From: Chelatococcus sambhunathii
GTDB lineage: Bacteria; Pseudomonadota; Alphaproteobacteria; Rhizobiales; Methylopilaceae
Assembly: GCA_031316315.1 (NCBI GenBank)
Contig: JADBEO010000009.1
Location: 1 to 64,000 of the forward strand
Direction: 5' to 3'
Length of the DNA: 64,000 bases
Shown piece by piece: positions 1 through 64,000 of this stretch. Within the stretch, counting starts at the first letter, position 1. Each line of letters starts with the position of its first letter. The notes beneath the pieces are model-generated. The model was not told where the DNA came from and made no database searches. It saw nothing but the letters and a program-made list of their open reading frames with translations. The position numbers were made by a program, and so were the translations under genes.

Positions 1-78
1 CGCGTCGATGTCGTCCTGCCCGACCGCGGCCTGCTCGTCGGCGGCGGCGAACAGCGCGTCGATGTCGTCCTGGCCGAC
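1..78 (-). repeat. 18-codon tandem repeat inside the popZ-like gene
   Basis: Positions 1-24 and 55-78 match in 23 of 24 bases, a period of 54 bp (18 codons). On the minus strand each copy encodes VGQDDIDALF, and the first full unit continues AAADEQAA. The array is cut by the window edge, so the copy number is unknown. Confidence 0.75.
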
Positions 79-243
79 GCTTGCGGCTTGAGGCTTGGCC
101 ATAGGCTCCGGCTCCCCCTTGGCGGGCGCAGACTCGGGCGCCGCGGGCTTCGCAGGCGCCTTGTCGTCGTCGGAGATGATGCGGCGGATAGACGCCAGAA
201 TCTCCTCCATCGTCGGCTCGTGAGCCTTGGCCGCGCTGCTCAT
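1..243 (-). CDS. popZ: PopZ-like pole-organizing protein (DUF2497), C-terminus outside window
   Basis: Only the N-terminal 81 codons are present; the gene runs off the left edge. About twelve residues in it carries MEEILASIRRIISDD, the signature of the DUF2497/PopZ family of alphaproteobacteria. An acidic, Ala/Pro-rich spacer follows, as expected for PopZ, which self-assembles at cell poles and recruits the chromosome-partition and cell-cycle machinery. The visible part ends in a short repeat built on GQDDIDALFAAADEQAAV. The ATG is at 243, 169 bp after tolC on the same strand, and pcm-tolC-popZ is a familiar rhizobial order. The family call is firm from the N-terminal motif. The oligomerisation helices that would confirm PopZ lie outside the window. 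Confidence 0.85.
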   Translation of the reverse strand, partial: MSSAAKAHEPTMEEILASIRRIISDDDKAPAKPAAPESAPAKGEPEPMAKPQAASVGQDDIDALFAAADEQAAVGQDDIDA

Positions 244-412
244 ACGCTCTCCGCTTCGCTCAGGGGCCGCCCCCGCGACGCCGGCGCGGCCCGCCGCGTC
301 CGGCTCCCGAATCGCTGGGAGACGCCGACCCCGACGCGGCGCGAGTATCAGGTTGCTTCGGGCTTACGACAAGCCGGAGGGCGTCGTCTCCACAGCTCCG
401 TGGACGGCGGCC

Positions 413-1846
413 TCAGCGGCCGTCCGGCGTGCGGAGCCCGCCCCATTTGTCGCGCACCTGGTCGTAGTGCACGTTGGGGTCGTAGCTGGCGACGTTGAGG
501 CCGAGGCGGCCTGCGGAAAGATAGCCGGTCGCGGAAAGCAGCGCGTAGGCGCCCACCATCCGGTCGTGCTGGGCGTTGATCAGCGACTCGCGTGCGGAAA
601 GCACTTCCTGCTGGGCGTTCAGGACGTCGAGCGTCGTGCGCTGGCCGACCTTCGCCTCCTCGCGCACGCCGTTCAGCGCGACCTGGTTGGCCTCGATCTG
701 GGCCTGGGCCGAACGGATCGACGCCGTCGCGCCCTGGATCGTGCCCCAGGCCGACACGACCGACTGACGCACCTGGTCGCGCGCCGAATCGGCGTCGAGC
801 CTGCGCTGACCGGCGGTCTCCTTGGCCTGCCGGACGCGCGCCGAGACGGAGCCGCCCTGATAGATCGGAATGGTCAGACGACCGACGACCGAGCCGACCG
901 TCGTCCGCGCGTCCGGCAGCTGGTAGCTGTCGTCCCAGCGGCGCTGCGCGGCGGCCTCGAGGCCGAGCTGCGGCATCAGATCCGCCTCGATCACCCGGAT
1001 CTGGAGCGTCGCGGCGTCGACTCCGTGCAAGGCGGCGAGGATCGCCGGATGCTGCGCCTGGCTCACGCTGATCGCCGCGCCGAGGTTCTTCGGCATGAAC
1101 TTGTCCACGGACCGGGCGGCCTTCGGGCGCCCGATGTCGTCGCCGACGACCTGACGATAGGTCGCGCGGCTGGTGTTGAGCTGCGCCTCGGCCTGGCTGA
1201 CGGCGGTGAGCGCGCCCTGCACGCGGGCCTCCGCCTGCGCTGTGTCGGTGCGCGTCACCTCGCCGACCTTGAAGCGCTCGTTCGCAGCGCGCAGCTCCTC
1301 CTTGAGGACGTCGACGTTGTTGCGGCGGATGTCGAGGATCGCGTAGTCCCGCAGGACGTCCATGTAGGCCTGGGCGACGTCGAACAGGACGTTCTGCTCG
1401 CTGTTCCGCAGCTCCTCGCGGGCCGCGAGGATGTTCGACTCGGCCGAGCGGACCTGATTCTTGGTGCGAAAGCCGTCGAACAGCGTCTGATCGGCCTGGA
1501 TGCCGAAGCCGCGCGGCTTGTTGGTGACGTTCAGCGTCTGGGCAGGCTGCAGGCCGTCCGCCTTGATCTTGGCGTTGGTGCGCTGAATGCCGGCGTCCGC
1601 CGTCACCGAGATCGTGGGACGATAGCCCGACAGCGCCTGCGGCACCTGCTCGTCCACCGCGCGGACGTTCGCGCGCTGGGCGTTCAGCGTTGGATTGGAC
1701 GCGTAGGCGCGCGCCAGCGCCTGCTCGAGCGACTGGGCCTGCGCCTCGACATGAGGCGCCAGCGTCAGCGCAAAGCCAAGCGCGGCTGCGGCGCAAAGCA
1801 TGTTGCGTCGGCCGGACGGTACGCTCGTCGACATTCTAATGCTCAC
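413..1846 (-). CDS. tolC: TolC-family outer membrane efflux/type I secretion channel
   Basis: This 477-aa protein has a signal peptide (basic MSIRMSTSVPSGRR, hydrophobic LCAAAALGFALTLAP, then AQA before SLEQALARAY). Two similar outer membrane efflux halves follow, with the usual TolC landmarks: NPTLNAQRANVRAVDEQVPQ at the first helix, long Ala/Gln-rich helices, and PIYQGGSVSARVRQAK opening the second half. It would form the trimeric outer-membrane duct for type I secretion and drug efflux, and is a plausible exit for the RTX protein at 16045-17607. No inner-membrane ABC or membrane-fusion partner is in the window. A second in-frame ATG (MSTSV, four codons in) is an alternative start. The gene lies between pcm and popZ, the usual rhizobial position. 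Confidence 0.93.
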   Translation of the reverse strand: MSIRMSTSVPSGRRNMLCAAAALGFALTLAPHVEAQAQSLEQALARAYASNPTLNAQRANVRAVDEQVPQALSGYRPTISVTADAGIQRTNAKIKADGLQPAQTLNVTNKPRGFGIQADQTLFDGFRTKNQVRSAESNILAAREELRNSEQNVLFDVAQAYMDVLRDYAILDIRRNNVDVLKEELRAANERFKVGEVTRTDTAQAEARVQGALTAVSQAEAQLNTSRATYRQVVGDDIGRPKAARSVDKFMPKNLGAAISVSQAQHPAILAALHGVDAATLQIRVIEADLMPQLGLEAAAQRRWDDSYQLPDARTTVGSVVGRLTIPIYQGGSVSARVRQAKETAGQRRLDADSARDQVRQSVVSAWGTIQGATASIRSAQAQIEANQVALNGVREEAKVGQRTTLDVLNAQQEVLSARESLINAQHDRMVGAYALLSATGYLSAGRLGLNVASYDPNVHYDQVRDKWGGLRTPDGR

Positions 1847-1994
1847 CGGATTCCAGCGTCGGCGGATGTTTCCGTCCGGCGCGGCGTGACGCGACCCCGC
1901 GTGACGCTAGCGCCCGGGCGCGACCGAGGGAACCGGCTCTCTGCTGCTTTGGTTGAAGTTGCCGTACACTGGCGCAAAACCGCCACAGCTGCGG

Positions 1995-2645
1995 TCAGAA
2001 CGCGAACGTCTCCGCCCGCTCGAATCCCGGCAGCGCCGGGCCGAAAGCATCGAAGGCCGTCGACGTCGCGACCCCGTCGCCGGCGCGGCGCAGGACAGTC
2101 GCCTTGGTCGAACGCCCGTCCCCGGTGATCGCGATCAGACGACCGTCCGGCGCGAGTTGCCTCGCCAGCGCGTCGAGCCTGGTCGAGACCGAGCCGTCGC
2201 AAAAGATCAGGTCGAACGGAGCGTCCGCGGGCGAGCCCTCCGGCAGCGGCCCTTCGACGATCTTCACGCCGGCCCGTCCGGCGAATCGATCCTCTGCGAC
2301 GACGGCGAGCGTCGGCTCCACCTCCAGTCCGACGACCGACCCCGCGAGTTCCGCGAAGATCGCGACCGCATAGCCCAGCCCGCAGCCGACCACGAGAACC
2401 TTGTCGTCCTCCTGAGGATCGGCGAGCTGCACGAGCTTGGCGAGGGTCATCGGATCAAGGGTCGCCCTGCCCGGCGCGCCGAGCGGAACGCGCGCGTCGA
2501 GATAAGCAAGGCCACGCCGCGCCTCCGGCACGTAGTCCTCGCGCGGGACGCTGAGAAAAGCGCTAATGACGCGGTGATCGGTGACGTCCGCTGTGCGGAT
2601 CTGCCCGTCGACCATGCCGACCCTGAGCCGATCGAAATCCGTCAT
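1995..2645 (-). CDS. protein-L-isoaspartate O-methyltransferase family protein
   Basis: A 216-aa SAM-dependent methyltransferase of the PCMT family. The N-terminus reads MTDFDRLRVGMVDGQIRTADV, then VPREDYVPEARRGLAYLD, typical of the short rhizobial form encoded beside tolC. SAM motif I is KVLVVGCGLGYAVAI at about residues 110-124. The reading frame is open upstream of the chosen ATG, but that stretch is Arg-rich and unlike the family; AGAGGATGGCGGA precedes the ATG at 2645. The family repairs L-isoaspartyl residues, but these tolC-linked members are divergent from E. coli Pcm and their substrate is not certain. The gene is separated from tolC by about 150 bp on the same strand. Confidence 0.85.
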   Translation of the reverse strand: MTDFDRLRVGMVDGQIRTADVTDHRVISAFLSVPREDYVPEARRGLAYLDARVPLGAPGRATLDPMTLAKLVQLADPQEDDKVLVVGCGLGYAVAIFAELAGSVVGLEVEPTLAVVAEDRFAGRAGVKIVEGPLPEGSPADAPFDLIFCDGSVSTRLDALARQLAPDGRLIAITGDGRSTKATVLRRAGDGVATSTAFDAFGPALPGFERAETFAF

Positions 2646-2847
2646 TCCGCCATCCTCTTGGAGAGCACCGGGCCGACTTCGCGCCCGCAGCGATCTTTTG
2701 CGGCAGGCGCCGGCCGCTTGCAAGCGCCCGCGCGCTCAGTTGCGGCGGCGGAGACCGCAGGCTATGGAGTGCGCGCCATTTCGCGGGACGCCGCGCGGAC
2801 GGCTCCCCTGGGAGACCCGACGCCGGCCGAGCAGCGCGAGCGCACGG

Positions 2848-2921
2848 GGCCACGTGGCGGAATGGTTACGCAGAGGACTGCAAATCCTTGTATCCCGGTT
2901 CGATTCCGGGCGTGGCCTCCA
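2848..2921 (+). tRNA. tRNA-Cys (GCA)
   Basis: A 74-nt cloverleaf with perfectly paired acceptor arms (GGCCACG at 2848-2854 with CGTGGCC at 2911-2917). The anticodon loop contains CTGCAAA (anticodon GCA), the T loop is GGTTCGATTCC, the discriminator is U as expected for tRNA-Cys, and CCA is encoded at 2919-2921. It stands alone between pcm and an MFS gene. Confidence 0.97.
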
Positions 2922-2930
2922 ACACCCAGC

Positions 2931-4133
2931 TCATTCCGCAGGCGCCGGAACGGCGCGCGTGCGTGACGTGATGAGCGTCGCGACGGCGGCCGCGAAGATC
3001 GCGAAGCCGAACGCGGCGGCGCAGGCGAAGACCGTCGCGAAGCCGCCCTGCCCGTGCAGGAACGCGATCAGCGGCGCAGCGAATCCGCTCGCGGTGAAGC
3101 CAAGGAAGTAGCGGATCCCGAAGGCCCGCGAGCGCCAGGCGGCCGGGACGTATCGCGCCACCATCGCGTCGTTGACGACGACCTGCCCGTAGATCGCGGC
3201 CATCGCCAAAGCGAGCCCGAGCAGCATGAGCGGACCGGTCGTCGTCGCGGCCAGTCCCAGCCCGATCGGCTGGAACAGCGAGACGCCGGCGAAGATCGAC
3301 GGCAGCGTGAATCGATCGACCAGCCGGCCGACGGCGACCTGCGTCAGCGCGCCGAACACGAAGACCAGCGTCGTCAGCGAGCCGACGAGGCCGAGCGGCA
3401 GATCGAGGCCGAGCCGCTCGTCGATCGCCTTCGGCGCGGCGATGGTGGCGATGTTGAACGTCAAGCCGCCCGCGACGATGGCGACGGCGAAGATCGCGAG
3501 CAGCGTGACGGTTCGGGACGTCCGTCCCTCCCCGCCGCCTCCGGACGACTTGGCGGGCGGCGACGGCCGCGTCTCGCCGGGCGTCAGCAGGAGATAGGCG
3601 ACGCCGGCCGCGACGCAGGCGAGGCCCGGCACGACGAACGCCGCTCGCCAGCCGAATTCCGCCGCGATCAGGGCGGTGACCCCTGAGGCGGTCGCCGCGC
3701 CGATGTTTCCCCACACGCCGTTCCAGCCGAGCGTCCGGCCAAGCCGGACCGCGTTGGACACGAGCAGGCTCGAACCGATCGGATGGTAGATGGCGGAGAA
3801 TACGCCGAGCACGAACAGCCATCCGGCGATTGCCATCGGTCCTCCGGCGGTCGCCACGCCGCAGCACGCGAATCCGCAGCCGAGGAAGAAGGTCGCGAGC
3901 AGCCTACGGCGGCCGACCCGGTCGGCCATCCAGCCGAAGGGCAGCGAGAACAGGCCGAACGCCACGAAGGCGCCGGTCGCAAGCCCGATCAGCGCGCCGT
4001 AATCGAGCTCAAGGTCGCGCGCGACGACGATGACGGCGGTCGGATAGATCAGCAGCACGAAGTGATCGAGCGCATGCGCCGCATTCACGAACAGAATCGT
4101 GCGGCGCGCGCCGGGAAGCTGATCGCGGTCCAT
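2931..4133 (-). CDS. MFS transporter
   Basis: A 400-aa inner-membrane permease with about twelve hydrophobic segments. The first helix begins ARRTILFVNAAHALDHF, and the MFS loop 2-3 motif appears as GWMADRVGRRRLL near residue 77. The N-terminal region resembles the Fsr (fosmidomycin-resistance) branch of MFS exporters, but the substrate cannot be read from sequence. An upstream in-frame ATG at 4184 would add 17 mostly basic residues but has no ribosome site; the ATG at 4133 has GGCGGAG upstream and starts just before the first helix. The gene ends 9 bp from the 3' end of tRNA-Cys and is flanked by tRNAs on both sides. Confidence 0.85.
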   Translation of the reverse strand: MDRDQLPGARRTILFVNAAHALDHFVLLIYPTAVIVVARDLELDYGALIGLATGAFVAFGLFSLPFGWMADRVGRRRLLATFFLGCGFACCGVATAGGPMAIAGWLFVLGVFSAIYHPIGSSLLVSNAVRLGRTLGWNGVWGNIGAATASGVTALIAAEFGWRAAFVVPGLACVAAGVAYLLLTPGETRPSPPAKSSGGGGEGRTSRTVTLLAIFAVAIVAGGLTFNIATIAAPKAIDERLGLDLPLGLVGSLTTLVFVFGALTQVAVGRLVDRFTLPSIFAGVSLFQPIGLGLAATTTGPLMLLGLALAMAAIYGQVVVNDAMVARYVPAAWRSRAFGIRYFLGFTASGFAAPLIAFLHGQGGFATVFACAAAFGFAIFAAAVATLITSRTRAVPAPAE

Positions 4134-4281
4134 GTCCGTTATGAAGCTCCGCCTTTTCCGGCCCGTCTGGCGCGAGCCGGTCATGCGAAGGCCGCGATCG
4201 CGTCATAACAGGGTAGCGTGGCCGCACATCGTCTGCTATAGCGCCGCGCCTGACGGCGGCTGCGGCCAGCGGCGGCGTCAT

Positions 4282-4356
4282 TCCTCGGTAGCTCAGCGGT
4301 AGAGCCCTCGACTGTTAATCGAGTTGTCGCAGGTTCGAATCCTGCCCGAGGAGCCA
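4282..4356 (+). tRNA. tRNA-Asn (GUU)
   Basis: A 75-nt cloverleaf: acceptor TCCTCGG pairs with CCGAGGA, the D arm is GCTCAGCGGTAGAG, and the anticodon loop CTGTTAA gives anticodon GUU. The T arm is GCAGGTTCGAATCCTGC, the discriminator is G, and the encoded CCA is at 4354-4356. A strong hairpin terminator follows within 7 bp. Confidence 0.97.
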
Positions 4357-4362
4357 GTTTCG

Positions 4363-4395
4363 CGAAGGGGTCGGCCCGTTGGGCCGGCCCCTTCG
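4363..4395 (+). terminator. intrinsic terminator after tRNA-Asn
   Basis: The hairpin arms CGAAGGGGTCGGCCC and GGGCCGGCCCCTTCG pair over 15 bp with one G-U pair and a GTT loop, then TCGTTTCC. Its place directly after the mature tRNA end makes it the tRNA-Asn terminator. Confidence 0.85.
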
Positions 4396-4512
4396 TCGTT
4401 TCCGCAGGCGCCTTTCGGGACGTGATCCGTCGACGGCGCTGGCCCGTAGCTCGCCCGAATCGACCAACGTCCGCGGCCGGTCACTTCGGACGGTCCGCTT
4501 TCCCGGAACGCG

Positions 4513-5985
4513 ATGCCCTCCAGCCCCGCCCCCTCCTCCGGCGCGCTTCTTTGGTTCCGCGAAGACCTTCGGCTCGCGGACAATCCGGCGCTCGATTCGG
4601 CGGTGAAATCGGGACGGCCCGTCACCGCGATCTACGTGCTCGACGAGCAAACCGAGGGGCTTCGCGCGATGGGCGGCGCGGCGCGCTGGTGGCTCGCGCA
4701 GTCGCTGCGCGCGCTCGCGAGCGACTGCGCGGCCATGGGCCTCCCGTTCTCGGTCCGCCGCGGACGATCGGACCACCTCGTCCGCGACGCCCTGCGCGAG
4801 ACGGGCGCCGAAGCGGTCTTCTGGAACAGGCGATACGCCGCGCGGGAGATCGAGATCGACGCGGCCCTCAAGGAGGAGCTGCAGGGGGACCGATTTTCGG
4901 TCCAGAGCTCCAATTGCCGGCTGCTGCATGAGCCTTGGGAGGTCAAGTCGAAGTGGGGCGACCCGTTCAAGGTCTTCTCCCCCTACTGGCGAGCCGCGCA
5001 GGCGCGCGGTGAACCGCGGGCGCCGATTCCGAGGCCCTCCAAGGGACAGATCGAGCCTGGCCGGGCGATCGACGGAGAAAGCCTTGATTCGCTCGGCCTC
5101 GAGCCGACGCGGCCCGACTGGGCGGGCGGTCTGCGCGACGCCTGGACGCCGGGAGAAGCCGGCGCGAAGGCGCGGCTCAAGGCCTTCGTCGAAGACGACC
5201 TGAGGGGATACGCGTCGGCGCGGGACCGTCCCGACCTCCCGTCGACGTCGCGGATGTCGCCGCATCTGCGCTTCGGCGAGGTCAGCCCGCACCAGCTCTG
5301 GCACGCCGTCGAGCGAGCCGCCGCCGAGGGTCCGGCGACGGCGAGGGACGTGGAGAAGTTTCGTACGGAGCTCGGCTGGCGGGAGTTCTCGCACCACCTG
5401 CTGTTTCAGTTCCCCGAACTTGCGAGTCGGAACTTCCAGAAGCGATTCGACGATTTTCCCTGGGAGAAGCCGAAGCCGTCGCACCTCATGGCCTGGCGGA
5501 AGGGCCTGACCGGTTTTCCCATCGTCGACGCCGGGATGCGCCAGCTCTGGCGGACCGGCTGGATGCACAATCGCGTGCGGATGATCTGCGCGTCGTTCCT
5601 GATCAAGGACCTGATGATCGACTGGCGCGAAGGGGAAGCCTGGTTCTGGGATACGCTCGTCGACGCCGACCCGGCCAACAACGCCGCGAGCTGGCAGTGG
5701 GTCGCGGGATCGGGCGCGGACGCCGCTCCGTATTTCCGCGTGTTCAACCCCTCGCTCCAAGGCGTCAGGTTCGATCCTGACGGCGGCTACGTCCGCGCCT
5801 TCGTGCCCGAACTCGAGAATATGCCCGCGCGCTACATCCACGCGCCGTGGGAGGCGCCTCCGGAGTCGCTTTCCGAATCCGGCGTCGAGCTCGGCAAGAC
5901 CTATCCCCTGCCGATCGTCGACCACGGCGCGGCGCGCGACCGCGCACTCAAGGCGTTCGACAGGATGAAGGCCGAAAGCGCTTAG
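4513..5985 (+). CDS. phrB: deoxyribodipyrimidine photolyase (CPD photolyase, class I)
   Basis: A 490-aa flavoprotein of the cryptochrome/photolyase family, which uses blue light to split cyclobutane pyrimidine dimers. The N-terminal Rossmann antenna domain begins ALLWFREDLRLADNPAL. The C-terminal FAD domain carries ELGWREFSHHLLFQFPEL, GFPIVDAGMRQLWRTGWMHN, DLMIDWREGEAWFWDTLVD and NNAASWQWVAGSGADAAPYF, which include FAD-binding residues and the tryptophans of the electron-transfer chain. Length is normal. It is monocistronic, on the plus strand after the tRNA-Asn terminator, and reads toward the cfa gene. No LexA-like site was evident upstream. Confidence 0.95.
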   Translation: MPSSPAPSSGALLWFREDLRLADNPALDSAVKSGRPVTAIYVLDEQTEGLRAMGGAARWWLAQSLRALASDCAAMGLPFSVRRGRSDHLVRDALRETGAEAVFWNRRYAAREIEIDAALKEELQGDRFSVQSSNCRLLHEPWEVKSKWGDPFKVFSPYWRAAQARGEPRAPIPRPSKGQIEPGRAIDGESLDSLGLEPTRPDWAGGLRDAWTPGEAGAKARLKAFVEDDLRGYASARDRPDLPSTSRMSPHLRFGEVSPHQLWHAVERAAAEGPATARDVEKFRTELGWREFSHHLLFQFPELASRNFQKRFDDFPWEKPKPSHLMAWRKGLTGFPIVDAGMRQLWRTGWMHNRVRMICASFLIKDLMIDWREGEAWFWDTLVDADPANNAASWQWVAGSGADAAPYFRVFNPSLQGVRFDPDGGYVRAFVPELENMPARYIHAPWEAPPESLSESGVELGKTYPLPIVDHGAARDRALKAFDRMKAESA

Positions 5986-6149
5986 GCCTCCCGCCGCGGC
6001 ATGGCCGCTTGGCGGCCTTGCGGCCCCGGGCGAAAGGCATAACTTTTGCTCTGCATCCGCCGGCGTCGCCGACAGGCGGCGGCGCGCCCGGATTCGTTCC
6101 CGCGGCCGCCCGGTGGCACGCGGCCGGGAGGCTCTGACAGAGACGCCGC

Positions 6150-7388
6150 ATGAGTGCGCTTGACATCGATCCCGGCGCATCGCCCGCCGAGCCCTCCTCC
6201 AGCATTCCGAGCGGCCTGCCGATCCCGACCCAGCTCGCCCTGCAGATCGCCAGCAAGATCGCGATCGGGCAGCTCACGGTGACCCTGCCCGACGGGCGTT
6301 CCATGGTCTTCGCAGGGAAAACGCCGGGGCCCAAGGCGGTTCTGGTCGTCAACGACCATCGCTTCGCGACCCGCATCCTGCGCGACGGCGACATCGGCGT
6401 CGCCGAGGGCTTCCTTTCCGGCGACTGGACCAGCCCGGACCTGCCGGTCTTCCTCGAGCTGTTCTGCGTCAACGCTGAACACACCAGCGCGCACCTGCTG
6501 GCCAAGCCGCTGTTCCGCGCGCTCCAGAACTTCCAGCATTGGCTGAGGCGCAACACGAAAGCCGGCGCGCGCCGCAACATCGAGGCGCATTACGACCTCG
6601 GCAACGCCTTCTACGAGCAGTGGCTCGACCCTTCGATGACCTATTCGTCCGCGCTTTTCGTGGACGAGACTGAAGAACTCGAGGAGGCCCAGCGGACCAA
6701 ATATCGGGCGCTGGCGGACGCCGCAGGGATGCGCGAGGGCGAGCATGTCCTCGAGATCGGCTGCGGCTGGGGCGGTTTCGCGGAGTTCGCCGCGAAAGAG
6801 GTCGGCGCGCGCGTCACGGCCCTCACCATCAGCCCGGCGCAGCTCGACTACGCTCGCAGGAGAATCTTCCAGGCGGGGCTTTCCGAGCGCGTGACCTTCA
6901 AGCTGCAGGACTATCGCGACGAACGCGGCGTGTTCGACCGCATCGCCTCGATCGAGATGTTCGAGGCGGTCGGCGAGAAGTGGTGGCCGGCCTTCTTCGC
7001 CCAGCTGCGGGACCGGCTGCGACCCGGCGGCGCCGCGGGGGTCCAGGTCATCACCATCCAGGACCGCCTGTTCGAGGCCTATCGGCGCGAGACGGACTTC
7101 ATCCAACGCTACGTCTTTCCCGGAGGCATGCTGCCCTCGCCCACGGCGCTCCGGACCGCGGCGACGAAAGCCGGCCTTGCGGTTTCGGACGAAAGAATCT
7201 TCGGCCTCGACTACGCCGCGACGCTTTCGAAGTGGCGCGACCGTTTCCGCGCCGCCTGGCCGACGATCCAGCCGCTAGGCTTCGACGAGCGCTTCCGGCG
7301 GCTGTGGGAATACTACCTGGCCTATTGCGAGGCCGGGTTCCGCTCCGGAAACATCGACGTCCGCCAGGTGGTCTTCGCACGCTCATGA
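6150..7388 (+). CDS. cfa: cyclopropane-fatty-acyl-phospholipid synthase
   Basis: A 412-aa SAM-dependent enzyme that adds a methylene bridge to cis double bonds in membrane phospholipid acyl chains, usually in stationary phase or acid stress. Residues about 1-130 are the lipid-binding N-terminal domain; RRNIEAHYDLGNAFYEQWLD and MTYSSALF are CFA hallmarks. The SAM motif is VLEIGCGWGGFAEF near residue 195, and the bicarbonate-site region includes ASIEMFEAVGEKWW. The family's FIQRYVFPGGMLPS motif is intact. The 164 bp between the photolyase and this gene hold only a weak GC-rich hairpin around 6003. It ends convergently with the ChrR-like gene, 23 bp apart. Confidence 0.95.
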   Translation: MSALDIDPGASPAEPSSSIPSGLPIPTQLALQIASKIAIGQLTVTLPDGRSMVFAGKTPGPKAVLVVNDHRFATRILRDGDIGVAEGFLSGDWTSPDLPVFLELFCVNAEHTSAHLLAKPLFRALQNFQHWLRRNTKAGARRNIEAHYDLGNAFYEQWLDPSMTYSSALFVDETEELEEAQRTKYRALADAAGMREGEHVLEIGCGWGGFAEFAAKEVGARVTALTISPAQLDYARRRIFQAGLSERVTFKLQDYRDERGVFDRIASIEMFEAVGEKWWPAFFAQLRDRLRPGGAAGVQVITIQDRLFEAYRRETDFIQRYVFPGGMLPSPTALRTAATKAGLAVSDERIFGLDYAATLSKWRDRFRAAWPTIQPLGFDERFRRLWEYYLAYCEAGFRSGNIDVRQVVFARS

Positions 7389-7411
7389 AGGGATGACGAA
7401 GCCGGCCGGCC

Positions 7412-8083
7412 TCACCCGCCGAAGACCCTCTGCAGGAGACGCCCGAGCGGCCCGGTCAGCCTGGGCGGCCCCTCGGCGACGACGAAGCAGACGCATGGGC
7501 CGTCGGGATCCGCGATCGGACTGTGATCGACGGACGGATCGGCGACCGCGACGTCGCCGCGGCGATAGCGGCCGAGGTGATCGGAGAAGGCGCCCTTGAT
7601 CACCAGCGTCGCCTCGATCCCGCAATGCGTGTGCTGCGGCAGCCTGCGCGACGGCTTGACCTGGATGAACGAGGCCGAGATCCCGCCGCCTTCGAAGACC
7701 CTGTGCTCGCGAGCGCCGGGCGCGGCGAAGCGCCACTTGAGGTCGGACAGCGGAGCGCCGACCAGACGGGCGAGTGGTTCCGGCAGGTCAGGATCGATCT
7801 TCGGCGGCCTCGGTCTTCCATACCAGCCGCCGGCATAGATCGCGGCCAGAACCTGGTCTCGCGCGGCGCGCTGCGGGCGCGTGGACGGAACGGCTTCGAG
7901 CTCCTCTCCGATCGTCGCCTCGATATTGCGGACATAGTCCCGGTTCTCGGGCGACAGGATCAGATGCGCCTCGACCAGCGCGTGCGAGTACGGGTCGAGG
8001 GCGCCTCTCGCATAGCCGTCGAGCAGCCTCTCGATGCGCCGGGGAGCCCCGACAGGTTGCGTTGTCTTCGGCGGTGCGGACAC
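7412..8083 (-). CDS. ChrR-like cupin protein (anti-sigma homologue lacking the zinc CxxC)
   Basis: A 223-aa protein aligned end to end with ChrR, the zinc-dependent anti-sigma factor that holds the ECF sigma RpoE during singlet-oxygen control. The C-terminal cupin keeps its metal set: H151 and H153 in PQHTHCGIEATLVIKG, E157 and H187. The N-terminal helix pair is recognisable (LLDGYARGALDPYSHALVEAH), but the ChrR zinc motif HxxxCxxC reads H40-LIL-S44-PE-N47, so both cysteines are gone. No ECF sigma gene lies beside it; cfa is convergent and cysK divergent. In Rhodobacter the RpoE-ChrR regulon includes photolyase and cfa homologues, so the two upstream genes are suggestive company. Homology to ChrR is firm; anti-sigma activity is doubtful. 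Confidence 0.82.
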   Translation of the reverse strand: MSAPPKTTQPVGAPRRIERLLDGYARGALDPYSHALVEAHLILSPENRDYVRNIEATIGEELEAVPSTRPQRAARDQVLAAIYAGGWYGRPRPPKIDPDLPEPLARLVGAPLSDLKWRFAAPGAREHRVFEGGGISASFIQVKPSRRLPQHTHCGIEATLVIKGAFSDHLGRYRRGDVAVADPSVDHSPIADPDGPCVCFVVAEGPPRLTGPLGRLLQRVFGG

Positions 8084-8285
8084 GCCACGGCCTCGATGCG
8101 CGGCGCGCCGCGCGGCTCTTGGAATTCCTCGTGACCGGCTACGCGTCCGGGGTTGGCGCAGATCAGCCGGCGGCTCACTCTATACATTCGACGGCGAAAG
8201 CGGTTTCTGGGACGCCTCGCTTTTCTTGGCGACCGCGCCGTCTTAAGTTCGCGGCCCTCCGAACAAGCAGACCGGACACCTCCCT

Positions 8286-9323
8286 ATGCGCATCCGCAGC
8301 GGCCTTGTCGACGCCATCGGCCGCACGCCCCTCATCCGGCTCGTGAAGGCATCGGAGGAAACGGGGTGTACGATCCTCGGAAAGGCCGAGTTCATGAATC
8401 CGGGCCAGTCGGTCAAGGACCGCGCGGCGCTGTGGATCATCGAGGACGCGGTGGCGAAGGGCGCGCTCAAGCCGGGCGGCGTGATCGTCGAGGGCACCGC
8501 CGGCAACACCGGCATCGGTCTCGCTCTGGTCGCCAACGCCCTCGGCTATCGAACCGTGATTGTCATCCCCGAGACGCAGTCCGAAGAAAAGAAAGCGATG
8601 CTGCGCCTCGCCGGCGCCGAGCTCGTCGAGGTTCCGGCCGTCCCCTACAAGGACCCCAACAACTACGTGAAGGTCTCCGGCCGGCTCGCCGAGGAGCTCG
8701 CCAAGACCGAGCCGGCCGGCGCGATCTGGGCGAACCAGTTCGACAACATCGCGAACCGGCAGGCCCATATCGATTCGACCGGGCCCGAGATCTGGGACGA
8801 CCTCGACGGCAAGGTCGACGGCTTCGTCTCGGCGGTCGGCACCGGCGGCACGCTGGCGGGCGTCGCGATGGCGCTAAAGGCGAAGAACAAGGACGTCAAG
8901 GTCGCGCTCGCCGACCCGCCCGGCGCGGCGCTCTACAGCTATTACACGACCGGCGAGCTGAAGGCCGAGGGCTCCTCCATCACGGAAGGCATCGGCCAGG
9001 GCCGCATCACCGCCAACCTCGAGGACGCGCCCGTCGACTTCGCCTATCACGTGCCGGACGCGGAATCCGTCCAGATCGTGTTCGACCTGCTCGAGCACGA
9101 AGGCCTTTGCCTCGGCGGCTCGAGCGGCGTGAACGTCGCCGGCGCGATCAAGCTGGCCCGGGAGCTCGGCCCCGGCCACACCATCGTGACGATCCTCTGC
9201 GACTACGGCACGCGCTACCAGTCGAAGCTTTTCGACCCCACGTTCCTGCGTTCGAAGGACCTGCCGGTTCCGGCCTGGCTCGAGCGTCCGGGCGTCGTCG
9301 ACCTGAAGAAGGTGCTGCAGTGA
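8286..9323 (+). CDS. cysK: cysteine synthase A (O-acetylserine sulfhydrylase)
   Basis: A 345-aa fold-type II PLP enzyme making L-cysteine from O-acetylserine and sulfide. The PLP lysine is K44 in NPGQSVKDRAAL; the substrate loop is EGTAGNTGIGLAL and the phosphate cup is GTGGTLAG. It is slightly longer than E. coli CysK, with a C-terminal extension (LFDPTFLRSKDLPVPAWLE) seen in alphaproteobacterial members that partly resemble cystathionine beta-synthase. The stop overlaps the GTG start of the sulfurtransferase gene by 4 nt, so the two are probably translationally coupled. The roughly 200-bp leader shows no riboswitch I could recognise. Confidence 0.92.
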   Translation: MRIRSGLVDAIGRTPLIRLVKASEETGCTILGKAEFMNPGQSVKDRAALWIIEDAVAKGALKPGGVIVEGTAGNTGIGLALVANALGYRTVIVIPETQSEEKKAMLRLAGAELVEVPAVPYKDPNNYVKVSGRLAEELAKTEPAGAIWANQFDNIANRQAHIDSTGPEIWDDLDGKVDGFVSAVGTGGTLAGVAMALKAKNKDVKVALADPPGAALYSYYTTGELKAEGSSITEGIGQGRITANLEDAPVDFAYHVPDAESVQIVFDLLEHEGLCLGGSSGVNVAGAIKLARELGPGHTIVTILCDYGTRYQSKLFDPTFLRSKDLPVPAWLERPGVVDLKKVLQ

Positions 9324-10171
9324 CGAACCCCCACCTCGTCTCCACCGACTGGCTTGCAGAGCGCCTCGACGACCCGAACGTCATCGCCGTCGACGGCTCC
9401 TGGCATCTGCCCGATGCAGGCCGGGACGGCCGCAGCGAATATCTGGAGAGGCATATTCCCGGCGCGGTCTTCTTCGACATCAACGCCATCGCGGACACAT
9501 CCTCGGGTCTGCCGCACATGCTGCCGTCACCGGAGCTCTTCGCGAGCGAAGTCGGAAAGCTCGGGGTCGGGGACGGCACGACGGTCGTCGTCTATGACGG
9601 CTCCGGCCTGTTCGCAGCGCCGCGCGTCTGGTGGACGTTCCGGACCATGGGCGCCGAGAAGGTCTTCGTGCTCGACGGCGGCTTCCCGAAATGGCTCGCG
9701 GAGGGACGCCCGACCGAAAGCGGCGCGGCAGAGCGGGCGCCCAGAGCCTTCACGCCTCGGCCGAAATTGGGCGCCGCGAAATCGGCGGACGACGTCTCCG
9801 CCGCCCTCGAGACCGGCGCCGCCCAGGTCGTGGACGCGCGGCCTGCGGCGCGTTTCCGCGGCGAAGCGCCCGAGCCCCGCCCGGACCTCGCCTCCGGCCA
9901 TATTCCCGGCTCGCTGAACCTGCCGTCTTCGACGCTCGTGCGCGACGGAAAGCTCATCGACGACGAGGCGGAGCTGCGACGCGCTTTCGAGGAGGCGGGC
10001 GTCGATTTATCGAAGCCGATCGTCACGACGTGCGGCTCGGGCGTATCCGCCGCGATCCTCGCGCTCGGGCTCGAAGGACTCGGCGCGCGGGCGGACGGGC
10101 TCTACGACGGCTCATGGGCCGATTGGGGAGCTGGCGAGCGGCCCGTCGCTACGGGACCGGCCCGGCCCTGA
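9320..10171 (+). CDS. sseA: 3-mercaptopyruvate sulfurtransferase
   Basis: A 283-aa tandem-rhodanese protein that moves sulfane sulfur from 3-mercaptopyruvate to thiol acceptors or cyanide. The first, inactive rhodanese domain covers about residues 1-150 (YLERHIPGAVFFDINAIAD); the catalytic domain follows, with C238 in the loop CGSGVSA. CGSGV is the mercaptopyruvate-type loop, as opposed to the CRxGx(T/S) loop of thiosulfate rhodaneses. The GTG start overlaps the cysK TGA, which fixes both start and operon. The reading frame is open further upstream inside cysK, but that is a shadow. Coupling to cysK suggests a joint role in cysteine and sulfide handling. Confidence 0.92.
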   Translation: MTNPHLVSTDWLAERLDDPNVIAVDGSWHLPDAGRDGRSEYLERHIPGAVFFDINAIADTSSGLPHMLPSPELFASEVGKLGVGDGTTVVVYDGSGLFAAPRVWWTFRTMGAEKVFVLDGGFPKWLAEGRPTESGAAERAPRAFTPRPKLGAAKSADDVSAALETGAAQVVDARPAARFRGEAPEPRPDLASGHIPGSLNLPSSTLVRDGKLIDDEAELRRAFEEAGVDLSKPIVTTCGSGVSAAILALGLEGLGARADGLYDGSWADWGAGERPVATGPARP

Positions 10172-10316
10172 TCCGCAAGCCGCTGAGTCTCAGACCGCTC
10201 TTGCTTCTTGCGGCCGAGGAACCCGACGTTTCGTGCGGGATGATGGGCGCGTCATGCGTCGTACGCTTTTCTGAAGCGACGGCCTGACGCCGACCCGCCC
10301 CCCGGACGGTCCCGCA

Positions 10317-11087
10317 ATGGAACTCGCAGCCGAACTCCAGAAGCCCAAATCCAAGAAGCCGAAGCGCAGCCTTCTCTACCGAACCGGCAAGAAGCTGCGC
10401 CCATGGTTCGACGACATCCTCGCCAGATCCTCGCTGGTGGGGAACCCACCGGTGTTCGATCGCGAGACGTTCGCCTGGACGGCCGATCTCGAGCGCAACT
10501 GGCAGGCGATCCGCCAGGAGGCGCTGCAGGTTCTGGAGAGCGAAGAAATCCCGGTCCTGCCGGACATCTCGCCGGACCATGGACGGCTCGGCGCGGACCG
10601 AAAGTGGAAGTCATATTTCCTGTACGGCTACGGCTATCGGGTCGACGCCAATTGCGAGAAGTGTCCGGTGACGGCCCAACTTGCGAGCCGCGTTCCCGGG
10701 CTGAATAGCGCCTTCTTCTCCATCCTCGCTCCCGGCGCCCGCATTCCGCGCCATCGCGGCGTCACGAAGGGCCTGATCACCTGCCATCTCGGAGTCAAAG
10801 TGCCGCAAGACTGGAACAGCGTGCGGATGCAGGTCCACGACCAGTTCGTGCACTGGCATGAGGGCGGGTGCCTGGTCTTCGACGACACCTACCACCATGA
10901 GGTCTGGAACGAGACGGACGAGACGCGCGTCGTGCTGCTCGTCCAGTTCGAGCGCTCAATGAGGAATCCGGGTAAAACCATCGGCCGCGCCTTCATGGCC
11001 GCCGTGCGCCGAAGCCCCTTCGTTCAGGAGGCGCGCCGGAACTTCCTGGCCTGGCAGGGCGCGCAGAACCGGATCGACGGACACTGA
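10317..11087 (+). CDS. aspartyl/asparaginyl beta-hydroxylase family (LpxO-like) dioxygenase
   Basis: A 256-aa Fe(II)/2-oxoglutarate dioxygenase. After a basic N-terminus (KPKSKKPKRSLLYRTGKK) comes LERNWQAIRQEALQVLE, then the jelly roll. Candidate iron ligands are the His of IPRHRGVTKG and the His of FDDTYHHEVWNETDETRVVL; the Arg of TRVVLLVQF would bind 2-oxoglutarate. Bacterial members include LpxO, which hydroxylates the lipid A myristate, and others that modify ornithine lipids, so an envelope-lipid substrate is likely but unproven. There is no transmembrane helix. It converges on mgtC. In Salmonella both lpxO and mgtC answer to PhoPQ, but nothing here shows shared control. Confidence 0.82.
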   Translation: MELAAELQKPKSKKPKRSLLYRTGKKLRPWFDDILARSSLVGNPPVFDRETFAWTADLERNWQAIRQEALQVLESEEIPVLPDISPDHGRLGADRKWKSYFLYGYGYRVDANCEKCPVTAQLASRVPGLNSAFFSILAPGARIPRHRGVTKGLITCHLGVKVPQDWNSVRMQVHDQFVHWHEGGCLVFDDTYHHEVWNETDETRVVLLVQFERSMRNPGKTIGRAFMAAVRRSPFVQEARRNFLAWQGAQNRIDGH

Positions 11088-11120
11088 TCCGAGAGGTTGG
11101 CCCCGGACCCCGCCAGTCGA

Positions 11121-11603
11121 TCAGTCGTCGTCGTCCGGGCTGTCGAAATCCCCGCCGAGCGCCTTCGCGATCCGGCGTGGCAGGATGAGGACGAGGAGGG
11201 TGAGGACGAGGCCGAACGTCAGCAGCGGCCAGCTCGCGAAGGCGCAGGCGACGCCGAGCGCCGCCGTCACCCAGACCGTCGCCGCCGTGGTCAGGCCGCG
11301 GACCCGCCGGTCGCCCGGCAGCTTCAGCACCACTCCCGCGCCGATGAACCCCACGCCTGTCAGCACGCCTTGCAGGACGCCCTGAACCACGCGGCTCATG
11401 GCGTCGGGATTGGTCCGCAGAGGGTCACTCTGAAGCGAGGCGAGGGCCACGAGACAGGCGCCGAGCGAGACGAGGCCGAGGGTGCGCATGCCGGTCGGCT
11501 TGTTCTTCAGGTCTCGGTTGAAGCCGAGCAGCAGCCCACAGCCGACCGCCGCGAGCAGTCGCAGGGCGGCGTCCCATTCGAACGAGCTGAGCTGGGGCAT
11601 CAT
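11121..11603 (-). CDS. MgtC/SapB family inner-membrane protein
   Basis: A 160-aa protein with four or five hydrophobic helices. The conserved MgtC N-terminal domain is visible: LRLLAAVGCGLLLGFNRDLKNK, then PTGMRTLGLVSLGACLVAL, VVQGVLQGVLTGVGFIGAGVVLK and VRGLTTAATVWVTAALGVACA. It lacks the C-terminal ACT-like domain of Salmonella MgtC, as in the short SapB/YhiD group. The family is linked to low-magnesium and intracellular survival and to control of F-ATPase or phosphate uptake. It lies 22 bp downstream of gatB on the same strand, so it may be co-transcribed. Two adjacent ATG codons (MMPQ) leave a one-residue ambiguity at the start. Confidence 0.9.
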   Translation of the reverse strand: MMPQLSSFEWDAALRLLAAVGCGLLLGFNRDLKNKPTGMRTLGLVSLGACLVALASLQSDPLRTNPDAMSRVVQGVLQGVLTGVGFIGAGVVLKLPGDRRVRGLTTAATVWVTAALGVACAFASWPLLTFGLVLTLLVLILPRRIAKALGGDFDSPDDDD

Positions 11604-11625
11604 CGTTCGCGCGCCGACCAGCGCC

Positions 11626-13104
11626 TCAGAGTCCGAGCTTCGACTTCAGGATTTCGTTGACGGCCTGCGGATTGGCCTTGCCGCCGGACGCCTTCATCAC
11701 CTGCCCAACGAACCAGCCGACCAGGCTCGGCTTGGCCTTGGCCTGTTCGACCTTGTCGGGGTTGGCCGCGATGACCTCGTCGACGACCTTCTCGATCGCG
11801 CCCGTGTCGGTCACCTGCTTCAGCCCGCGGCTCTCGACCAGCTCGCGCGGGTCGCCGCCCTCCGTCCAGAGGATCTCGAACAAATCCTTGGCGATCTTGC
11901 CGGAGATCGTGCCGTCTGACACGAGCCCGACGAGGCCGCCGAGCTGCGCCGCGGAGATCGGGCTCTCTGAGATCGGCGTCCCGTCCTTGTTGAGGCGGCC
12001 GAACAGCTCGTTGATCACCCAGTTCGCAGCAAGCTTGGGCTCGCCCTGCGCGGCCACCTGCTCGAAGAAGTCGGCCGACTCGCGCTCGAGCGTCAGCACC
12101 ATCGCGTCGTAGGGGGTGACGCCGTACTGGCCGACGAAGCGCGCCTTCTTCTCGTCCGGCAGTTCCGGAAGCCCGGCCGCGAGTTCGTCGACCTCCGACT
12201 GCTCGACGACGAGCGGCAGCAGGTCCGGATCCGGAAAATAGCGGTAGTCGTGCGCCTCTTCCTTGGACCGCATGGCGCGCGTCTCGCCCTTCACCGGATC
12301 GAACAGGCGCGTCTCCTGATCGATCGAGCCGCCGTCCTCCAGGATTTCGATCTGGCGGCGCGCTTCGGTCTCGATGGCCTGGCCGATGAAGCGGATCGAG
12401 TTGACGTTCTTGATCTCGCAGCGCGTTCCGAACGGATCGCCCGGGCGGCGCACCGAGACGTTCACGTCGGCGCGCAGGTTGCCCTTGTCCATGTCGCCGT
12501 CGCAGGTCCCGATGTAGCGCAGGATCGTGCGAAGCTTGGTGACGTAGGCTTTGGCCTGTTCGGACGAGCGCAGGTCGGGCTTCGAGACAATCTCCATCAG
12601 CGCGACGCCGGAGCGGTTGAGGTCGACGAAGGAGAAGCGCGGATCCTGGTCGTGGATCGACTTGCCCGCGTCCTGCTCGAGGTGGATGCGCTCGATGCCG
12701 ACCGTAATGGACTCGCCGTCGCCCATGTCGACGACGACCTCGCCCTCGCCCACGATCGGGCTCTTGTACTGCGAGATCTGATAACCCTGCGGCAGGTCCG
12801 GATAGAAGTAGTTCTTCCGGTCGAAGGTCGACTGCAGGTTGATCCGCGCCTTGACGCCGAGCCCGGTGCGTATCGCCTGCCGCACGCATTCGTGGTTCAG
12901 CACCGGCAGCATGCCGGGCATCGCGGCGTCGACGAGGCTGACATGGCTGTTCGGCGGCGCGCCGAAGCCGGTCGAGGCGCCCGAGAAGAGCTTGGCCTCC
13001 GACGTCACCTGCGCATGGATCTCAAGCCCGATCACGACCTCCCAGTCGCCGGTCGCGCCGGGGATGAGCTTGGACGAGGCGGGGATCTTAGAGGGGGCGT
13101 TCAT
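11626..13104 (-). CDS. gatB: Asp-tRNA(Asn)/Glu-tRNA(Gln) amidotransferase subunit B
   Basis: A 492-aa subunit of GatCAB, which turns Glu-tRNA(Gln) and/or Asp-tRNA(Asn) into the correctly charged forms. The kinase-like domain starts [22 protein letters not shown], followed by [16 protein letters not shown] and [19 protein letters not shown]. The YqeY-like tail domain at the C-terminus contains [15 protein letters not shown] and [20 protein letters not shown], which binds the tRNA elbow. It is separated from gatC and gatA by an inserted Uma2 gene on the opposite strand and by chorismate mutase. Confidence 0.97.
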
Positions 13105-13193
13105 GTTGATGTCGGATCCTTCGTGCGCGGGCCTAACTAGACCTATGTTACTCTCGGAGACAACGGGCGAAGCCGGACCTGGCGGAGGTCGCG

Positions 13194-13808
13194 ATGAACC
13201 AGAGATTCGATCTATCAGTCCCCTATCGGCTCGCGGAGCTCGAGCCCGGCATGGCCGTGCCGGTCGAGACGTTCCTTGACTGGATCGACACCCAGGAGGG
13301 CAAGTACGAATACGATCGGGGGACGATCGGTATGATGGTCAGGGTCAGCCGCAACCACGCCAAGCTCAGCGGCAACTTCGCGTACCTGCTCATGCAAGCT
13401 CTCGACGGGCGCGGCTTCGACGTGCTGACCGAAGCTTTCGGCGTCCATACCAAGAACAGCGTCCGCTTTCCGGACGTTCTGGTCCAGGAGCAGGAGACCG
13501 ACGGGCGTGCGCTGGCCTCGAAGGCGCCGCTTCTCATCGTCGAGGTGCTTTCGCCGTCTTCGCTCTATGCGGACCACGTGGTGAAGCGCGACGAATATCT
13601 CGATCTGCCGACGCTTCAGGTTTACGTCGTCGCCGACCCGAACACAGCGAAGCTGACGGTTTGGGAGCGCGCCGACGGCGGCGCGTTTCCGGACGCGCCG
13701 AACGTGGTCGAAGGTCTCGAGGCGACGCTTAACCTGCGCGCGCTCGGCCTCTCGCTCGCACTCGGCGGGCTCTATCGCGGGGTCAGTTTCCCGCCGCCTG
13801 CTCCATAA
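13194..13808 (+). CDS. Uma2 family (DUF820) putative restriction endonuclease-like protein
   Basis: A 204-aa PD-(D/E)xK-fold protein of the Uma2 family, abundant in cyanobacteria and scattered elsewhere as mobile single genes of unclear function. It starts with the family pattern: [20 protein letters not shown], then [12 protein letters not shown]. The nuclease core is [21 protein letters not shown] and a downstream [16 protein letters not shown]. Active-site D, E and K look intact. It lies opposite to the gat genes and its last 26 bp overlap the end of the chorismate mutase gene. Its position between gatB and gatA suggests a later insertion. Confidence 0.88.
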
Positions 13809-14088
13809 GCCGCCGCTCATGCGCGATGAACTCGGCCATCATCGCGCGCCAGAGTTTTTCGGCGAGGTCGGCGTCCATGCCCTGCCGCGTCGCGAGTTCG
13901 CGCGCATGGGCGGCGACCTCGTCGACGCGCCATGGCACCAGCGCGGTCTCCGGATCGCCCTTAATCCGGGCGGCCTCAGCGATGCAATGGGCGCGCGCGG
14001 CCATCAGCGGCATCAGCTGCTCGTCGAGGGCGTCGATCGCAGCTCTCACCTCTCCCATCGAGGCGTAGGTCGGGCGCTCGCTCACCAC
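13783..14088 (-). CDS. chorismate mutase (AroQ class)
   Basis: A 101-aa all-helical protein of the AroQ fold, which converts chorismate to prephenate for Phe/Tyr synthesis. [30 protein letters not shown] matches the long first helix, with the usual active-site Arg and Lys (R33 and K43 by my count). It continues with [26 protein letters not shown] and [12 protein letters not shown]. The GTG start overlaps the gatA stop by 7 nt, or 4 nt if the second GTG is used, so it is coupled to gatA. The 3' end overlaps the convergent Uma2 gene. Isochorismate-pyruvate lyase is a related alternative, less likely without siderophore genes. Confidence 0.88.
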
Positions 14089-15557
14089 CAGCGCTCGGGG
14101 CTGAAGCGGCCGAAGGCGTCCTCGATCACCGCACCGGTCGAGAACAGCGTCTCCTCGTCGAACGGCCGGCCGATGAGCTGCAGCGCGAGCGGCAGTCCCT
14201 CGCTGGAGAGCCCCGCCGGCACGGCGATGCCGGGAAGGCCCGCCATGTTCACGGTCACCGTAAAGACGTCGTTGAGATACATCTCGACGGGCGAGGCGTT
14301 CGCCATCTCGCCGACGCCGAAGGCGGCCGAGGGCGTCGCGGGCGTGAGGATCGCGTCGACGCCGTCCGCGAACACGGTCTCGAAGTCGCGCTTGATCAGG
14401 GTGCGGACCTTCTGCGCGCGGACGTAATAGGCGTCGTAGTAGCCAGCCGACAGCACATAAGCGCCGATCATGATGCGGCGGCGCACCTCCGCGCCGAAGC
14501 CGGCGGCGCGGGTGTTCTCATACATCTCGGTGACGTCGCGGCCGGCGACCCGCGCGCCGTAGCGCACGCCGTCGTAGCGCGCGAGGTTCGAGGAGGCTTC
14601 GGCCGGCGCCACGATGTAGTAGGCCGGCAACGCGTATTTCGTGTGCGGCAGCGACACCTCGACGATCTCGGCGCCGGCGGCCTTGAGCCGCTCCGCGCCG
14701 TCCGACCAGAGCTTCTCGATCTCGGCCGGCATGCCGTCGACGCGATACTCCTTCGGCACGCCGATCGTGAGGCCCTTCACCGAGCGGCCGACCGCCGCCT
14801 CGTAGTCCGGAACCGGGCGGTCGACCGAGGTGGAGTCGCGCTTGTCGTAGCCCGCCATCGACCGCATCAGGATGGCGGCGTCGCGGACGTCGCGGGCGAT
14901 CGGCCCGGCCTGGTCGAGCGAGGAGGCGAAGGCGACGATGCCCCAGCGCGAGCAGCGGCCGTATGTCGGCTTCACGCCGACCGTGCCGGTGAAGGCCGCC
15001 GGCTGGCGGATCGAGCCGCCGGTGTCGGTCGCCGTGGCGCCGAGCGCGATGCGCGCCGCGACCGCGGCTGAAGAGCCGCCCGACGAGCCGCCGGCGACGA
15101 GCGCCGCGTCCGAGCCCTTGCGGCGCCAAGGATTGATCACGACGCCGAAGGCCGAGGTCTCGTTGGACGAGCCCATGGCGAACTCGTCATTGTTCAGCTT
15201 GCCCAGCATGACTGCGCCGTCGGCGCGCATTTTCGCCGTGACGAAGCTCTCATAGGGCGGCGTGAAGTCGCCGAGGATCTTCGAGCAGGCGGTCGTCCGC
15301 ACGCCCTCGGTGCAATAGAGGTCCTTCACGCCGAGCGGCAGGCCTTCGAGCGGGCCCGCCTCTCCCTTCGCGATGCGCGCGTCGGATTCGGCGGCGCGCT
15401 CCAGCGCGATCTCCGGCGTCTCAAGCACATAGGCGTTGAGGCCCCGCGCCGCCTCCATCGCGCCGAGATAGGCGCGGTTGAGCTCGACGGCCGAAAACTC
15501 CTTTTTCAGGAGACGCTTGCGGGCTTCGGCGAAGGTGAGATCTAGAAGTTCGGTCAT
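14082..15557 (-). CDS. gatA: Asp-tRNA(Asn)/Glu-tRNA(Gln) amidotransferase subunit A
   Basis: A 491-aa amidase-signature enzyme that releases ammonia from glutamine for GatB. The Ser-cisSer-Lys triad is visible: the Lys in [14 protein letters not shown], the cis-Ser in [15 protein letters not shown], and the nucleophile in [39 protein letters not shown] and AVVNLAGLP-like [16 protein letters not shown] are also family landmarks. It follows gatC by 48 bp and overlaps the chorismate mutase gene. The length is typical of the alphaproteobacterial enzyme. Confidence 0.97.
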
Positions 15558-15605
15558 GGTGTCCCGTGACGGCTCAGGCGGATCGGCGGGCGGCGGGCGC
15601 CACGC

Positions 15606-15893
15606 TCACTCGACGACCTTGGGCACGACGTAGAAATCCGCCTCGCGGGCAGGCGCGTTCATGAGGACCTTCTCGGCGTCCTCGCCGTCGTTCACCACGT
15701 CCTCCCGCAGGCGGACGGCGGTCGGGATCACGCTGGTCATGGGCGGCACGTCGTCGACGTCGAGCGCCGACAATTCTTCAACGAAGGACAGGATCGCGTC
15801 GAGCTCGCCCTTGAGCTTGGCGACCTCGCCGTCGGCGACGGCGATGCGCGCGAGCCGCGCGACGCGGCGAACCGTGTTTTCGTCGACAGACAT
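15606..15893 (-). CDS. gatC: Asp-tRNA(Asn)/Glu-tRNA(Gln) amidotransferase subunit C
   Basis: A 95-aa subunit that wraps GatA and GatB together. [23 protein letters not shown], the helix [26 protein letters not shown], then a C-terminal [17 protein letters not shown] all match GatC. The frame is open for 33 codons upstream, but the ATG at 15893 has AGGAC close by and gives the family N-terminus. It is the first gene of the gatCA run. Confidence 0.96.
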
Positions 15894-15995
15894 CAGAGAG
15901 CGTCCTGCTTTTCCCGAGCCGCCGCACGGCCCTCGGGCGCGGCGGGGCTTAGCATAGCGCCGCGCCGAGCGGCAACGCCGGGAACCGAACAAACG

Positions 15996-16023
15996 AAAGG
16001 GCCGGAGCGGGTCCGGCCCTTCC
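15996..16023 (-). terminator. intrinsic terminator of the RTX gene
   Basis: The arms GGAAGGGCCGGA and TCCGGCCCTTTC (read on the minus strand) pair around the loop CCCGC, and TTTCGTTTGTT follows on the minus strand. It starts 22 bp after the stop codon of the RTX gene and insulates it from gatC. Confidence 0.85.
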
Positions 16024-16044
16024 GCTGCATTCTGGTCGCGCGGG

Positions 16045-17607
16045 TCAGGCGATCAGGAAATCCTCCTCGGTCAAGCCGAGACCGGCGCCGAGCTTGGCGA
16101 AGGCGACAGGGTCGAACTTTCCGCCGGAGCCGTCCCGGTCGAACAGCAGGTCGCCGGTGGCGTCGTCGTAGATGATCCGGTGGTCGCCGTCCGTCGCCTC
16201 CGTTCCGATTACGAAAGCGTCGGCGTCCAGCGCGCCGGCGTCCAGACCCTGGAAGACGTCTGCGTCCAGACCGATCGTGTCGTCCACGACGGAGAAGTCC
16301 ACGATCACGTCGACGTTGTCCGGACCGAGCTTCGTCGAGAAATTGAAGCTGTCGGCGCCTACGCCGCCGATAAAGCTATCCGCGCCCTTGCCGCCGTCGA
16401 TGACGTCGTCGCCGCCTCCGCCGACGAGGAAGTCCGCCGCCTTGCCGCCCGAGACCGTGTCGTCGCCCATTCCGGCGTTGATGTATGTCGGGCGGGCGTC
16501 GTCGAGACCGTCGAGCGCGTCGTCGTTCTTTGAGCCGAGCGTCACGACCTCGAAATCGTCGCCGCGCGCCGTGCCCGAGACGAGGTCCCGGACGTCGAAC
16601 TTGACGCCGGCGCCTGCGACGAAGGTCACGCCCTCGTCCTCGATCCGGCTGATCGGGCCGGTTAGGCCGTCGGATCCATCCTCGGCCTGCATACGGACCG
16701 CGAGGCGGCCGTCCTGATTGGCCAGCGTATCTGAGTCGTCGACGACGCCGTTGCCGACTTCCGCGGAGGTGAAGGTCAGACGCACTTCAGTCGGCGCCGC
16801 CGCGTTCACCGTCACGGCGTCAGCGCCGGAGCCGAGATTGATCCTGTCGGCGCCGTCGGTCGCGATGTTGGCGAAGATGGTGTTGTCCGCGCCGCGCCCG
16901 CCAAAGATCTTGTCGTCGCCGCCGCCGCCGATGAAGGAATCGTTCCCCTTGCCGCCGCTCAGCATATCGAGGCCCGCGCCGCCGACGAGGAAGTCATTGG
17001 CGACGCCGCCTGTCACCGTGTCGTCGCCTTGCCCGGCGTTGATGTAGTAGGGGCGCTTGCCCTCCAGGGCAGCGAGTTCTTCGCTCGCCTGCGTGCCCAG
17101 CGTGACCACTTCGAAGGCGTTGCCGCGCTCGACGCCGGAGACCAGATCACGAACGTCGAAGGTCATGCCCTCGTCGGCGACGAACGTGACGCCCTCGTCG
17201 TCCGTGCGCGTAATCGGGCCCTTGAGCTCGCCCGCGCCGTTCTCGGCCTGCATGCGGACCGCCAGTCCGCCATCCTGATTGGCGAGCGTCCCGGAATCGG
17301 TCGCCGAACCGTTGCCGACCTCTGCGGAGGTGAAGGTGAGCCGGACCTCGGTCGGCTTACCGGCGTCGACCTCGATCACGTCCGATCCCGCGCCGAGGTC
17401 GATCGCGTCCGCGCCGTGCTTCAGAATGTTGAGGCCGGCGACGTCGTCCCCGCCGCCGCCGAAGATCGTGTCGTCGCCGCGTCCGCCGGCGATCTTGTCG
17501 TCGCCCTCGGTCGCCTGGGCGATGTTCTTGGCGCCCTCAGGCGGCGTCCTGCCGTCGCCGCGGATGTGGATGAAGTCGTCGCGTTTCGAGCCCGTGATGT
17601 TCGCCAC
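16045..17607 (-). CDS. RTX/hemolysin-type calcium-binding protein with duplicated unknown domain
   Basis: A 520-aa, very acidic protein with no N-terminal signal peptide. Calcium-binding RTX nonapeptides occur in three blocks: residues about 35-55 ([21 protein letters not shown]), 190-238 and 378-418. The C-terminus ends [11 protein letters not shown], a typical uncleaved type I secretion signal, so export through an ABC/HlyD/TolC machine is likely; only TolC is in the window. Between the RTX blocks sit two copies of a domain of about 105 aa (86-190 and 272-378), each with [32 protein letters not shown] and a FDVRDLVSG-like segment. I do not recognise that domain. AGGGAGAACGGCAG precedes the ATG, and a 6-bp hairpin lies in the leader at 17640-17656. 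No catalytic motif is visible; an extracellular or surface-layer role is a guess. Confidence 0.85.
16474..17352 (-). repeat. internal duplication within the RTX gene (two units, about 186 codons apart)
   Basis: Residues 86-190 and 272-378 of the RTX protein are homologous. Both contain [16 protein letters not shown], then [30 protein letters not shown] and FEVVTLG, and end in YINAG-GDDTV. The repeating module is one such domain plus one RTX block. Confidence 0.85.
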
Positions 17608-17705
17608 TGCCGTTCTCCCTGCATGACGTCGACGTCTTGGGGAGCGGCGTGCTCCCGTAGGGCCCTACCCGCGTAGAGCCCGCCGGGACGCAGCGGTCTG
17701 ATCAC

Positions 17706-17722
17706 AGTCGCGTGCGGCGACT
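17706..17722 (-). terminator. possible weak terminator hairpin after the UPF0173 gene
   Basis: AGTCGC and GCGACT pair around a 5-nt loop, about 20 bp downstream of the minus-strand stop at 17743. There is no T-tract, so termination is uncertain. Confidence 0.3.
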
Positions 17723-17742
17723 GACCGAGGAGTTCGGGTCGT

Positions 17743-18456
17743 TCAGCCCTCCGCTTCGAACTCCTCGCCGATCGTCGGGACCTTCACGGTCGTGCCGCGC
17801 AGCGAGTCCATCATCTCGACGAACCGGTCGGCGCTCTCGTCGATGATCGGGAAGGTGCCGTAGTGGCAGGGGACCACGAGGTCGAAGTCGAAGAAGTGCC
17901 GGCAGGCGTAGGCCGCTGTCTTCGCCCCCATGGTGAAGCGGTCACCGATCGGCACGAATCCGACGGTCGGAGCGTAGAGCTCGTTGATCAGCTTCATGTC
18001 GCCGAATATTCCGGTGTCGCCCATGGCGTAGACCACCGGCTCGTCTTCGCCGTCCGGCGCGACGATCAGCCCGTGCGGATCGCCGAGGTCGATCGAGACG
18101 CCGTTGTCGAGCAGCTTGGCGGATGAATGGAACGCCTGGGTCATCGTCACCCGGAAGCCGTCGAGCTTGATCGAGCCGCCAGTGTTCATCGGCTCGAGCT
18201 TCTCGACGCCCTGCGCGCTCAGCCACTGGCCGAGATCGAAGTCGGCGACCAGCGTCGCACCCGTCCGCTTGGCGATCTCCACCGTTTCCCCGACGTGGTC
18301 GAAATGACCGTGAGTGAGGAGGATGTGCGTCGCGCCCTCGGTCGCCGCCTTTTGGTCGCTCTTGAAGGTCCCGTTGTCGAGGAAGGGATCGATCAGGACG
18401 ACGGAGGACCCGAAGACGAGCTTGAAGGCTGAATGGCCGTACCAGGTGATGCGCAT
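17743..18456 (-). CDS. UPF0173 metal-dependent hydrolase (metallo-beta-lactamase fold)
   Basis: A 237-aa cytosolic protein of the beta-lactamase-like superfamily. MRITWYGHSAFKL and LIDPFLDNG are the UPF0173 opening; the metal motif is ILLTHGHFDHVGE (HxHxDH), followed by AMGDTGIFGDMKLINELY and a final VVPCHYGTFPI histidine. The substrate is unknown. The frame is open for 85 codons upstream, but that part is Arg-rich and not homologous; the ATG at 18456 gives the family start. It is divergent from ruvX, with 110 bp between the starts. Confidence 0.92.
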   Translation of the reverse strand: MRITWYGHSAFKLVFGSSVVLIDPFLDNGTFKSDQKAATEGATHILLTHGHFDHVGETVEIAKRTGATLVADFDLGQWLSAQGVEKLEPMNTGGSIKLDGFRVTMTQAFHSSAKLLDNGVSIDLGDPHGLIVAPDGEDEPVVYAMGDTGIFGDMKLINELYAPTVGFVPIGDRFTMGAKTAAYACRHFFDFDLVVPCHYGTFPIIDESADRFVEMMDSLRGTTVKVPTIGEEFEAEG

Positions 18457-18566
18457 AGCGTCGCGACGTCCTTGTCCGGAGAATCTGTCGGCCGGGAGAA
18501 TAGGAACCGGCCCCTTCAGGGCAAGCGCGATGGCGCTCATGAGAGCCGGCGTGCTAGGCGGGGCGG

Positions 18567-19067
18567 ATGCCCGCCATCCACGACGCCTTCGAGTCCTTCC
18601 TCTCCGCCCTGCCCGCCTCCGGCTCGCTCGTCGGCCTCGATCTCGGCACGAAGACCATCGGCGTCGCGGTCTCGGATCCCGCGCGCATCGTCGCCTCGCC
18701 GCTCGAGACAATTCTGCGCAAGAAGTTCACGCCGGACGCACAGCGGCTCCTGGAGCTCGCGGCGAGCCGCCGAACGGTCGGTCTGGTGCTCGGCCTTCCC
18801 GTCAACATGGACGGGACGGAAGGGCCGCGCTGCCAGTCGACCCGCGCCTTCGCGCGGAGCCTGTCCGGACTGACCAATCTGCCGATCGGCTTCTGGGACG
18901 AGCGTCTGTCGACCTCGGCCGTCGAGCGTATGCTGATTTCCTTCGACACGAGCCGGAAGCGGCGCGACGAGGTCGTGGACAAGCTCGCCGCCGCCTACAT
19001 CCTTCAGGGCGCCCTGGACCGGATCGCGGCGATCCGCAGATCGGCGGAGGCGGGCGACGCGTCATGA
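18567..19067 (+). CDS. ruvX: putative pre-16S rRNA nuclease RuvX/YqgF
   Basis: A 166-aa RNase H-fold protein. GLDLGTKTIGVAVSD holds the first catalytic Asp, VGLVLGLPVNMDGTEGPR and FWDERLSTSAVERML follow, and the last Asp lies in KLAAAYILQGALD. It is named both as a candidate Holliday-junction resolvase (RuvX) and as the nuclease that trims the 16S rRNA 5' end; the latter has the better experimental support in E. coli. Its position near gatC and pyrB is common in Hyphomicrobiales. Confidence 0.93.
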   Translation: MPAIHDAFESFLSALPASGSLVGLDLGTKTIGVAVSDPARIVASPLETILRKKFTPDAQRLLELAASRRTVGLVLGLPVNMDGTEGPRCQSTRAFARSLSGLTNLPIGFWDERLSTSAVERMLISFDTSRKRRDEVVDKLAAAYILQGALDRIAAIRRSAEAGDAS

Positions 19068-19221
19068 TCCCCGCGAGGCGCTCTCGCGATGCTCACGGCG
19101 GATCTAGCGGCACGCCGCCTCGGGGGCGGCGCGCCGTTGATGTCGGCCATCACAACGATCTGGACGGTCGCCGAGATGGCGGCCCTTCCGCTCGTTGCTC
19201 CCCGGAGCCGCGTGACGGGCC

Positions 19222-19725
19222 TCAGCAGGGCCGGTAGCGGATCACCTTGACCGGCCGGCCGTCGACGTCGTGGCGACGGCTGATGACCTGGCACTCTGCG
19301 CCGCGATAGACGCGACGGGGCGCGTAGTAGCCGTCGTCATAGTAGTCGTCGTCATAGTAATACGGGCTCGCGGCGGCCGCGCCGACCGCGACGCCGGCGA
19401 TCGCCGCGCCCGCGACATACGGGCCCCAGCCATAGCCGCGGCGGTAGCCCCAGCCGCGACGATAGCCCCAGCCACGGCCGCGCCAGCCTGCGCTGCGGTA
19501 TCCGCCCCAGCCGCGACCGGCGAAGCCCCGGCCGCCCCAGCCGCGGCCGCTGAATCCGCGACCGCCGCCCCAGCCGCGGCCGACTTCCTGGATGTTCTTC
19601 ATCGAAATTCCGGCGACCGAATTGGTCGACGGCTTGCTCCGCTGGCCGGATTCGGCCGACGCGGGCGTCGCCGCCACGCCGAGCGCGCAGGCGCCGACGA
19701 TCAGGGCGGTGTTAAGCGACTTCAT
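19222..19725 (-). CDS. exported Gly/Arg/Trp-rich protein, unknown function
   Basis: A 167-aa protein with a clear signal peptide ([26 protein letters not shown]). The middle is low complexity: repeats built on GRGWGG and GRGF, then [16 protein letters not shown] short hydrophobic stretch ([17 protein letters not shown]) and a Tyr/Asp run ([13 protein letters not shown]) follow, and the C-terminal 27 residues carry two Cys (GAECQVIS and RYRPC), probably a disulfide. GGAGG lies 8 nt before the ATG, which decides the start. Similar Gly/Tyr-rich exported proteins are common in Hyphomicrobiales but uncharacterised. It is divergent from pyrB, with 193 bp between; the 154 bp downstream toward ruvX show nothing recognisable. 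Confidence 0.8.
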
Positions 19726-19918
19726 GTTGATGCCTCCTGGCGAGCGGTGCGCCCCACCACACGCGACGACTTTCACGGCGCGGGCGCTCCGACCCTGCGG
19801 CGCGCGACCGCCTCGGCCGGTTATTCGTCCCTCATGGGAGATAAGGTCGCGCGCAAAGTGGACAACCCTATGGCGCACTTGCGGAAGCCGCGCGCAGGGC
19901 CTTAAGAGAGCGGCCTTG

Positions 19919-20872
19919 ATGAGCCCCGAACCGGACCACCCGTTCGCGTTCCCGCACCGGCACCTGCTCGGGATCGCGGGACTGTCTCCGTCCGACATCG
20001 AGGGGCTGCTCGCCGCCGCCGAACAGGATGTCGCCCTGTCGCGGCAAGTCGAGAAGAAGCGCGCCTCTCTTCGCGGCCGCACCCAGATCAACCTGTTCTT
20101 CGAGGCCTCGACGCGGACGCAGTCGTCCTTCGAGATCGCCGGAAAGCGGCTCGGCGCCGACGTCATGAACATGTCGGTCGCCTCCTCCTCGCTCAAGAAG
20201 GGCGAGACCGTGCTCGACACGGCGGCGACGCTGAACGCCATGCGGCCCGACATCATCGTGGTGCGCCACCACGCGGCCGGCGCGGTCGCGCTGCTCGCCC
20301 AGAAGGTGGACTGCTCGGTGGTCAACGCCGGCGACGGCGCGCACGAGCATCCGACCCAGGCGCTGCTCGACGCGCTGACGATCCGCCGCGCCAAGGGCCG
20401 CATCGAGGGCCTCAAGGTCGCGATCTGCGGCGACGTGCTGCACAGCCGTGTGGCGCGGTCCAACATCGTCCTGCTCAACGCGCTCGGAGCGGAGGTCAGG
20501 GTCGTCGCGCCGTCCACGCTGCTGCCCGCCGGCGTCGAGCGTCTCGGCGTCACCGCGTATCGCGACATGAAGGCCGGGCTCGACGGCGTCGACGTCGTGA
20601 TGATGCTGCGCCTGCAGCTCGAGCGGATGAACGGGTCCTACGTGCCGTCCGTAAAGGAGTACTTTTCTCGCTTCGGGCTCGACGCGGCGAAGCTTGCCTA
20701 CGCCAAACCGGACGCGGTCGTCATGCATCCGGGCCCGATGAATAGAGGCGTCGAGATCGCCTCGGAGGTCGCCGACGGCCCGCGCTCGCTGATCCGCGAC
20801 CAGGTCGAGATGGGCGTCGCCGTGCGTATGGCGGTGCTCGAAGCTCTCGCGGGGCGCCTGCCCAATGCGTGA
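19919..20872 (+). CDS. pyrB: aspartate carbamoyltransferase catalytic subunit
   Basis: A 317-aa enzyme joining carbamoyl phosphate and aspartate in pyrimidine synthesis. The carbamoyl-phosphate motif is [20 protein letters not shown], and [12 protein letters not shown] and [12 protein letters not shown] are present. The frame is open upstream, but the ATG at 19919 gives the normal N-terminus. The stop overlaps the start of the pyrC-like gene by 8 nt. No pyrI regulatory subunit is present, consistent with a class A complex with the pyrC product. Confidence 0.96.
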
Positions 20873-22169
20873 GCTTCAGCCCTCCGAGCCTCGGCCGACC
20901 TACTTCGCCAATGCGCGCCTGATCTGTCCGGCGACGGGCCGGGACGAGATCGGCGCGCTGCTCGCCGACGGCGGCGTCATCGCCGAGGTCGGCCCGAAGG
21001 TCCCGCCCGCCGCCCGCGCCGACGTCGTCGACTGCCGGGGCGCCGTGCTGGCGCCGGGGCTGATCGACATGGGCGCCTTCGTCGGCGAGCCGGGCGCCGA
21101 GCATCGCGAGACGATCGAGACGGCGAGCCGGGCGGCGGCGGCCGGCGGCGTGACGACCATCGTCACCCGTCCGGACACGACCCCGCCTGTCGATGCGCCC
21201 GAGATCGTCGACTACCTGAAGCGCCGGGCGCGCGACACGGCTAGCGTCCACGTGCATCCGATGGCTGCGCTGACCAAGGGCGTCGCCGGCGCTGAGATGA
21301 CCGAGATGGGGCTGCTGCTCGAGGCCGGCGCTGTCGCCTTCTCCGACGGCCCGCGCTCGGTGGCCAGCGCCCGTGTCATGCGCCGGACCATGACCTACGC
21401 CCGCGACTTCGGCGCGCTCGTCTGCTGCCATGTCGAGGACGCCGAACTGATCTCCGGCGGCGCCATGAACGAGGGCGAGTTCGCCTCGCGGCTCGGCCTG
21501 CCCGGACGTCCGGCGGCGGCCGAGACCCTGGTTCTTGAGCGCGACGTGCGTCTGGCGGCGCTGACCGGCTGCCGCTACCACGCGTCTCTTGTCACCTGCG
21601 CGACGAGTCTCGAGGTGATCGCCCGCGCCAAGGCCGCCGGGACCGCAGTCACCTGCGGCGCCTCAATCGCGCATCTCACGCTCAACGAAAACGACGTCGG
21701 CGAGTACCGCACCTTCTTCAAGCTCGCGCCGCCCCTGCGTCACGAAGACGACCGGCTCGCGCTCGTCCAGGCGCTCGCCGACGGGTTGATCGACGTGGTC
21801 TGCTCGGCGCACGACCCGCAGGACGTCGAGACCAAGCGGCGGCCCTTCGCCGAGGCCGACGACGGCGCGATCGGGCTGGAGACGATGCTCGCGGCTGGCC
21901 TCCGGCTCGTTCATTCCGGTGACGTGGCGCTGCCCGCGCTGCTCGCCGCTATGTCGACCAATCCGGCCCGGCTGCTCGGCCTGCCCGGCGGGACGCTCGA
22001 GCCGGGTTCGCCCGCCGACCTCATTCTGTTCGATCCGGACGCGCCGTGGGTGCTGGACGCGGCGAAGCTGAAGTCGAAGTCCAAGAACACGCCGTTCGAC
22101 CAGGCCCGCCTTCAGGGCCGCGTGCTCCGCACGGTCGTTGCGGGCCGCACCGTCTACGCTTACCCTTGA
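20865..22169 (+). CDS. pyrC: dihydroorotase-like protein PyrC' (probably non-catalytic)
   Basis: A 434-aa amidohydrolase-fold protein overlapping pyrB. The dihydroorotase metal motif DxHxH is replaced: after the barrel start LAPGLIDM comes [14 protein letters not shown]. The later catalytic Asp motif (TDHAP in active enzymes) reads SAHDP. This matches the non-catalytic PyrC' group described in pseudomonads, which is needed for assembly or activity of PyrB. Rhizobial genomes carry this type next to pyrB and usually another pyrC elsewhere. I infer a structural partner of PyrB rather than an enzyme; the standard annotation would be dihydroorotase. Confidence 0.88.
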
Positions 22170-22200
22170 GAGCATTCCGCGCGACGGGACGACTCGACCG

Positions 22201-22830
22201 ATGCCGACCGCCCAGCTTGTCGCCCTGCTTTCAGCCGCCGCCCTCGGATACCTGCTCGGCTCGATCCCCTTCGGGGTGATCGTCACACGGCTCGCCGGCG
22301 TGGGCGACCTGCGCAAGATCGGCTCCGGCAACATCGGCACCACCAACGTGCTGCGGACCGGCCGCAAGGAGCTCGCGGCCGCGACCCTGCTGGGCGACAT
22401 GCTGAAGGCAACCGTCGCAGTGCTGGTCGCCTGGCGTCTGTGGGGGGAAACAGCGGGGCTGGTCGCCGGCGCCGCCGCCTTCTTCGGCCACGTCTTCCCG
22501 GTCTGGCTGCGCTTCAGGGGCGGCAAGGGCGTCGCGACATATCTCGGGGCGCTGATCGGGGTGTTCTGGCCAGTCGCGCTCGCCTTCGCGGCGATCTGGA
22601 TCGGCGTCGCCGCGATCACGCGCTACTCGTCGGCCTCGGCGCTCGCGGCGAGCCTCGCCGCGCCGATCCTGCTCGCCGCGTTCCACGACGCGGTTCCCGC
22701 CGCGCTCGTCTTCGCCGGCCTGTCGGTCGCGCTCTGGCTGCTGCATCACGAGAACATCGGCCGGCTGCTCGCCGGCAGGGAGAGCCGGATCGGGCAGAAA
22801 CCGGCGCCCGTCTCCGGCGCTGAAGGCTGA
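22201..22830 (+). CDS. plsY: glycerol-3-phosphate acyltransferase PlsY
   Basis: A 209-aa inner-membrane enzyme that moves an acyl group from acyl-phosphate (made by PlsX, also in this window) to glycerol-3-phosphate, starting phospholipid synthesis. The three PlsY motifs are present: [12 protein letters not shown] with [33 protein letters not shown], and the C-terminal [17 protein letters not shown]. An in-frame start at 22138 lies inside pyrC; the ATG at 22201 gives the normal N-terminus. It is 31 bp after pyrC and 6 bp before dprA. Confidence 0.96.
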
Positions 22831-22836
22831 CCGCCG

Positions 22837-23964
22837 ATGCCGGGCGGCCTGTCTCCCGAACAGCGTCTCGCCTGGCTCCGTCTCATCCGCTCCGAGAATG
22901 TCGGCCCCCAGACCTTCCGTAGCCTCGTCAATCATTTCGGCGGCGCGGCCGCAGCGATCGAGGCTCTCCCCGAACTCGCCCGACGCGGTGGTCGGCGCAT
23001 CCGGGTCTGCGCACGGTCCGAGGCGGAGGACGAGTTCGCCGAGGCGGAGCGCCGCGGCGTCCGGTTCGTCGCGCTCGGCGAAACTGGATACCCGCCCGCC
23101 CTCGCCGCCGTGGAAGGCGCGCCGCCGCTGCTGGCGGTCGCCGGCGACCTGAACGTCTTTCACAGGCCCGCCGTCGCGATCGTCGGCGCGCGCAACGCTT
23201 CCTCGGCCGGCCGGAGCTTTGCGGCGCGGCTCGCGAGCGAACTCGGCGGCGTCGGTTGGCTGATCGTCTCGGGCCTCGCGCGCGGTGTCGACGCGGCGGC
23301 TCACGCGGCCTCGATCGAAACCGGAACGGTCGCGGTCTTCGCCGGCGGCCTCGACTGCGTCTATCCGCCCGAGCACGCGGATCTTGCGAGCCGCATCGTC
23401 GGCGACGGCGCGCTCGTATCGGAGATGCCGATGGGCTGGCAGCCGCGCGGCCGCGACTTTCCGAGACGCAACCGCATCATCGCAGGCATGTCGCTCGGCG
23501 TGGTCGTCGTGGAGGCCGCGGTGCGATCCGGCTCGCTGATCACCGCCCGGCTCGCGACCGAGATCGGTCGCGAGGTCATGGCCGCGCCCGGATCGCCGCT
23601 CGATCCGCGCTGCGAGGGCTCAAACGGACTGCTGCGCGAGGGCGCGACCCTGATCACCCGGTCCGACCACGTCATCGAGGCGCTGGCGCCCCTGATCGAT
23701 GACGGCCCTCCTCCGCCGCCGCCGATCAGTCTCGCGCAGGCGGAATCGGCGGGCTTCCTCCCGTCGGAGCCGGCCGACGACGAGCGCGGGCGCGTGCTTG
23801 AACTGCTCGGCCCCTCGCCCGCGAGGATCGACGAGATCGTCAGGCAGTCGGCCTGCGATCCCCGCACGGTGCTGGTCGTCCTGCTGGAACTGGAGCTCGC
23901 CGGCCGCCTGGAGCGGAGGCCGGATGGCGGGGTGTGCCTAAAGGACGTCGACCTCTGGATCTGA
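22837..23964 (+). CDS. dprA: DNA-processing protein DprA
   Basis: A 375-aa protein that loads RecA on incoming single-stranded DNA during natural transformation. An N-terminal helical domain (RLAWLRLIRSENVGPQTF) precedes the Rossmann-like DprA core with VAIVGARNASSAG, VSGLARGVDAAAH, PRGRDFPRRNRIIAGMS and AAVRSGSLITARLA. The C-terminal region after a Pro-rich linker (GPPPPPPIS) is a winged-helix domain (LLGPSPARIDEIVRQSACDPRTVLVVLLELELAGRLER). No other competence gene is in the window. The last 27 bp overlap the convergent small gene at 23938. Confidence 0.95.
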   Translation: MPGGLSPEQRLAWLRLIRSENVGPQTFRSLVNHFGGAAAAIEALPELARRGGRRIRVCARSEAEDEFAEAERRGVRFVALGETGYPPALAAVEGAPPLLAVAGDLNVFHRPAVAIVGARNASSAGRSFAARLASELGGVGWLIVSGLARGVDAAAHAASIETGTVAVFAGGLDCVYPPEHADLASRIVGDGALVSEMPMGWQPRGRDFPRRNRIIAGMSLGVVVVEAAVRSGSLITARLATEIGREVMAAPGSPLDPRCEGSNGLLREGATLITRSDHVIEALAPLIDDGPPPPPPISLAQAESAGFLPSEPADDERGRVLELLGPSPARIDEIVRQSACDPRTVLVVLLELELAGRLERRPDGGVCLKDVDLWI

Positions 23965-24159
23965 CGAGCCGTCGGCTCGACCGCGCCGCGCGGCGCCCTC
24001 GGCCTCCAGGCGCGCCATGTCGAGTAGATAGGCCAGCGTCGACAGGCCCTGCCGGCGCGACATCTCGCTGAGATCCGCCGTAAGGGACGCGATATAGGTC
24101 GCGACCTCGCTGCGACCTGTTTCCCCCAAGCCCGCGCGATCCTGCTGCGTCCGCCGCAC
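23938..24159 (-). CDS. small conserved hypothetical protein
   Basis: A 73-aa protein, soluble by prediction. Its centre (YIASLTADLSEMSRRQGLSTLAYLLDMARLEAEG) resembles a short conserved protein I associate with the dprA-topA interval in Hyphomicrobiales, which supports it as real even though it is short and overlaps dprA by 27 bp. The function is unknown. The helical pattern suggests a small dimerising protein. Confidence 0.65.
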   Translation of the reverse strand: MRRTQQDRAGLGETGRSEVATYIASLTADLSEMSRRQGLSTLAYLLDMARLEAEGAARRGRADGSSDPEVDVL

Positions 24160-24347
24160 CGCACCCTCCAGGTTGTCGCCGCATATTGATGTAACTTATG
24201 GATGCATTCGCCTCAAGGGCGCAACCGTCGCATTCGCGCCCACGGACGCGCGTCGACGCGCAAGCAAGCCATTTGACAGCCGAATTCCGCTCTCCCATGT
24301 TCCGCCGCGCCGCCGACGGGGATCGGCCGGCCAGGGATCTTCATCGC

Positions 24348-27011
24348 ATGCACAGCCTCGTCATCGTCGAATCGCCCGCCAAGGCGAAGACGATCAGCAA
24401 ATATCTTGGCGCCGGCTTCGACGTGCTCGCATCGTACGGACACGTGCGCGACCTGCCGGCGAAGGACGGCTCGGTCGATCCCGAGGCCGATTTCAAGATG
24501 CTGTGGGAGGTCGACGGCAAGGCGAACCAGCGGCTGAACGAGATCGCGCGCGCCGTGAAGGGCGCCGACAAGCTGATCCTCGCGACCGACCCGGACCGCG
24601 AGGGCGAGGCCATCTCCTGGCACGTGCTCGAGGTTCTGCGGCAGAAGAAGGCGCTGAAGGACCAGCCGGTCGAGCGCGTCGTCTTCAACTCCATCACCAA
24701 GCAGTCGATCCTCGACGCGATGAAGAAGCCGCGCGAGATCGACGTCGCTCTGGTCGACGCCTACCTCGCCCGCCGCGCGCTCGACTATCTCGTGGGATTC
24801 ACGCTCTCGCCGGTGCTGTGGCGCAAGCTCCCCGGCGCGCGTTCGGCCGGACGTGTGCAGTCGGTGGCGCTGCGACTGGTTTGCGACCGCGAGATGGAGA
24901 TCGAGCGCTTCGTCCCGCGCGAATATTGGTCCTTGGTCTCGCGGCTCGCCACGCCGAAGGGCGAGGAGTTCGAGGCGCGCATCTCGATGGTCGACGGCAA
25001 GAAGATCGGCCGGTTGGACGTTCCGGACGAGGCGACCGCGACCGCGCTGAAGCTCGCGATCGAGTCGTCGGACATCAAGGTCCGCGAGGTCGAGGCCAAG
25101 CCCGGCCGCCGCCACCCGCAGCCGCCCTTCACGACGTCCACCCTGCAGCAGGAGGCCTCGCGCAAGCTCGGTCTCGCGCCGAACCGCACCATGCAGATCG
25201 CCCAGCGGCTCTACGAGGGCATCGACATTGGCGGCGAGACCACCGGCCTCATCACCTATATGCGGACCGACGGCGTCGACATGGATCCCGGCGCGGTCGC
25301 GGCGGTGCGCTCTCTGATCGGCTCGGAGCACGGCGGCCGTTACGTGCCCGCCGCGCCGCGCAAGTATTCGGTCAAAGCGAAGAACGCGCAGGAGGCTCAC
25401 GAAGCCATCCGCCCGACCGATCCGCGCCGCATGCCGCGCGAGATGGCGCGCCGGCTCGACGACGATCAGGCGCGGCTCTACGAGCTGATCTGGAAACGCA
25501 CCGTCGCGAGCCAGATGGAGTCGGCCGAGGTCGAGCGCACCACCGTCGACATCTCCGCGACCGGCTCCGGCCGCCCCATCGAGCTGCGCGCGACCGGCAC
25601 GGTGGTCACCTTCGACGGCTTCCTGAAGCTCTACCAGGAGGGCCGCGACGACGAGGGCGACGACGAGGACGGCCGCCTGCCGGCGATGTCGGCCGGCGAC
25701 CCCCTGAAGCGCATCGGCCCGGTCGCCTCGACCCAGCACTTCACCGAGCCGCCGCCCCGCTACTCCGAGGCGGCGCTGGTCAAGCGCATGGAGGAGCTCG
25801 GCATCGGCCGCCCCTCGACCTACGCCGCGACGCTCGGCGTATTGCGCGACCGCGACTACGTCGCGATCGAAAAGAAGCGCCTCGTGCCCCAGGACAAGGG
25901 CCGGCTCGTCACGGCGTTCCTCGAGAGCTTCTTCGACCGCTACGTCGAGTACGACTTCACCGCGAGCCTCGAAGAGCAGCTCGACAAGATCTCCAACCAC
26001 GAGCTCGACTGGAAGGAAGTGCTCCGGCGCTTCTGGAAGGATTTTACGGGCGCGGTCGACGCCACCAAGGAGCTGCGCGTCGCGCAGGTTCTCGACGCGC
26101 TGAACGAGATTCTGGGGCCTTACGTCTTCCCGGCGAAAGCGGACGGCTCCGATCCGCGCGTCTGCCCGACCTGCGGCACGGGCCAGCTGTCGCTGAAGCT
26201 CGGCAAGTTCGGCTCCTTCGTCGGCTGCTCGAACTATCCCGAATGCCGCTATACGCGGCCTCTCGGCTCGGAGCTCGGGGGCGAGGAAGGCTCGGCGGCG
26301 GGGCCGGACGGGGTTAAGGTCCTCGGCAAGGATCCGGAGAGCGGGCTCGACGTCACGCTGCGCGATGGACGCTTCGGCGCCTATGTCCAGCTCGGCGAAC
26401 CGGTCGAAAAGGAAAAGCCGAAGCGCGCCACCATACCGAAGGGCTGGTCGGCGGCCGAACTCGACCTCGACGCGGCGCTGAAGCTCCTCGCCCTGCCCCG
26501 GCACGTCGGCGACCATCCGGAGACCGGCAAGCCGATCGAGGCGAACATCGGCCGCTATGGGCCTTACGTCAGCCATGACGGCGTCTACGCCAATCTCGAA
26601 AACGCCGAAGAGGTGTTCACGGTCGGCCTCAACCGCGCGGTCGCGGCGATCGCCGACAAGCTCGCCAAGCGCGGCGGCGGTCGCGGCGGCGCGCCGGCAG
26701 GACGGGAGCTCGGCGCTCATCCGGACGGCGGGCCGGTGACGGTCCATCCCGGCCGCTACGGACCCTATGTCAAGCATGGCAAGGTCAACGCCACCGTGCC
26801 GAAGGGCGTCGATCCGGAAACGCTGACGCTCGAGGAGGCGGTCAAGCTCGTCGACGCCCGCGCCGAGCAGACCGGCGGCAGGAAGCCGGCCCGCAAGACG
26901 GCCTCGACAGCCAAGAAGGCGCCGGCCAAGAAGACGCCTGCGAAGAAAGCGCCGGCCAAGAAGGCTGCTGCGAAGACCGCCGCCAAACCTGCGAAGCGCG
27001 CCGCCGAGTGA
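24348..27011 (+). CDS. topA: DNA topoisomerase I (type IA)
   Basis: An 887-aa enzyme that relaxes negative supercoils. The Toprim domain starts SLVIVESPAKAKTISKYLG and includes ATDPDREGEAISWH. The active tyrosine is in GLITYMRTDGVDM (about residue 304). EERHGIGRPSTYA-like EELGIGRPSTYAATL and SLEEQLDKISNHELDW follow. One clear four-Cys zinc finger is CPTCGTGQLSLKLGKF with CSNYPEC, followed by toprim C-terminal repeat units (RFGAYVQLGE, RYGPYVSHDG, RYGPYVKHGK). It ends in a Lys/Ala-rich tail of KKAPAKK units. The frame opens 150 bp earlier, but homology starts at the ATG at 24348, which has AGGGA upstream. Confidence 0.96.
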   Translation: MHSLVIVESPAKAKTISKYLGAGFDVLASYGHVRDLPAKDGSVDPEADFKMLWEVDGKANQRLNEIARAVKGADKLILATDPDREGEAISWHVLEVLRQKKALKDQPVERVVFNSITKQSILDAMKKPREIDVALVDAYLARRALDYLVGFTLSPVLWRKLPGARSAGRVQSVALRLVCDREMEIERFVPREYWSLVSRLATPKGEEFEARISMVDGKKIGRLDVPDEATATALKLAIESSDIKVREVEAKPGRRHPQPPFTTSTLQQEASRKLGLAPNRTMQIAQRLYEGIDIGGETTGLITYMRTDGVDMDPGAVAAVRSLIGSEHGGRYVPAAPRKYSVKAKNAQEAHEAIRPTDPRRMPREMARRLDDDQARLYELIWKRTVASQMESAEVERTTVDISATGSGRPIELRATGTVVTFDGFLKLYQEGRDDEGDDEDGRLPAMSAGDPLKRIGPVASTQHFTEPPPRYSEAALVKRMEELGIGRPSTYAATLGVLRDRDYVAIEKKRLVPQDKGRLVTAFLESFFDRYVEYDFTASLEEQLDKISNHELDWKEVLRRFWKDFTGAVDATKELRVAQVLDALNEILGPYVFPAKADGSDPRVCPTCGTGQLSLKLGKFGSFVGCSNYPECRYTRPLGSELGGEEGSAAGPDGVKVLGKDPESGLDVTLRDGRFGAYVQLGEPVEKEKPKRATIPKGWSAAELDLDAALKLLALPRHVGDHPETGKPIEANIGRYGPYVSHDGVYANLENAEEVFTVGLNRAVAAIADKLAKRGGGRGGAPAGRELGAHPDGGPVTVHPGRYGPYVKHGKVNATVPKGVDPETLTLEEAVKLVDARAEQTGGRKPARKTASTAKKAPAKKTPAKKAPAKKAAAKTAAKPAKRAAE

Positions 27012-27137
27012 CGCTTATCCGCGCGGGCGCGAGTTCCGCACCCGCTTGCGTTCTGCGGCTTCAATCCCATTGTCCGGGAGCGCTCGCGGCTCAGCGGCGC
27101 TAAGCTCGCTCGAATCTCATCTGCCGAAAGCCCGCTC

Positions 27138-29486
27138 TTGTCCCCAGCTCGCCGATCCGACCGCAAAGCCAAGGCCGCCGCGAAGGCCGAGCCCGGCCTG
27201 CCGTCGCGCGAGGATCTCGTCGCCTTCATCGAGACGTCCGGCGGCAAGGCCGGCAAGCGCGAGATCGCGCGGGCCTTCCAGCTGAAGGGCGGCGACCGGG
27301 TCGAGCTGAAGCGGATGCTGCACGACCTTCAGGATGACGGCGTCGTCGAACGCCGCGGCAAGACGCTCGGACGCGCCGGCCGCCTGCCAGACGTCACTCT
27401 CGCCGACATTTCAGGCCGCGACGCCGACGGCGACCTGATCGCCGCGCCCGCCGACTGGGACGAGGAGGAGCACGGCCCCTCCCCGCGCATCATGGTCGTC
27501 ACCTCCTCGCGCGGCCGCAAGCCGGGGATCGCGCCGGACGTCGGCGACCGCGTGCTGATCCGCGTCGAGCCGCTCTACGACGTCGAGCCGGGCGGCCCCA
27601 CGCATCAGGGCCGGGTCATCAAGGTCCTGTCGAAGCCCTCCGCGCGCGTGCTCGGGATTTTCCGCGGCATGCCGGACGGCTCAGGCCGCCTCGTTCCGGT
27701 CGAAAAGCGCCATGCCGGCCACGAACTCACCATCGCGCAGGACGACTCCGACGGGGCGAAGGACGGCGACCTGATCGCCGTCGAGATCCTGAAGTCCCGC
27801 AAGCACTATGGCCTGCCGACCGCGCGGGTGCGCGAAAAGCTCGGCTCGCTCAAGAGTGAGAAGGCGGTCAGCCTGATCGCGATCCACGCCCACGCCATCC
27901 CGCACGCTTTCTCGCGCGATGCGCTGGCCGAAGCGGAGGCCGCGAAGCCGGCGACGATGAAGGGTCGCGAGGACTGGCGGAAGATCCCGCTGGTCACGAT
28001 CGACCCGGCCGACGCCAAGGACCATGACGACGCGGTCTTCGCCGAGCCCGACACGAGCCCCGACAATCCGGGGGGCCATGTCGTCATCGTCGCCATCGCC
28101 GACGTCGCGGCCTATGTGCGCCCCGGCTCAGCCCTCGACCGGGACGCGCTCGATCGCGGCAACTCGGTTTATTTCCCCGACCGCGTCGTGCCGATGCTGC
28201 CGGAGCGGATCTCCAACGACCTCTGTTCGCTGCGGGAGAAGGAGAACCGGCCTTCGCTTGCGGTCCGCATGGTCTTCGACAAGGACGGCCGCAAGCTCCG
28301 CCACACCTTCCACCGCGTCATGATCCGCTCGGCGGCGAAGCTGTCCTACCAACAGGCGCAGGCCGCGATCGACGGCGCGCCGGACGACGCGACGGGGCCT
28401 TTGCTCGACCCTGTGCTGAAGCCGCTCTGGGCCGCGTATCGGGCGCTGTCCAAGGCGCGCGACGCGCGTGGGCCGCTCGATCTCGACCTGCCGGAGCGCA
28501 AGCTCATCCTGACGCCTGAGGGGACGGTCGACCGCGTGATCGTGCCGCCGCGCCTCGAGGCTCACCGGCTGATCGAGGAGTTCATGATCCAGGCGAACGT
28601 CTCCGCGGCCGAGACGCTCGAGGCCAAGCGCACGCCGCTGATGTACCGGGTGCACGACACGCCCTCGCTGGAGAAGCTCGAGGCGCTGCGCGAGCTCCTG
28701 AAGACGCTCGACATCGAGCTCGCCAAGTCCGGCAATCTGCGGCCCTCGCACTTCAACAAGATCCTTGCGCGCGTCGAGGGGACCGACAGCGCGAGCCTCG
28801 TCAACGAGGTCGTGCTCCGCACCCAGGCGCAGGCGGAGTACGCGCCGGAGAACTACGGCCATTTCGGCCTCAACCTCCGCAAATACGCCCACTTCACCTC
28901 GCCGATCCGCCGCTACGCCGACCTCATCGTCCACCGCGGGCTGATCCGTACGCTCGACCTCGGATCCGACGGCCTGCCGCCGACGACCACCGTCGAGCAG
29001 CTCGCCGAGGTCGGCGTGCGGATTTCCGCCTCTGAGCGCCGGGCCATGGTGGCGGAGCGCGAGACCGTCGACCGGCTGATTGCGCATCATCTCGCCGACC
29101 GGGTCGGCGCGACCTTCTTCGGCCGCATCGCGGGCGTGACGCGCTCCGGCCTGTTCGTGAAGCTGGATGAAACAGGGGCCGACGGCTTCATTCCGATCGG
29201 CACGCTCGGCGACGACTACTTCGCCCATGACGAGGGCCAGCGCGCGCTGATCGGCACGCGCACCGGCGAGACTTATCGGCTCGGCGACCATGTCGAGGTC
29301 AAGCTGGTGGACGCCGCGCCGGTGGCGGGGGCGCTCAAGTTCGAAATGCTGTCCGAGGGACGCGCGGGCCGCCCCGCCGGCCGGGGGAAACGCGGCATGC
29401 GCCGCGCGACGACCTCGAAACCCGCGTCCTTCGAGGCTAAAGGTCCGGCCAAGGCCAAAAGCCGGGGCAAGAAGGGCCGCCGATGA
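27138..29486 (+). CDS. rnr: ribonuclease R
   Basis: A 782-aa 3'-5' exoribonuclease of the RNB family that degrades structured RNA and takes part in tmRNA-linked decay. After a winged-helix region (REIARAFQLKGGDRVELKRML) come cold-shock domains, then the RNB catalytic core: TIDPADAKDHDDAVFAE holds the metal Asp cluster, and HFTSPIRRYADLIVHRGL is the family signature. An S1 domain follows (DRVGATFFGRIAGVTRSGLFVKL), then a basic tail (KAKSRGKKGRR). The only upstream start is a TTG at 27138 with weak ribosome-site context. It overlaps DUF983 by ATGA. Confidence 0.95.
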   Translation: MSPARRSDRKAKAAAKAEPGLPSREDLVAFIETSGGKAGKREIARAFQLKGGDRVELKRMLHDLQDDGVVERRGKTLGRAGRLPDVTLADISGRDADGDLIAAPADWDEEEHGPSPRIMVVTSSRGRKPGIAPDVGDRVLIRVEPLYDVEPGGPTHQGRVIKVLSKPSARVLGIFRGMPDGSGRLVPVEKRHAGHELTIAQDDSDGAKDGDLIAVEILKSRKHYGLPTARVREKLGSLKSEKAVSLIAIHAHAIPHAFSRDALAEAEAAKPATMKGREDWRKIPLVTIDPADAKDHDDAVFAEPDTSPDNPGGHVVIVAIADVAAYVRPGSALDRDALDRGNSVYFPDRVVPMLPERISNDLCSLREKENRPSLAVRMVFDKDGRKLRHTFHRVMIRSAAKLSYQQAQAAIDGAPDDATGPLLDPVLKPLWAAYRALSKARDARGPLDLDLPERKLILTPEGTVDRVIVPPRLEAHRLIEEFMIQANVSAAETLEAKRTPLMYRVHDTPSLEKLEALRELLKTLDIELAKSGNLRPSHFNKILARVEGTDSASLVNEVVLRTQAQAEYAPENYGHFGLNLRKYAHFTSPIRRYADLIVHRGLIRTLDLGSDGLPPTTTVEQLAEVGVRISASERRAMVAERETVDRLIAHHLADRVGATFFGRIAGVTRSGLFVKLDETGADGFIPIGTLGDDYFAHDEGQRALIGTRTGETYRLGDHVEVKLVDAAPVAGALKFEMLSEGRAGRPAGRGKRGMRRATTSKPASFEAKGPAKAKSRGKKGRR

Positions 29487-29920
29487 GCGACATCAGTGAA
29501 GCGGCGCCGCCGGAACGGCCGATCTTCCGGTCGCTGTTCCGCGGCATGGCCTGCCGCTGCCCGGCCTGCGGCGAGGGTCGCCTCTACCGCGCCTACCTCA
29601 AGCCGGTCGACGCCTGCGCGGCATGCGGAGAGGAGTTGCATCACCAGCGCGCCGACGACGCCCCGCCTTACGTCGTCATCACCATCGTCGCCCATGTCGT
29701 CATCGCCGGCCTGCTCTGGCTGGAGGTCGCGCGGCAGCCTCCGGTGTGGGTGCACATGGCGATCTGGCTCCCGCTGACGATCATCCTGTCGCTCGTCCTG
29801 CTGCCGCCGGTGAAGGGCGCGCTCATCGCGCTGCAGTGGGCGCTCAGGATGCACGGCTTCGGCGACGGCGATCCCGATGAGGCGCCTGACGGCGGGCTGA
29901 AGCCGGAAACGCGCCTGTGA
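29483..29920 (+). CDS. DUF983 membrane protein
   Basis: A 145-aa protein with two CxxC pairs near the N-terminus (CRCPACGEGRLY and ACAACGEEL), a likely zinc ribbon, followed by two transmembrane helices (VVITIVAHVVIAGLLWLEVA and LPLTIILSLVLLPPVKG). This layout and FRGMACRCPACGEGRLYRAYLK match DUF983, a rhizobial family linked to rnr. The function is unknown. ATGA and GTGA overlaps couple it to rnr and to the NUDIX gene. Confidence 0.9.
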   Translation: MSDISEAAPPERPIFRSLFRGMACRCPACGEGRLYRAYLKPVDACAACGEELHHQRADDAPPYVVITIVAHVVIAGLLWLEVARQPPVWVHMAIWLPLTIILSLVLLPPVKGALIALQWALRMHGFGDGDPDEAPDGGLKPETRL

Positions 29921-30636
29921 GCGGTCCCGAACAGGCCGACGGCGCTCCCGCCCGGCCGACCCGCCAGCCGATCCGCGACGCCGCGACCCTCATCGTTCTC
30001 GACCGGACCGGCAAGGCGCCGAAGGTGCTGATGGGCCGCCGCCACGAAGGCGTGCGCTTCATGCCCGGAAAGTTCGTCTTTCCCGGCGGGCGCGTGGAGC
30101 CTTCGGACGGGCGCGTGAACGTCGCCGGAACCTATTCCGCACATGTCGAGCGGCGGCTGATGGAGCGGGTGAGCCGCGCCTCCGTGACCCGCGCGCGGGC
30201 CTACGGGCTCGCGGCCATCCGGGAGCTCGCGGAGGAAACCGGGCTGCTGCTCGGCGACCGGGATTCTGGCCCGTTCAAGGCCGACGGCGAAGGCTGGCGA
30301 CCATTCGGCGAGGCCGGCGTATTCCCCACCCTAGAAGGCCTGTGGTTCGTCGCGCGCGCGATTACGCCTCCGGGCCGGCCCCGGCGGTTCGACACGCGGT
30401 TCTTCGCGGCGGACGTCAGCCTCGTCGCGCACCGCGTCGAAGGAATCATCTCGCCCGACGCCGAGCTCGTGGAGCTGGTCTGGACCTCGCTGGACGACGC
30501 GCGGGAGCTCGATCTGCCGGCCATCACCCGCCTGGTGCTGAACGAGCTCGCCGAGCGGCTGGAGTCGGGGCTCGAGAGCGACGCGCCGGTTCCGTTCTAC
30601 CGGGGCGGTTCGGCCTCCGCGCGCGAGCTGATCTGA
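29917..30636 (+). CDS. NUDIX hydrolase
   Basis: A 239-aa hydrolase. The Nudix box is spread by an insertion: FPGGRVEPSDGRV, then after about 40 residues AIRELAEETGLLLG, giving the REUXEEXGU core. The length and layout suit the CoA-pyrophosphatase-like or NUDT19-like group rather than MutT; the substrate is not certain. The GTG start overlaps the DUF983 stop by 4 nt. Confidence 0.88.
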   Translation: MSGPEQADGAPARPTRQPIRDAATLIVLDRTGKAPKVLMGRRHEGVRFMPGKFVFPGGRVEPSDGRVNVAGTYSAHVERRLMERVSRASVTRARAYGLAAIRELAEETGLLLGDRDSGPFKADGEGWRPFGEAGVFPTLEGLWFVARAITPPGRPRRFDTRFFAADVSLVAHRVEGIISPDAELVELVWTSLDDARELDLPAITRLVLNELAERLESGLESDAPVPFYRGGSASARELI

Positions 30637-30706
30637 TCCCGTCGATCTGACCTTGCGGAAACGCCTCTGGCTTTAGGCCTCGCGGCGTGCTCTTGCCTGC
30701 CACGCA

Positions 30707-31873
30707 ATGAGCATCGCCGAAATCAGAGCCTCCGGCCGCGCGCCGGGAATCGCGGCCGCGGTCGCCTGCATCACCATCGCAGGCGTCAGCCTCGCCTTGT
30801 CCGTGCCCCTGCTCGCCTTCGCCATGGAGGCGCGCGGCGCCTCGGGTCTGTTCATCGGCGCGAACACCGCGATGGGCGGAATCGCCGTGCTGGTCGCGAC
30901 GCCGCTCATTCCGCGCGCGGCCGCGGCCGTCGGGGTGCGTCCGCTGCTGTTCGGCGCGCTCGTCCTCGGCGCAGCGTCGATGATCGGCTTCGCCGCGATC
31001 GAGCCGCTGTGGCTCTGGTTCCCGCTGCGCTTCATGCTCGGCGTCGCGCTCGGCGCGATGTTCGTGCTGTCGGAATTCTGGATCACCTCGCTCGCCCCGC
31101 CCCGCTCGCGCGGGCTGGTGATGGGGCTCTACGTCACTGCGCTCTCGCTCGGCTTCGCGGCAGGCCCCGCGATTCTCGCGGCGATCGGCGCGCACGGCTT
31201 CACGCCGTTCGTCGTCGGCGCCGCCTTGTTCGGCTTCGCGGTCGTCCCGATCGTGCTGATCGGGGACCAGGCGCCGCGGATCGACCGGCCGGAGCGCGGA
31301 CGCGGCGTCATGTTCTTCATCCGGCTTGCTCCGGTCGCGACGCTCGCCGCCTTCACCTTCGGCGCGATCGAGACGGGCGCCTTCACCTTCCTGCCGCTCT
31401 ATGGCGTCCGCGTCGGCCTCGACGCCACCTCCGCGACGCTCCTCGGCTCCGCCGTGTCGCTCGGAAACGTCATCTCCCAGATCCCGCTCGGCATGCTGAG
31501 CGATCGCTGCGATCGGCGGCTTCTGCTGATCGGCGTCGCCGCGCTGTGCGCCTTCGGCGCGGCCCTGATGCCGCTCGCCTCCGCCTCGCCGGTGGCCTTC
31601 TTCGCGCTCTGCGTGCTGTGGGGCAGCATCATCACCGGGCTCTACACGATCGGCCTCGCTCTGCTCGGCGAGCGGTTCTCGGGCGTCGACCTCGCCACGG
31701 CGAACGCCGCCTTTGTGGTGATGTACGCCGCCGGCATGCTCGGCGGGCCTCCGATCATCGGCGTCAGCATCGACCTCTGGAACCCGCACGGCGTGCCGGT
31801 GGCGACCGCGCTCATGCTGGCGCTCTACGCCGCCGTCGCTCTCATACGGACGCGTCCGACGGCTTCGCCTTGA
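30707..31873 (+). CDS. MFS transporter (YcaD-like)
   Basis: A 388-aa permease with about twelve helices. It starts with a short basic segment and AAVACITIAGVSLALSVPLLAF; FVLSEFWITSLAPPRSRGLVMGLY and the second-half GMLSDRCDRRLLL loop suit the YcaD/UPF0226 branch. The substrate is unknown. It lies 70 bp after the NUDIX gene and 82 bp before rpmG, in the place a small-molecule permease often occupies in this conserved rhizobial cluster. Confidence 0.88.
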   Translation: MSIAEIRASGRAPGIAAAVACITIAGVSLALSVPLLAFAMEARGASGLFIGANTAMGGIAVLVATPLIPRAAAAVGVRPLLFGALVLGAASMIGFAAIEPLWLWFPLRFMLGVALGAMFVLSEFWITSLAPPRSRGLVMGLYVTALSLGFAAGPAILAAIGAHGFTPFVVGAALFGFAVVPIVLIGDQAPRIDRPERGRGVMFFIRLAPVATLAAFTFGAIETGAFTFLPLYGVRVGLDATSATLLGSAVSLGNVISQIPLGMLSDRCDRRLLLIGVAALCAFGAALMPLASASPVAFFALCVLWGSIITGLYTIGLALLGERFSGVDLATANAAFVVMYAAGMLGGPPIIGVSIDLWNPHGVPVATALMLALYAAVALIRTRPTASP

Positions 31874-31955
31874 CTTCCGGGCGCGCCTCAGTAGGTTGCG
31901 CCGCTCCAGATCAAGCTAGCGGGCGCGACGTCCGCCCGTTCCAGGGAATTTCGCC

Positions 31956-32123
31956 ATGGCGAAGGCCGCCAATATCAAGATCAAGCTGCTGAGCACCGCC
32001 GACACCGGCTTCTTCTACGTGACGAGCAAGAACTCGCGCACCAAGACCGAGAAGATGGCGCTGAAGAAGTACGACCCGATCGCGCGCAAGCACGTCGAGT
32101 TCAAGGAAACCAAGATCAAGTGA
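31956..32123 (+). CDS. rpmG: 50S ribosomal protein L33
   Basis: A 55-aa ribosomal protein: [20 protein letters not shown], then [20 protein letters not shown] and [10 protein letters not shown]. It is the Cys-free (zinc-independent) form of L33. AGGGAATTTCGCC precedes the ATG. A strong terminator lies 18 bp downstream. Confidence 0.96.
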
Positions 32124-32140
32124 TCTGAGGTTTCCGGACG

Positions 32141-32172
32141 AAAAAGGGGCGCTCTCCGGAGCGCCCCTTTTT
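32141..32172 (+). terminator. intrinsic terminator after rpmG
   Basis: AAAAAGGGGCGCTC and GAGCGCCCCTTTTT form a perfect 14-bp stem with a TCCG loop, ending in a T-tract. Because the A-tract lies on the other side, it can also stop the converging minus-strand gene that ends at 32190. Confidence 0.92.
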
Positions 32173-32189
32173 CGTTGCGCCGTTGGCGC

Positions 32190-33452
32190 CTATCGGGAGC
32201 TGGCGCAGTTGTAGTCGCCGCCGCCAAGCGCCCTTGCGGGCGTCAGGCCGCCGCGCACCGTCTTGTCCAGCACGACGCAGACGTCATAGGCGGTGTATCC
32301 GGCGGCGGGGAACCCATCGAACGGAGCCGAGGTCGTCCCGTCATAGGTCGATTTGAGACTCGTGCCGTAATAGGCGGTCGAGCCCCAGGCGATCTTTTCG
32401 TAGGTCGTCGTGCCGTTGACGCTGGCGGGCAGGCTGTACTGCGCCGACTGGTAGGGCCATTCCCAGTCGCACGGCAGCTTCTGTCCACCGCAACCCGCGG
32501 CCGCGGCGTCGTAGGTGGAGGAGGTCTGGCCACGCCCGTCGGCGTAGCCGTCGTTGATCTTCGATCCCGAGAACGGCAGAGGCTCGACCAGCCCCATCTC
32601 GCTCGCGCCGATTCGCAGAGCGGTGTAACGGGCGCCGGAATTCTTCCCGTTCCAGGTCCAGGCCGAATTGCGCGTCAGCGGAACCGTCGTCGAGACGAAG
32701 CGGTAACGGTCGCCCCAGAGCACGACACTGATGACGTCCGAGCCCTGGTCGAAATCGAGCACGCCGTAGGGGCCGCGCAGATCAAAGCTGACCCGGTCGG
32801 GGCCCGGCAACCGCCTGAAATCGACAAGCGTGCTGATGCGCGGCGAATCCCGCCCGTCCTGGAACGTCCAGGTGATCGAGATCGGGATTTGATAGAGCTG
32901 GAACAGCGATTGAGCCGTGCCGAGCTTCGGGCTGTCCTCGCCGGTCTCTGGATTGATGCCGTTGGCGGCTCTCGTGCCGTATTTCGGATAGTTCAGCTTG
33001 TACGTGACGCCTTTGAGATCGGCGCGGTCGTTGATGTAGGTGAAACCTGTCAGGGCGAAATTGCGCCCCAGCGGCGAGTCGTCCGCGCCGAAGATCTTGC
33101 CGGCGATCGTGTCGGAGGTCCCGTCGGTGAAGTAGCGATAGCGCTCGTGGCCGACGAAATATCCAAACCCTTCGCCGGCGGCGGCGTTGGCCACGGACGT
33201 GGTCGTGACGCCGTTGGCGACTGACTGGTAGGTCATCTGGACGGCGTAGCCGCCATGGCCGGGATTGCCCGACACCTCGCGCTTCATCGCGGCCGTGCGG
33301 GTCAACCCCTTGCTGTCCTTCCAGGAGAACAGATCGACGGCGAGGCCGTTGACGGTCGTTCGCCGCATCGTCACAGCCGCGGCGTCGCAGACCCATACGC
33401 CCGATGTCGCCGCGACGAGCGCGGCGGCGAACATTCGATGCCTCATGCTCAT
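32190..33452 (-). CDS. exported protein of unknown family, paralogue of its upstream neighbour
   Basis: A 420-aa protein with a signal peptide (MSMRHRMFAAALVAATSGVWVCDAAA). The mature part contains NGLAVDLFSWKDSKGLTR, GFGYFVGHERYRYFTDG, GPDRVSFDLRGPYG, DGYADGRGQTSSTYDAAAAG, PCDWEWPYQSAQYSLP and a final GGDYNCASSR. Four cysteines (GCGGQ, LPCDW, YDVCVV, YNCAS) are shared with the paralogue, implying conserved disulfides. It is rich in Tyr, Gly and Asp, suggesting a beta-rich secreted fold. No enzyme motif is evident. GAGGAT lies 9 nt before the chosen ATG. It is 23 bp downstream of its paralogue and ends against the rpmG terminator. Confidence 0.8.
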   Translation of the reverse strand: MSMRHRMFAAALVAATSGVWVCDAAAVTMRRTTVNGLAVDLFSWKDSKGLTRTAAMKREVSGNPGHGGYAVQMTYQSVANGVTTTSVANAAAGEGFGYFVGHERYRYFTDGTSDTIAGKIFGADDSPLGRNFALTGFTYINDRADLKGVTYKLNYPKYGTRAANGINPETGEDSPKLGTAQSLFQLYQIPISITWTFQDGRDSPRISTLVDFRRLPGPDRVSFDLRGPYGVLDFDQGSDVISVVLWGDRYRFVSTTVPLTRNSAWTWNGKNSGARYTALRIGASEMGLVEPLPFSGSKINDGYADGRGQTSSTYDAAAAGCGGQKLPCDWEWPYQSAQYSLPASVNGTTTYEKIAWGSTAYYGTSLKSTYDGTTSAPFDGFPAAGYTAYDVCVVLDKTVRGGLTPARALGGGDYNCASSR

Positions 33453-33475
33453 GGGACGGGATCCTCGGCCGCCGA

Positions 33476-34732
33476 TCATTTCGCTCTGGCGCAATCGTAG
33501 TCTCCGCCCTTCTCCGCGATCGAGCGGGCGAGACCGCCGGCCACATGCGGCCCGAAGACCACGCAGACGTCGTAGACGATCTTCTTTTTCTTCGGGAAGC
33601 CGTTGAACGGGACGCCCGAGACGCCGTCAAAGGTGGACGAGATGCTCATCCCGTAAAACGGCGTGGAGCCCCAGGCGATCTTCTCCGACGTCGTCGCCCC
33701 ATTTGGGTCGTCATAGGGCAACTCATACTGCGAAGACTGGTAGGGCCACTCGTAGTCGCAGGGCAGTTCCTGCCCCGCGCATCCGGCGGCCGCCGCGTCA
33801 TGGGTCGCATAGGTCTCGCCACGGCCGTCGGAATAGCCGTCGTTGAGCGCCGACTTTGTGTAGAGCTTCGGCTCGACCAGCCCCATCTCCTTGCCGTTGG
33901 AGACGAGCGCGTTGTAGCGGGCCGCGTCGGTGTTGGGGACGTTCCAGATCCAGCGCGAGTTGCGCGTGATCGGCGCGTCCGTGTTCTGGAACTTGAAGCG
34001 ATCGCCCCAGGTCACGTACTGGATCGGGTTGTCGCCGCCATCGAAGTCGAGCTTCCCGTAGGGCGCGCGCAGGTCGAAGCTGACATGGTCGGGGCCCGGC
34101 GTCTTGCTGAGGTCGACCTCGACCCTGAGACGCGGATAAGTCTTCCCGTCCTCGAAGAACCAGGTGAGCTTCACCGGGATGTCGTAGCGCTCGAACAGCT
34201 TTTTCTTCAGGCCGATCTTGGGCTTGTCCTCGCCGGTGTTGGCGTCGATCCCGCCCGGCTTCTTGGTGCCGTAGCGGCCATAGACCGTCGAGAAGGTGAC
34301 GCTCTTGAACGACGTCTCGTCGGCGCCGTAGCTGGTCTCGACCGGAAAATTCCGCCCGAGCGGCGAATCGTCTGTCTTGAAGATCTTGCCGGCGATGGTG
34401 TTCGAGTCGCCGTCCGTGAAGGCCCGGTAGCGCTCGTGCGAGACGAAGTAGCCGAAGCCGTCGCCCTTCGGCGCATTCGCCTTCTGCACGCCGCCGATGT
34501 CGTCGAAGGTCATCTGGACAGCGTAGCCGCCGTTGCCCGGATTGCCCTCGCCCTGCTTCTTCAGCGCGACCGAGCGCTTGAAGCCCGTGCTATCCTTCCA
34601 GCTGTAGAGATCGACCTTCACCCCGTTGATGGTCTTCGACTGCTTCTTGACCGCCGCGGCCGCCGGCGAGACGAGGCAGACGCAGGCGAGCGCCGCGCCA
34701 GAGACGAGCGCGACCATTCGACAGTTTGTCAT
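33476..34732 (-). CDS. exported protein of unknown family, first of a tandem pair
   Basis: A 418-aa protein with a signal peptide (MTNCRMVALVSGAALACVCLVSPAAAAV). It aligns along its whole length with the next gene: NGVKVDLYSWKDSTGFKR, NPGNGGYAVQMTF, GFGYFVSHERYRAFTDG, TIAGKIFKTDDSPLGRNF, GPDHVSFDLRAPYGKLDFDG, DGYSDGRGETYATHDAAAAG, PCDYEWPYQSSQYELP, EKIAWGSTPFYG and GGDYDCARAK. I do not recognise the family. The two genes probably form a bicistronic unit. The 171 bp upstream, to the pleD stop, hold no clear signal. In related gene orders pleD is normally followed by rpmG, so the pair looks like an insertion. Confidence 0.82.
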   Translation of the reverse strand: MTNCRMVALVSGAALACVCLVSPAAAAVKKQSKTINGVKVDLYSWKDSTGFKRSVALKKQGEGNPGNGGYAVQMTFDDIGGVQKANAPKGDGFGYFVSHERYRAFTDGDSNTIAGKIFKTDDSPLGRNFPVETSYGADETSFKSVTFSTVYGRYGTKKPGGIDANTGEDKPKIGLKKKLFERYDIPVKLTWFFEDGKTYPRLRVEVDLSKTPGPDHVSFDLRAPYGKLDFDGGDNPIQYVTWGDRFKFQNTDAPITRNSRWIWNVPNTDAARYNALVSNGKEMGLVEPKLYTKSALNDGYSDGRGETYATHDAAAAGCAGQELPCDYEWPYQSSQYELPYDDPNGATTSEKIAWGSTPFYGMSISSTFDGVSGVPFNGFPKKKKIVYDVCVVFGPHVAGGLARSIAEKGGDYDCARAK

Positions 34733-34903
34733 TTTTTGTCCCCCTCATGCGGCCGCCAGACGATCGGCGCGAGGGCGCGGGCGAGTTCGCCGTCCTCAGG
34801 CGGATCAAACGCACGGCGACGCTTACCGGGGTAGTGTGCCTCAGCGAAGCTGGCTTCGGCAAGTCCTTTGGATCAGTTTTGGCTTTTTGCGTCGACGGAG
34901 GCG

Positions 34904-36277
34904 CTACGCGGCGTCGGCGACGACCCGGTTGCGCCCGTCGGATTTCGCCCGATAGAGCGCGACGTCCGCCCGCTTCAGCAGGGCTGCGCCGTCGTCCCCG
35001 CCGCTGAGATAGGTCGCGACGCCGACCGAGACGGTGACGTCGATCGCGCCACGTCCAAGGCCGAGCGAGAACGGCTTGGCGGCGACCTTGGCGCGAATGC
35101 GCTCGGCGACCAGGCGGGCGACCGCCGCGTCGGTCTCCGGCATGATGACCACGAATTCCTCGCCGCCGAGACGCACGGCGAGATCGATTCCGCGCACGCT
35201 CGCCTTGAGGCGGCGGGAGAACTCGCGAAGCACCTCGTCGCCCGCGTCGTGGCCGTAGCGGTCATTGACGCCCTTGAAGAAGTCGATGTCGACCACCAGC
35301 GCCGAAAGCGTGCGCCCGCGCGCCGCGGCCTGATCGAACAGGGCCTGGAGATGCATCTCCATGTAGCGGCGGTTGTGCAGTCCGGTCAGGTCGTCGGTGA
35401 CCGCGAGCTCCATCGAGATCTGAAAGTTGTTGCGCAGGCGCTCGGTGTAGCGGCGACGGCGGACCTGCGTGCGGACGCGGGCGATCAGTTCGTTCGGATC
35501 GATCGGCCGCATCAGATAGTCGTTAACGCCGACGTCGAGGCCGCGGATGACGCGGACATTGTCGTCGGGGTCGGCGACCAGCACCACCGGCAGCGTGCGC
35601 GTGCGCTCGAGCGAGCGGATCTGCGCGCAGAGCCGCAGCGCGTCGAAGCCCTCGAGCGACAGGCTGACGACGAGGACGTCGAAATCCTCCTCCGCGGCCC
35701 GGAACAGCGCCTCATGCGGCTCGGTCTCGACCTCGACCGTCTGGCAGCCCGACAGCGCCGCCCTGATGCGCTCATAGGAGCTTTCCCGGTCGTCGACCAG
35801 CAGAACGCGGCCGCCGTCGCCGGTGTCGGCGATCGCGTCGGCCAGCGCGTCGGACATGCCGATGTCGCGCGTCGTCTGCGCCCGCAGACGAAGTTCGTCG
35901 CCGAGCATCTTCAGACGGGCGAGCGAGCGCACCCGCGCGAGCAAAGCCACGTCGGCGACCGGCTTGGTCAGAAAGTCGTCGGCGCCGGCCTCGAGGCCGC
36001 GCACGCGGTCCGAGGGATGGTCGAGCGCGGTGATGATGATCACGGGGATGTGGTGGGTCTTCGGGTCGGCCTTCAGCCGCCGGCAGACTTCGAAGCCGTC
36101 GAGTCCCGGCATCACGACGTCAAGCAGGACGATGTCGCATTGCGCACGCGCGCAAAGTTCGAGCGCCGTCGCGCCGTCCTGCGCCGTGATGACGTCGAAA
36201 TACTCCGCCGTCAGCCGCGCCTCGAGCAGCCGAAGATTGGTTTCGACGTCGTCGACGACGAGAATGCGCGCGGTCAT
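34904..36277 (-). CDS. pleD: PleD-type response regulator/diguanylate cyclase
   Basis: A 457-aa REC-REC-GGDEF protein. The first receiver has the acidic pair VVDD and phospho-acceptor D53 in IVLLDVVMPG. The second receiver is degenerate: the acceptor position reads VVSLS, as in the adaptor receiver of Caulobacter PleD. The GGDEF domain contains HDAGDEVLREFSRRLK, the inhibitory RGID I-site and the active RLGGEEFVVIMPE. It makes cyclic di-GMP and directs polar development and the motile-to-sessile switch. It lies 12 bp after divK in one operon. Confidence 0.95.
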   Translation of the reverse strand: MTARILVVDDVETNLRLLEARLTAEYFDVITAQDGATALELCARAQCDIVLLDVVMPGLDGFEVCRRLKADPKTHHIPVIIITALDHPSDRVRGLEAGADDFLTKPVADVALLARVRSLARLKMLGDELRLRAQTTRDIGMSDALADAIADTGDGGRVLLVDDRESSYERIRAALSGCQTVEVETEPHEALFRAAEEDFDVLVVSLSLEGFDALRLCAQIRSLERTRTLPVVLVADPDDNVRVIRGLDVGVNDYLMRPIDPNELIARVRTQVRRRRYTERLRNNFQISMELAVTDDLTGLHNRRYMEMHLQALFDQAAARGRTLSALVVDIDFFKGVNDRYGHDAGDEVLREFSRRLKASVRGIDLAVRLGGEEFVVIMPETDAAVARLVAERIRAKVAAKPFSLGLGRGAIDVTVSVGVATYLSGGDDGAALLKRADVALYRAKSDGRNRVVADAA

Positions 36278-36289
36278 TCCGCTCCCCGA

Positions 36290-36661
36290 TCAGCCTTCGC
36301 CAAGATAGTGCCGCACGGTCTCGAGGAACTTCGAGACCGAGATGGGCTTCGAGAGATAGGCCTCGCAGCCGCCGCCGCGGATGCGCTCCTCATCGCCCTT
36401 CATCGCGAAAGCCGTCACGGCGATGACCGGGATCGGCCTCGTCCGCTCGTCTTCCTTGAGCCACTTGGTGACGTCGAGGCCCGACACTTCCGGCAGCTGG
36501 ATGTCCATCAGGATCAGGTCCGGCATGTGCTTTCGGGCGAGTTCGAGAGCTTCGACCCCGTTGCGGGTTTCGATCGTCGCGTAGCCGTGCGCTTCCAAAA
36601 GATCGTGGAAGAGCTTCATGTTCAGCTCGTTGTCCTCCACGATCAGGACGGTCTTGGGCAT
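36290..36661 (-). CDS. divK: single-domain response regulator DivK
   Basis: A 123-aa receiver-only protein. [20 protein letters not shown], acceptor D53 in [16 protein letters not shown], the conserved Thr/Ala in [15 protein letters not shown] and the Lys in YLSKPISV fit DivK closely. DivK controls polarity and CtrA activity through PleC, DivJ and DivL. AAGGAGG lies upstream of the ATG with rather long spacing. It is divergent from DUF3572, with about 160 bp between; no CtrA box (TTAA-N7-TTAA) was found there. Confidence 0.95.
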
Positions 36662-36820
36662 GAGGGGTTACGCTCCTCCTTGCGCGATACGCACGCAATC
36701 CGACTCCGTCCGGATCTTGGGTCGCGCCTCCGGAACAATATCCTTAACGATCTGCGACGGACGATCTCTTTCTTTGTCGACAAATCCTACCCGTTCATTC
36801 CTTAAGAAAGGCGTTTGGCG

Positions 36821-37102
36821 ATGCTCAAAAGGCCAGGGTATTCGATTGATCCGGAAGCCCTGGCGACCAGCGCCCTCGCCTTCCTGGCGGCCGATCCCGA
36901 ACGGCTCGGCCGGTTCCTCGCGACCTCCGGCCTCGACCCGTCCAACATCCGCACGGCCTCTCGGAATCCGAACTTTCTGCCGTCCGTTCTCGACCACCTG
37001 ATGACGGACGACAGGTTGCTGATGGCTTTCGCCGAAAGCGAAAACATCCGCCCCGAGACGATCGCCGAGACGCGGGCGGCGTTCTCTCGCGGGGACCGGT
37101 GA
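36821..37102 (+). CDS. DUF3572 family protein
   Basis: A 93-aa protein of the rhizobial DUF3572 family: ALATSALAFLAADPERLGRFLATSGLDP, then FLPSVLDHLMTDDRLLMAFAESENI. The function is unknown, but the gene is regularly found between divK and dinB in Hyphomicrobiales. The ATG at 36821 is preferred over a TTG two codons upstream; AAAGG lies before it. It overlaps the dinB GTG by 4 nt. Confidence 0.88.
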   Translation: MLKRPGYSIDPEALATSALAFLAADPERLGRFLATSGLDPSNIRTASRNPNFLPSVLDHLMTDDRLLMAFAESENIRPETIAETRAAFSRGDR

Positions 37103-38415
37103 ATCATGGGGATGAGCACGCCCCTTTCCCGAACATGACCGCCGCCGCGCTGGGGCTCTGCCGCGACTGCTTCGCCGAGGACGTCCGCGGCGCGCGCTGT
37201 ACGCGCTGCGGCGGCCCAAGGATCACCCGCCATCCACAACTTCGTACGATGACCGTCGCGCATGTCGATTGCGACGCCTTCTTCGCGACGCTCGAGAAGC
37301 GTGACGACCCGTCGCTCGCCGACAAGCCGGTGATCGTCGGCGGCGGGAAACGCGGGGTGGTCTCGACCGCCTGCTACATCGCGCGCATCCGCGGCGTGAA
37401 GTCGGCGATGCCGATGTTCCAGGCGCTCAAGCTCTGCCCGGACGCGTTCGTCGTGAAGCCGAATTTCGCCAAGTACGTCGAGGCGAGCCGGGCGGTTAAA
37501 GCCAAGATGCTGGCCCTGACGCCGCTGGTGGAATCGCTCTCCATCGACGAGGCGTTCCTCGACCTCTCCGGCACCGAGCGTCTGCATCACGCGGTCCCCG
37601 CGGCTTCGCTGGCGCGCTTCGCGCAGGAGGTCGAACGGGACATCGGCATCACCGTCTCCATCGGGCTCGCGTCGAACAAGTTCCTCGCCAAGATCGCCTC
37701 GGAGCTCGACAAGCCGCGCGGCTTCGCGACCCTGTCGATCGAGGAGGCGCCGGCCTTTCTCGCGCCGAAGCCGATCTCTTTCCTCTGGGGCGTTGGTCCG
37801 GCCTTCGCCGCCTCGCTCGCCCGCGACGGGCTGCGCACCATCGCCGATCTTCAACGCGCCGATCCCCGCGACCTCGCGCGTCGCCACGGCGATGGGGGCC
37901 TGAGGCTCGCGCGTCTCGCCTTCGGCAAAGACGACCGCTCGGTCGAGCCCAACAGGGAGCGCAAGAGCGTCGGCGCCGAGTCGACCTTCGAGGACGATAT
38001 CAGAGACCCCGAGGAACTCGCCGCAAGGCTCTGGCGGCTCAGCGAAAAGGTCGCCGGCAGGCTGCGTGAGGGCGCCATCGCGGGGTCGGTCGTCACGTTG
38101 AAGCTCAAGACGACCGACTTCCGCATCCGCACCCGTGCGCACGCCTTGCCGACCCCGACGCGGCTCGCCGCCCGTATCTTCGATGTCGCCCGCGCCCTGC
38201 TGAAGCGCGAGGCGGATGGGACCGCGTTCCGGCTGATCGGCGTTTCGGTCTCGGAGCTCGGCCCGGCGCTGGAGGCCGACCCGCCGGATCTCGAGCGCCG
38301 CAACGCGCGGCTCGACGCGATCGAGACGGCGGTGGCGGACCTCAGGGCGCGCTACGGTCCTGGAGCCGTCGATCGAGCCTTCGCGCGCCGCCCGCCACGG
38401 GGAGAGCGCCGATGA
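37099..38415 (+). CDS. dinB: DNA polymerase IV (DinB) with N-terminal four-Cys motif
   Basis: A 438-aa Y-family translesion polymerase. The catalytic core begins MTVAHVDCDAFFATLEKRDDP at about residue 51; the second acidic motif is ESLSIDEAFLDLSG. Before the core sits C21-x2-C24 and C34-x2-C37 (LCRDCFAED and CTRCGG), a small zinc-ribbon-like extension seen in rhizobial DinB proteins but absent from E. coli DinB. The little-finger domain follows (VTLKLKTTDFRIRTRAHALP). The C-terminus lacks an obvious beta-clamp motif. The GTG start overlaps the DUF3572 stop; an ATG 12 codons in is the alternative. Confidence 0.93.
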   Translation: MNHGDEHAPFPNMTAAALGLCRDCFAEDVRGARCTRCGGPRITRHPQLRTMTVAHVDCDAFFATLEKRDDPSLADKPVIVGGGKRGVVSTACYIARIRGVKSAMPMFQALKLCPDAFVVKPNFAKYVEASRAVKAKMLALTPLVESLSIDEAFLDLSGTERLHHAVPAASLARFAQEVERDIGITVSIGLASNKFLAKIASELDKPRGFATLSIEEAPAFLAPKPISFLWGVGPAFAASLARDGLRTIADLQRADPRDLARRHGDGGLRLARLAFGKDDRSVEPNRERKSVGAESTFEDDIRDPEELAARLWRLSEKVAGRLREGAIAGSVVTLKLKTTDFRIRTRAHALPTPTRLAARIFDVARALLKREADGTAFRLIGVSVSELGPALEADPPDLERRNARLDAIETAVADLRARYGPGAVDRAFARRPPRGERR

Positions 38416-39152
38416 GGGCGGCGCTGCTCGCCGCGTTGGGCTCGGCGTTGATCGCATCCTCCGCCGCGGCGGAAGATGGCGTCGACAGGCTCCTGCGCGC
38501 CTATCCCGAGCATTTGGAGCGCCGCGACGGAAACCAGCTCGTCTGGAACGACGGGACGCGCATGACGATCGACGACGGCGTCGCCGGCAAATCCGCCGAC
38601 GAGCTGCTCGAGACCCCCGACGTCGACGACATGTTCGCCTACGTCTACCCTTCCGCCTTCCCGGCCGCTCCGCCGCAGACGGACCCAGGCCGCATCCGGA
38701 ACGCCGCCTTCTTCCAGAAGATGTACGGAGATTGCGCCGCCGGCGAGGTCTCGAAAAACCTCGTCTCCGTCGACTGGCTGCCGCGCCACAAGGGCGGCCG
38801 CGTCTCGATCACCCGCGTCAACGGCGTCGACACGAAGCTGGCGGCGGTTTCGGCGGAGCTCGACGCGCTCCCAGAACCGCTGATCCGGTATCTCATCCCA
38901 TCGGCGGGGACCTACAACTGCCGCGCCATCGCCGGAACGCGCCAGCCGAGCGCGCATGGCTACGGGATCGCGATCGACCTCAACACGGCCTTCTCGGACT
39001 ACTGGCGCTGGCCGAAGAGCGGTTGGCGCAACCGGATCCCGGCGGAGGTCGTCGCCGTCTTCGAGCGACACGGCTTCATCTGGGGCGGCAAGTGGGCCCA
39101 CTTCGACACAATGCATTTCGAGTACCGCCCGGAGCTGCTCGCCGATCGGTGA
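38412..39152 (+). CDS. M15 family D-Ala-D-Ala carboxypeptidase-like peptidase
   Basis: A 246-aa exported zinc peptidase. A signal peptide (MRAALLAALGSALIASSAAAED) precedes an N-terminal region of about 140 aa. The zinc site reads SAHGYGIAIDLN (H182, D189) and WAHFDTMHFEYRPE (H235), the VanY/M15C pattern SxHxxGxAxD and ExxWxH-like. Such enzymes trim peptidoglycan cross-link peptides in the periplasm. The start overlaps the dinB stop by ATGA, an unusual functional pairing that may simply reflect compact packing. Confidence 0.9.
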   Translation: MRAALLAALGSALIASSAAAEDGVDRLLRAYPEHLERRDGNQLVWNDGTRMTIDDGVAGKSADELLETPDVDDMFAYVYPSAFPAAPPQTDPGRIRNAAFFQKMYGDCAAGEVSKNLVSVDWLPRHKGGRVSITRVNGVDTKLAAVSAELDALPEPLIRYLIPSAGTYNCRAIAGTRQPSAHGYGIAIDLNTAFSDYWRWPKSGWRNRIPAEVVAVFERHGFIWGGKWAHFDTMHFEYRPELLADR

Positions 39153-39161
39153 CGCGCTCCG

Positions 39162-40004
39162 CTATCGCTTGCAGGCGGTCGGCTTCAGGAACTCGAGCTC
39201 CTTGAGCGCGCCGGTGAGCACGAACGAGCCATAGTCGATCCTGAGGTCGCGGCTGACGCCGTTGGCGTAGAGGTCGAAGCTCATCTGGTAGTCCGGCGTC
39301 TGCTCGCCGGTCAGCTTCTTGCCGCGCTCGAAATAGCTGACGGCGACGGGCCAGAAGGCCTCCTTCTCGAGCTCCGGCTTCTTCGCCGGCGGCTCGATGT
39401 CGGCGGGCGGCGCGTCGGCCTGCTTTCCGATGATGGTGAGGGTGTCGTAGGTCTTGTCGCCCGCCTCCGAGCCGTCATAGACGGCGGCCTGCAGCAGCGT
39501 CTCGCGGCGCTGAGCGGTCTCGATGATCTTCACGAGGTGCTCGGTCGGAAACAGCATGCCCGCCTCGTAGGCGTTCTGTCCCGACTTTGGCTTCTTCAGC
39601 GTGACCTTCGTCGCGCCGGACGCCTTTTCCGCCCTGCCGTCGGTGTCGCGGTCGAGCTGGTCGTTGAGGAAGTTCCGGGCGGTGAACTTGAAGCTCTTGC
39701 CGGCGCCGTCCTCCCAGCTTTCGGACCTGAGGTCGGAGCGGTTGGTCTGGCCCTCGCCGCTGCCGATCTCGGTCACCTGCCGGAAGTTCAGCTGGTAGCC
39801 GTCGCAGGCGTCGCCCTTGAATTCGTAGACGATGCGGCCCCTCACCTGCTCGACGCCGCTGCCGCCCCGGTTTTCGCTGAGATTGAGCTCATAGACCGCG
39901 CGGTGCGGCGCGAGGCGGACGTTCGCTTCGGCGGCGCCCGCGCCAAGGTTTGCGAGCACGAGCGCGGCGGGCGCGCTCAGGAGGCGGAGCTTCGTCGTCT
40001 GCAT
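39162..40004 (-). CDS. cell envelope integrity protein EipB family (DUF1849)
   Basis: A 280-aa periplasmic protein. After the signal peptide comes RLAPHRAVYELNLSEN, then VRGRIVYEFKGDACDGYQLNFRQVTEI, typical of DUF1849. EipB of Brucella is a spiral beta-barrel periplasmic protein needed for envelope integrity. Two Cys (DACDGYQ and TACKR at the C-terminus) match the conserved disulfide of that family. The C-terminal FDLYANGVSRDLRIDYGSFVL is also characteristic. It is convergent with the M15 peptidase, 9 bp apart, and divergent from ridA. Confidence 0.9.
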   Translation of the reverse strand: MQTTKLRLLSAPAALVLANLGAGAAEANVRLAPHRAVYELNLSENRGGSGVEQVRGRIVYEFKGDACDGYQLNFRQVTEIGSGEGQTNRSDLRSESWEDGAGKSFKFTARNFLNDQLDRDTDGRAEKASGATKVTLKKPKSGQNAYEAGMLFPTEHLVKIIETAQRRETLLQAAVYDGSEAGDKTYDTLTIIGKQADAPPADIEPPAKKPELEKEAFWPVAVSYFERGKKLTGEQTPDYQMSFDLYANGVSRDLRIDYGSFVLTGALKELEFLKPTACKR

Positions 40005-40155
40005 CTATCCTCGTCCATACAAGCCGGACCAAATGTGCGCCTACAGGCCACAAAGGCAACTGCTCCGTCGCCGCAGCCGGTCGCCCCGGCCCTTGCGGTC
40101 CGGAGGGCGGTGCGCCAAAGCAGAGCCCGTCTAGCGACCGCATGCGGAGAGAATT

Positions 40156-40617
40156 ATGGCCGGCCAGATCGAAACGCGCCTCGCGGCGCTCGGCGTCACC
40201 CTGCCCGATGCTCCGGCCCCGGCCGCCAATTACGTCCCGACGCTCGTTTCGCAGGGCCTGCTCTACGTCTCAGGCCAGCTGCCGAACGGCCCGGACGGTC
40301 TTGTGAAGGGCCGCCTCGGCGACGGAACCGACGTCGAGACCGGCCAGCAGGCCGCAAAACTCTGCGCCATCAACATCCTCGCCCAGGCGAAGGCCGCGCT
40401 GGGCGATCTCGACCGCATCGCGCGCGTGGTGAAACTCACCGCCTTCGTCGCGTCGGCGCCGGATTTCCACGACCAGCCGAAGGTGGTGAACGGCGCCTCC
40501 GACTTCTTCGTCGAGGTTCTGGGCGACAACGGGCGCCATGCGCGCTCGGCCGTCGGCGTCGCCGCGCTGCCGCTCGGCGTCGCGGTCGAGATCGACGCGG
40601 TGATCGAGATCGCCTGA
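40156..40617 (+). CDS. RidA family protein
   Basis: A 153-aa protein of the YjgF/YER057c/UK114 group, close to the longer YjgH-like subgroup. YVSGQLPNGPDG, NILAQAKAALGDLDRIARVVKLTAFVA and the Arg-containing GRHARSAVGVAALPLGVAVEI are the family landmarks. RidA deaminates reactive enamines and imines formed by PLP enzymes. GGAGAGAATT precedes the ATG. It lies 11 bp upstream of the GDPD gene. Confidence 0.93.
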   Translation: MAGQIETRLAALGVTLPDAPAPAANYVPTLVSQGLLYVSGQLPNGPDGLVKGRLGDGTDVETGQQAAKLCAINILAQAKAALGDLDRIARVVKLTAFVASAPDFHDQPKVVNGASDFFVEVLGDNGRHARSAVGVAALPLGVAVEIDAVIEIA

Positions 40618-40628
40618 GGCCCGCGGCG

Positions 40629-41375
40629 ATGGGGCGGCTCGACTGGCTGGTCGCGCGGCCGATCGCCCATCGCGGCCTGCACGACGCGAGCGCCGGAATC
40701 GTCGAGAACACGCCCTCCGCCGTCGCCCGAGCGGTGGAGCACGGCTATGGCGTCGAGATCGACGTCCAGATCTCGGCGGACGGCGAGGCCGTCGTGTTCC
40801 ACGACGCGACGCTCGACCGGCTGACCGAGGCGAGCGGACCGGTCTCGGCGCTAGCGCTGGACGAGCTGAGGCGCGTCGCCTTCAGGGCGACGGGCGACCG
40901 AATCTGGACCCTGGAAGAATGCCTCGACCTCGTCGGCGGGCGGCAGGCGCTCGTCGTCGAGATCAAATCCGGCTTCGACCGCGACCCGAGGCTGGCGCGC
41001 CGCGTCGGCGCCATCCTCGCGCGACGGGGCGGACCCGTCGTCGCTGAATCGTTTGATCCGCTCGCCGTCAGGGAACTGCGGCTCGTCGCGCCAAGCGTCC
41101 CGCGCGGCGTCGTCGGCGAGGCCTTCGCGGACGACGACCCTTACTGGGCCGGCCTCACGCGCCGGCAACGGCTGGCGGCGCGAACCCTGATCCACTGGCC
41201 CGTGACGCGGCCCGATTTCCTGTCATGGCGCGTCGGCGATCTCTCCGGCCGCGCCGTGCGCGTGGCGCGGGCCGCGGGCGTCCCCGTGACGACCTGGACG
41301 GTGCGCACGCCCGAAGAGCAGGCGCGGGCAGCCCTCATGGCGGACCAGATGGTGTTCGAGGGCTTCCTGCCCTGA
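40629..41375 (+). CDS. glycerophosphodiester phosphodiesterase family protein
   Basis: A 248-aa TIM-barrel hydrolase. PIAHRGLHDASAGIVENTPSA has the first catalytic His and the metal Glu, and GVEIDVQISADGEAVVFHDATLDRLTE the second His and the E-D pair. LVVEIKSGF holds the next metal-side Glu. It lacks a signal peptide, so it is cytosolic and would release glycerol-3-phosphate from deacylated phospholipids. Only the ATG at 40629 has the family N-terminus; the frame is open far upstream. It ends 4 bp from the convergent barrel gene. Confidence 0.93.
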   Translation: MGRLDWLVARPIAHRGLHDASAGIVENTPSAVARAVEHGYGVEIDVQISADGEAVVFHDATLDRLTEASGPVSALALDELRRVAFRATGDRIWTLEECLDLVGGRQALVVEIKSGFDRDPRLARRVGAILARRGGPVVAESFDPLAVRELRLVAPSVPRGVVGEAFADDDPYWAGLTRRQRLAARTLIHWPVTRPDFLSWRVGDLSGRAVRVARAAGVPVTTWTVRTPEEQARAALMADQMVFEGFLP

Positions 41376-41379
41376 GGGA

Positions 41380-42189
41380 TCAGAAGCGCAGCCCGACGCC
41401 GAGCGTCGCGCCCCGCTCGTCCAGCGCGTCCTTGCCGGCGGGCGTTACGAAAGCCGCGCCGATCAGCGACCAGCGCTCGCTCAGATCGAAGATCGCCGAG
41501 GCCTGCGCCTTGTAGATCCGCTGCTTGAGCGGATACCGGCCTGCCCACGTCCCCGTCGCGATGGTGTTGAAGCTCTGCGCCATCAGCAGCCAGCGGGGCG
41601 CGACGCGCAGGCCGAGGGTGGCGTCGAGCCTGATCTCGTCGGCGGGGTCGCCGCCGCGGAGCCGGTAGCCGCCGGCGAGATCGAGAAAGCCCGGCTTGCC
41701 GAAGAGCTCGAAGCTTCTCGCGATCAACAAGCGGCCGTCGAGCTGGTCGTCCGTCTCGCCGACCACGGCGACGCTCGGTCCCTCCTTCGCGCCGGCGATC
41801 ACCGCCGAGCCCTGCAGCGAGACGATCCAGCCGTCGCGCTGCAGAACTCTCTGCCGCAGGCCGAGCTCGGTCCGGCCAAGCCCCTGGCGTTCGAAGGTTC
41901 CGCCATCTTCTGCGCGGATGCGCTGCAGACCGGTCGAGCCGAAAGCGGTCAGCCCGTCCTTGAGGCCATGTTCCGCGTAGAGCTGGAGGTCATATTTCCG
42001 GTACGTCTCGCGCTTTCTCAGGCGGCCGTCGGAGTCGAAGTAGTGGTCGCCGGCGTTGAACACGCCGGTCAGGAACATCTTGGTTTCGCCGGGCTCCAGC
42101 GTGAAGGCGCCGGCGGCCGCTTCGCTCAGCGGGACCGCCACAAGCAAGCACGCCGCGACAACCGCCCGGACGGCGCACAGCCGCCTCAC
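41380..42189 (-). CDS. putative outer-membrane beta-barrel protein
   Basis: A 269-aa protein with a signal peptide (MRRLCAVRAVVAACLLVAVPLSEAAAGAF). Alternating strand patterns follow (YRKYDLQLYAEHGLKDGLTA, GLGRTELGLRQRVLQRDGW, SLQGSAVIAG, LRLDATLGLRVAPRWLLMAQ) and the protein ends in a terminal Phe (GATLGVGLRF), the usual outer-membrane insertion signal. It resembles XagA-like proteins of unknown role. No plug or catalytic motif is visible. It is one of several outer-membrane proteins in the window. Confidence 0.78.
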   Translation of the reverse strand: MRRLCAVRAVVAACLLVAVPLSEAAAGAFTLEPGETKMFLTGVFNAGDHYFDSDGRLRKRETYRKYDLQLYAEHGLKDGLTAFGSTGLQRIRAEDGGTFERQGLGRTELGLRQRVLQRDGWIVSLQGSAVIAGAKEGPSVAVVGETDDQLDGRLLIARSFELFGKPGFLDLAGGYRLRGGDPADEIRLDATLGLRVAPRWLLMAQSFNTIATGTWAGRYPLKQRIYKAQASAIFDLSERWSLIGAAFVTPAGKDALDERGATLGVGLRF

Positions 42190-42294
42190 ATCCCGCCCCC
42201 CGATCAGGATGGCGGCCTGAATTCGTCACCGAGGCCGCGTGGCGGTCATTCTGCCCCAATTGATAACGCGCGCAAGTTGCGTGATTCGCCTGCG

Positions 42295-42657
42295 TCAACG
42301 TCCTGGGGCTTCAGGAGCGACGTCCCCGAGAGCCGAGACGTCGTGCGCGACTTCCGAGGCGACCGGCGGGGTGAGCCCGCCGTTGGGAAGCTGCTTCGAG
42401 ATGACCCGTCGCTCGATCTCTCCTGCGAGCCGCCCGATCTCGACGAGCCCGAGCGTCGGCGCGGAGCCGGAGAGATTGTGCAGGCCGATCCTGAGGGCCT
42501 CGCGAGCCTCCTCGGCTTCGGGAGCGTCTGCTCCGGCTTTCAGCGCTAGGGCCGCCAGACCCTCCAGTCGCGCCGGGAGATTGGCGAGGAAGCGCGCGCG
42601 AACCTGCGCGATCCGCTCGGTCGCGGCCAGACGCACGGGGTCCAGCGCTCCGTTCAT
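42295..42657 (-). CDS. Hpt domain (histidine phosphotransfer) protein
   Basis: A 120-aa helical protein. The phospho-histidine motif is H60 in GLHNLSGSAPTLGLVEIGRLAGEIER, matching HxLxG-A of Hpt domains. No kinase or receiver is fused or adjacent, so it is an orphan phosphotransfer protein. An in-frame GTG at 42705 overlaps the end of tamB; the ATG at 42657 with AGGTGG upstream is preferred. The C-terminal tail is Pro/Val rich and disordered. It is downstream of tamB on the same strand, so read-through expression is possible. Confidence 0.8.
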   Translation of the reverse strand: MNGALDPVRLAATERIAQVRARFLANLPARLEGLAALALKAGADAPEAEEAREALRIGLHNLSGSAPTLGLVEIGRLAGEIERRVISKQLPNGGLTPPVASEVAHDVSALGDVAPEAPGR

Positions 42658-42692
42658 GCCATGCCACCTGTCGTCGACCCCCGACGGGGCCT

Positions 42693-45600
42693 TCAGTAGT
42701 CCCACTCGACGGCGACGCCCGCCGACGTGTTGCCGGCTGCGCCGGCCATCCCTTGGGCCTTGACGTTCTTGGTGAGGTCGATGTCGACCGTCACCCCCGT
42801 GTTCTCCGGCGTCGTTCCCGATCTTACGCCCAGATAGATGTTGTCGGAAATATACTTTCCGATCCCGAGCCCGGCCCCGCCGCCGTCGCCCGCGGCGATG
42901 TCGAGCGTGTCGACGCCGAGCCCCTTTCTGAGGCCCTCGAGCGGCCCCCCGCCGGCTCCGCCGACGCCGCTGTACTGCGCGACCGCCTGCGCGATGGTCA
43001 GCGCCTGGCTGGTGGAGAGCTCCCCGGACGACTTGTTGAACAGCAGGCGGGAGAGCACCTCGTCCTGCGGCACGACGGGGTTGGAGGTGAACTCGACCTT
43101 CGGTCGCGATGCGTTGCCGGTGATGACGACCTGCGCGGTGAGCCCCGTCGCCGGCGTCTCGGCGAGGAAGTCGAGCGTCGGGTCGAGGTCGCCCGCGAAG
43201 CCGACCTGCCCGCGCGTGAAGCTCAGCCGCTTGCCGAGCACCGTGATCGAGCTTCGGCCGGAGCGGAGGTCGAACGCCCCGATCGGCACGGGCTTCGCCG
43301 ATGTCCCGGTGATCTTGATCTGGCCGCCGGCCTCCGCCTGCATGCCCATGCCGCGGATGAAGATCCGGTTCTCGGCCTGGACGTCGATGTTCAGCGTCGC
43401 GAGAAAGGCCTCCTTCTCGCTGCCACCCTTGCCCTTGCCGGCGTTCAGAACTTTCGTCTGCCGCACGACCGCCGCCGGCGCGTTCCTGTGCCTAACTTCG
43501 GGGAGCGGCGTATAGGCGGCCGGGATGCGATCGGGAATCTGGATTTCGATCGAGCGCGTGCGGATCGTACCGCTGACGACCGGGCGCTGCGCCAGCGGGC
43601 CCTCGAGCCTGAGGTCGGCGTCAGTGATGGCGGTCACGATGTCGGTGCCGATCACCTCGGCGTTTGAGGCCTTGAAGTTGATCTGGCCTGGAAAGCCGCG
43701 CGCCGGGTCGACAGCCACCCGTCCCGAGCCCGACAGCGAGCCGCCGTTGCGGGTCGTGGCGCGGAAGCTCGACACGTCGATGTTCGTCCCGTTGGCGGTG
43801 ACGGACGCCGCCATGCCCTTCAGCTGCAGGTTCGCCGCGCGGTTGAAGTAGGACGCGTTGGCGAGATTGCCCGAGCCGTTGATGCGCGGGCTCGAGGTCG
43901 CGCCGCCGACTTTGACGTCGAAATTCACAGTCCCGTCGACCCGGTCGCCGGAGACCGAGAGCGTGTCGTTCAGGAAGGCGAGCGGCGCGCGACCCGCGAC
44001 CTTGAGATCGAGGTCGCCCGCGCCGAGCGGGACCGAGCCGTTTGCAGTCACGCGCATGCCGCTCGGGGCGGTCACCACCGTGTCGGTGACGACGCGCTTG
44101 CCTTCGAGCCGACCCTTGGAATCGATCGCGGCCGCCGGAACGCCGGCGCCGCGCGTCGCCTGGGTGGAAAGGCCCATGACCTTGAGCGTGTAGGTTCCTG
44201 CCGGCGCGGCGATCGTGCCGCCGATCTTGGCGTCGCCCTGCAGCGTGCCGTTCGCGCCGAGCCCGGGCGAGAAGCCGTTGGCGAGCGACAGCGGAACGCT
44301 GCGGATCTGCACCGCGACGTCGAGCGACCCCTGGCCGAGCGGCGCGGAGCCCGTGGCGACGACGCGCATGCCGCCTGCGCCGGTGGCGATGGTCTCGGTG
44401 GTCACGCGTCCACCGCCGAGACCACCCTTCGCGACGATCTGGAGCGGGGGCACGCCTTTGGCCGCAGCCGCGGTCAGGCCCGTCACCCGCAGGTCGTAGT
44501 TGCCGGCCGGGGCCTTGATCGGTCCCGTCACCCTGGCGTTTCCGGCCAGCTTGCCCGTCAGCCCGAGCCCCGGCGAGAAACCGTTCGCGATGGCGAGCGG
44601 GACTTCGGCGATGTCGACCGCCATGTCGAGATCGCCCTGTCCGATCGGCGCGGCCCCCCTGGCGGTGAGGCGCACCCCGCCGCCGCCCGTGACGGCGGTG
44701 TCGGTCGTCACCCGCTGGCCTTCCATCGTCCCCTTGGAGACGATCTGGAGAGCCGGGACGCCCTTGGCCTGCGCGGCCGTCAGATCCTCGACCGTCAGAT
44801 CGTAAGTCCCCAGCGGCGCAGTCACTTGGCCCGAGACCCTCACGTCGCCCCTGAGCCTGCCGCCGAGGCCCAGCGAGGGAGCGAAGGCGTTGGCGACGGC
44901 GAGCGGGACCTCGCGGATCGCGACCGCCATGTCGATGTCGCCCTTGCCGAGTGGCGCGGAGCCCTTGGCGGTGAGGTTGACGCCTCCGCCGCCGGTCAGA
45001 ACCGTATCGGTCGTCACCCGGTCGCCTTCGAGCGCCCCCTTGGTGGCGATCTCGAGCGCCGGCACGCCTTTCGCCTGCGCCGCAGTCAGGCCGCTGACGC
45101 TCAGATCGTAGGTCCCACGCGGCGCCGTCAGCGACCCCGCCACCTTGGCGTCCCCGCGCAAAATCCCGGCAAGTCCGAGCTCCGGCTTGAAGGCGTTGGC
45201 GAGTGCGAGCGGTGCCTCGCGGATCGTCACCGCCATGTCAAGGTCGCCCTCGCCGATCGGCGCGGAGCCTTTGGCCGACAGCTGGATCCCGCCGCCGCCG
45301 GTGACGCTGGTGTCGGTGGTGACGCGGGTTCCCTCGAGCGTGCCTTTCGTCGCGATCTGGAGCGCCGGCACGCCGATCGCGGACTTCGCGGTCAGGTCGG
45401 CGATGGAGAGGTCGTAGGTTCCCTGCGGGACCGAGACCGGGCCGTTGATCTTCGCGTCGCCGCGCAGCGTTCCGGCGAGGCCGAGTTCCGGCTTGAAACC
45501 GTTGGCGAGCGCGAGCGGGAGCTCCCGGATCGCGACCGCCATGTCGAGGTCGCCCTCGCCGATCGGCGCGGAGCCCTTCGCCGTCACGCTGATCCCGCCC

Positions 45601-48600
45601 TGGCCGGTGACCGAGGCGTCCGTGGTGACGCGCTCTCCCAGCAGATCGCCCTTGGCCGCGACCTGGAGCGGCGGGACGGACTTGGCCTGCGCCGTGACGA
45701 GGTCGGCGACGGTCAGGTTGTAGGACCCGACGGGTCGCTTCGCCGGCCCCTTGAGGGTGACGTCGCCGCGCATGACGCCGCCGAGCCCCAAATCCGGCTT
45801 CACCTCGTTCGCCAGCGTGAGCGGCAGCTCGCGGATCGTCACGGCGAGGTCGAGGTTGCCGTCGCCGAGCGGCGCCGAGCCCTTGGCGAAGACGTTGAGG
45901 CCGCCGGCGCCGGTCACCGAGGTGTCGGTCGTCACCCGCGTCCCCTGCAGCTCGCCGCGCGCCAGCACCTGCAGCGGCGGCGCGTCCTTGGCCTTGGCGG
46001 TCTTCAGCCCGGAGACGGTGAGGTCGTAGGCCCCGCGCGGAGTCTTCACGGGACCGGAAATCTTCGCGGTCCCCTGCGCCACGCCGTCGAGGCCGAGGTC
46101 GGGCGCGAAGGCGTTGGCGAGCGCGAGCGGGAAGGATTTCAGGCCGATCGTCATGTTGACGTCGCCCTCGCCGAGCGGGGCGGAGCCCTTGGCGGTCGCC
46201 TCGACGCCGCCCCCGCCGGTGATAAGCGCGTCGGTCGTGACCGACTTCGGCTGCAGCTCGCCGCGGGCGACAACGTTCAGCGCCGGCACGCCGCGCGCGC
46301 GCGCCGAGGTGAGGTCGGAGACGGTGAGGTCATAGGTCCCGTTCGGCGTCTTGACTGGCCCGGTGATGCGGGCCGTGCCGCGCAGGCCGCCGCCGAGCGC
46401 GGCCTCCGGCAGGAAGGCGTCGGCGAGCTTGAGCGGCAGGTCGCGGATCGCGACCGTCATGTCGAGGTCGCCGTCGCCGAGCGGCGCGACGCCGTTGGCC
46501 GCGACGTCGATGCCGCCGCCGACGACCGTCGTCTGCGTCGTCACGCTGCGGCCCTGCAGGGCGCCGCGCGTGTCGATCTGCAGCGCCGGCAGTCCCTTCA
46601 GCGGCGCGCCGGCGAGCCCGGTGACCCTGAGGTTGTAGTTGCCCCGCGGGGCGTCGACCGGGCCGCTGACGCGCACGTCGCCGCGGGCCATGCCGGCGAG
46701 GGCGAGGTCCGGAGCGAAGGCGTTGGCGAGGGCGAGCGGCAGTTCGCGGATCGCGACCGCGAGATCGATGTCGCCGGCGTTCTGCGCGATCGGAACGGAG
46801 CCCTCGATCGCAAAGCCAAGACCCCCGCCGCCGGAGATGCGGGCGTCGGTGGTGACGCGCTTGCCCTGCAGCTCGCCCTTGGCGTCCAGCAGAATCGGCG
46901 GAACGCCCCGTGCATTGGTGGAGGTGAAGTCGAACACCTTCGCCCGGTAGGTCCCGTTCGGCTCCCGCACCGAGCCGGTGACGCGCGCGTCGGCCTCCAT
47001 CCGCCCGCCGAAGCCGAGCTCCGGCTGGACCACGTTGGCGAGCGCGAGCGGGAGGTTGCGGACGCGGACGTTCATGTCGAGGTCGCCGTCGCCAAGCGGC
47101 GCGGAGCCGTCGATCACGGCGTCGATGCCGTTCGCGCCGGTGACGGTCGTGGTCGTGCCGACGCGGCCGCCCTCGAGCATGCCCTTCGTCACGACGGTGA
47201 GCGGCGGGACCCTGGCGTTGCGCAGCTTCTCGACGGTCAGCTCCGCGACCGAGAGGTTGAAGGCGACCTTCGGGTCGTCCGCCCGGCCCGTGACGAGCGC
47301 GTCGCCGAACGCGGCGCCGGAGAGGCCGAGGCCCGGCGTGAAGGCGTTGCCGAGCGCAAGCGGCAGGTCGCGCAGGCCGAGGTTCAGGTTCAGTTGCTCG
47401 CCGGCTTCGCCGGAGATGTCGAGCACGCCGCCCTCGCCCGACCGCAGCGAGAACCCCGTGATCTGCACGGTCTTGTCGGCGAGCCGGATCTCGGCCGGGG
47501 CGAGCCCGGTAAGAGAGGCGGTCTTGCCGCCCCCGGCGAGGTCGAGCTTGCGGAGCTCGATGCGCGTCTCGCGCGGCGCGTAGACGACGCGGGCGGCGGC
47601 CTTGGCGGAGGAGGCGAGCGCCTTCGATTCCATGTCCAAATCGACATCCATACCGTCCGGCGCGCCCTTGGCGATGACCGCGAGCGAATCGATCGCCTGA
47701 CCGCCGGCGGCGATCGAGCGGCCGTTGACGGTGCCGTCGAGGGTCAGCTTGCCGGCCGGATCGACGGCGGTGACGTCGGCGTCGATCGAGCCGACCGTCA
47801 CGCCGGGCGCGGCGATGTCCGAGCCCTGCAGCTTCACGACGGCGCGCTGCACGCCGCCCTCGGACGACAGCGCGACGTCGCCGCTGACGCGGCCGGCGAG
47901 TTCGGTGAGCGCCAGCGCGCCGATCTCGGACAGGTCCGGCGAGGCGAAGGCGAGCTTGCCATCGGCGAGGCCTTTCGGCGTGACCGCGACGTCGCCGGTC
48001 ACGGTCGTCTGCGCGATCGCAAGGTCGAGCCCCTCGATCCGCCGCAGCTCGCCGTCCGAGCGCAGCCGGCCGCCGCCCTTCACCGCCTTGCCGTCGAGCG
48101 AGCCTGCGAGTGCGAGGGTCCCGCCGATCGCCCCGGTCACATCCGTTGCGTCGACGCTGACCTCGATGTCCTTGAGCGTCTTGTCCAGCGCCTTGCCATC
48201 GGGGATCGAGACCAGGGCCTTGAGGCCGAGATCATCGAGCTTGCCGGTGAGATCCGCCGCAACCTTGGCGGCCCCCGCCGCGCGCGGGTCGAGCTTCGAC
48301 AGATCGTCGATCTCGGCGAGGATCCTGGCGTCCGCCCGCGCGTCTGTGACAGCGCCGTTCGCGGCGACGACGATGTGCTCGCCCCGCGCATCGAAGTCGC
48401 GGAAGACGATGGAGCCGTCCTCGGTCCGCGTGACGCCGCCCTGGATCGAGAGGTCGCCGCCGGTCAGCGCGTCGACCTGAGCGACGCCCGTCGCAAGGCC
48501 GGAACCGGTGCCGTTCGCGGAGAGGTTCAGCCGCGACATGTCGAAGGCGACGTCGAGGTCGGCGGCGAGATCGAGCGCTCCGGCGAGCGGCATGCCGACG

Positions 48601-50105
48601 GCGGGAGCGAGCGTCGAGAGGTCGGCCGCGTTGACTGTCGCCTTGCCCTTCGCCGCGTCCGGGGACGCCTGGCCGACGAAGCTCGCTTTGACGTCGTCGA
48701 GGCTGACGTCGGCCTTGCGGATGTCGGCCTCGCCCTTGAGGCTGCTTGTGGCGTCGAGCGCCAGCGTAAACTTGCGGCCGCCCGCGAACAGCCGGTCGTC
48801 GGCGAACTTGACGCCGTCCGCCTCGCCGGTCACGAGCGCCTTCACCTTGGTCGTGTCCTGCGACAGCGGACCATCTGGCGTCGCCGTCAGCTCGACCTTC
48901 GCCGTCTGGAACGAGCCCTGTGGAACGACGAGCCCGCCGGCGTCGGCGCTGGCGCGGATCTCCGGATGCTCGATCGGCCCCTTCGCCGTGCCGCGCGCGC
49001 TGGCCGAAACCCACGACACGCCCGGCAGCAGCTTTGCGAAGCGCGCGAAGTCGCCGGCCTTCAGATCATAGGAGACGTCCAGCGTCTCGGCGTCCGCGTC
49101 GACGGCGCCCCGCGCGTTCAACCGGGCCGCTGCGACGTCCACGTCCGCGCGAACGATCTGGATCGGCCCCTTGTCCGGAACGACCGCCTCGGCCGAGACC
49201 TTGCTCATGCCGTCGACAAGATCGGCGACCGTCGGCTGGACGAGGGCGGCGAGGGTTCCGTTGAGGTCGAGCGTAACGCGCCGTCCCTCCCCTTCCCGCC
49301 GGACCTCGCCGGCGCCGTCGATCCTGCCTTGCGTCCCGGCGGTCACCACGAGCTGGGTCCGCAGCGCGTCGAGCGTGCCTGCGCCGTCCATGCCGACCTC
49401 GACCGGGGGAAGGCCCGGGATGTTCGCCATGCGCGCGACGAGGCCGCCGGCCGGCTCCGAGCCGCGCAGCGAGATCTCGACGCCGTTGGTCGCCGGGACG
49501 AACCGGGCGCGGCCGGCGAACTGGCCCTTCGTGCCGTCGGTGCGGCGGACGTCGAATTCGGCGGAGACGCCGTCCTTGGGCTGGCGGACGGTCGCCGCGG
49601 CGGTCGCAGCAAGGCGCGCGGGCGTCCCGATAACCGGTGCGGCCAGGCCGAGGTCCGCGAGCGCGAACCTCTCGAGCTTGATCTCGATCGGCAACTGCGG
49701 GAACAGCGGCGCGTTGGGATCCGGCGGCGGCGCCGGCTCGTCGGCTTCCGGATAGTCGGGCTGGCGGGCGACCTCGACCTTGCCGACATCGACCAGATTG
49801 ACGGTGAGCTTGCGGGAATAGAGCTCGAGCGGCGACCAGACGACGCGCGCGCGGTCGACCGTCAGCCACTCGCCCTTGCGGTCCGCTAGCCTCACGTCCT
49901 TCAGGGTCAGGTCGTAGGGAAACGAGCCCTCGATGTCGCCGATGGAGATCTTGGTGTCGTCGGAGCTCGCATATTTCGACGCGACCGAGGCGATCGTCGA
50001 GAGGCCGTGCGCCGTGGTGAGGTAGGCGAAGGCGGCGGCCAGCACGACCACCGGGATCAGCAGCAGGATCCCAAAGACGATCAGGGCGCGCTTGAGGATC
50101 GCCAT
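42693..50105 (-). CDS. tamB: TamB-like translocation and assembly module protein, repeat-expanded
   Basis: A 2470-aa inner-membrane-anchored periplasmic protein, about 1000 residues longer than usual TamB. The N-terminus is one transmembrane helix (ALIVFGILLLIPVVVLAAAFAYL) followed by the AsmA-like region. The C-terminal DUF490 domain is intact: GRSSITVLGKRLSFTRGQVG, LDFLAETPATGLTAQVVITG, PVVPQDEVLSRLLFNKSSGE, then a terminal AVEWDY. Between residues about 900 and 2050 are eleven 100-102-aa repeats. TamB with TamA helps insert some outer-membrane proteins and is now thought to form a lipid-carrying groove between membranes. The ATG shares one nucleotide with the tamA TGA. Confidence 0.95.
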   Translation of the reverse strand: MAILKRALIVFGILLLIPVVVLAAAFAYLTTAHGLSTIASVASKYASSDDTKISIGDIEGSFPYDLTLKDVRLADRKGEWLTVDRARVVWSPLELYSRKLTVNLVDVGKVEVARQPDYPEADEPAPPPDPNAPLFPQLPIEIKLERFALADLGLAAPVIGTPARLAATAAATVRQPKDGVSAEFDVRRTDGTKGQFAGRARFVPATNGVEISLRGSEPAGGLVARMANIPGLPPVEVGMDGAGTLDALRTQLVVTAGTQGRIDGAGEVRREGEGRRVTLDLNGTLAALVQPTVADLVDGMSKVSAEAVVPDKGPIQIVRADVDVAAARLNARGAVDADAETLDVSYDLKAGDFARFAKLLPGVSWVSASARGTAKGPIEHPEIRASADAGGLVVPQGSFQTAKVELTATPDGPLSQDTTKVKALVTGEADGVKFADDRLFAGGRKFTLALDATSSLKGEADIRKADVSLDDVKASFVGQASPDAAKGKATVNAADLSTLAPAVGMPLAGALDLAADLDVAFDMSRLNLSANGTGSGLATGVAQVDALTGGDLSIQGGVTRTEDGSIVFRDFDARGEHIVVAANGAVTDARADARILAEIDDLSKLDPRAAGAAKVAADLTGKLDDLGLKALVSIPDGKALDKTLKDIEVSVDATDVTGAIGGTLALAGSLDGKAVKGGGRLRSDGELRRIEGLDLAIAQTTVTGDVAVTPKGLADGKLAFASPDLSEIGALALTELAGRVSGDVALSSEGGVQRAVVKLQGSDIAAPGVTVGSIDADVTAVDPAGKLTLDGTVNGRSIAAGGQAIDSLAVIAKGAPDGMDVDLDMESKALASSAKAAARVVYAPRETRIELRKLDLAGGGKTASLTGLAPAEIRLADKTVQITGFSLRSGEGGVLDISGEAGEQLNLNLGLRDLPLALGNAFTPGLGLSGAAFGDALVTGRADDPKVAFNLSVAELTVEKLRNARVPPLTVVTKGMLEGGRVGTTTTVTGANGIDAVIDGSAPLGDGDLDMNVRVRNLPLALANVVQPELGFGGRMEADARVTGSVREPNGTYRAKVFDFTSTNARGVPPILLDAKGELQGKRVTTDARISGGGGLGFAIEGSVPIAQNAGDIDLAVAIRELPLALANAFAPDLALAGMARGDVRVSGPVDAPRGNYNLRVTGLAGAPLKGLPALQIDTRGALQGRSVTTQTTVVGGGIDVAANGVAPLGDGDLDMTVAIRDLPLKLADAFLPEAALGGGLRGTARITGPVKTPNGTYDLTVSDLTSARARGVPALNVVARGELQPKSVTTDALITGGGGVEATAKGSAPLGEGDVNMTIGLKSFPLALANAFAPDLGLDGVAQGTAKISGPVKTPRGAYDLTVSGLKTAKAKDAPPLQVLARGELQGTRVTTDTSVTGAGGLNVFAKGSAPLGDGNLDLAVTIRELPLTLANEVKPDLGLGGVMRGDVTLKGPAKRPVGSYNLTVADLVTAQAKSVPPLQVAAKGDLLGERVTTDASVTGQGGISVTAKGSAPIGEGDLDMAVAIRELPLALANGFKPELGLAGTLRGDAKINGPVSVPQGTYDLSIADLTAKSAIGVPALQIATKGTLEGTRVTTDTSVTGGGGIQLSAKGSAPIGEGDLDMAVTIREAPLALANAFKPELGLAGILRGDAKVAGSLTAPRGTYDLSVSGLTAAQAKGVPALEIATKGALEGDRVTTDTVLTGGGGVNLTAKGSAPLGKGDIDMAVAIREVPLAVANAFAPSLGLGGRLRGDVRVSGQVTAPLGTYDLTVEDLTAAQAKGVPALQIVSKGTMEGQRVTTDTAVTGGGGVRLTARGAAPIGQGDLDMAVDIAEVPLAIANGFSPGLGLTGKLAGNARVTGPIKAPAGNYDLRVTGLTAAAAKGVPPLQIVAKGGLGGGRVTTETIATGAGGMRVVATGSAPLGQGSLDVAVQIRSVPLSLANGFSPGLGANGTLQGDAKIGGTIAAPAGTYTLKVMGLSTQATRGAGVPAAAIDSKGRLEGKRVVTDTVVTAPSGMRVTANGSVPLGAGDLDLKVAGRAPLAFLNDTLSVSGDRVDGTVNFDVKVGGATSSPRINGSGNLANASYFNRAANLQLKGMAASVTANGTNIDVSSFRATTRNGGSLSGSGRVAVDPARGFPGQINFKASNAEVIGTDIVTAITDADLRLEGPLAQRPVVSGTIRTRSIEIQIPDRIPAAYTPLPEVRHRNAPAAVVRQTKVLNAGKGKGGSEKEAFLATLNIDVQAENRIFIRGMGMQAEAGGQIKITGTSAKPVPIGAFDLRSGRSSITVLGKRLSFTRGQVGFAGDLDPTLDFLAETPATGLTAQVVITGNASRPKVEFTSNPVVPQDEVLSRLLFNKSSGELSTSQALTIAQAVAQYSGVGGAGGGPLEGLRKGLGVDTLDIAAGDGGGAGLGIGKYISDNIYLGVRSGTTPENTGVTVDIDLTKNVKAQGMAGAAGNTSAGVAVEWDY
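43950..47380 (-). repeat. tandem 100-102-codon repeats in tamB (11 copies plus one degenerate)
   Basis: Each unit runs LPLALANAFAPDLGLxG, then xxGxAxxxGPVxxPxGTYDL, a segment ending in GVPALQI, then TKGxLEGxRVTTDTxVTGGGG and KGSAPLGxGDLDMAVAIRE. Spacing between equivalent points is 300-306 bp (for example 44258, 44564, 44864). The most membrane-distal copy near 43980 has decayed to APLAFLNDT. Copies differ at many residues but stay in frame, suggesting old, selected duplications. Confidence 0.92.
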
Positions 50106-52057
50106 CAGAACGACTGCCCGATCGAGACGTAGAACGCCACGCGCGGATCGTTCCTCGTGCGGCCCATCACCGGCGTCGCGACGTCGAAGCGGATCGGGCC
50201 GATGCTGGTATAGTAGCGCAGGCCGACGCCGGCGCCGACGCGGATGTCCTCCTTGAAGTCGGGATAGGTCTTGTCGAAGGCGGCGCCCGCGTCGACGAAC
50301 GGCACCACCCCGATCGTGTCGGTCACCTTGATCCGCGCCTCGACCGAGCTCTCCAGCAGACTGCGGCCGCCGAAGGGCTGGTCGTCGTTGCAGATCAGCG
50401 CCTTGTCGGGCGGCGGGAACTTCTCTTTGCAGGACGGGCTCGCGCTTTGATAGGCGAAGCCGCGCACCGAGCCGCCGCCGCCCGCGAAGAAGCGCCGGTT
50501 CGCCGGCACGTCCTCGGTCGAGCTCGGCCCGACGATCGAGCCCGCGCCGATCTTGCCGGCGAGGATGAAGCGGCCGTCCTCGTCGAAGGCGAAGTAGGAC
50601 GAGATCTGCGCCTTGAAGATGCTGAGCGACTTCTGCTCGCCCTGCGCATTGTAATAAGGCGCGGCCGCGAGCGTCAGCTTCACGCCCTCGCTCGGATTGA
50701 GCTTGTTGTCCGTGTTGTCGAAGGTCGCGCTCATCGGCAGGCCGACCAGCAGGTAGTTCTTCTCGCCGATCGTGTCGCGGATGTCGGAGGCTTCGACCTC
50801 GACGCCGCCCTGGATCGACAGATCGCTGCTGATGCGCTGGCGCAGCGCGACCTGGCCGCGGATGCCGTCGCGCCAGTAGGCGTCGGTGCGCTCGCGCAGC
50901 GCCTCGATCTCGACGAGCAGGTCGGTGAAGCCGGTGATGACGCCCGGTTTCTCGAACTGAGCGCGCAGCTGGTACTCATACTCGGCCGGCTTGTTGGTGA
51001 TCAGCCGCCCGACGCCCGCGTCGAGCCTCAGCTTCTCGGCGCCGCCGAACAGGTTGCGGTGGCCCCAATAGGCGTTGACGCCGGCGCCGTCGATCGAATC
51101 CCACTTGGCCGCGGCACCGACATAGCGGAACTTCTTCTCCTCGACCTCGATGGCGATCGGCACACGACCGGAGGCGTCCGGCTTCTCCGCCTCGCGGATA
51201 CGGATGGAGGAGAACACGTCGAGCTTGGCGATCTCCTCGCGGAGTTCGCGCACCTTCTCCGGATCGTAACGGTCGCCCGGCTTGAAGGGGACGCGGCCGC
51301 GCACGACCCGCGGATCGACCTCCTTGGTTCCGGAGACGGTCACCTCGCCGAACGGCGCTTGCGGGCCGGCGGCGACCTTGATGACGAGATCGAGCTGCTT
51401 GCGGGTATGGTCCGCCGTCGCGTCGCGGCCCTTGGTGGCGGCGAAGGGGTAGCCGTCGGCGCGGAGCTGGTCGACGATCTTGCCTTCGGCGGCGAAGATC
51501 ACCGCGGACGGAGCCGGCTTGCCGGGCTCTAAGCCGGCCTTGCGGAGGTTGAAGTCGACGCGCGAAGCCGGGGCGTCCAGCGGCTGCACGCGCACGGAAC
51601 CGAAGGTGAAGACCGGTCCCTGATGGACGACCACGACGACGGGGACAGGCTTGCGCGAGCGTTGCGCCGCGTCCGGCGCGCTCTGAGAGGTCGCCGAGAC
51701 GCCCGCGACCGTGACGTCGACGACGGCGCCGTAGCGACCCGTCGCGGACAGCGCCGCCGAAATACGCTCGATATCGGCCTTCGCGCGGCCGACGAGGCCT
51801 GGAGGACCCGGCGGCGGCTCCTTCTCGAGCGTCTTCAGCGAAGAGGTGTCGGTCGCGATCTTCTCGACGTCCTTGTCGCCTCCGTCGACCTGGAACGAGG
51901 TGGCGTAGGACACGCCGGGGACGGCGGCAGCTGCGGCAGGAGGCGGGCCGTCCGGCGCCGGCTGGGCGTGAGCGGCGGCGACAAGCGCGCAAACGGCTCC
52001 GACCGCCAACAATCGTGGCGACGGAAAGCCGTTCCTGAGCCTACGCAACGCCGCCAT
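50105..52057 (-). CDS. tamA: TamA-like outer membrane protein (BamA/Omp85 family)
   Basis: A 650-aa Omp85 protein. A signal peptide (LLAVGAVCALVAAAHAQPAPDG) precedes POTRA-like domains at about 90-340 (GPVFTFGSVRVQPLDAPAS, APFGEVTVSGTKEVDPRVVRGRVPF) and a 16-strand barrel. The barrel has the Omp85 loop motif RRFFAGGGGSVRGFAYQS (VRGF), GGRSLLESSVEARIKV, RVGAGVGLRYYTSIGPIRFD and a terminal Phe. With TamB it forms the translocation and assembly module. It is the first gene of the tamAB unit and is divergent in reading direction from nothing nearby; merR ends 80 bp upstream on the same strand. Confidence 0.94.
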   Translation of the reverse strand: MAALRRLRNGFPSPRLLAVGAVCALVAAAHAQPAPDGPPPAAAAAVPGVSYATSFQVDGGDKDVEKIATDTSSLKTLEKEPPPGPPGLVGRAKADIERISAALSATGRYGAVVDVTVAGVSATSQSAPDAAQRSRKPVPVVVVVHQGPVFTFGSVRVQPLDAPASRVDFNLRKAGLEPGKPAPSAVIFAAEGKIVDQLRADGYPFAATKGRDATADHTRKQLDLVIKVAAGPQAPFGEVTVSGTKEVDPRVVRGRVPFKPGDRYDPEKVRELREEIAKLDVFSSIRIREAEKPDASGRVPIAIEVEEKKFRYVGAAAKWDSIDGAGVNAYWGHRNLFGGAEKLRLDAGVGRLITNKPAEYEYQLRAQFEKPGVITGFTDLLVEIEALRERTDAYWRDGIRGQVALRQRISSDLSIQGGVEVEASDIRDTIGEKNYLLVGLPMSATFDNTDNKLNPSEGVKLTLAAAPYYNAQGEQKSLSIFKAQISSYFAFDEDGRFILAGKIGAGSIVGPSSTEDVPANRRFFAGGGGSVRGFAYQSASPSCKEKFPPPDKALICNDDQPFGGRSLLESSVEARIKVTDTIGVVPFVDAGAAFDKTYPDFKEDIRVGAGVGLRYYTSIGPIRFDVATPVMGRTRNDPRVAFYVSIGQSF

Positions 52058-52136
52058 ACCCGCCCGCTTCCATCATCCAGCTACCCTTTTCGTTCGGATA
52101 ACCGGGGATTGCAACGTCGCGACTATGGCGCCGCGT

Positions 52137-52718
52137 TCAGGACCAGCCGTCAAGAATACGGCGGCACTCTGTGAGATCGTCCAGCGCCGCGGCCAAACGG
52201 CGCGTTTGGGCCTCCGTCAGACCAGGCCTGTCGGCCGACGGCTGGTCGTCCCGGGCGTCGTCGACGCCGCGAGACTCCGGCTCGAGGTCCTCGGCCGCGG
52301 GGCGCCGCACGACCGGCTCGGGTTCTTCGGCCTCAAGCTCGAAGACCGGTTCCTGGCGGCGCGGCGCGTAGAGCGAAGGGCCGTCGTCGGGCAGCGTCGT
52401 CTCGACGGCGGCCGAGCCGGCGGACTGGGCGAGCTTTCGGCCGCCCTGCTCGCGCAGGATTCGTTGCACGCCGCGGATCGTGTAGCCCTCCCCGTAGAGG
52501 AGTTGCTTGATCCCGCGCAGAAGATCGACGTCGCCGGGTCGGTAGTAGCGGCGGCCGCCGCCGCGCTTGATCGGCTTGATCTGGGGAAAGCGGGTCTCCC
52601 AGAAGCGAAGGACGTGCTGCGGCAATCCGAGTTCGTCCGCGACCTCGCTGATGGTGCGGAACGCGTCGGGGCCCTTGCCGCCGACGTTTCTCGGTTCGTC
52701 CCCCGCCTCGAAGCTCAC
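52137..52718 (-). CDS. MerR family transcriptional regulator
   Basis: A 193-aa regulator. The winged-helix DNA-binding domain is [26 protein letters not shown] with [43 protein letters not shown]. The C-terminal half is acidic and low complexity, with no metal-binding Cys. The GTG start is set by a 4-nt overlap with the ihfA stop. This MerR type follows ihfA in many Hyphomicrobiales; its targets are unknown. Confidence 0.9.
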
Positions 52719-53035
52719 GCCGATCCGTTCCCCGTATGCTCCTCGCCGCCATTGATGCGGCTCTTCAGGATATTGGATGGCCGGAACACCATCACGCGCC
52801 GCGGAGGAATGGGCACTTCTTGTCCGCTCTTGGGATTGCGCCCGACGCGCTGCCCCTTCTCGCGCACCACGAACGAGCCGAACGACGAGAGCTTGACGGT
52901 CTCCCCGCGCTCCAGGCAGTCGCCGATCTCGGACAGCACCATCTCGACGAGCGCGGCGGATTCGGTCCGGGACAGCCCGACCTTCTGGTAGACGGCCTCG
53001 CAGAGGTCCGCCCGCGTGACTGTTCGCCCCGCCAT
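52715..53035 (-). CDS. ihfA: integration host factor subunit alpha
   Basis: A 106-aa DNA-bending protein: [21 protein letters not shown], then [39 protein letters not shown]. The RNPKSG-P intercalating arm is intact. It pairs with IhfB (not in the window). It is coupled to merR and lies 135 bp after fabH. Confidence 0.96.
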
Positions 53036-53170
53036 TCAGTCGATCTCCCCAAAGTCCGCCGCGTCGAGCGCGATCTTGTGACCCTCGTCCCCTCGGAACG
53101 AAGCTATTGGGCAAGCCCGCGCGGGTCAATCTGCGGGAAGCCGGCCATGTGCTGTGGATTCAGGAAAGAA

Positions 53171-54142
53171 TCACCAGCGCAGCAGCGCCGATCCCCACGT
53201 GAATCCACCGCCCATCGCCTCCAGCAGGACGAGGTCGCCGCGCTTGATGCGACCGTCGGCAAGAGCCGCCGCCAGCGCGAGCGGAATGGACGCCGCGGAA
53301 GTGTTTCCGTGCTGGTCGACCGTGATCACGACCTTCTCGGGCGCGATGCCGAGCTTCTGGGCGCTCGCGTCGATGATGCGGCGGTTGGCCTGGTGCGGCA
53401 CGAACCAGTCGATCGTCTCGGCCGTCTCGCCGGTCGCCTCGAAGGCGTCGCGGATCACGTCCGTGATCATGCCGACGGCGTGACGGAAGACTTCGCGGCC
53501 TTCCATGCGCAGATGCCCGACGGTGCCGGTCGAGGAGGGGCCGCCGTCGACGAACAGCTTGCCCTTGTGGCGTCCGTCCGACCTCAGATGCGTGGTTAGG
53601 ACGCCCCTGCCCTCGGCGTCGCCTTCGACGGCTTCAAGCACGACCGCGCCCGCCCCGTCGCCGAACAGCACGCAGGTGGTCCGGTCGGTCCAGTCGAGGA
53701 TGCGCGACATGGTCTCGGCGCCGATGACGAGCGCCCGCTTGTGCTGGCCGGACACGAGGAACTTGTCGGCGATCGCGAGCGCGTAGACGAAGCCGGAGCA
53801 CACCGCCTGCACGTCGAAGGCGAAGCCTTGAGTGATCCCGAGCCCGGCCTGCACCGACACCGCGCTCGCCGGGAAGGTGTTGTCCGGCGTCGAGGTCGCC
53901 AGCACGATGAGGTCGATCTCGTCCGCCGACATCTTGGCGTCCGCCAGCGCGGCGCGGGCGGCGGCGAGCGCGAGGTCGGAGGTCATCTCGCCGGCCGAGG
54001 CGACATGGCGCTGCCGGATGCCCGTGCGCTGGACGATCCAGTCGTCCGAGGTGTCGACCTGTTTCGCGAGGTCGTCGTTCGTCAGGACGTCCGGCGGCAG
54101 ATAGCAGCCGCAACCACGCACCACGGATCGGATCAGGCTCAC
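53171..54142 (-). CDS. fabH: beta-ketoacyl-ACP synthase III
   Basis: A 323-aa condensing enzyme that starts fatty acid synthesis from acetyl-CoA and malonyl-ACP. The catalytic Cys is C115 in [14 protein letters not shown], the His lies in [12 protein letters not shown] and the Asn in [14 protein letters not shown]. The GTG start overlaps the plsX stop by 4 nt; the frame is open further upstream within plsX. plsX-fabH coupling ties membrane lipid and fatty-acid initiation. Confidence 0.96.
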
Positions 54143-55197
54143 GAGGCGACTCCGGCCAGCGCCGGCGCGGCGGGCTCGGGCGCGACCGAGGCGAAGCCCT
54201 GATGGATCTTCTCCATCAGGTCGTAACGCGCCATGTCGTAGCCGAGCTCGACGGCGGAAGCGAAGCCCTCGGCGTCCGTCCCGCCGTGGCTCTTGATCAC
54301 CACGCCGTCGAGGCCGAGGAACACGCCGCCATTGACCTTGCGGGGATCCATCTTCTCCCGCAGCGTGTCGAAGGCGTGCTTGGCGAGCACGTAGCCGATC
54401 TTCGACATCAGCGTCCGGCTGATGGCGGAGCGGAGATATTCGCCGATCTGCTTGGCGGTGCCTTCCGCCGTCTTGAGCGCGATGTTTCCGGAGAAGCCCT
54501 CCGTCACCACCACGTCGACCGTGCCCTTGCCGATGTCGTTGCCCTCGACGAACCCGCGGAAATCGAGACGCGGGAAATCTCCCTCGCGCAGAAGGCTCGC
54601 CGCCTCCTTGACCTGCTCGACGCCCTTGACCTCCTCGACGCCGATGTTGAGCAGGCCGACCGTCGGCCGGTCGATGTCGAACAGGATGCGCGCCATGGCG
54701 GCGCCCATCACCGCGAAGCTCACCAGCTGGTTCGCGTCCGCGCCGATCGTCGCGCCGACGTCGAGCACGATGGATTCGCCGCGTATGGTCGGCCAGATCG
54801 CGGCGATCGCCGGACGCTCGACGCCCGGCGTCATGCGCACGCAAAGCCGCGACATCGCCATCAGCGCGCCGGTGTTGCCCGCCGAGATCGCCGCGTCGAC
54901 CCGGCGGGCCTTCACCGCCTCGAGAGCCAGCCACATCGACGACTTGTAGCGGCCCTTCCGCAGCGCGACGCTTGGCTTGTCGTCCATCGCCACCGAGACG
55001 TCGGTGTGCTGGATCTCGGACACGGCCCGAAGCGCCGGGTCGGCGTCGAGCAGCGGCCGGATGCGCGCTTCGTCGCCGACGAACAGGAAGTTCAGGTCGG
55101 GCTTGCGGGACAAAGCGATCGCTGCGCCCGGCGCGACGACTTCCGGCCCATGGTCCCCGCCCATGGCGTCGAGTGCGATGCGGACCTTGTCAGTCAT
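54139..55197 (-). CDS. plsX: phosphate acyltransferase PlsX
   Basis: A 352-aa enzyme making acyl-phosphate from acyl-ACP, the donor for PlsY (22201-22830). [73 protein letters not shown] and [18 protein letters not shown] are family motifs. AGGA lies 5 nt before the ATG at 55197. The 144 bp between it and DUF177 hold no clear signal; rpmF, common here in other bacteria, is absent. Confidence 0.96.
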
Positions 55198-55341
55198 ACG
55201 TCCTGGGCCGGGAGAGCGCGCCGCGTGGCGAAGACGCGGCGTTGGGGGGCGCCGCTCGGGAAGGGCGGCGGTTCGGGCGCGGGACCATAACGTGCGCCGC
55301 CGTGGTGGCAAGACCAGAACGCGCCGGCCACGATCGGGTTC

Positions 55342-55851
55342 TCATTCGTCGCGCTTGAGGTCGCGAAGGGCGGCGAAGGGCGATGCGGCGGCGCGATTTT
55401 CGCCGGCGTCGTCGAAGGTCGCTCCCGGCTTGCGGGGATGAGGATCCAGCCCGAGCGTGAAGAATTCGGCGACGACCGCGCCAAGATCGACCACGCCTGC
55501 GACGATCGGGTCCGGCGCGTCGTCGGCGCCGTCTTCGATGGCGTCCCGGGCGGCGCTTTCCGTCTCCGGCGCGAATCGCACCTCGACCTCCTCGTCGACC
55601 GCCTCGATGAACGGATCGAGCGTCACCACGCAGATCCGCGTCGTCAGCGCCTCGACGCGCCCGCGGACGGAAAGCCCGTCCCTGCCGGTCGGCCGGACGT
55701 CGAGCCGGGCGACGAGCCGCTCGATGCTTTCGACCTCGTTCTCCGCGGCGAGAGCCGCGCGCTCGGCCTCGTCCGCGACGATCTCGATCGTCTCGCCCTG
55801 CGGCGGCACGGTCGCCACGATCAGCGGCCGGGACAGCGGGAGCCGGCTCAC
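55342..55851 (-). CDS. DUF177 (YceD-like) protein
   Basis: A 169-aa protein of the YceD/DUF177 family, linked in plants and bacteria to 23S rRNA accumulation. RLDVRPTGRDGLSVRGRVEAL and ICVVTLDPFIEAVDEEVEVRF, then DPIVAGVVDLGAVVAEFFTLGLDPHPRKPG are typical. It is strongly acidic. The GTG start overlaps the UbiC chaperone stop by 4 nt. Confidence 0.9.
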   Translation of the reverse strand: MSRLPLSRPLIVATVPPQGETIEIVADEAERAALAAENEVESIERLVARLDVRPTGRDGLSVRGRVEALTTRICVVTLDPFIEAVDEEVEVRFAPETESAARDAIEDGADDAPDPIVAGVVDLGAVVAEFFTLGLDPHPRKPGATFDDAGENRAAASPFAALRDLKRDE

Positions 55852-56390
55852 GAGCGCGCCTCCTCGACAGGCGGGAACGCCGGCCAGCCGGCGCCGTCGA
55901 CCGGCCGTGCGGCGAGATCGGCGTCCGCGCGGACGGCGTAGCGGGCGAGCCGCAGGGCTGCGGCCGGCGACGCGCCGCCGAAAACGTTCTTGTCGAGAGC
56001 TTTCGCCAGCATCTCCTCGTCTCCCGCGTCGAGCGCGGCGTCGTAGGCCTTCGCCCCGTCATAGAAGGATTGCGCCATGGCCTTCATCCGCTTCGGGACC
56101 GACAGGTCGCCGACGCCGATCTCGCGCAGGTTGGCGTCGAGCGTGCGGACCATGGCGTCGAACACCGACTGGCCAAGCGCCGCGGCGTCCTGCGTCGCCT
56201 CACGACGGAGCCGCCTCAGCGCGAGCGCCGCGTGCAGCACGATGAGCTCGAAGCGGCCGGGCAGCGAGTCGGGCGCTCCGAGGTCCCGATAGAGCTCCGG
56301 CCGTCGCGCCGCCGCCACGATCGCGGCGTAGATCGCTTCGCCCCGGTCGTCCGACGGTCGGGCGCGCTTGTTGAAAAGTCCCGCGAACAT
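55848..56390 (-). CDS. ubiquinol-cytochrome c chaperone family protein
   Basis: A 180-aa helical protein of the CBP3/UbiC-chaperone family, which in mitochondria assists cytochrome b and complex III assembly. IYAAIVAAARRPELYRDLGAPDSLPGRFELIVLHAALALRRL and LREIGVGDLSVPKRMKAMAQSFYDGAKAYD are typical. It is divergent from bamE, 187 bp apart, and precedes DUF177-plsX-fabH-ihfA-merR, the usual alphaproteobacterial order. Confidence 0.92.
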   Translation of the reverse strand: MFAGLFNKRARPSDDRGEAIYAAIVAAARRPELYRDLGAPDSLPGRFELIVLHAALALRRLRREATQDAAALGQSVFDAMVRTLDANLREIGVGDLSVPKRMKAMAQSFYDGAKAYDAALDAGDEEMLAKALDKNVFGGASPAAALRLARYAVRADADLAARPVDGAGWPAFPPVEEARS

Positions 56391-56577
56391 CCGGCTTTCG
56401 CGCCCGCGGCGCGTCTTGATACCGCCGCCAGTTGAACTGCGGCCGCCTGCGGGTTACGCCAAGGCCGGCGAAGGGGCAAGCCTTGCGGGGACGAAGCCTT
56501 CGCCGACGGCCGCGACGCGGGTGGGCGCCACGCGACGGGCCGAAAGAGCGTCGTGCGTTTCGGGAGGACGTCCGGAG

Positions 56578-57027
56578 ATGAGTGTGAAGACCAAGCTGAC
56601 CGCGCGCTCCGCGGCCTTCCTCGCCGCCGCCGTCGGAGCGCTTGCGCTGACCGGCTGCGCCGAGGACCAGACCAAGGGCTATGTGATGGCCCCGAACGCG
56701 CTGCAGCAGGTCCCGGTCGGCTCGAGCCAGGAGCAGGTCCTGGTCGTTCTCGGCACGCCGTCGACGACCGCGACGCTTAAGGGCGAGGTCTACTACTACA
56801 TCAGCCAGAAGACGCACCGGCCGGTCGCCTTCATGAACCCGAAGATCACCGATCAGCAGGTGGTCGCGGTCTATTTCGACCAGAACCGCAAGGTCCAGCG
56901 CGTCGCGAACTACGGCATGCAAGACGGCAAGCTGATCGACTACGTGACGAACACCACCCCGACGGCCGGCGAAGAGCGCAACTTCATCGAGCACATGTTC
57001 CGGGGTCTGCTGTCGAACGACGAATGA
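56578..57027 (+). CDS. bamE: outer membrane protein assembly factor BamE
   Basis: A 149-aa lipoprotein. The lipobox is LALTGC after a hydrophobic signal, and the SmpA/OmlA fold follows: VPVGSSQEQVLVVLGTPSTTATLKGEVYYYISQK and VVAVYFDQNRKVQRVANYGM. It is part of the BAM complex that inserts outer-membrane barrels. CCGGAG lies directly upstream of the ATG. It overlaps the DsrE-like gene by ATGA. Confidence 0.94.
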   Translation: MSVKTKLTARSAAFLAAAVGALALTGCAEDQTKGYVMAPNALQQVPVGSSQEQVLVVLGTPSTTATLKGEVYYYISQKTHRPVAFMNPKITDQQVVAVYFDQNRKVQRVANYGMQDGKLIDYVTNTTPTAGEERNFIEHMFRGLLSNDE

Positions 57028-57467
57028 GGCGGGCCGCGACGCCGCGCGGTCGTCTCCTCGGCGCCTGCCTCGCGGCGGCTGTCGTCGTGCCGCCGCTGAC
57101 AGGCGCGGCGGCCGCGCCCGGCGATCAGCAATATGTGACCATCGTCAGCCACGATCCGTCGGGCTTCCTGCGCGCGCTCAGGGCGGGCGCGGACTTCGTC
57201 AAGGGCGGACGCGGGCGGACGTTCCGCATCATCCTCGCGGGCGCCGGCGTGATCATCGCGATTCCGGGGACGTCGACCGTGCAGCGCGACTACATGAAGA
57301 CGCGCGTCGCTGGCGTGCAGGTCTTCGCCTGCAAGGAATCGATCGACGCGCTGGCCAAGGCCAACCGCCGCCCCATTCCGACGCTTCCCGGAATCAGCGT
57401 CCAGAAGTGCGAGAGCCTGCGCAACAAGATGGACGTCGCCGGCTGGCAAGTCGCGCCGGGCATCTGA
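57024..57467 (+). CDS. exported DsrE-like protein
   Basis: A 147-aa protein with a signal peptide (RLLGACLAAAVVVPPLTGAAAAPG). The rest resembles the DsrE/DsrF fold: YVTIVSHDPSGFLRALRAGADF, FRIILAGAGVIIAIPGT, GVQVFACKESIDALAKANRR and LPGISVQKCE. Two Cys remain (FACKE, QKCES). DsrE proteins relay sulfur or bind thiols, but an exported form fused to nothing has no assigned role. It is translationally coupled to bamE. Confidence 0.75.
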   Translation: MRRAATPRGRLLGACLAAAVVVPPLTGAAAAPGDQQYVTIVSHDPSGFLRALRAGADFVKGGRGRTFRIILAGAGVIIAIPGTSTVQRDYMKTRVAGVQVFACKESIDALAKANRRPIPTLPGISVQKCESLRNKMDVAGWQVAPGI

Positions 57468-57480
57468 GCGGACGCGCGCA

Positions 57481-57918
57481 ATGACCCTTCATCTCCAGAA
57501 GCTGTGCGTCGGCTGCGATTCGCCGGAGGAGCTGCGCGCCTGGATCGCGGAGCGCATGGCCGACAGGCGCCGGCGCGGCGCGCCGGAGGAGCAGGCGCAC
57601 GTCACCCGGACCATGCCGAAGCGCGCCGCCGAGGTGCTCGACGGCGGTTCGCTCTACTGGGTGATCAAGGGAACGATTCTGGTCCGCCAGAGGATCAGCG
57701 AGCTGCGGGCCGTGAAGGACGCCGACGGAACCGACCGCTGCGCCATCGTGATGGTCCCGGAGCTCGTGCCTGTGCGCCCGACGCCGCGGCGGCCCTTCCA
57801 GGGCTGGCGCTACCTGCCGGCGAACGAGGCTCCGGCGGATCTCGCCGAGGACGAGAATCTCGCGCCCGGCCTGCCCGGCCATCTCGTCGCGGAACTGCGC
57901 TCGCTCGGCCTGATGTGA
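57481..57918 (+). CDS. DUF1489 family protein
   Basis: A 145-aa soluble alphaproteobacterial protein: LHLQKLCVGCDSPEELRAWI, HVTRTMPKRAAEVLDGGSLYWVIKG and LVPVRPTPRRPFQGWRYL match DUF1489. The function is unknown. It follows the DsrE-like gene by 13 bp. Confidence 0.9.
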   Translation: MTLHLQKLCVGCDSPEELRAWIAERMADRRRRGAPEEQAHVTRTMPKRAAEVLDGGSLYWVIKGTILVRQRISELRAVKDADGTDRCAIVMVPELVPVRPTPRRPFQGWRYLPANEAPADLAEDENLAPGLPGHLVAELRSLGLM

Positions 57919-57947
57919 AGTTCGACGCCGCGGGCTAGTCTGGCGCC

Positions 57948-58628
57948 ATGACGAACGTCTTCTCGCCTCTCGACCTCGTCGCCCTCGGCGTGTTCCTCGC
58001 CGCCTGGATCGGCCATCACTTCCATTCCGAGCTCTCGCCGAAGAGCCTCAACGCCATCATGGCCAAGAGGCGGCGCAACTGGATGGAGCGGATGGCGCGG
58101 CGCGACGCCCGCATGCCGGATTCGATCGCGATGCAGGGCCTGCAGAACGGAGCGGCCTTCTTCGCCTCGACCTCGCTGATCGCGATCGGCGGCGGGCTCG
58201 CGGCGCTGCGCGCGAGCGATCAGGCGGTGCAGGTCTTCGCCTCGCTGCCCTTCGGCATCGAGACGACCGTCCAGCTCTACGACGTCAAGGCGCTCGGCTT
58301 CTCCGCGATCTTCGTCTACGCCTTCTTCAAGTTCGTCTGGGCCTACCGGCTGTTCAACTACTGCTCGATCCTCGTGGTGTCGGCGCCGCCGCCCCAAGAG
58401 GCCGGCACGCCCCAGATGGCGGTCGCGATCGAACGGGCGGCGCGCATGAACATCGAGGCCGGCCGCCACTTCAACCGCGGCCTGCGCGCGCTGTTCTTCG
58501 TGCTCGCCTATCTCGGCTGGTTCGTCAGCCCCTATGTTCTGATCGGCGCCAGCCTCGCCGTCCTGGTCGTGCTCTACCGCCGCCAGTTCGCGTCAGAGCC
58601 GGTCAGCGCGGCGTCGCTCGGGGATTAA
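57948..58628 (+). CDS. DUF599 family membrane protein
   Basis: A 226-aa protein with four predicted helices (LDLVALGVFLAAWIGHHF, AFFASTSLIAIGGGLAAL, AIFVYAFFKFVWAYRLFNYC, FVLAYLGWFVSPYVLIGA). Conserved AKRRRNWMERMARRDARMPD and HFNRGLRALFF match DUF599. The function is unknown. A palindromic intergenic element follows. Confidence 0.88.
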   Translation: MTNVFSPLDLVALGVFLAAWIGHHFHSELSPKSLNAIMAKRRRNWMERMARRDARMPDSIAMQGLQNGAAFFASTSLIAIGGGLAALRASDQAVQVFASLPFGIETTVQLYDVKALGFSAIFVYAFFKFVWAYRLFNYCSILVVSAPPPQEAGTPQMAVAIERAARMNIEAGRHFNRGLRALFFVLAYLGWFVSPYVLIGASLAVLVVLYRRQFASEPVSAASLGD

Positions 58629-58656
58629 AGCAAGATGATTTCGAGTTGGACCACCG

Positions 58657-58735
58657 CGTCATGCCCGGGCTTGACCCGGCCATCCCTCGCGCCGGCCGCG
58701 GCCGACGGGTCGCCGGGTCAAGCCCGGCGATGACG
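58657..58735. repeat. palindromic intergenic element
   Basis: An imperfect inverted repeat: the left arm begins CGTCATGCCCGGGCTTGACC and the right arm ends GTCAAGCCCGGCGATGACG, with a GC-rich centre (CGCCGGCCGCGGCCGA). It sits between the DUF599 stop and the sulfatase stop, so both genes read toward it. Similar CGTCATGCCCGGGCTTG elements are widespread between genes in Hyphomicrobiales. It can also fold as a bidirectional hairpin. Confidence 0.75.
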
Positions 58736-58758
58736 ACCCGGACCAAACGCATCACGCC

Positions 58759-60282
58759 CTAGTCGACTGCCTCGGCTTCGGGCTTCGGCGCGGCGTCGGC
58801 GGCGCGGCGCGGGATGTAGGCGGCGAGGCGATCGGCTAGCGCCGCCGTCTCCTTGTCAGGCTTGTGGCAGAGGTTGTCCCATTCCCAGGGATCGGAGCGC
58901 TCGTCGTAGAGCTCGCGGCCGCCGTCGCCATAGACGATCAGCCGGTGCGTGTCGGTGCGGACGGCGAAATGCTTGTCCTTGTCCCCGCTCCTGCCTTCGC
59001 CGACGTCCAGCGCCCAGGTCGTCAGCACATGATCGCGCGGCTCGCCGCCGCCCTTGCCCCTGAGCTTGTCGGCGAATGACACGCCATCGAGCCCCTCCGG
59101 GACCTCGCCGGTCGCGAGCTTGGCGAGCGTCGGATAGATGTCGAGCGAGGAGATCAGCGCGTCGGTCGGCCCCGAGCGCAGCCCCTCCCCGCCGATCAGC
59201 AGCGGCACATGGGTCGCGCGCTCCCAGAGCGTGAACTTGCGCCAGGCCAGCTTCTCGCCGAGCTGCCAGCCGTGATCCGACCAGACGCAGACGATCGTGT
59301 CGGAGGCGTTCGGTCCCTCGAGCAGGCCATCGAGCAGCACGCCCACGGCCTCGTCAGCAAGTGAGATCGCGGCGAGGTAGGCCTGGATGGCCGACTTCCA
59401 GCCCTTCCCGGCGATGATCTTGCGATGGTCGTCGACATATTGCCGGACCATCTCCTTGCCGCCCGCTGGCAGGTCGCGATCGTCCTTGTTGGTCCCGACC
59501 GACGTGTTCTCAGTGTCCAGCGCGCCGAGCGGGTAGCGGATCCTGTCGATCGGGTACGCGTCGAACCACTTCTGCGGGACGACCCAGGGCATGTGCGGCT
59601 TGCGGATCCCGAGCGCGGCGAAGAACGGCTTGTCGTGGCGTTTCGACAGGACGTTCCTGACCATCCAGCGCGCCCGCGCGACGTCCTCGGTCTCTGACGT
59701 CTGCTTGCCGCTCGGACCCCAGTCCAGGGTCTCCTTGCCGTTTTCGCGGAGGTCGGCGAGGTACTCGAAATCCGTCCACGCCTTGGGATCATTGGCGGCC
59801 GAGTCGCCGTCGCCCTCCCCGCGCCAGCCGCCGTGGAAGATCTTGCCGGTCCCGATCGTCCTGTAGCCGGCGTCCCTGAACCAGCGGACGATCGAGGGCC
59901 GCTCGCGGAGCATGGTGTCGGGCCAGTTGCCGGTCTTGTTGGTGTAGACGCCGCTGCGGAACGGCTCCACGCTGAACAGGATCGAGGCGCGCGCCGACTG
60001 GCAGGCGGGCGACGGCGTATAGGCGCGGCGAAAGCCTGTGACGAGGCGCGAGAGCCGGTCGAGATTCGGCGTCTTCACGCCCGGATAGCCGCCGAGCCAC
60101 CCGTTCCAGTCGTTCATGTCGTCGATCGGGATGAACAGGACGTTCGGCCGGCGCCCGTCCTTCGCGACAGCCGGCGCCGCCAGCGTCTCGACCGGGCGGC
60201 CCAGCGCCCCCGCCGCCATGGCGACGCCCGCCGCCTGAAGGCTTGTTCTCAGCACGCCGCGCCGCGTGATCCGTCCGGCCAT
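58759..60282 (-). CDS. Tat-exported sulfatase (iduronate-2-sulfatase-like)
   Basis: A 507-aa alkaline-phosphatase-superfamily sulfatase. The N-terminus RITRRGVLRTSLQAAGVAMAAG is a twin-arginine signal. PNVLFIPIDDMNDWNGWLGG holds the metal Asp pair (D54, D55), and VWSDHGWQLGEK the later metal Asp and His. The formylglycine site reads C94-Q-S96-A-R98, whereas the consensus is C-x-P/A-x-R, so the third position is Ser. The overall layout resembles iduronate-2-sulfatase and choline-sulfatase relatives; the substrate is unknown. No sulfatase-modifying enzyme is in the window. Its upstream region has a 21-bp palindrome. Confidence 0.88.
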   Translation of the reverse strand: MAGRITRRGVLRTSLQAAGVAMAAGALGRPVETLAAPAVAKDGRRPNVLFIPIDDMNDWNGWLGGYPGVKTPNLDRLSRLVTGFRRAYTPSPACQSARASILFSVEPFRSGVYTNKTGNWPDTMLRERPSIVRWFRDAGYRTIGTGKIFHGGWRGEGDGDSAANDPKAWTDFEYLADLRENGKETLDWGPSGKQTSETEDVARARWMVRNVLSKRHDKPFFAALGIRKPHMPWVVPQKWFDAYPIDRIRYPLGALDTENTSVGTNKDDRDLPAGGKEMVRQYVDDHRKIIAGKGWKSAIQAYLAAISLADEAVGVLLDGLLEGPNASDTIVCVWSDHGWQLGEKLAWRKFTLWERATHVPLLIGGEGLRSGPTDALISSLDIYPTLAKLATGEVPEGLDGVSFADKLRGKGGGEPRDHVLTTWALDVGEGRSGDKDKHFAVRTDTHRLIVYGDGGRELYDERSDPWEWDNLCHKPDKETAALADRLAAYIPRRAADAAPKPEAEAVD

Positions 60283-60339
60283 ATCGCCCCCGACTCGCTC
60301 GTTGCTCGGACGGGGGAGAAAACATCCCTGATATGACTT

Positions 60340-60360
60340 TGTCGATAGATTTTATAGACA
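60340..60360 (-). promoter_or_regulatory. 21-bp palindrome, candidate operator of the sulfatase gene
   Basis: The site follows TGTCnATAnATnTnTATnGACA around an A/T centre, with 16 of 20 arm positions symmetric. It lies 58 bp upstream of the sulfatase ATG in the only clearly AT-rich stretch of this region and overlaps a TATAAAAT that could be its -10 box. The binding protein is unknown. Confidence 0.5.
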
Positions 60361-60427
60361 TCATTGGCGCGGTAGCGCGCAGGACGGATTAAGACGTTGT
60401 TTTAACCTTATATTTCCGCTGCAGAAA

Positions 60428-62026
60428 TCACGGCGCGGGGGCGTTCGCCTTGAGCAGTTTGTACGTCAGGCTGTCCGTGAGCGCCTCGAACGAGGCGTCG
60501 ACGACGTTCGGCGACACGCCGACGGTGGTCCAGACCTCGCCGTCGCCGTCGGTCGATTCGATCAGCACGCGGGTGATCGCGTCGGTGCCGCCGTTCAGGA
60601 TGCGCACCTTGTAGTCGGTGAGGCGGAGCTGGGCGATGAAGGGCTGGTAGCGCCCGAGGTCCTTGCGGAGCGCAAGGTCGAGCGCGTTGACCGGACCGAT
60701 GCCTTCGGCGGCCGTGATCAGCGGTTCGCCGTCGACGGTGACCTTCACAACGGCCTCCGACACGGTGATCTGACCGCCGAGCGGGTCGCGCCGCCGCGAG
60801 ACCATCACGCGGAAACTCTCCACGGTGAAGAAGTCCGGTACGCGCCCCAGCGCGCGCTTGGCCAGCAGCGCGAAGGACGCCTCCGCGCCCTCGTAGGCGT
60901 AGCCCTGCGCCTCGCGCGCCTTCACCTCGGCGAGCAGCCGGTCGAGCCGCGGATCGGACTTGTCGACCTCGACGCCGACGCGCGCCAGCTCGGAAAGGAG
61001 GTTCGACTTGCCGCCCTGGTCAGAAACCAGCAGCCGGCGGTGGTTGCCGACGCTGTCCGGCGCAATGTGCTCGTAAGTGCGTGGGTCCTTGAGGATCGCG
61101 GATGCGTGGATGCCGGCCTTGGTCGCGAAGGCGTTGGCGCCGACATAAGGGGCGTAGCGGTTGGACGGCCGGTTGATCAGCTCGTCGAAGGCGCGCGACA
61201 GCGACGACAGGCCCGCCAGCGCCTCGTCGGACACGCCGACCTCAAAACGGTCGGAAAAATCCGGCTTCAGCTTCAGCGTCGGGATCAGCGTGGTCAGGTT
61301 GGCGTTGCCGCAGCGCTCGCCGAGCCCGTTCAGCGCGCCCTGGATCTGCCGCGCGCCCGCCTTGACCGCCGCGAGCGAGTTCGCGACCGCGAGCCCCATG
61401 TCGTCATGCGCGTGGACGCCGAGATTCTTCCCCGGCACGACCTCCGCGACGCGCCCGACGATGTCGGCGACCTCTTCCGGCGTCGTCCCGCCATTGGTGT
61501 CGCAAAGAACTACCCAGCGCGCGCCCGCGTCGCGCGCCGCCCTGGCGCAGGCGAGCGCATAGTCGGGATTGGCCTTGTAGCCATCGAAGAAGTGCTCGCA
61601 GTCGACCATGGTCTCGCGGCCGGCGGCGACCGAGGCCGCGACCGTCTCGCGGATCGACTCGAGGTTCTCCTCGAGCGTCACCCCGAGGGCGTTGGTGACG
61701 TGGAAATCCCAGCTTTTCGCGACGAAGCAGCAGGCCCCTGCCTGCGCCTGCAGCACGCCCTGAAGGCCCGGATCATTGGCGGCCGAACGGCCCGCCCGCT
61801 TCGTCATGCCGAAGGCGGTGAACGTCGCCTTTTCCGTGCGCGGCCGCGCGAAGAACTCGGTGTCGGTCGGATTGGCGCCTGGATAGCCGCCCTCGACATA
61901 GTCGACGCCGAGCCGGTCGAGCATCTGCGCCACAGCGATCTTGTCGTCGAGCGTGAAGTCGACCCCGGCCGTCTGCGCGCCGTCGCGCAGCGTGGTGTCG
62001 AACAGGTAGAGGCGTTCGCGGTTCAT
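60428..62026 (-). CDS. cimA: citramalate synthase
   Basis: A 532-aa enzyme that joins acetyl-CoA and pyruvate to (R)-citramalate, a threonine-independent entry to isoleucine. LYLFDTTLRDGAQTAGVDFT is the DRE-TIM signature, HAHDDMGLAVANSLAAVKAG the metal HxH, and GLGERCGNANL the conserved Cys loop. The C-terminal LeuA allosteric domain is present (VKVTVDGEPLITAAEGIGPVNALDLALRK). Homocitrate and isopropylmalate synthases are relatives, but length and motifs fit CimA. The start overlaps the HEPN stop by ATGA. Confidence 0.93.
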   Translation of the reverse strand: MNRERLYLFDTTLRDGAQTAGVDFTLDDKIAVAQMLDRLGVDYVEGGYPGANPTDTEFFARPRTEKATFTAFGMTKRAGRSAANDPGLQGVLQAQAGACCFVAKSWDFHVTNALGVTLEENLESIRETVAASVAAGRETMVDCEHFFDGYKANPDYALACARAARDAGARWVVLCDTNGGTTPEEVADIVGRVAEVVPGKNLGVHAHDDMGLAVANSLAAVKAGARQIQGALNGLGERCGNANLTTLIPTLKLKPDFSDRFEVGVSDEALAGLSSLSRAFDELINRPSNRYAPYVGANAFATKAGIHASAILKDPRTYEHIAPDSVGNHRRLLVSDQGGKSNLLSELARVGVEVDKSDPRLDRLLAEVKAREAQGYAYEGAEASFALLAKRALGRVPDFFTVESFRVMVSRRRDPLGGQITVSEAVVKVTVDGEPLITAAEGIGPVNALDLALRKDLGRYQPFIAQLRLTDYKVRILNGGTDAITRVLIESTDGDGEVWTTVGVSPNVVDASFEALTDSLTYKLLKANAPAP

Positions 62027-62421
62027 GGGGCGTCGCTCTCGGGCGAAAGCAGCCGCCTGATCTCGGCCACGAAAGCCTTGGCGAGAGCGACGTCCTGCGC
62101 CGCTTTTCCGGCCTCGATGACGCGCCCGTCGTAGTCGGCGACCGCACGATCCTTGGCGAGCACGGCAAGCGTGCGGCCCAAATCCGCCCCCACCACTCCC
62201 GTGCGGATCAGCGCCTCCGAGAAGCGCGCGATCAGTCCCGAATGGGTTTTGATCGCTTCGGGATCAACCTCCGCGACGCTGGCGAGAGCCGCACGTGCGG
62301 CGTTGAAGGCAGCGTAGTAGGCGCGGCCGGCGGCGGCGTCGGAATCGCCATCGTCCAGCACAACAGAGGCCGTCGTAAGCGCCCGCTCCGCCTTGGCCAT
62401 GAGTTCGTCGGAAACGCTCAT
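62023..62421 (-). CDS. HEPN domain protein of an MNT-HEPN pair
   Basis: A 132-aa all-helical protein of the PF05168-like HEPN group: AAAGRAYYAAFNAARAALASV, then IKTHSGLIARFSEALIRTG. HEPN proteins beside minimal nucleotidyltransferases act as toxins or as substrate-binding partners. The RNase motif R-x4-6-H is absent; the only His is in KTHSG. It overlaps MNT (upstream) and cimA (downstream) by 4 nt each. Confidence 0.85.
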   Translation of the reverse strand: MSVSDELMAKAERALTTASVVLDDGDSDAAAGRAYYAAFNAARAALASVAEVDPEAIKTHSGLIARFSEALIRTGVVGADLGRTLAVLAKDRAVADYDGRVIEAGKAAQDVALAKAFVAEIRRLLSPESDAP

Positions 62422-62809
62422 AACACGCGGCGCCCGTCGCGCTTCATGGCCCGGCCGAGAGATCGGTTGTGCAGAAGATCGGGGTCCGACCATCCCGACG
62501 ACGGGATCAGAAACGGCTCGATCACGGTTTTTCCCGAGAGCAGAACTTCGAAGGCGAGTTCGACCAGTTCGGTCTCCAGTCCGTCCTGCCGCGCGGCGGC
62601 GTCGTCGATGACGACCGCGACGTCGGCGTCGCTCTCCGGCCGGTTGTCGCCACGCGCGCGACTTCCGAACAGGTAGAGCCCTTCCACATGCGCGCCGAAC
62701 CTTTCACGGACAAGCGCCGCGAAAGCCGAGAGATCGCGCTCGACCTCCAGCTCGCTCGGCGGACGCCAAGCGGCGGCGGCCGCCTTGGGCGAAAGGTCGG
62801 CGAGGTCCG

Positions 62810-62813
<4 letters not shown>
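62418..62813 (-). CDS. minimal nucleotidyltransferase (MNT) of an MNT-HEPN pair
   Basis: A 131-aa Pol-beta-fold protein. The catalytic motif GLYLFGSRARGDNRPESDADVAVVID gives GSxxRG with D62 and D64; a third acidic residue is probably the Glu of KTVIEPFLI. In MNT-HEPN toxin-antitoxin systems the MNT is the antitoxin, which can AMPylate the HEPN toxin. The frame is open upstream inside cysS; the ATG at 62813 overlaps the cysS stop. Confidence 0.88.

Positions 62814-64000
<1,187 letters not shown>

Follow-up and report, generated by a model that had tools for sequence, protein, structure and literature searches.

The TamB protein encoded in the window (the whole 64,000-nucleotide stretch of Chelatococcus sambhunathii DNA that was analysed) carries eleven consecutive copies of one of its own modules, and close relatives form a ladder of copy numbers of the same module. 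In our assessment, this is probably a TamB of the ordinary kind whose groove has grown longer in its interior as its six-strand module was duplicated.

The protein is TamB and is coupled to tamA, which lies directly upstream, the tamA stop and the tamB start sharing one base (TGATG). Pfam profile PF04357 matches aa 2114–2469 (173.7 bits, where the curated cut-off is 22.4), and besides TamB no further Pfam domain was found in the protein at E 0.1. Inspection of the translation by eye revealed a charge-free hydrophobic stretch at aa 7–29, and a similar hydrophobic N-terminal start is present in the 12 unbroken genes of the genus and in the first piece of the gene in G004. The C-terminus reads ...VEWDY. 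In the available text of the sources, an aromatic last residue is given as a rule for TamB (Heinz 2015), and a Chorein-N-like domain is described at its N-terminus (PMC6791001). At 2470 aa, the protein exceeds the usual ~1200–1500 aa, although length does not define the Pfam family. Outside the genus, TamB open frames reached a maximum of 2205 aa among 149 matches listed from a phylum-wide sample, with a median of 1384 aa.

A profile search (hmmsearch) resolved aa 914–2039 (43989–47366) into eleven in-frame tandem units of 101–104 aa, corresponding to 303–312 bp, most commonly 306 bp. Unit matches below script-set bit and length limits were removed before counting. Pairwise protein identity among the units is 39–73%. 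An ungapped self-match gave a best score of 2251 at offset 102, compared with 40 in one shuffled protein, so the repeat is far above chance. The preliminary description, in which eleven diverged yet in-frame repeats of about 100 residues were placed between an intact anchor and an intact DUF490 domain, is thus borne out. The features are as follows.

50105–52057, minus strand: tamA, 650 aa, POTRA and Omp85, directly upstream of tamB
42693–50105, minus strand: tamB, 2470 aa, open reading frame with ATG start (PF04357, E 9.4e-51)
50016–50105, minus strand: N-terminal hydrophobic signal anchor, aa 1–30, translation inspected directly
47367–50015, minus strand: TamB N-terminal part, aa 31–913, last ~87 aa unit-like
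47055–47366, minus strand: unit 1, aa 914–1017 (hmmsearch, as for all units)
46743–47054, minus strand: unit 2, aa 1018–1121
46440–46742, minus strand: unit 3, aa 1122–1222
46134–46439, minus strand: unit 4, aa 1223–1324
45828–46133, minus strand: unit 5, aa 1325–1426
45522–45827, minus strand: unit 6, aa 1427–1528, in structure model
45216–45521, minus strand: unit 7, aa 1529–1630, in structure model
44910–45215, minus strand: unit 8, aa 1631–1732, in structure model
44604–44909, minus strand: unit 9, aa 1733–1834, in structure model
44298–44603, minus strand: unit 10, aa 1835–1936, in structure model
43989–44297, minus strand: unit 11, aa 1937–2039 (array end), also in the tree
43662–43988, minus strand: diverged unit-like module leading into the C-terminal domain, aa 2040–2148 (hhalign probability 67, E 5.1e-5)
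42699–43766, minus strand: PF04357/DUF490 C-terminal domain, aa 2114–2469, Pfam profile match

Copy number among relatives

Thirteen genomes of the genus Methylopila/Hansschlegelia carry 4–12 units and differ in whole-unit steps. The 12 unbroken genes hold 4, 4, 4, 6, 6, 9, 10, 11, 11, 11, 11 and 12 units, and the thirteenth gene, which is split, holds 10. Among cultured species, Methylopila turkensis has 6 units and Hansschlegelia beijingensis 11. In the unbroken genes, the arrays are surrounded by flanks of constant size, the region before the array measuring 911–913 aa in 11 of the 12 and 922 aa in G007. Copy number is phylogenetically structured, and near relatives are found one unit apart (9/10 and 11/12). 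Four species have eleven units; relative to the window, unit order matches at all eleven positions in G010 and G007 and at ten of eleven in G001, whose unit 2 is not the counterpart of unit 2 of the window. In G012, one additional unit lies between positions 2 and 3. The number of copies in relatives, proposed in the preliminary description as a check, thus varies, from 4 to 12 in the genus to a single unit in two family members of other genera. The accompanying claim that the length is maintained agrees with the matching order of eleven units in four species, but not with this wider variation.

The same comparison bears on the quality of the assembly. The source genome is a 100-contig draft, which speaks for an array created by misassembly, but this reading has next to no probability. 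The units are too different to be confused, with DNA identities of no more than 73% and no exact repeat longer than 29 bp, and the unit order recurs in G010, in the one-contig G007 and, at 10 of 11 positions, in G001. Since the units are diverged and arrays also occur in genomes of one or two contigs (eleven units in G007; four in G008, which has two contigs), collapse or expansion of copies as an assembly error, raised earlier as a possible objection, is very unlikely.

In another genus, whose arrays fall in a clade of their own, 80 genomes carry either 1–2 or 7–10 unit matches and none carries 3–6; 47 of its 53 long-form genomes have 7–8 units by match count. Five unit matches assigned to G026 in an earlier search remain unconfirmed, as the longest frame inspected there contained none. 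In a tree of 124 units over 104 columns, with 34 of its 121 inner branches open, a single branch (72/83; recovered in 70% of 200 bootstrap trees) has the Methylopila/Hansschlegelia units together on the same side. Unit 11 of the window and the last units of seven other treed genus members form a clade (100/100), and so do the g24 arrays minus their last unit (98/95). The f16/g57 and f22/g123 arrays, with some others, lie within one older group, and because they share it, their mutual independence is not claimed. A single origin of all arrays in the order is not supported, as the genus units and the g24 arrays group apart. The tree leaves out G002, G004, G007, G009, G010, G038, G075, G197, G217, G230, G350 and G359, as well as the degenerate last modules of G318, G157, G106 and G070. 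An alignment of overlapping five-unit windows was dropped, as the aligner shifted rows by whole units.

The repeat unit as a module of TamB

The repeat unit is TamB's own module, namely the one just ahead of DUF490. This follows from two observations: same-family genomes of other genera have a single copy directly before the C-terminal domain (both of the two with a TamB match), and the array is flanked on both sides by unit-like sequence resembling diverged copies, that is, the last ~87 aa before it and aa 2040–2148. A foreign inserted domain is rejected on this ground. When the unit profile was compared with solved structures, the best match was a TamB (9xdc_B, 1259 aa; E 0.0013, 40 of 104 positions).

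In a model of units 6–10 (mean pLDDT 90.1, pTM 0.74), each of the five units consists of a short helix and six strands, with no linker between units. Across 99 units of 12 genus genomes, hydrophobic and polar residues alternate over the six strands, strongly in five and weakly in the second, and none of 5000 within-strand shuffles was as strong. This model supports the view that the units are groove-type modules with one hydrophobic face and no other kind of domain; the repeat as a groove segment, a structural check suggested in the preliminary description, is likewise consistent with this fragment prediction. A Foldseek search with the five-unit model found no close fold, the best being the beta-sheet of the ApoB100 middle region (E 2.1e-4, TM 0.23). 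Units 9–11 modelled together with DUF490 gave a mean pLDDT of 54.4 and a poor C-terminal half, and a fold search with that model returned no usable match. Given the unit fold, the hydrophobic alternation and the identity of the unit with TamB's own module, the most likely effect of the array is a longer beta-taco groove, and continuity of the groove across units is predicted.

The arrangement may be envisaged as an ordinary inner-membrane-anchored, TamA-coupled, lipid-carrying beta-taco, the interior of which would have grown by tandem duplication just ahead of DUF490, with neighbouring units joined along their edges to form a single uninterrupted groove. Beta-strands are spaced 0.48 nm apart. 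Six strands would thus add at most ~2.9 nm per unit, and proportion to the published models of E. coli TamB would suggest ~1.4–2 nm. The extra length could be absorbed by coiling, tilting or bending in a periplasm of ordinary width, and a longer groove might hold more lipids and reach TamA with slack. Copy number would presumably change through unequal recombination between units. Lipid transport by the elongated protein is putative. The periplasmic part of E. coli TamB is reported to bind PE and PG in the available text of PMC12800296.

Selection and the meaning of array length

Substitution ratios point to purifying selection on the units, and we regard it as shown at this level. Relative to the window, array dN/dS is 0.10 in G010, 0.22 in G007 and 0.41 in G001, each between the values of the N-terminal and C-terminal parts; between G003 and G011, it is 0.39, slightly above the 0.35 of the N-terminal part. 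The most rapidly evolving units are 1 and 2 (pN/pS of 0.84 and 0.81 against G001). Such selection speaks to the units and says nothing of selection on their number. Folding alone could account for it, and this leaves room for a neutral ratchet, in which unequal recombination gains and loses units, whole modules are tolerated as they keep the groove register, and the extra length is idle. The single-unit differences between near relatives, the extra unit of G012 and the non-matching unit 2 of G001 agree with such a process, which is possible, though we lean against it: the matching unit order in the four eleven-unit species, and the gap between 1–2 and 7–10 matches in the 80 genomes of another genus, suggest no free drift. 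Doubtful too, and offered tentatively, is the idea that module number is a selected, tunable trait with discrete length states (4, 6 or 9–12 units here, and 1–2 or 7–10 matches in the other genus), which would be set by lipid-holding capacity or by the way the bridge has to coil across the wall and would depend little on periplasm width.

The bridge might instead act as a ruler, matched to a periplasm or specialised contact zone that is wider in species with long TamB. The phylogenetic structure of copy number would be expected of a matched length, and the 7–8 units prevailing in the long-form genomes of another genus point the same way, but going from 4 to 12 units would require the gap to change by ~11–23 nm among close relatives. 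Moreover, these relatives encode a second long protein of the AsmA type that keeps an ordinary, nearly constant size, with open frames of 1198–1272 aa in 11 of the 13 genus genomes (the exceptions being 1402 aa in G003 and 828 aa in G010, apparently split over two contigs). Because that protein is not lengthened, a wider periplasm, as considered in the preliminary description, is not favoured and finds no support so far; we consider it unlikely. Quite unlikely, in turn, is an array whose polar faces or helices dock a partner, such as the cell wall, TamA, chaperones or client proteins, with groove lengthening as a side effect. An LPLALAN-type helix and polar stretches (VTTDT and GSAP, for example) do recur in every unit and may face outward. 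Nevertheless, the hydrophobic face is the strongest conservation pattern, the charge of the array is unremarkable (K+R 9.1%, D+E 8.9%), and the protein has no other Pfam domain at the limit given above.

Comparison with known lipid-bridging systems

The way in which TamB crosses the periplasm has yet to be settled. In the available text of PMC11014939, the length of E. coli TamB is given as 17.8 nm in an unmodified AlphaFold model, which is judged insufficient to reach TamA, and as 24.6 nm after stretching in simulation. Among titles and abstract beginnings of the open-licence papers listed, no treatment of tandem module number in TamB was found. Close relatives that carry 4, 6, 9, 10, 11 or 12 modules between flanks that are otherwise constant provide a natural length series, to which another genus adds short and long forms. 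Such a series could help to tell whether bridge length matters, and whether it serves as ruler, reservoir or slack.

The protein resembles the TamB component of the TAM complex (PF04357) in E. coli and most Pseudomonadota with respect to its anchor, its aromatic-ended DUF490 domain, the position of its gene beside tamA and the predicted beta-taco-type region with a hydrophobic face. It differs in that those proteins are usually far shorter (median 1384 aa among matches listed), whereas here 2470 aa include eleven alike units. YhdP, YdbH and AsmA share a superfamily with TamB and a presumed role in phospholipid flow (available text of PMC8593681); unlike TamB, the long AsmA-type bridge of these genomes is not lengthened.

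Another parallel is offered by the eukaryotic bridge-like lipid transfer proteins VPS13 and ATG2, which have a repeating beta groove (RBG). They are described in the available text of PMC7613979 as long hydrophobic grooves of repeated modules grown by mid-array duplication, with the suggestion, put forward there as a matter for future study, that the number of modules fits the width of the contact. Growth in the middle of the array is shared, as the first and last units here also keep their counterparts in the tree. However, RBG modules have five strands according to that source, compared with six strands and a short helix in our model, and their duplications mostly predate the last eukaryotic common ancestor, whereas here copy number varies within one genus. 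The array may work like an RBG protein without being placed in the RBG class.

The tamB locus and its repeat array

The enlarged tamB gene follows its partner gene tamA, whose stop shares one base with the start of tamB, in a genome assembly of 4.10 Mb (100 contigs, 99.3% complete).

42693-50105, minus strand: tamB, open reading frame of 2470 aa
50105-52057, upstream of tamB: tamA (TamA), with POTRA and Omp85 domains (Pfam)

A Pfam search of the 2470-aa protein found PF04357 (TamB) at aa 2114-2469 (E 9.4e-51) and no other domain; this is the C-terminal DUF490 domain that the preliminary description had called intact. The eleven repeats of about 100 residues reported there are confirmed, with eleven units of 101-104 aa each occupying aa 914-2039 (43989-47366). 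Pairwise identity among the units is 39-73% for protein and 57-73% for DNA, the longest exact repeat being 29 bp, and the TamB self-match reaches its top score of 2251 at offset 102, compared with 40 in one shuffle. An open reading frame of 1687 aa runs antisense to most of tamB (44826-49889, plus strand), most likely a side effect of GC-rich codon usage together with the repeated sequence.

An AlphaFold2 model of units 6-10, built on a seven-sequence alignment of the window and loci L016-L018 only, has a mean pLDDT of 90.1 and a pTM of 0.74. Every modelled unit consists of six strands and a helix of 6-7 residues, without a linker. In the 99 units compared across the genus, mostly hydrophobic positions alternate along the strands with positions that are mostly not; the pattern is strong in five strands and weak in the second, and none of 5000 within-strand shuffles matched it. 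Profile comparison places unit-like stretches at two sites, one just ahead of the array at aa about 827-913 (probability 74.5, E 2.7e-5), the other where the C-terminal domain opens, at aa 2040-2148 (probability 67, E 5.1e-5), with other TamB stretches scoring lower. Among solved structures, the unit profile matches a TamB best (9xdc_B, E 0.0013, covering 40 of 104 positions). A Foldseek search with the model of units 6-10 gave no good whole match, and a model covering both the units and the DUF490 domain was poor in the latter, which counts against the groove reading.

Unit number and array growth within the genus

TamB is matched in all 13 genus genomes. Twelve of them have an unbroken gene, and their units were counted with a profile built from the window's units.

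Unit number and TamB length in the genus (G000, the window's genome; G001-G012, other genomes)
4 units: G002, G008, G009 (1753 aa each)
6 units: G003 (1956 aa), G011 (1957 aa)
9 units: G006 (2262 aa)
10 units: G005 (2368 aa)
11 units: G000 (2470 aa), G001 (2466 aa), G007 (2480 aa), G010 (2470 aa)
12 units: G012 (2571 aa)

Eleven units recur in three relatives, which fits in part the maintained length of the preliminary description; across the genus the number ranges from 4 to 12. Ahead of the array, 11 of the 12 unbroken genes encode 911-913 aa and G007 encodes 922, and the stretch after the last unit match measures 430-433 aa; with flanks so nearly constant, TamB length varies by whole units. 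A tree of the flanks has two clades, by unit number {4,4,4},{6,6} and {11; 9,10; 12,(11,(11,11))}. In G004, tamB (L024) is broken into several frames whose pieces carry 10 units, one of them cut in two; the assembly is a single contig, 88% complete, and the split probably reflects sequencing indels. Among five genomes of the same family but other genera, TamB is matched in two (1305 and about 1281 aa, one unit each) and unmatched in the other three.

The window's units find their best matches one-to-one, in the same order, in G010 and G007. In G001, 10 of 11 keep their position; the exception, unit 2 of G001, is closest to window unit 8 and pairs in the tree with unit 2 of G005 and G006, not with that of the window. 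The G012 array is collinear apart from one additional unit following position 2, the units of G005 and G006 map in part only, and those of the 4- and 6-unit species barely map, the last unit excepted. Among the eight genus members included in the unit tree, last units cluster in one clade (100/100) and first units in another (97/91), indicating that the array grew internally.

The main rival explanation is a neutral ratchet, in which unequal recombination adds and removes units and the extra length has no effect; it would explain why unit number varies. Against G010, G007 and G001, dN/dS is 0.14, 0.29 and 0.46 in the N-terminal part, 0.10, 0.22 and 0.41 in the array and 0.06, 0.12 and 0.27 in the C-terminal part, the array value for G001 being rough because dS is near 0.7; the array is intermediate, and its units read as old and constrained. 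Its dN/dS is low among 4-unit species (0.07 and 0.05) and slightly above that of the N-terminal part between G003 and G011 (0.39 and 0.35). Evolution is fastest in units 1 and 2.

Arrays elsewhere in the order and phylum

Of 397 genomes sampled from the order (at most 12 candidates scored per genome), 228 have a unit match. At threshold, 168 of the genomes, G014, G015 and G017 among them, lack a TamB match, and in many members of the order TamB seems absent or too far diverged. Outside the genus, 14 genomes have at least five unit matches (G026, G038, G075, G106, G131, G157, G177, G181, G197, G214, G230, G261, G318, G350), and the remainder, among the matches listed, have one to three. Match count is not array unit count: G181 has 8 matches and 7 in the TamB frame, G131 has 8 and 3, and the five of G026 were not recovered in the frame examined. 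In genus g57 (family f16; 4-7 matches in 8 genomes) and in G318, both with a period of 101 aa, the final match is a degenerate module within DUF490.

Genus g24 (family f22, including G261; period 107 aa) has, by match count, a short TamB form and a long one. Its 80 genomes have 1 match in 26 (two below 90% complete), 2 in 1, 7 in 28, 8 in 19, 9 in 4 and 10 in 2, and none has 3 to 6. Its arrays minus the last unit form a clade (98/95), and the last unit clusters with the lone units of the short-form G384 and of G296 (98/86); by these groupings, the g24 array most likely arose separately from that of the window's genus.

Other enlargements were also observed. G535 (L095), from another order of the class, has a period-100 tandem array from a different TamB stretch, barely matched by the unit profile (9.6 bits). 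Four other long frames examined showed no such array: three from outside the order (G543, G648, G633) and G601 (L096), of another period, whose self-match at offset 171 (score 236) is possibly one internal duplication. In G111 and G217 (L067, L073), TamB, at about 2016 aa, is enlarged in a different way: a pair of unit-like modules lies 622 aa apart. Among the best-scoring 150 of a phylum-wide TamB search, open frames, taken stop to stop, have a median of 1384 aa and reach at most 2205 in the 149 matches outside the genus.

Groove length and periplasm width

The preliminary description took a longer TamB to imply a wider periplasm, a folded or kinked bridge, or extra binding surface. In 11 of 13 genus genomes the open frame of a long AsmA-type control protein spans 1198-1272 aa; the exceptions are 1402 aa in G003 and 828 in G010, where the gene seems split over two contigs. 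A YhdP search is a weaker control, all matches falling below the family cut-off: frames are 1017-1344 aa in nine genus genomes and 720 in G004, the window's genome and G010 give a weak match in a 582-aa frame only, and G006 gives none. TamA frames are 665-677 aa in seven 4- to 10-unit genomes (frame within the fetched stretch) and 650 aa in the window. No other protein tested therefore lengthens with TamB, which does not favour a wider periplasm.

The best-supported account is that duplication of TamB's own module would have lengthened its lipid groove internally, the surplus being coiled or tilted within a periplasm of ordinary width. The parts of PMC11014939 on E. coli TamB give models of 17.8 nm (coiled) and 24.6 nm (stretched). 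Scaled in proportion to these (1259 aa), one unit would add an estimated 1.4-2.0 nm, and TamB lengths across the genus (1753-2571 aa) would correspond to about 25-36 nm if coiled and 34-50 nm if stretched. The E. coli inter-membrane distance is 30-32 nm at high osmolarity, according to an excerpt of PMC8824477.

The strand alternation of the genus units is of the same kind as that along the strands of the E. coli beta-taco crystal fragment, as far as the text drawn from PMC5719984 describes it. Eukaryotic bridges likewise grew by central duplication, according to the portion of PMC7613979 used here; their likeness to the TamB array would be one of working principle, not of membership.
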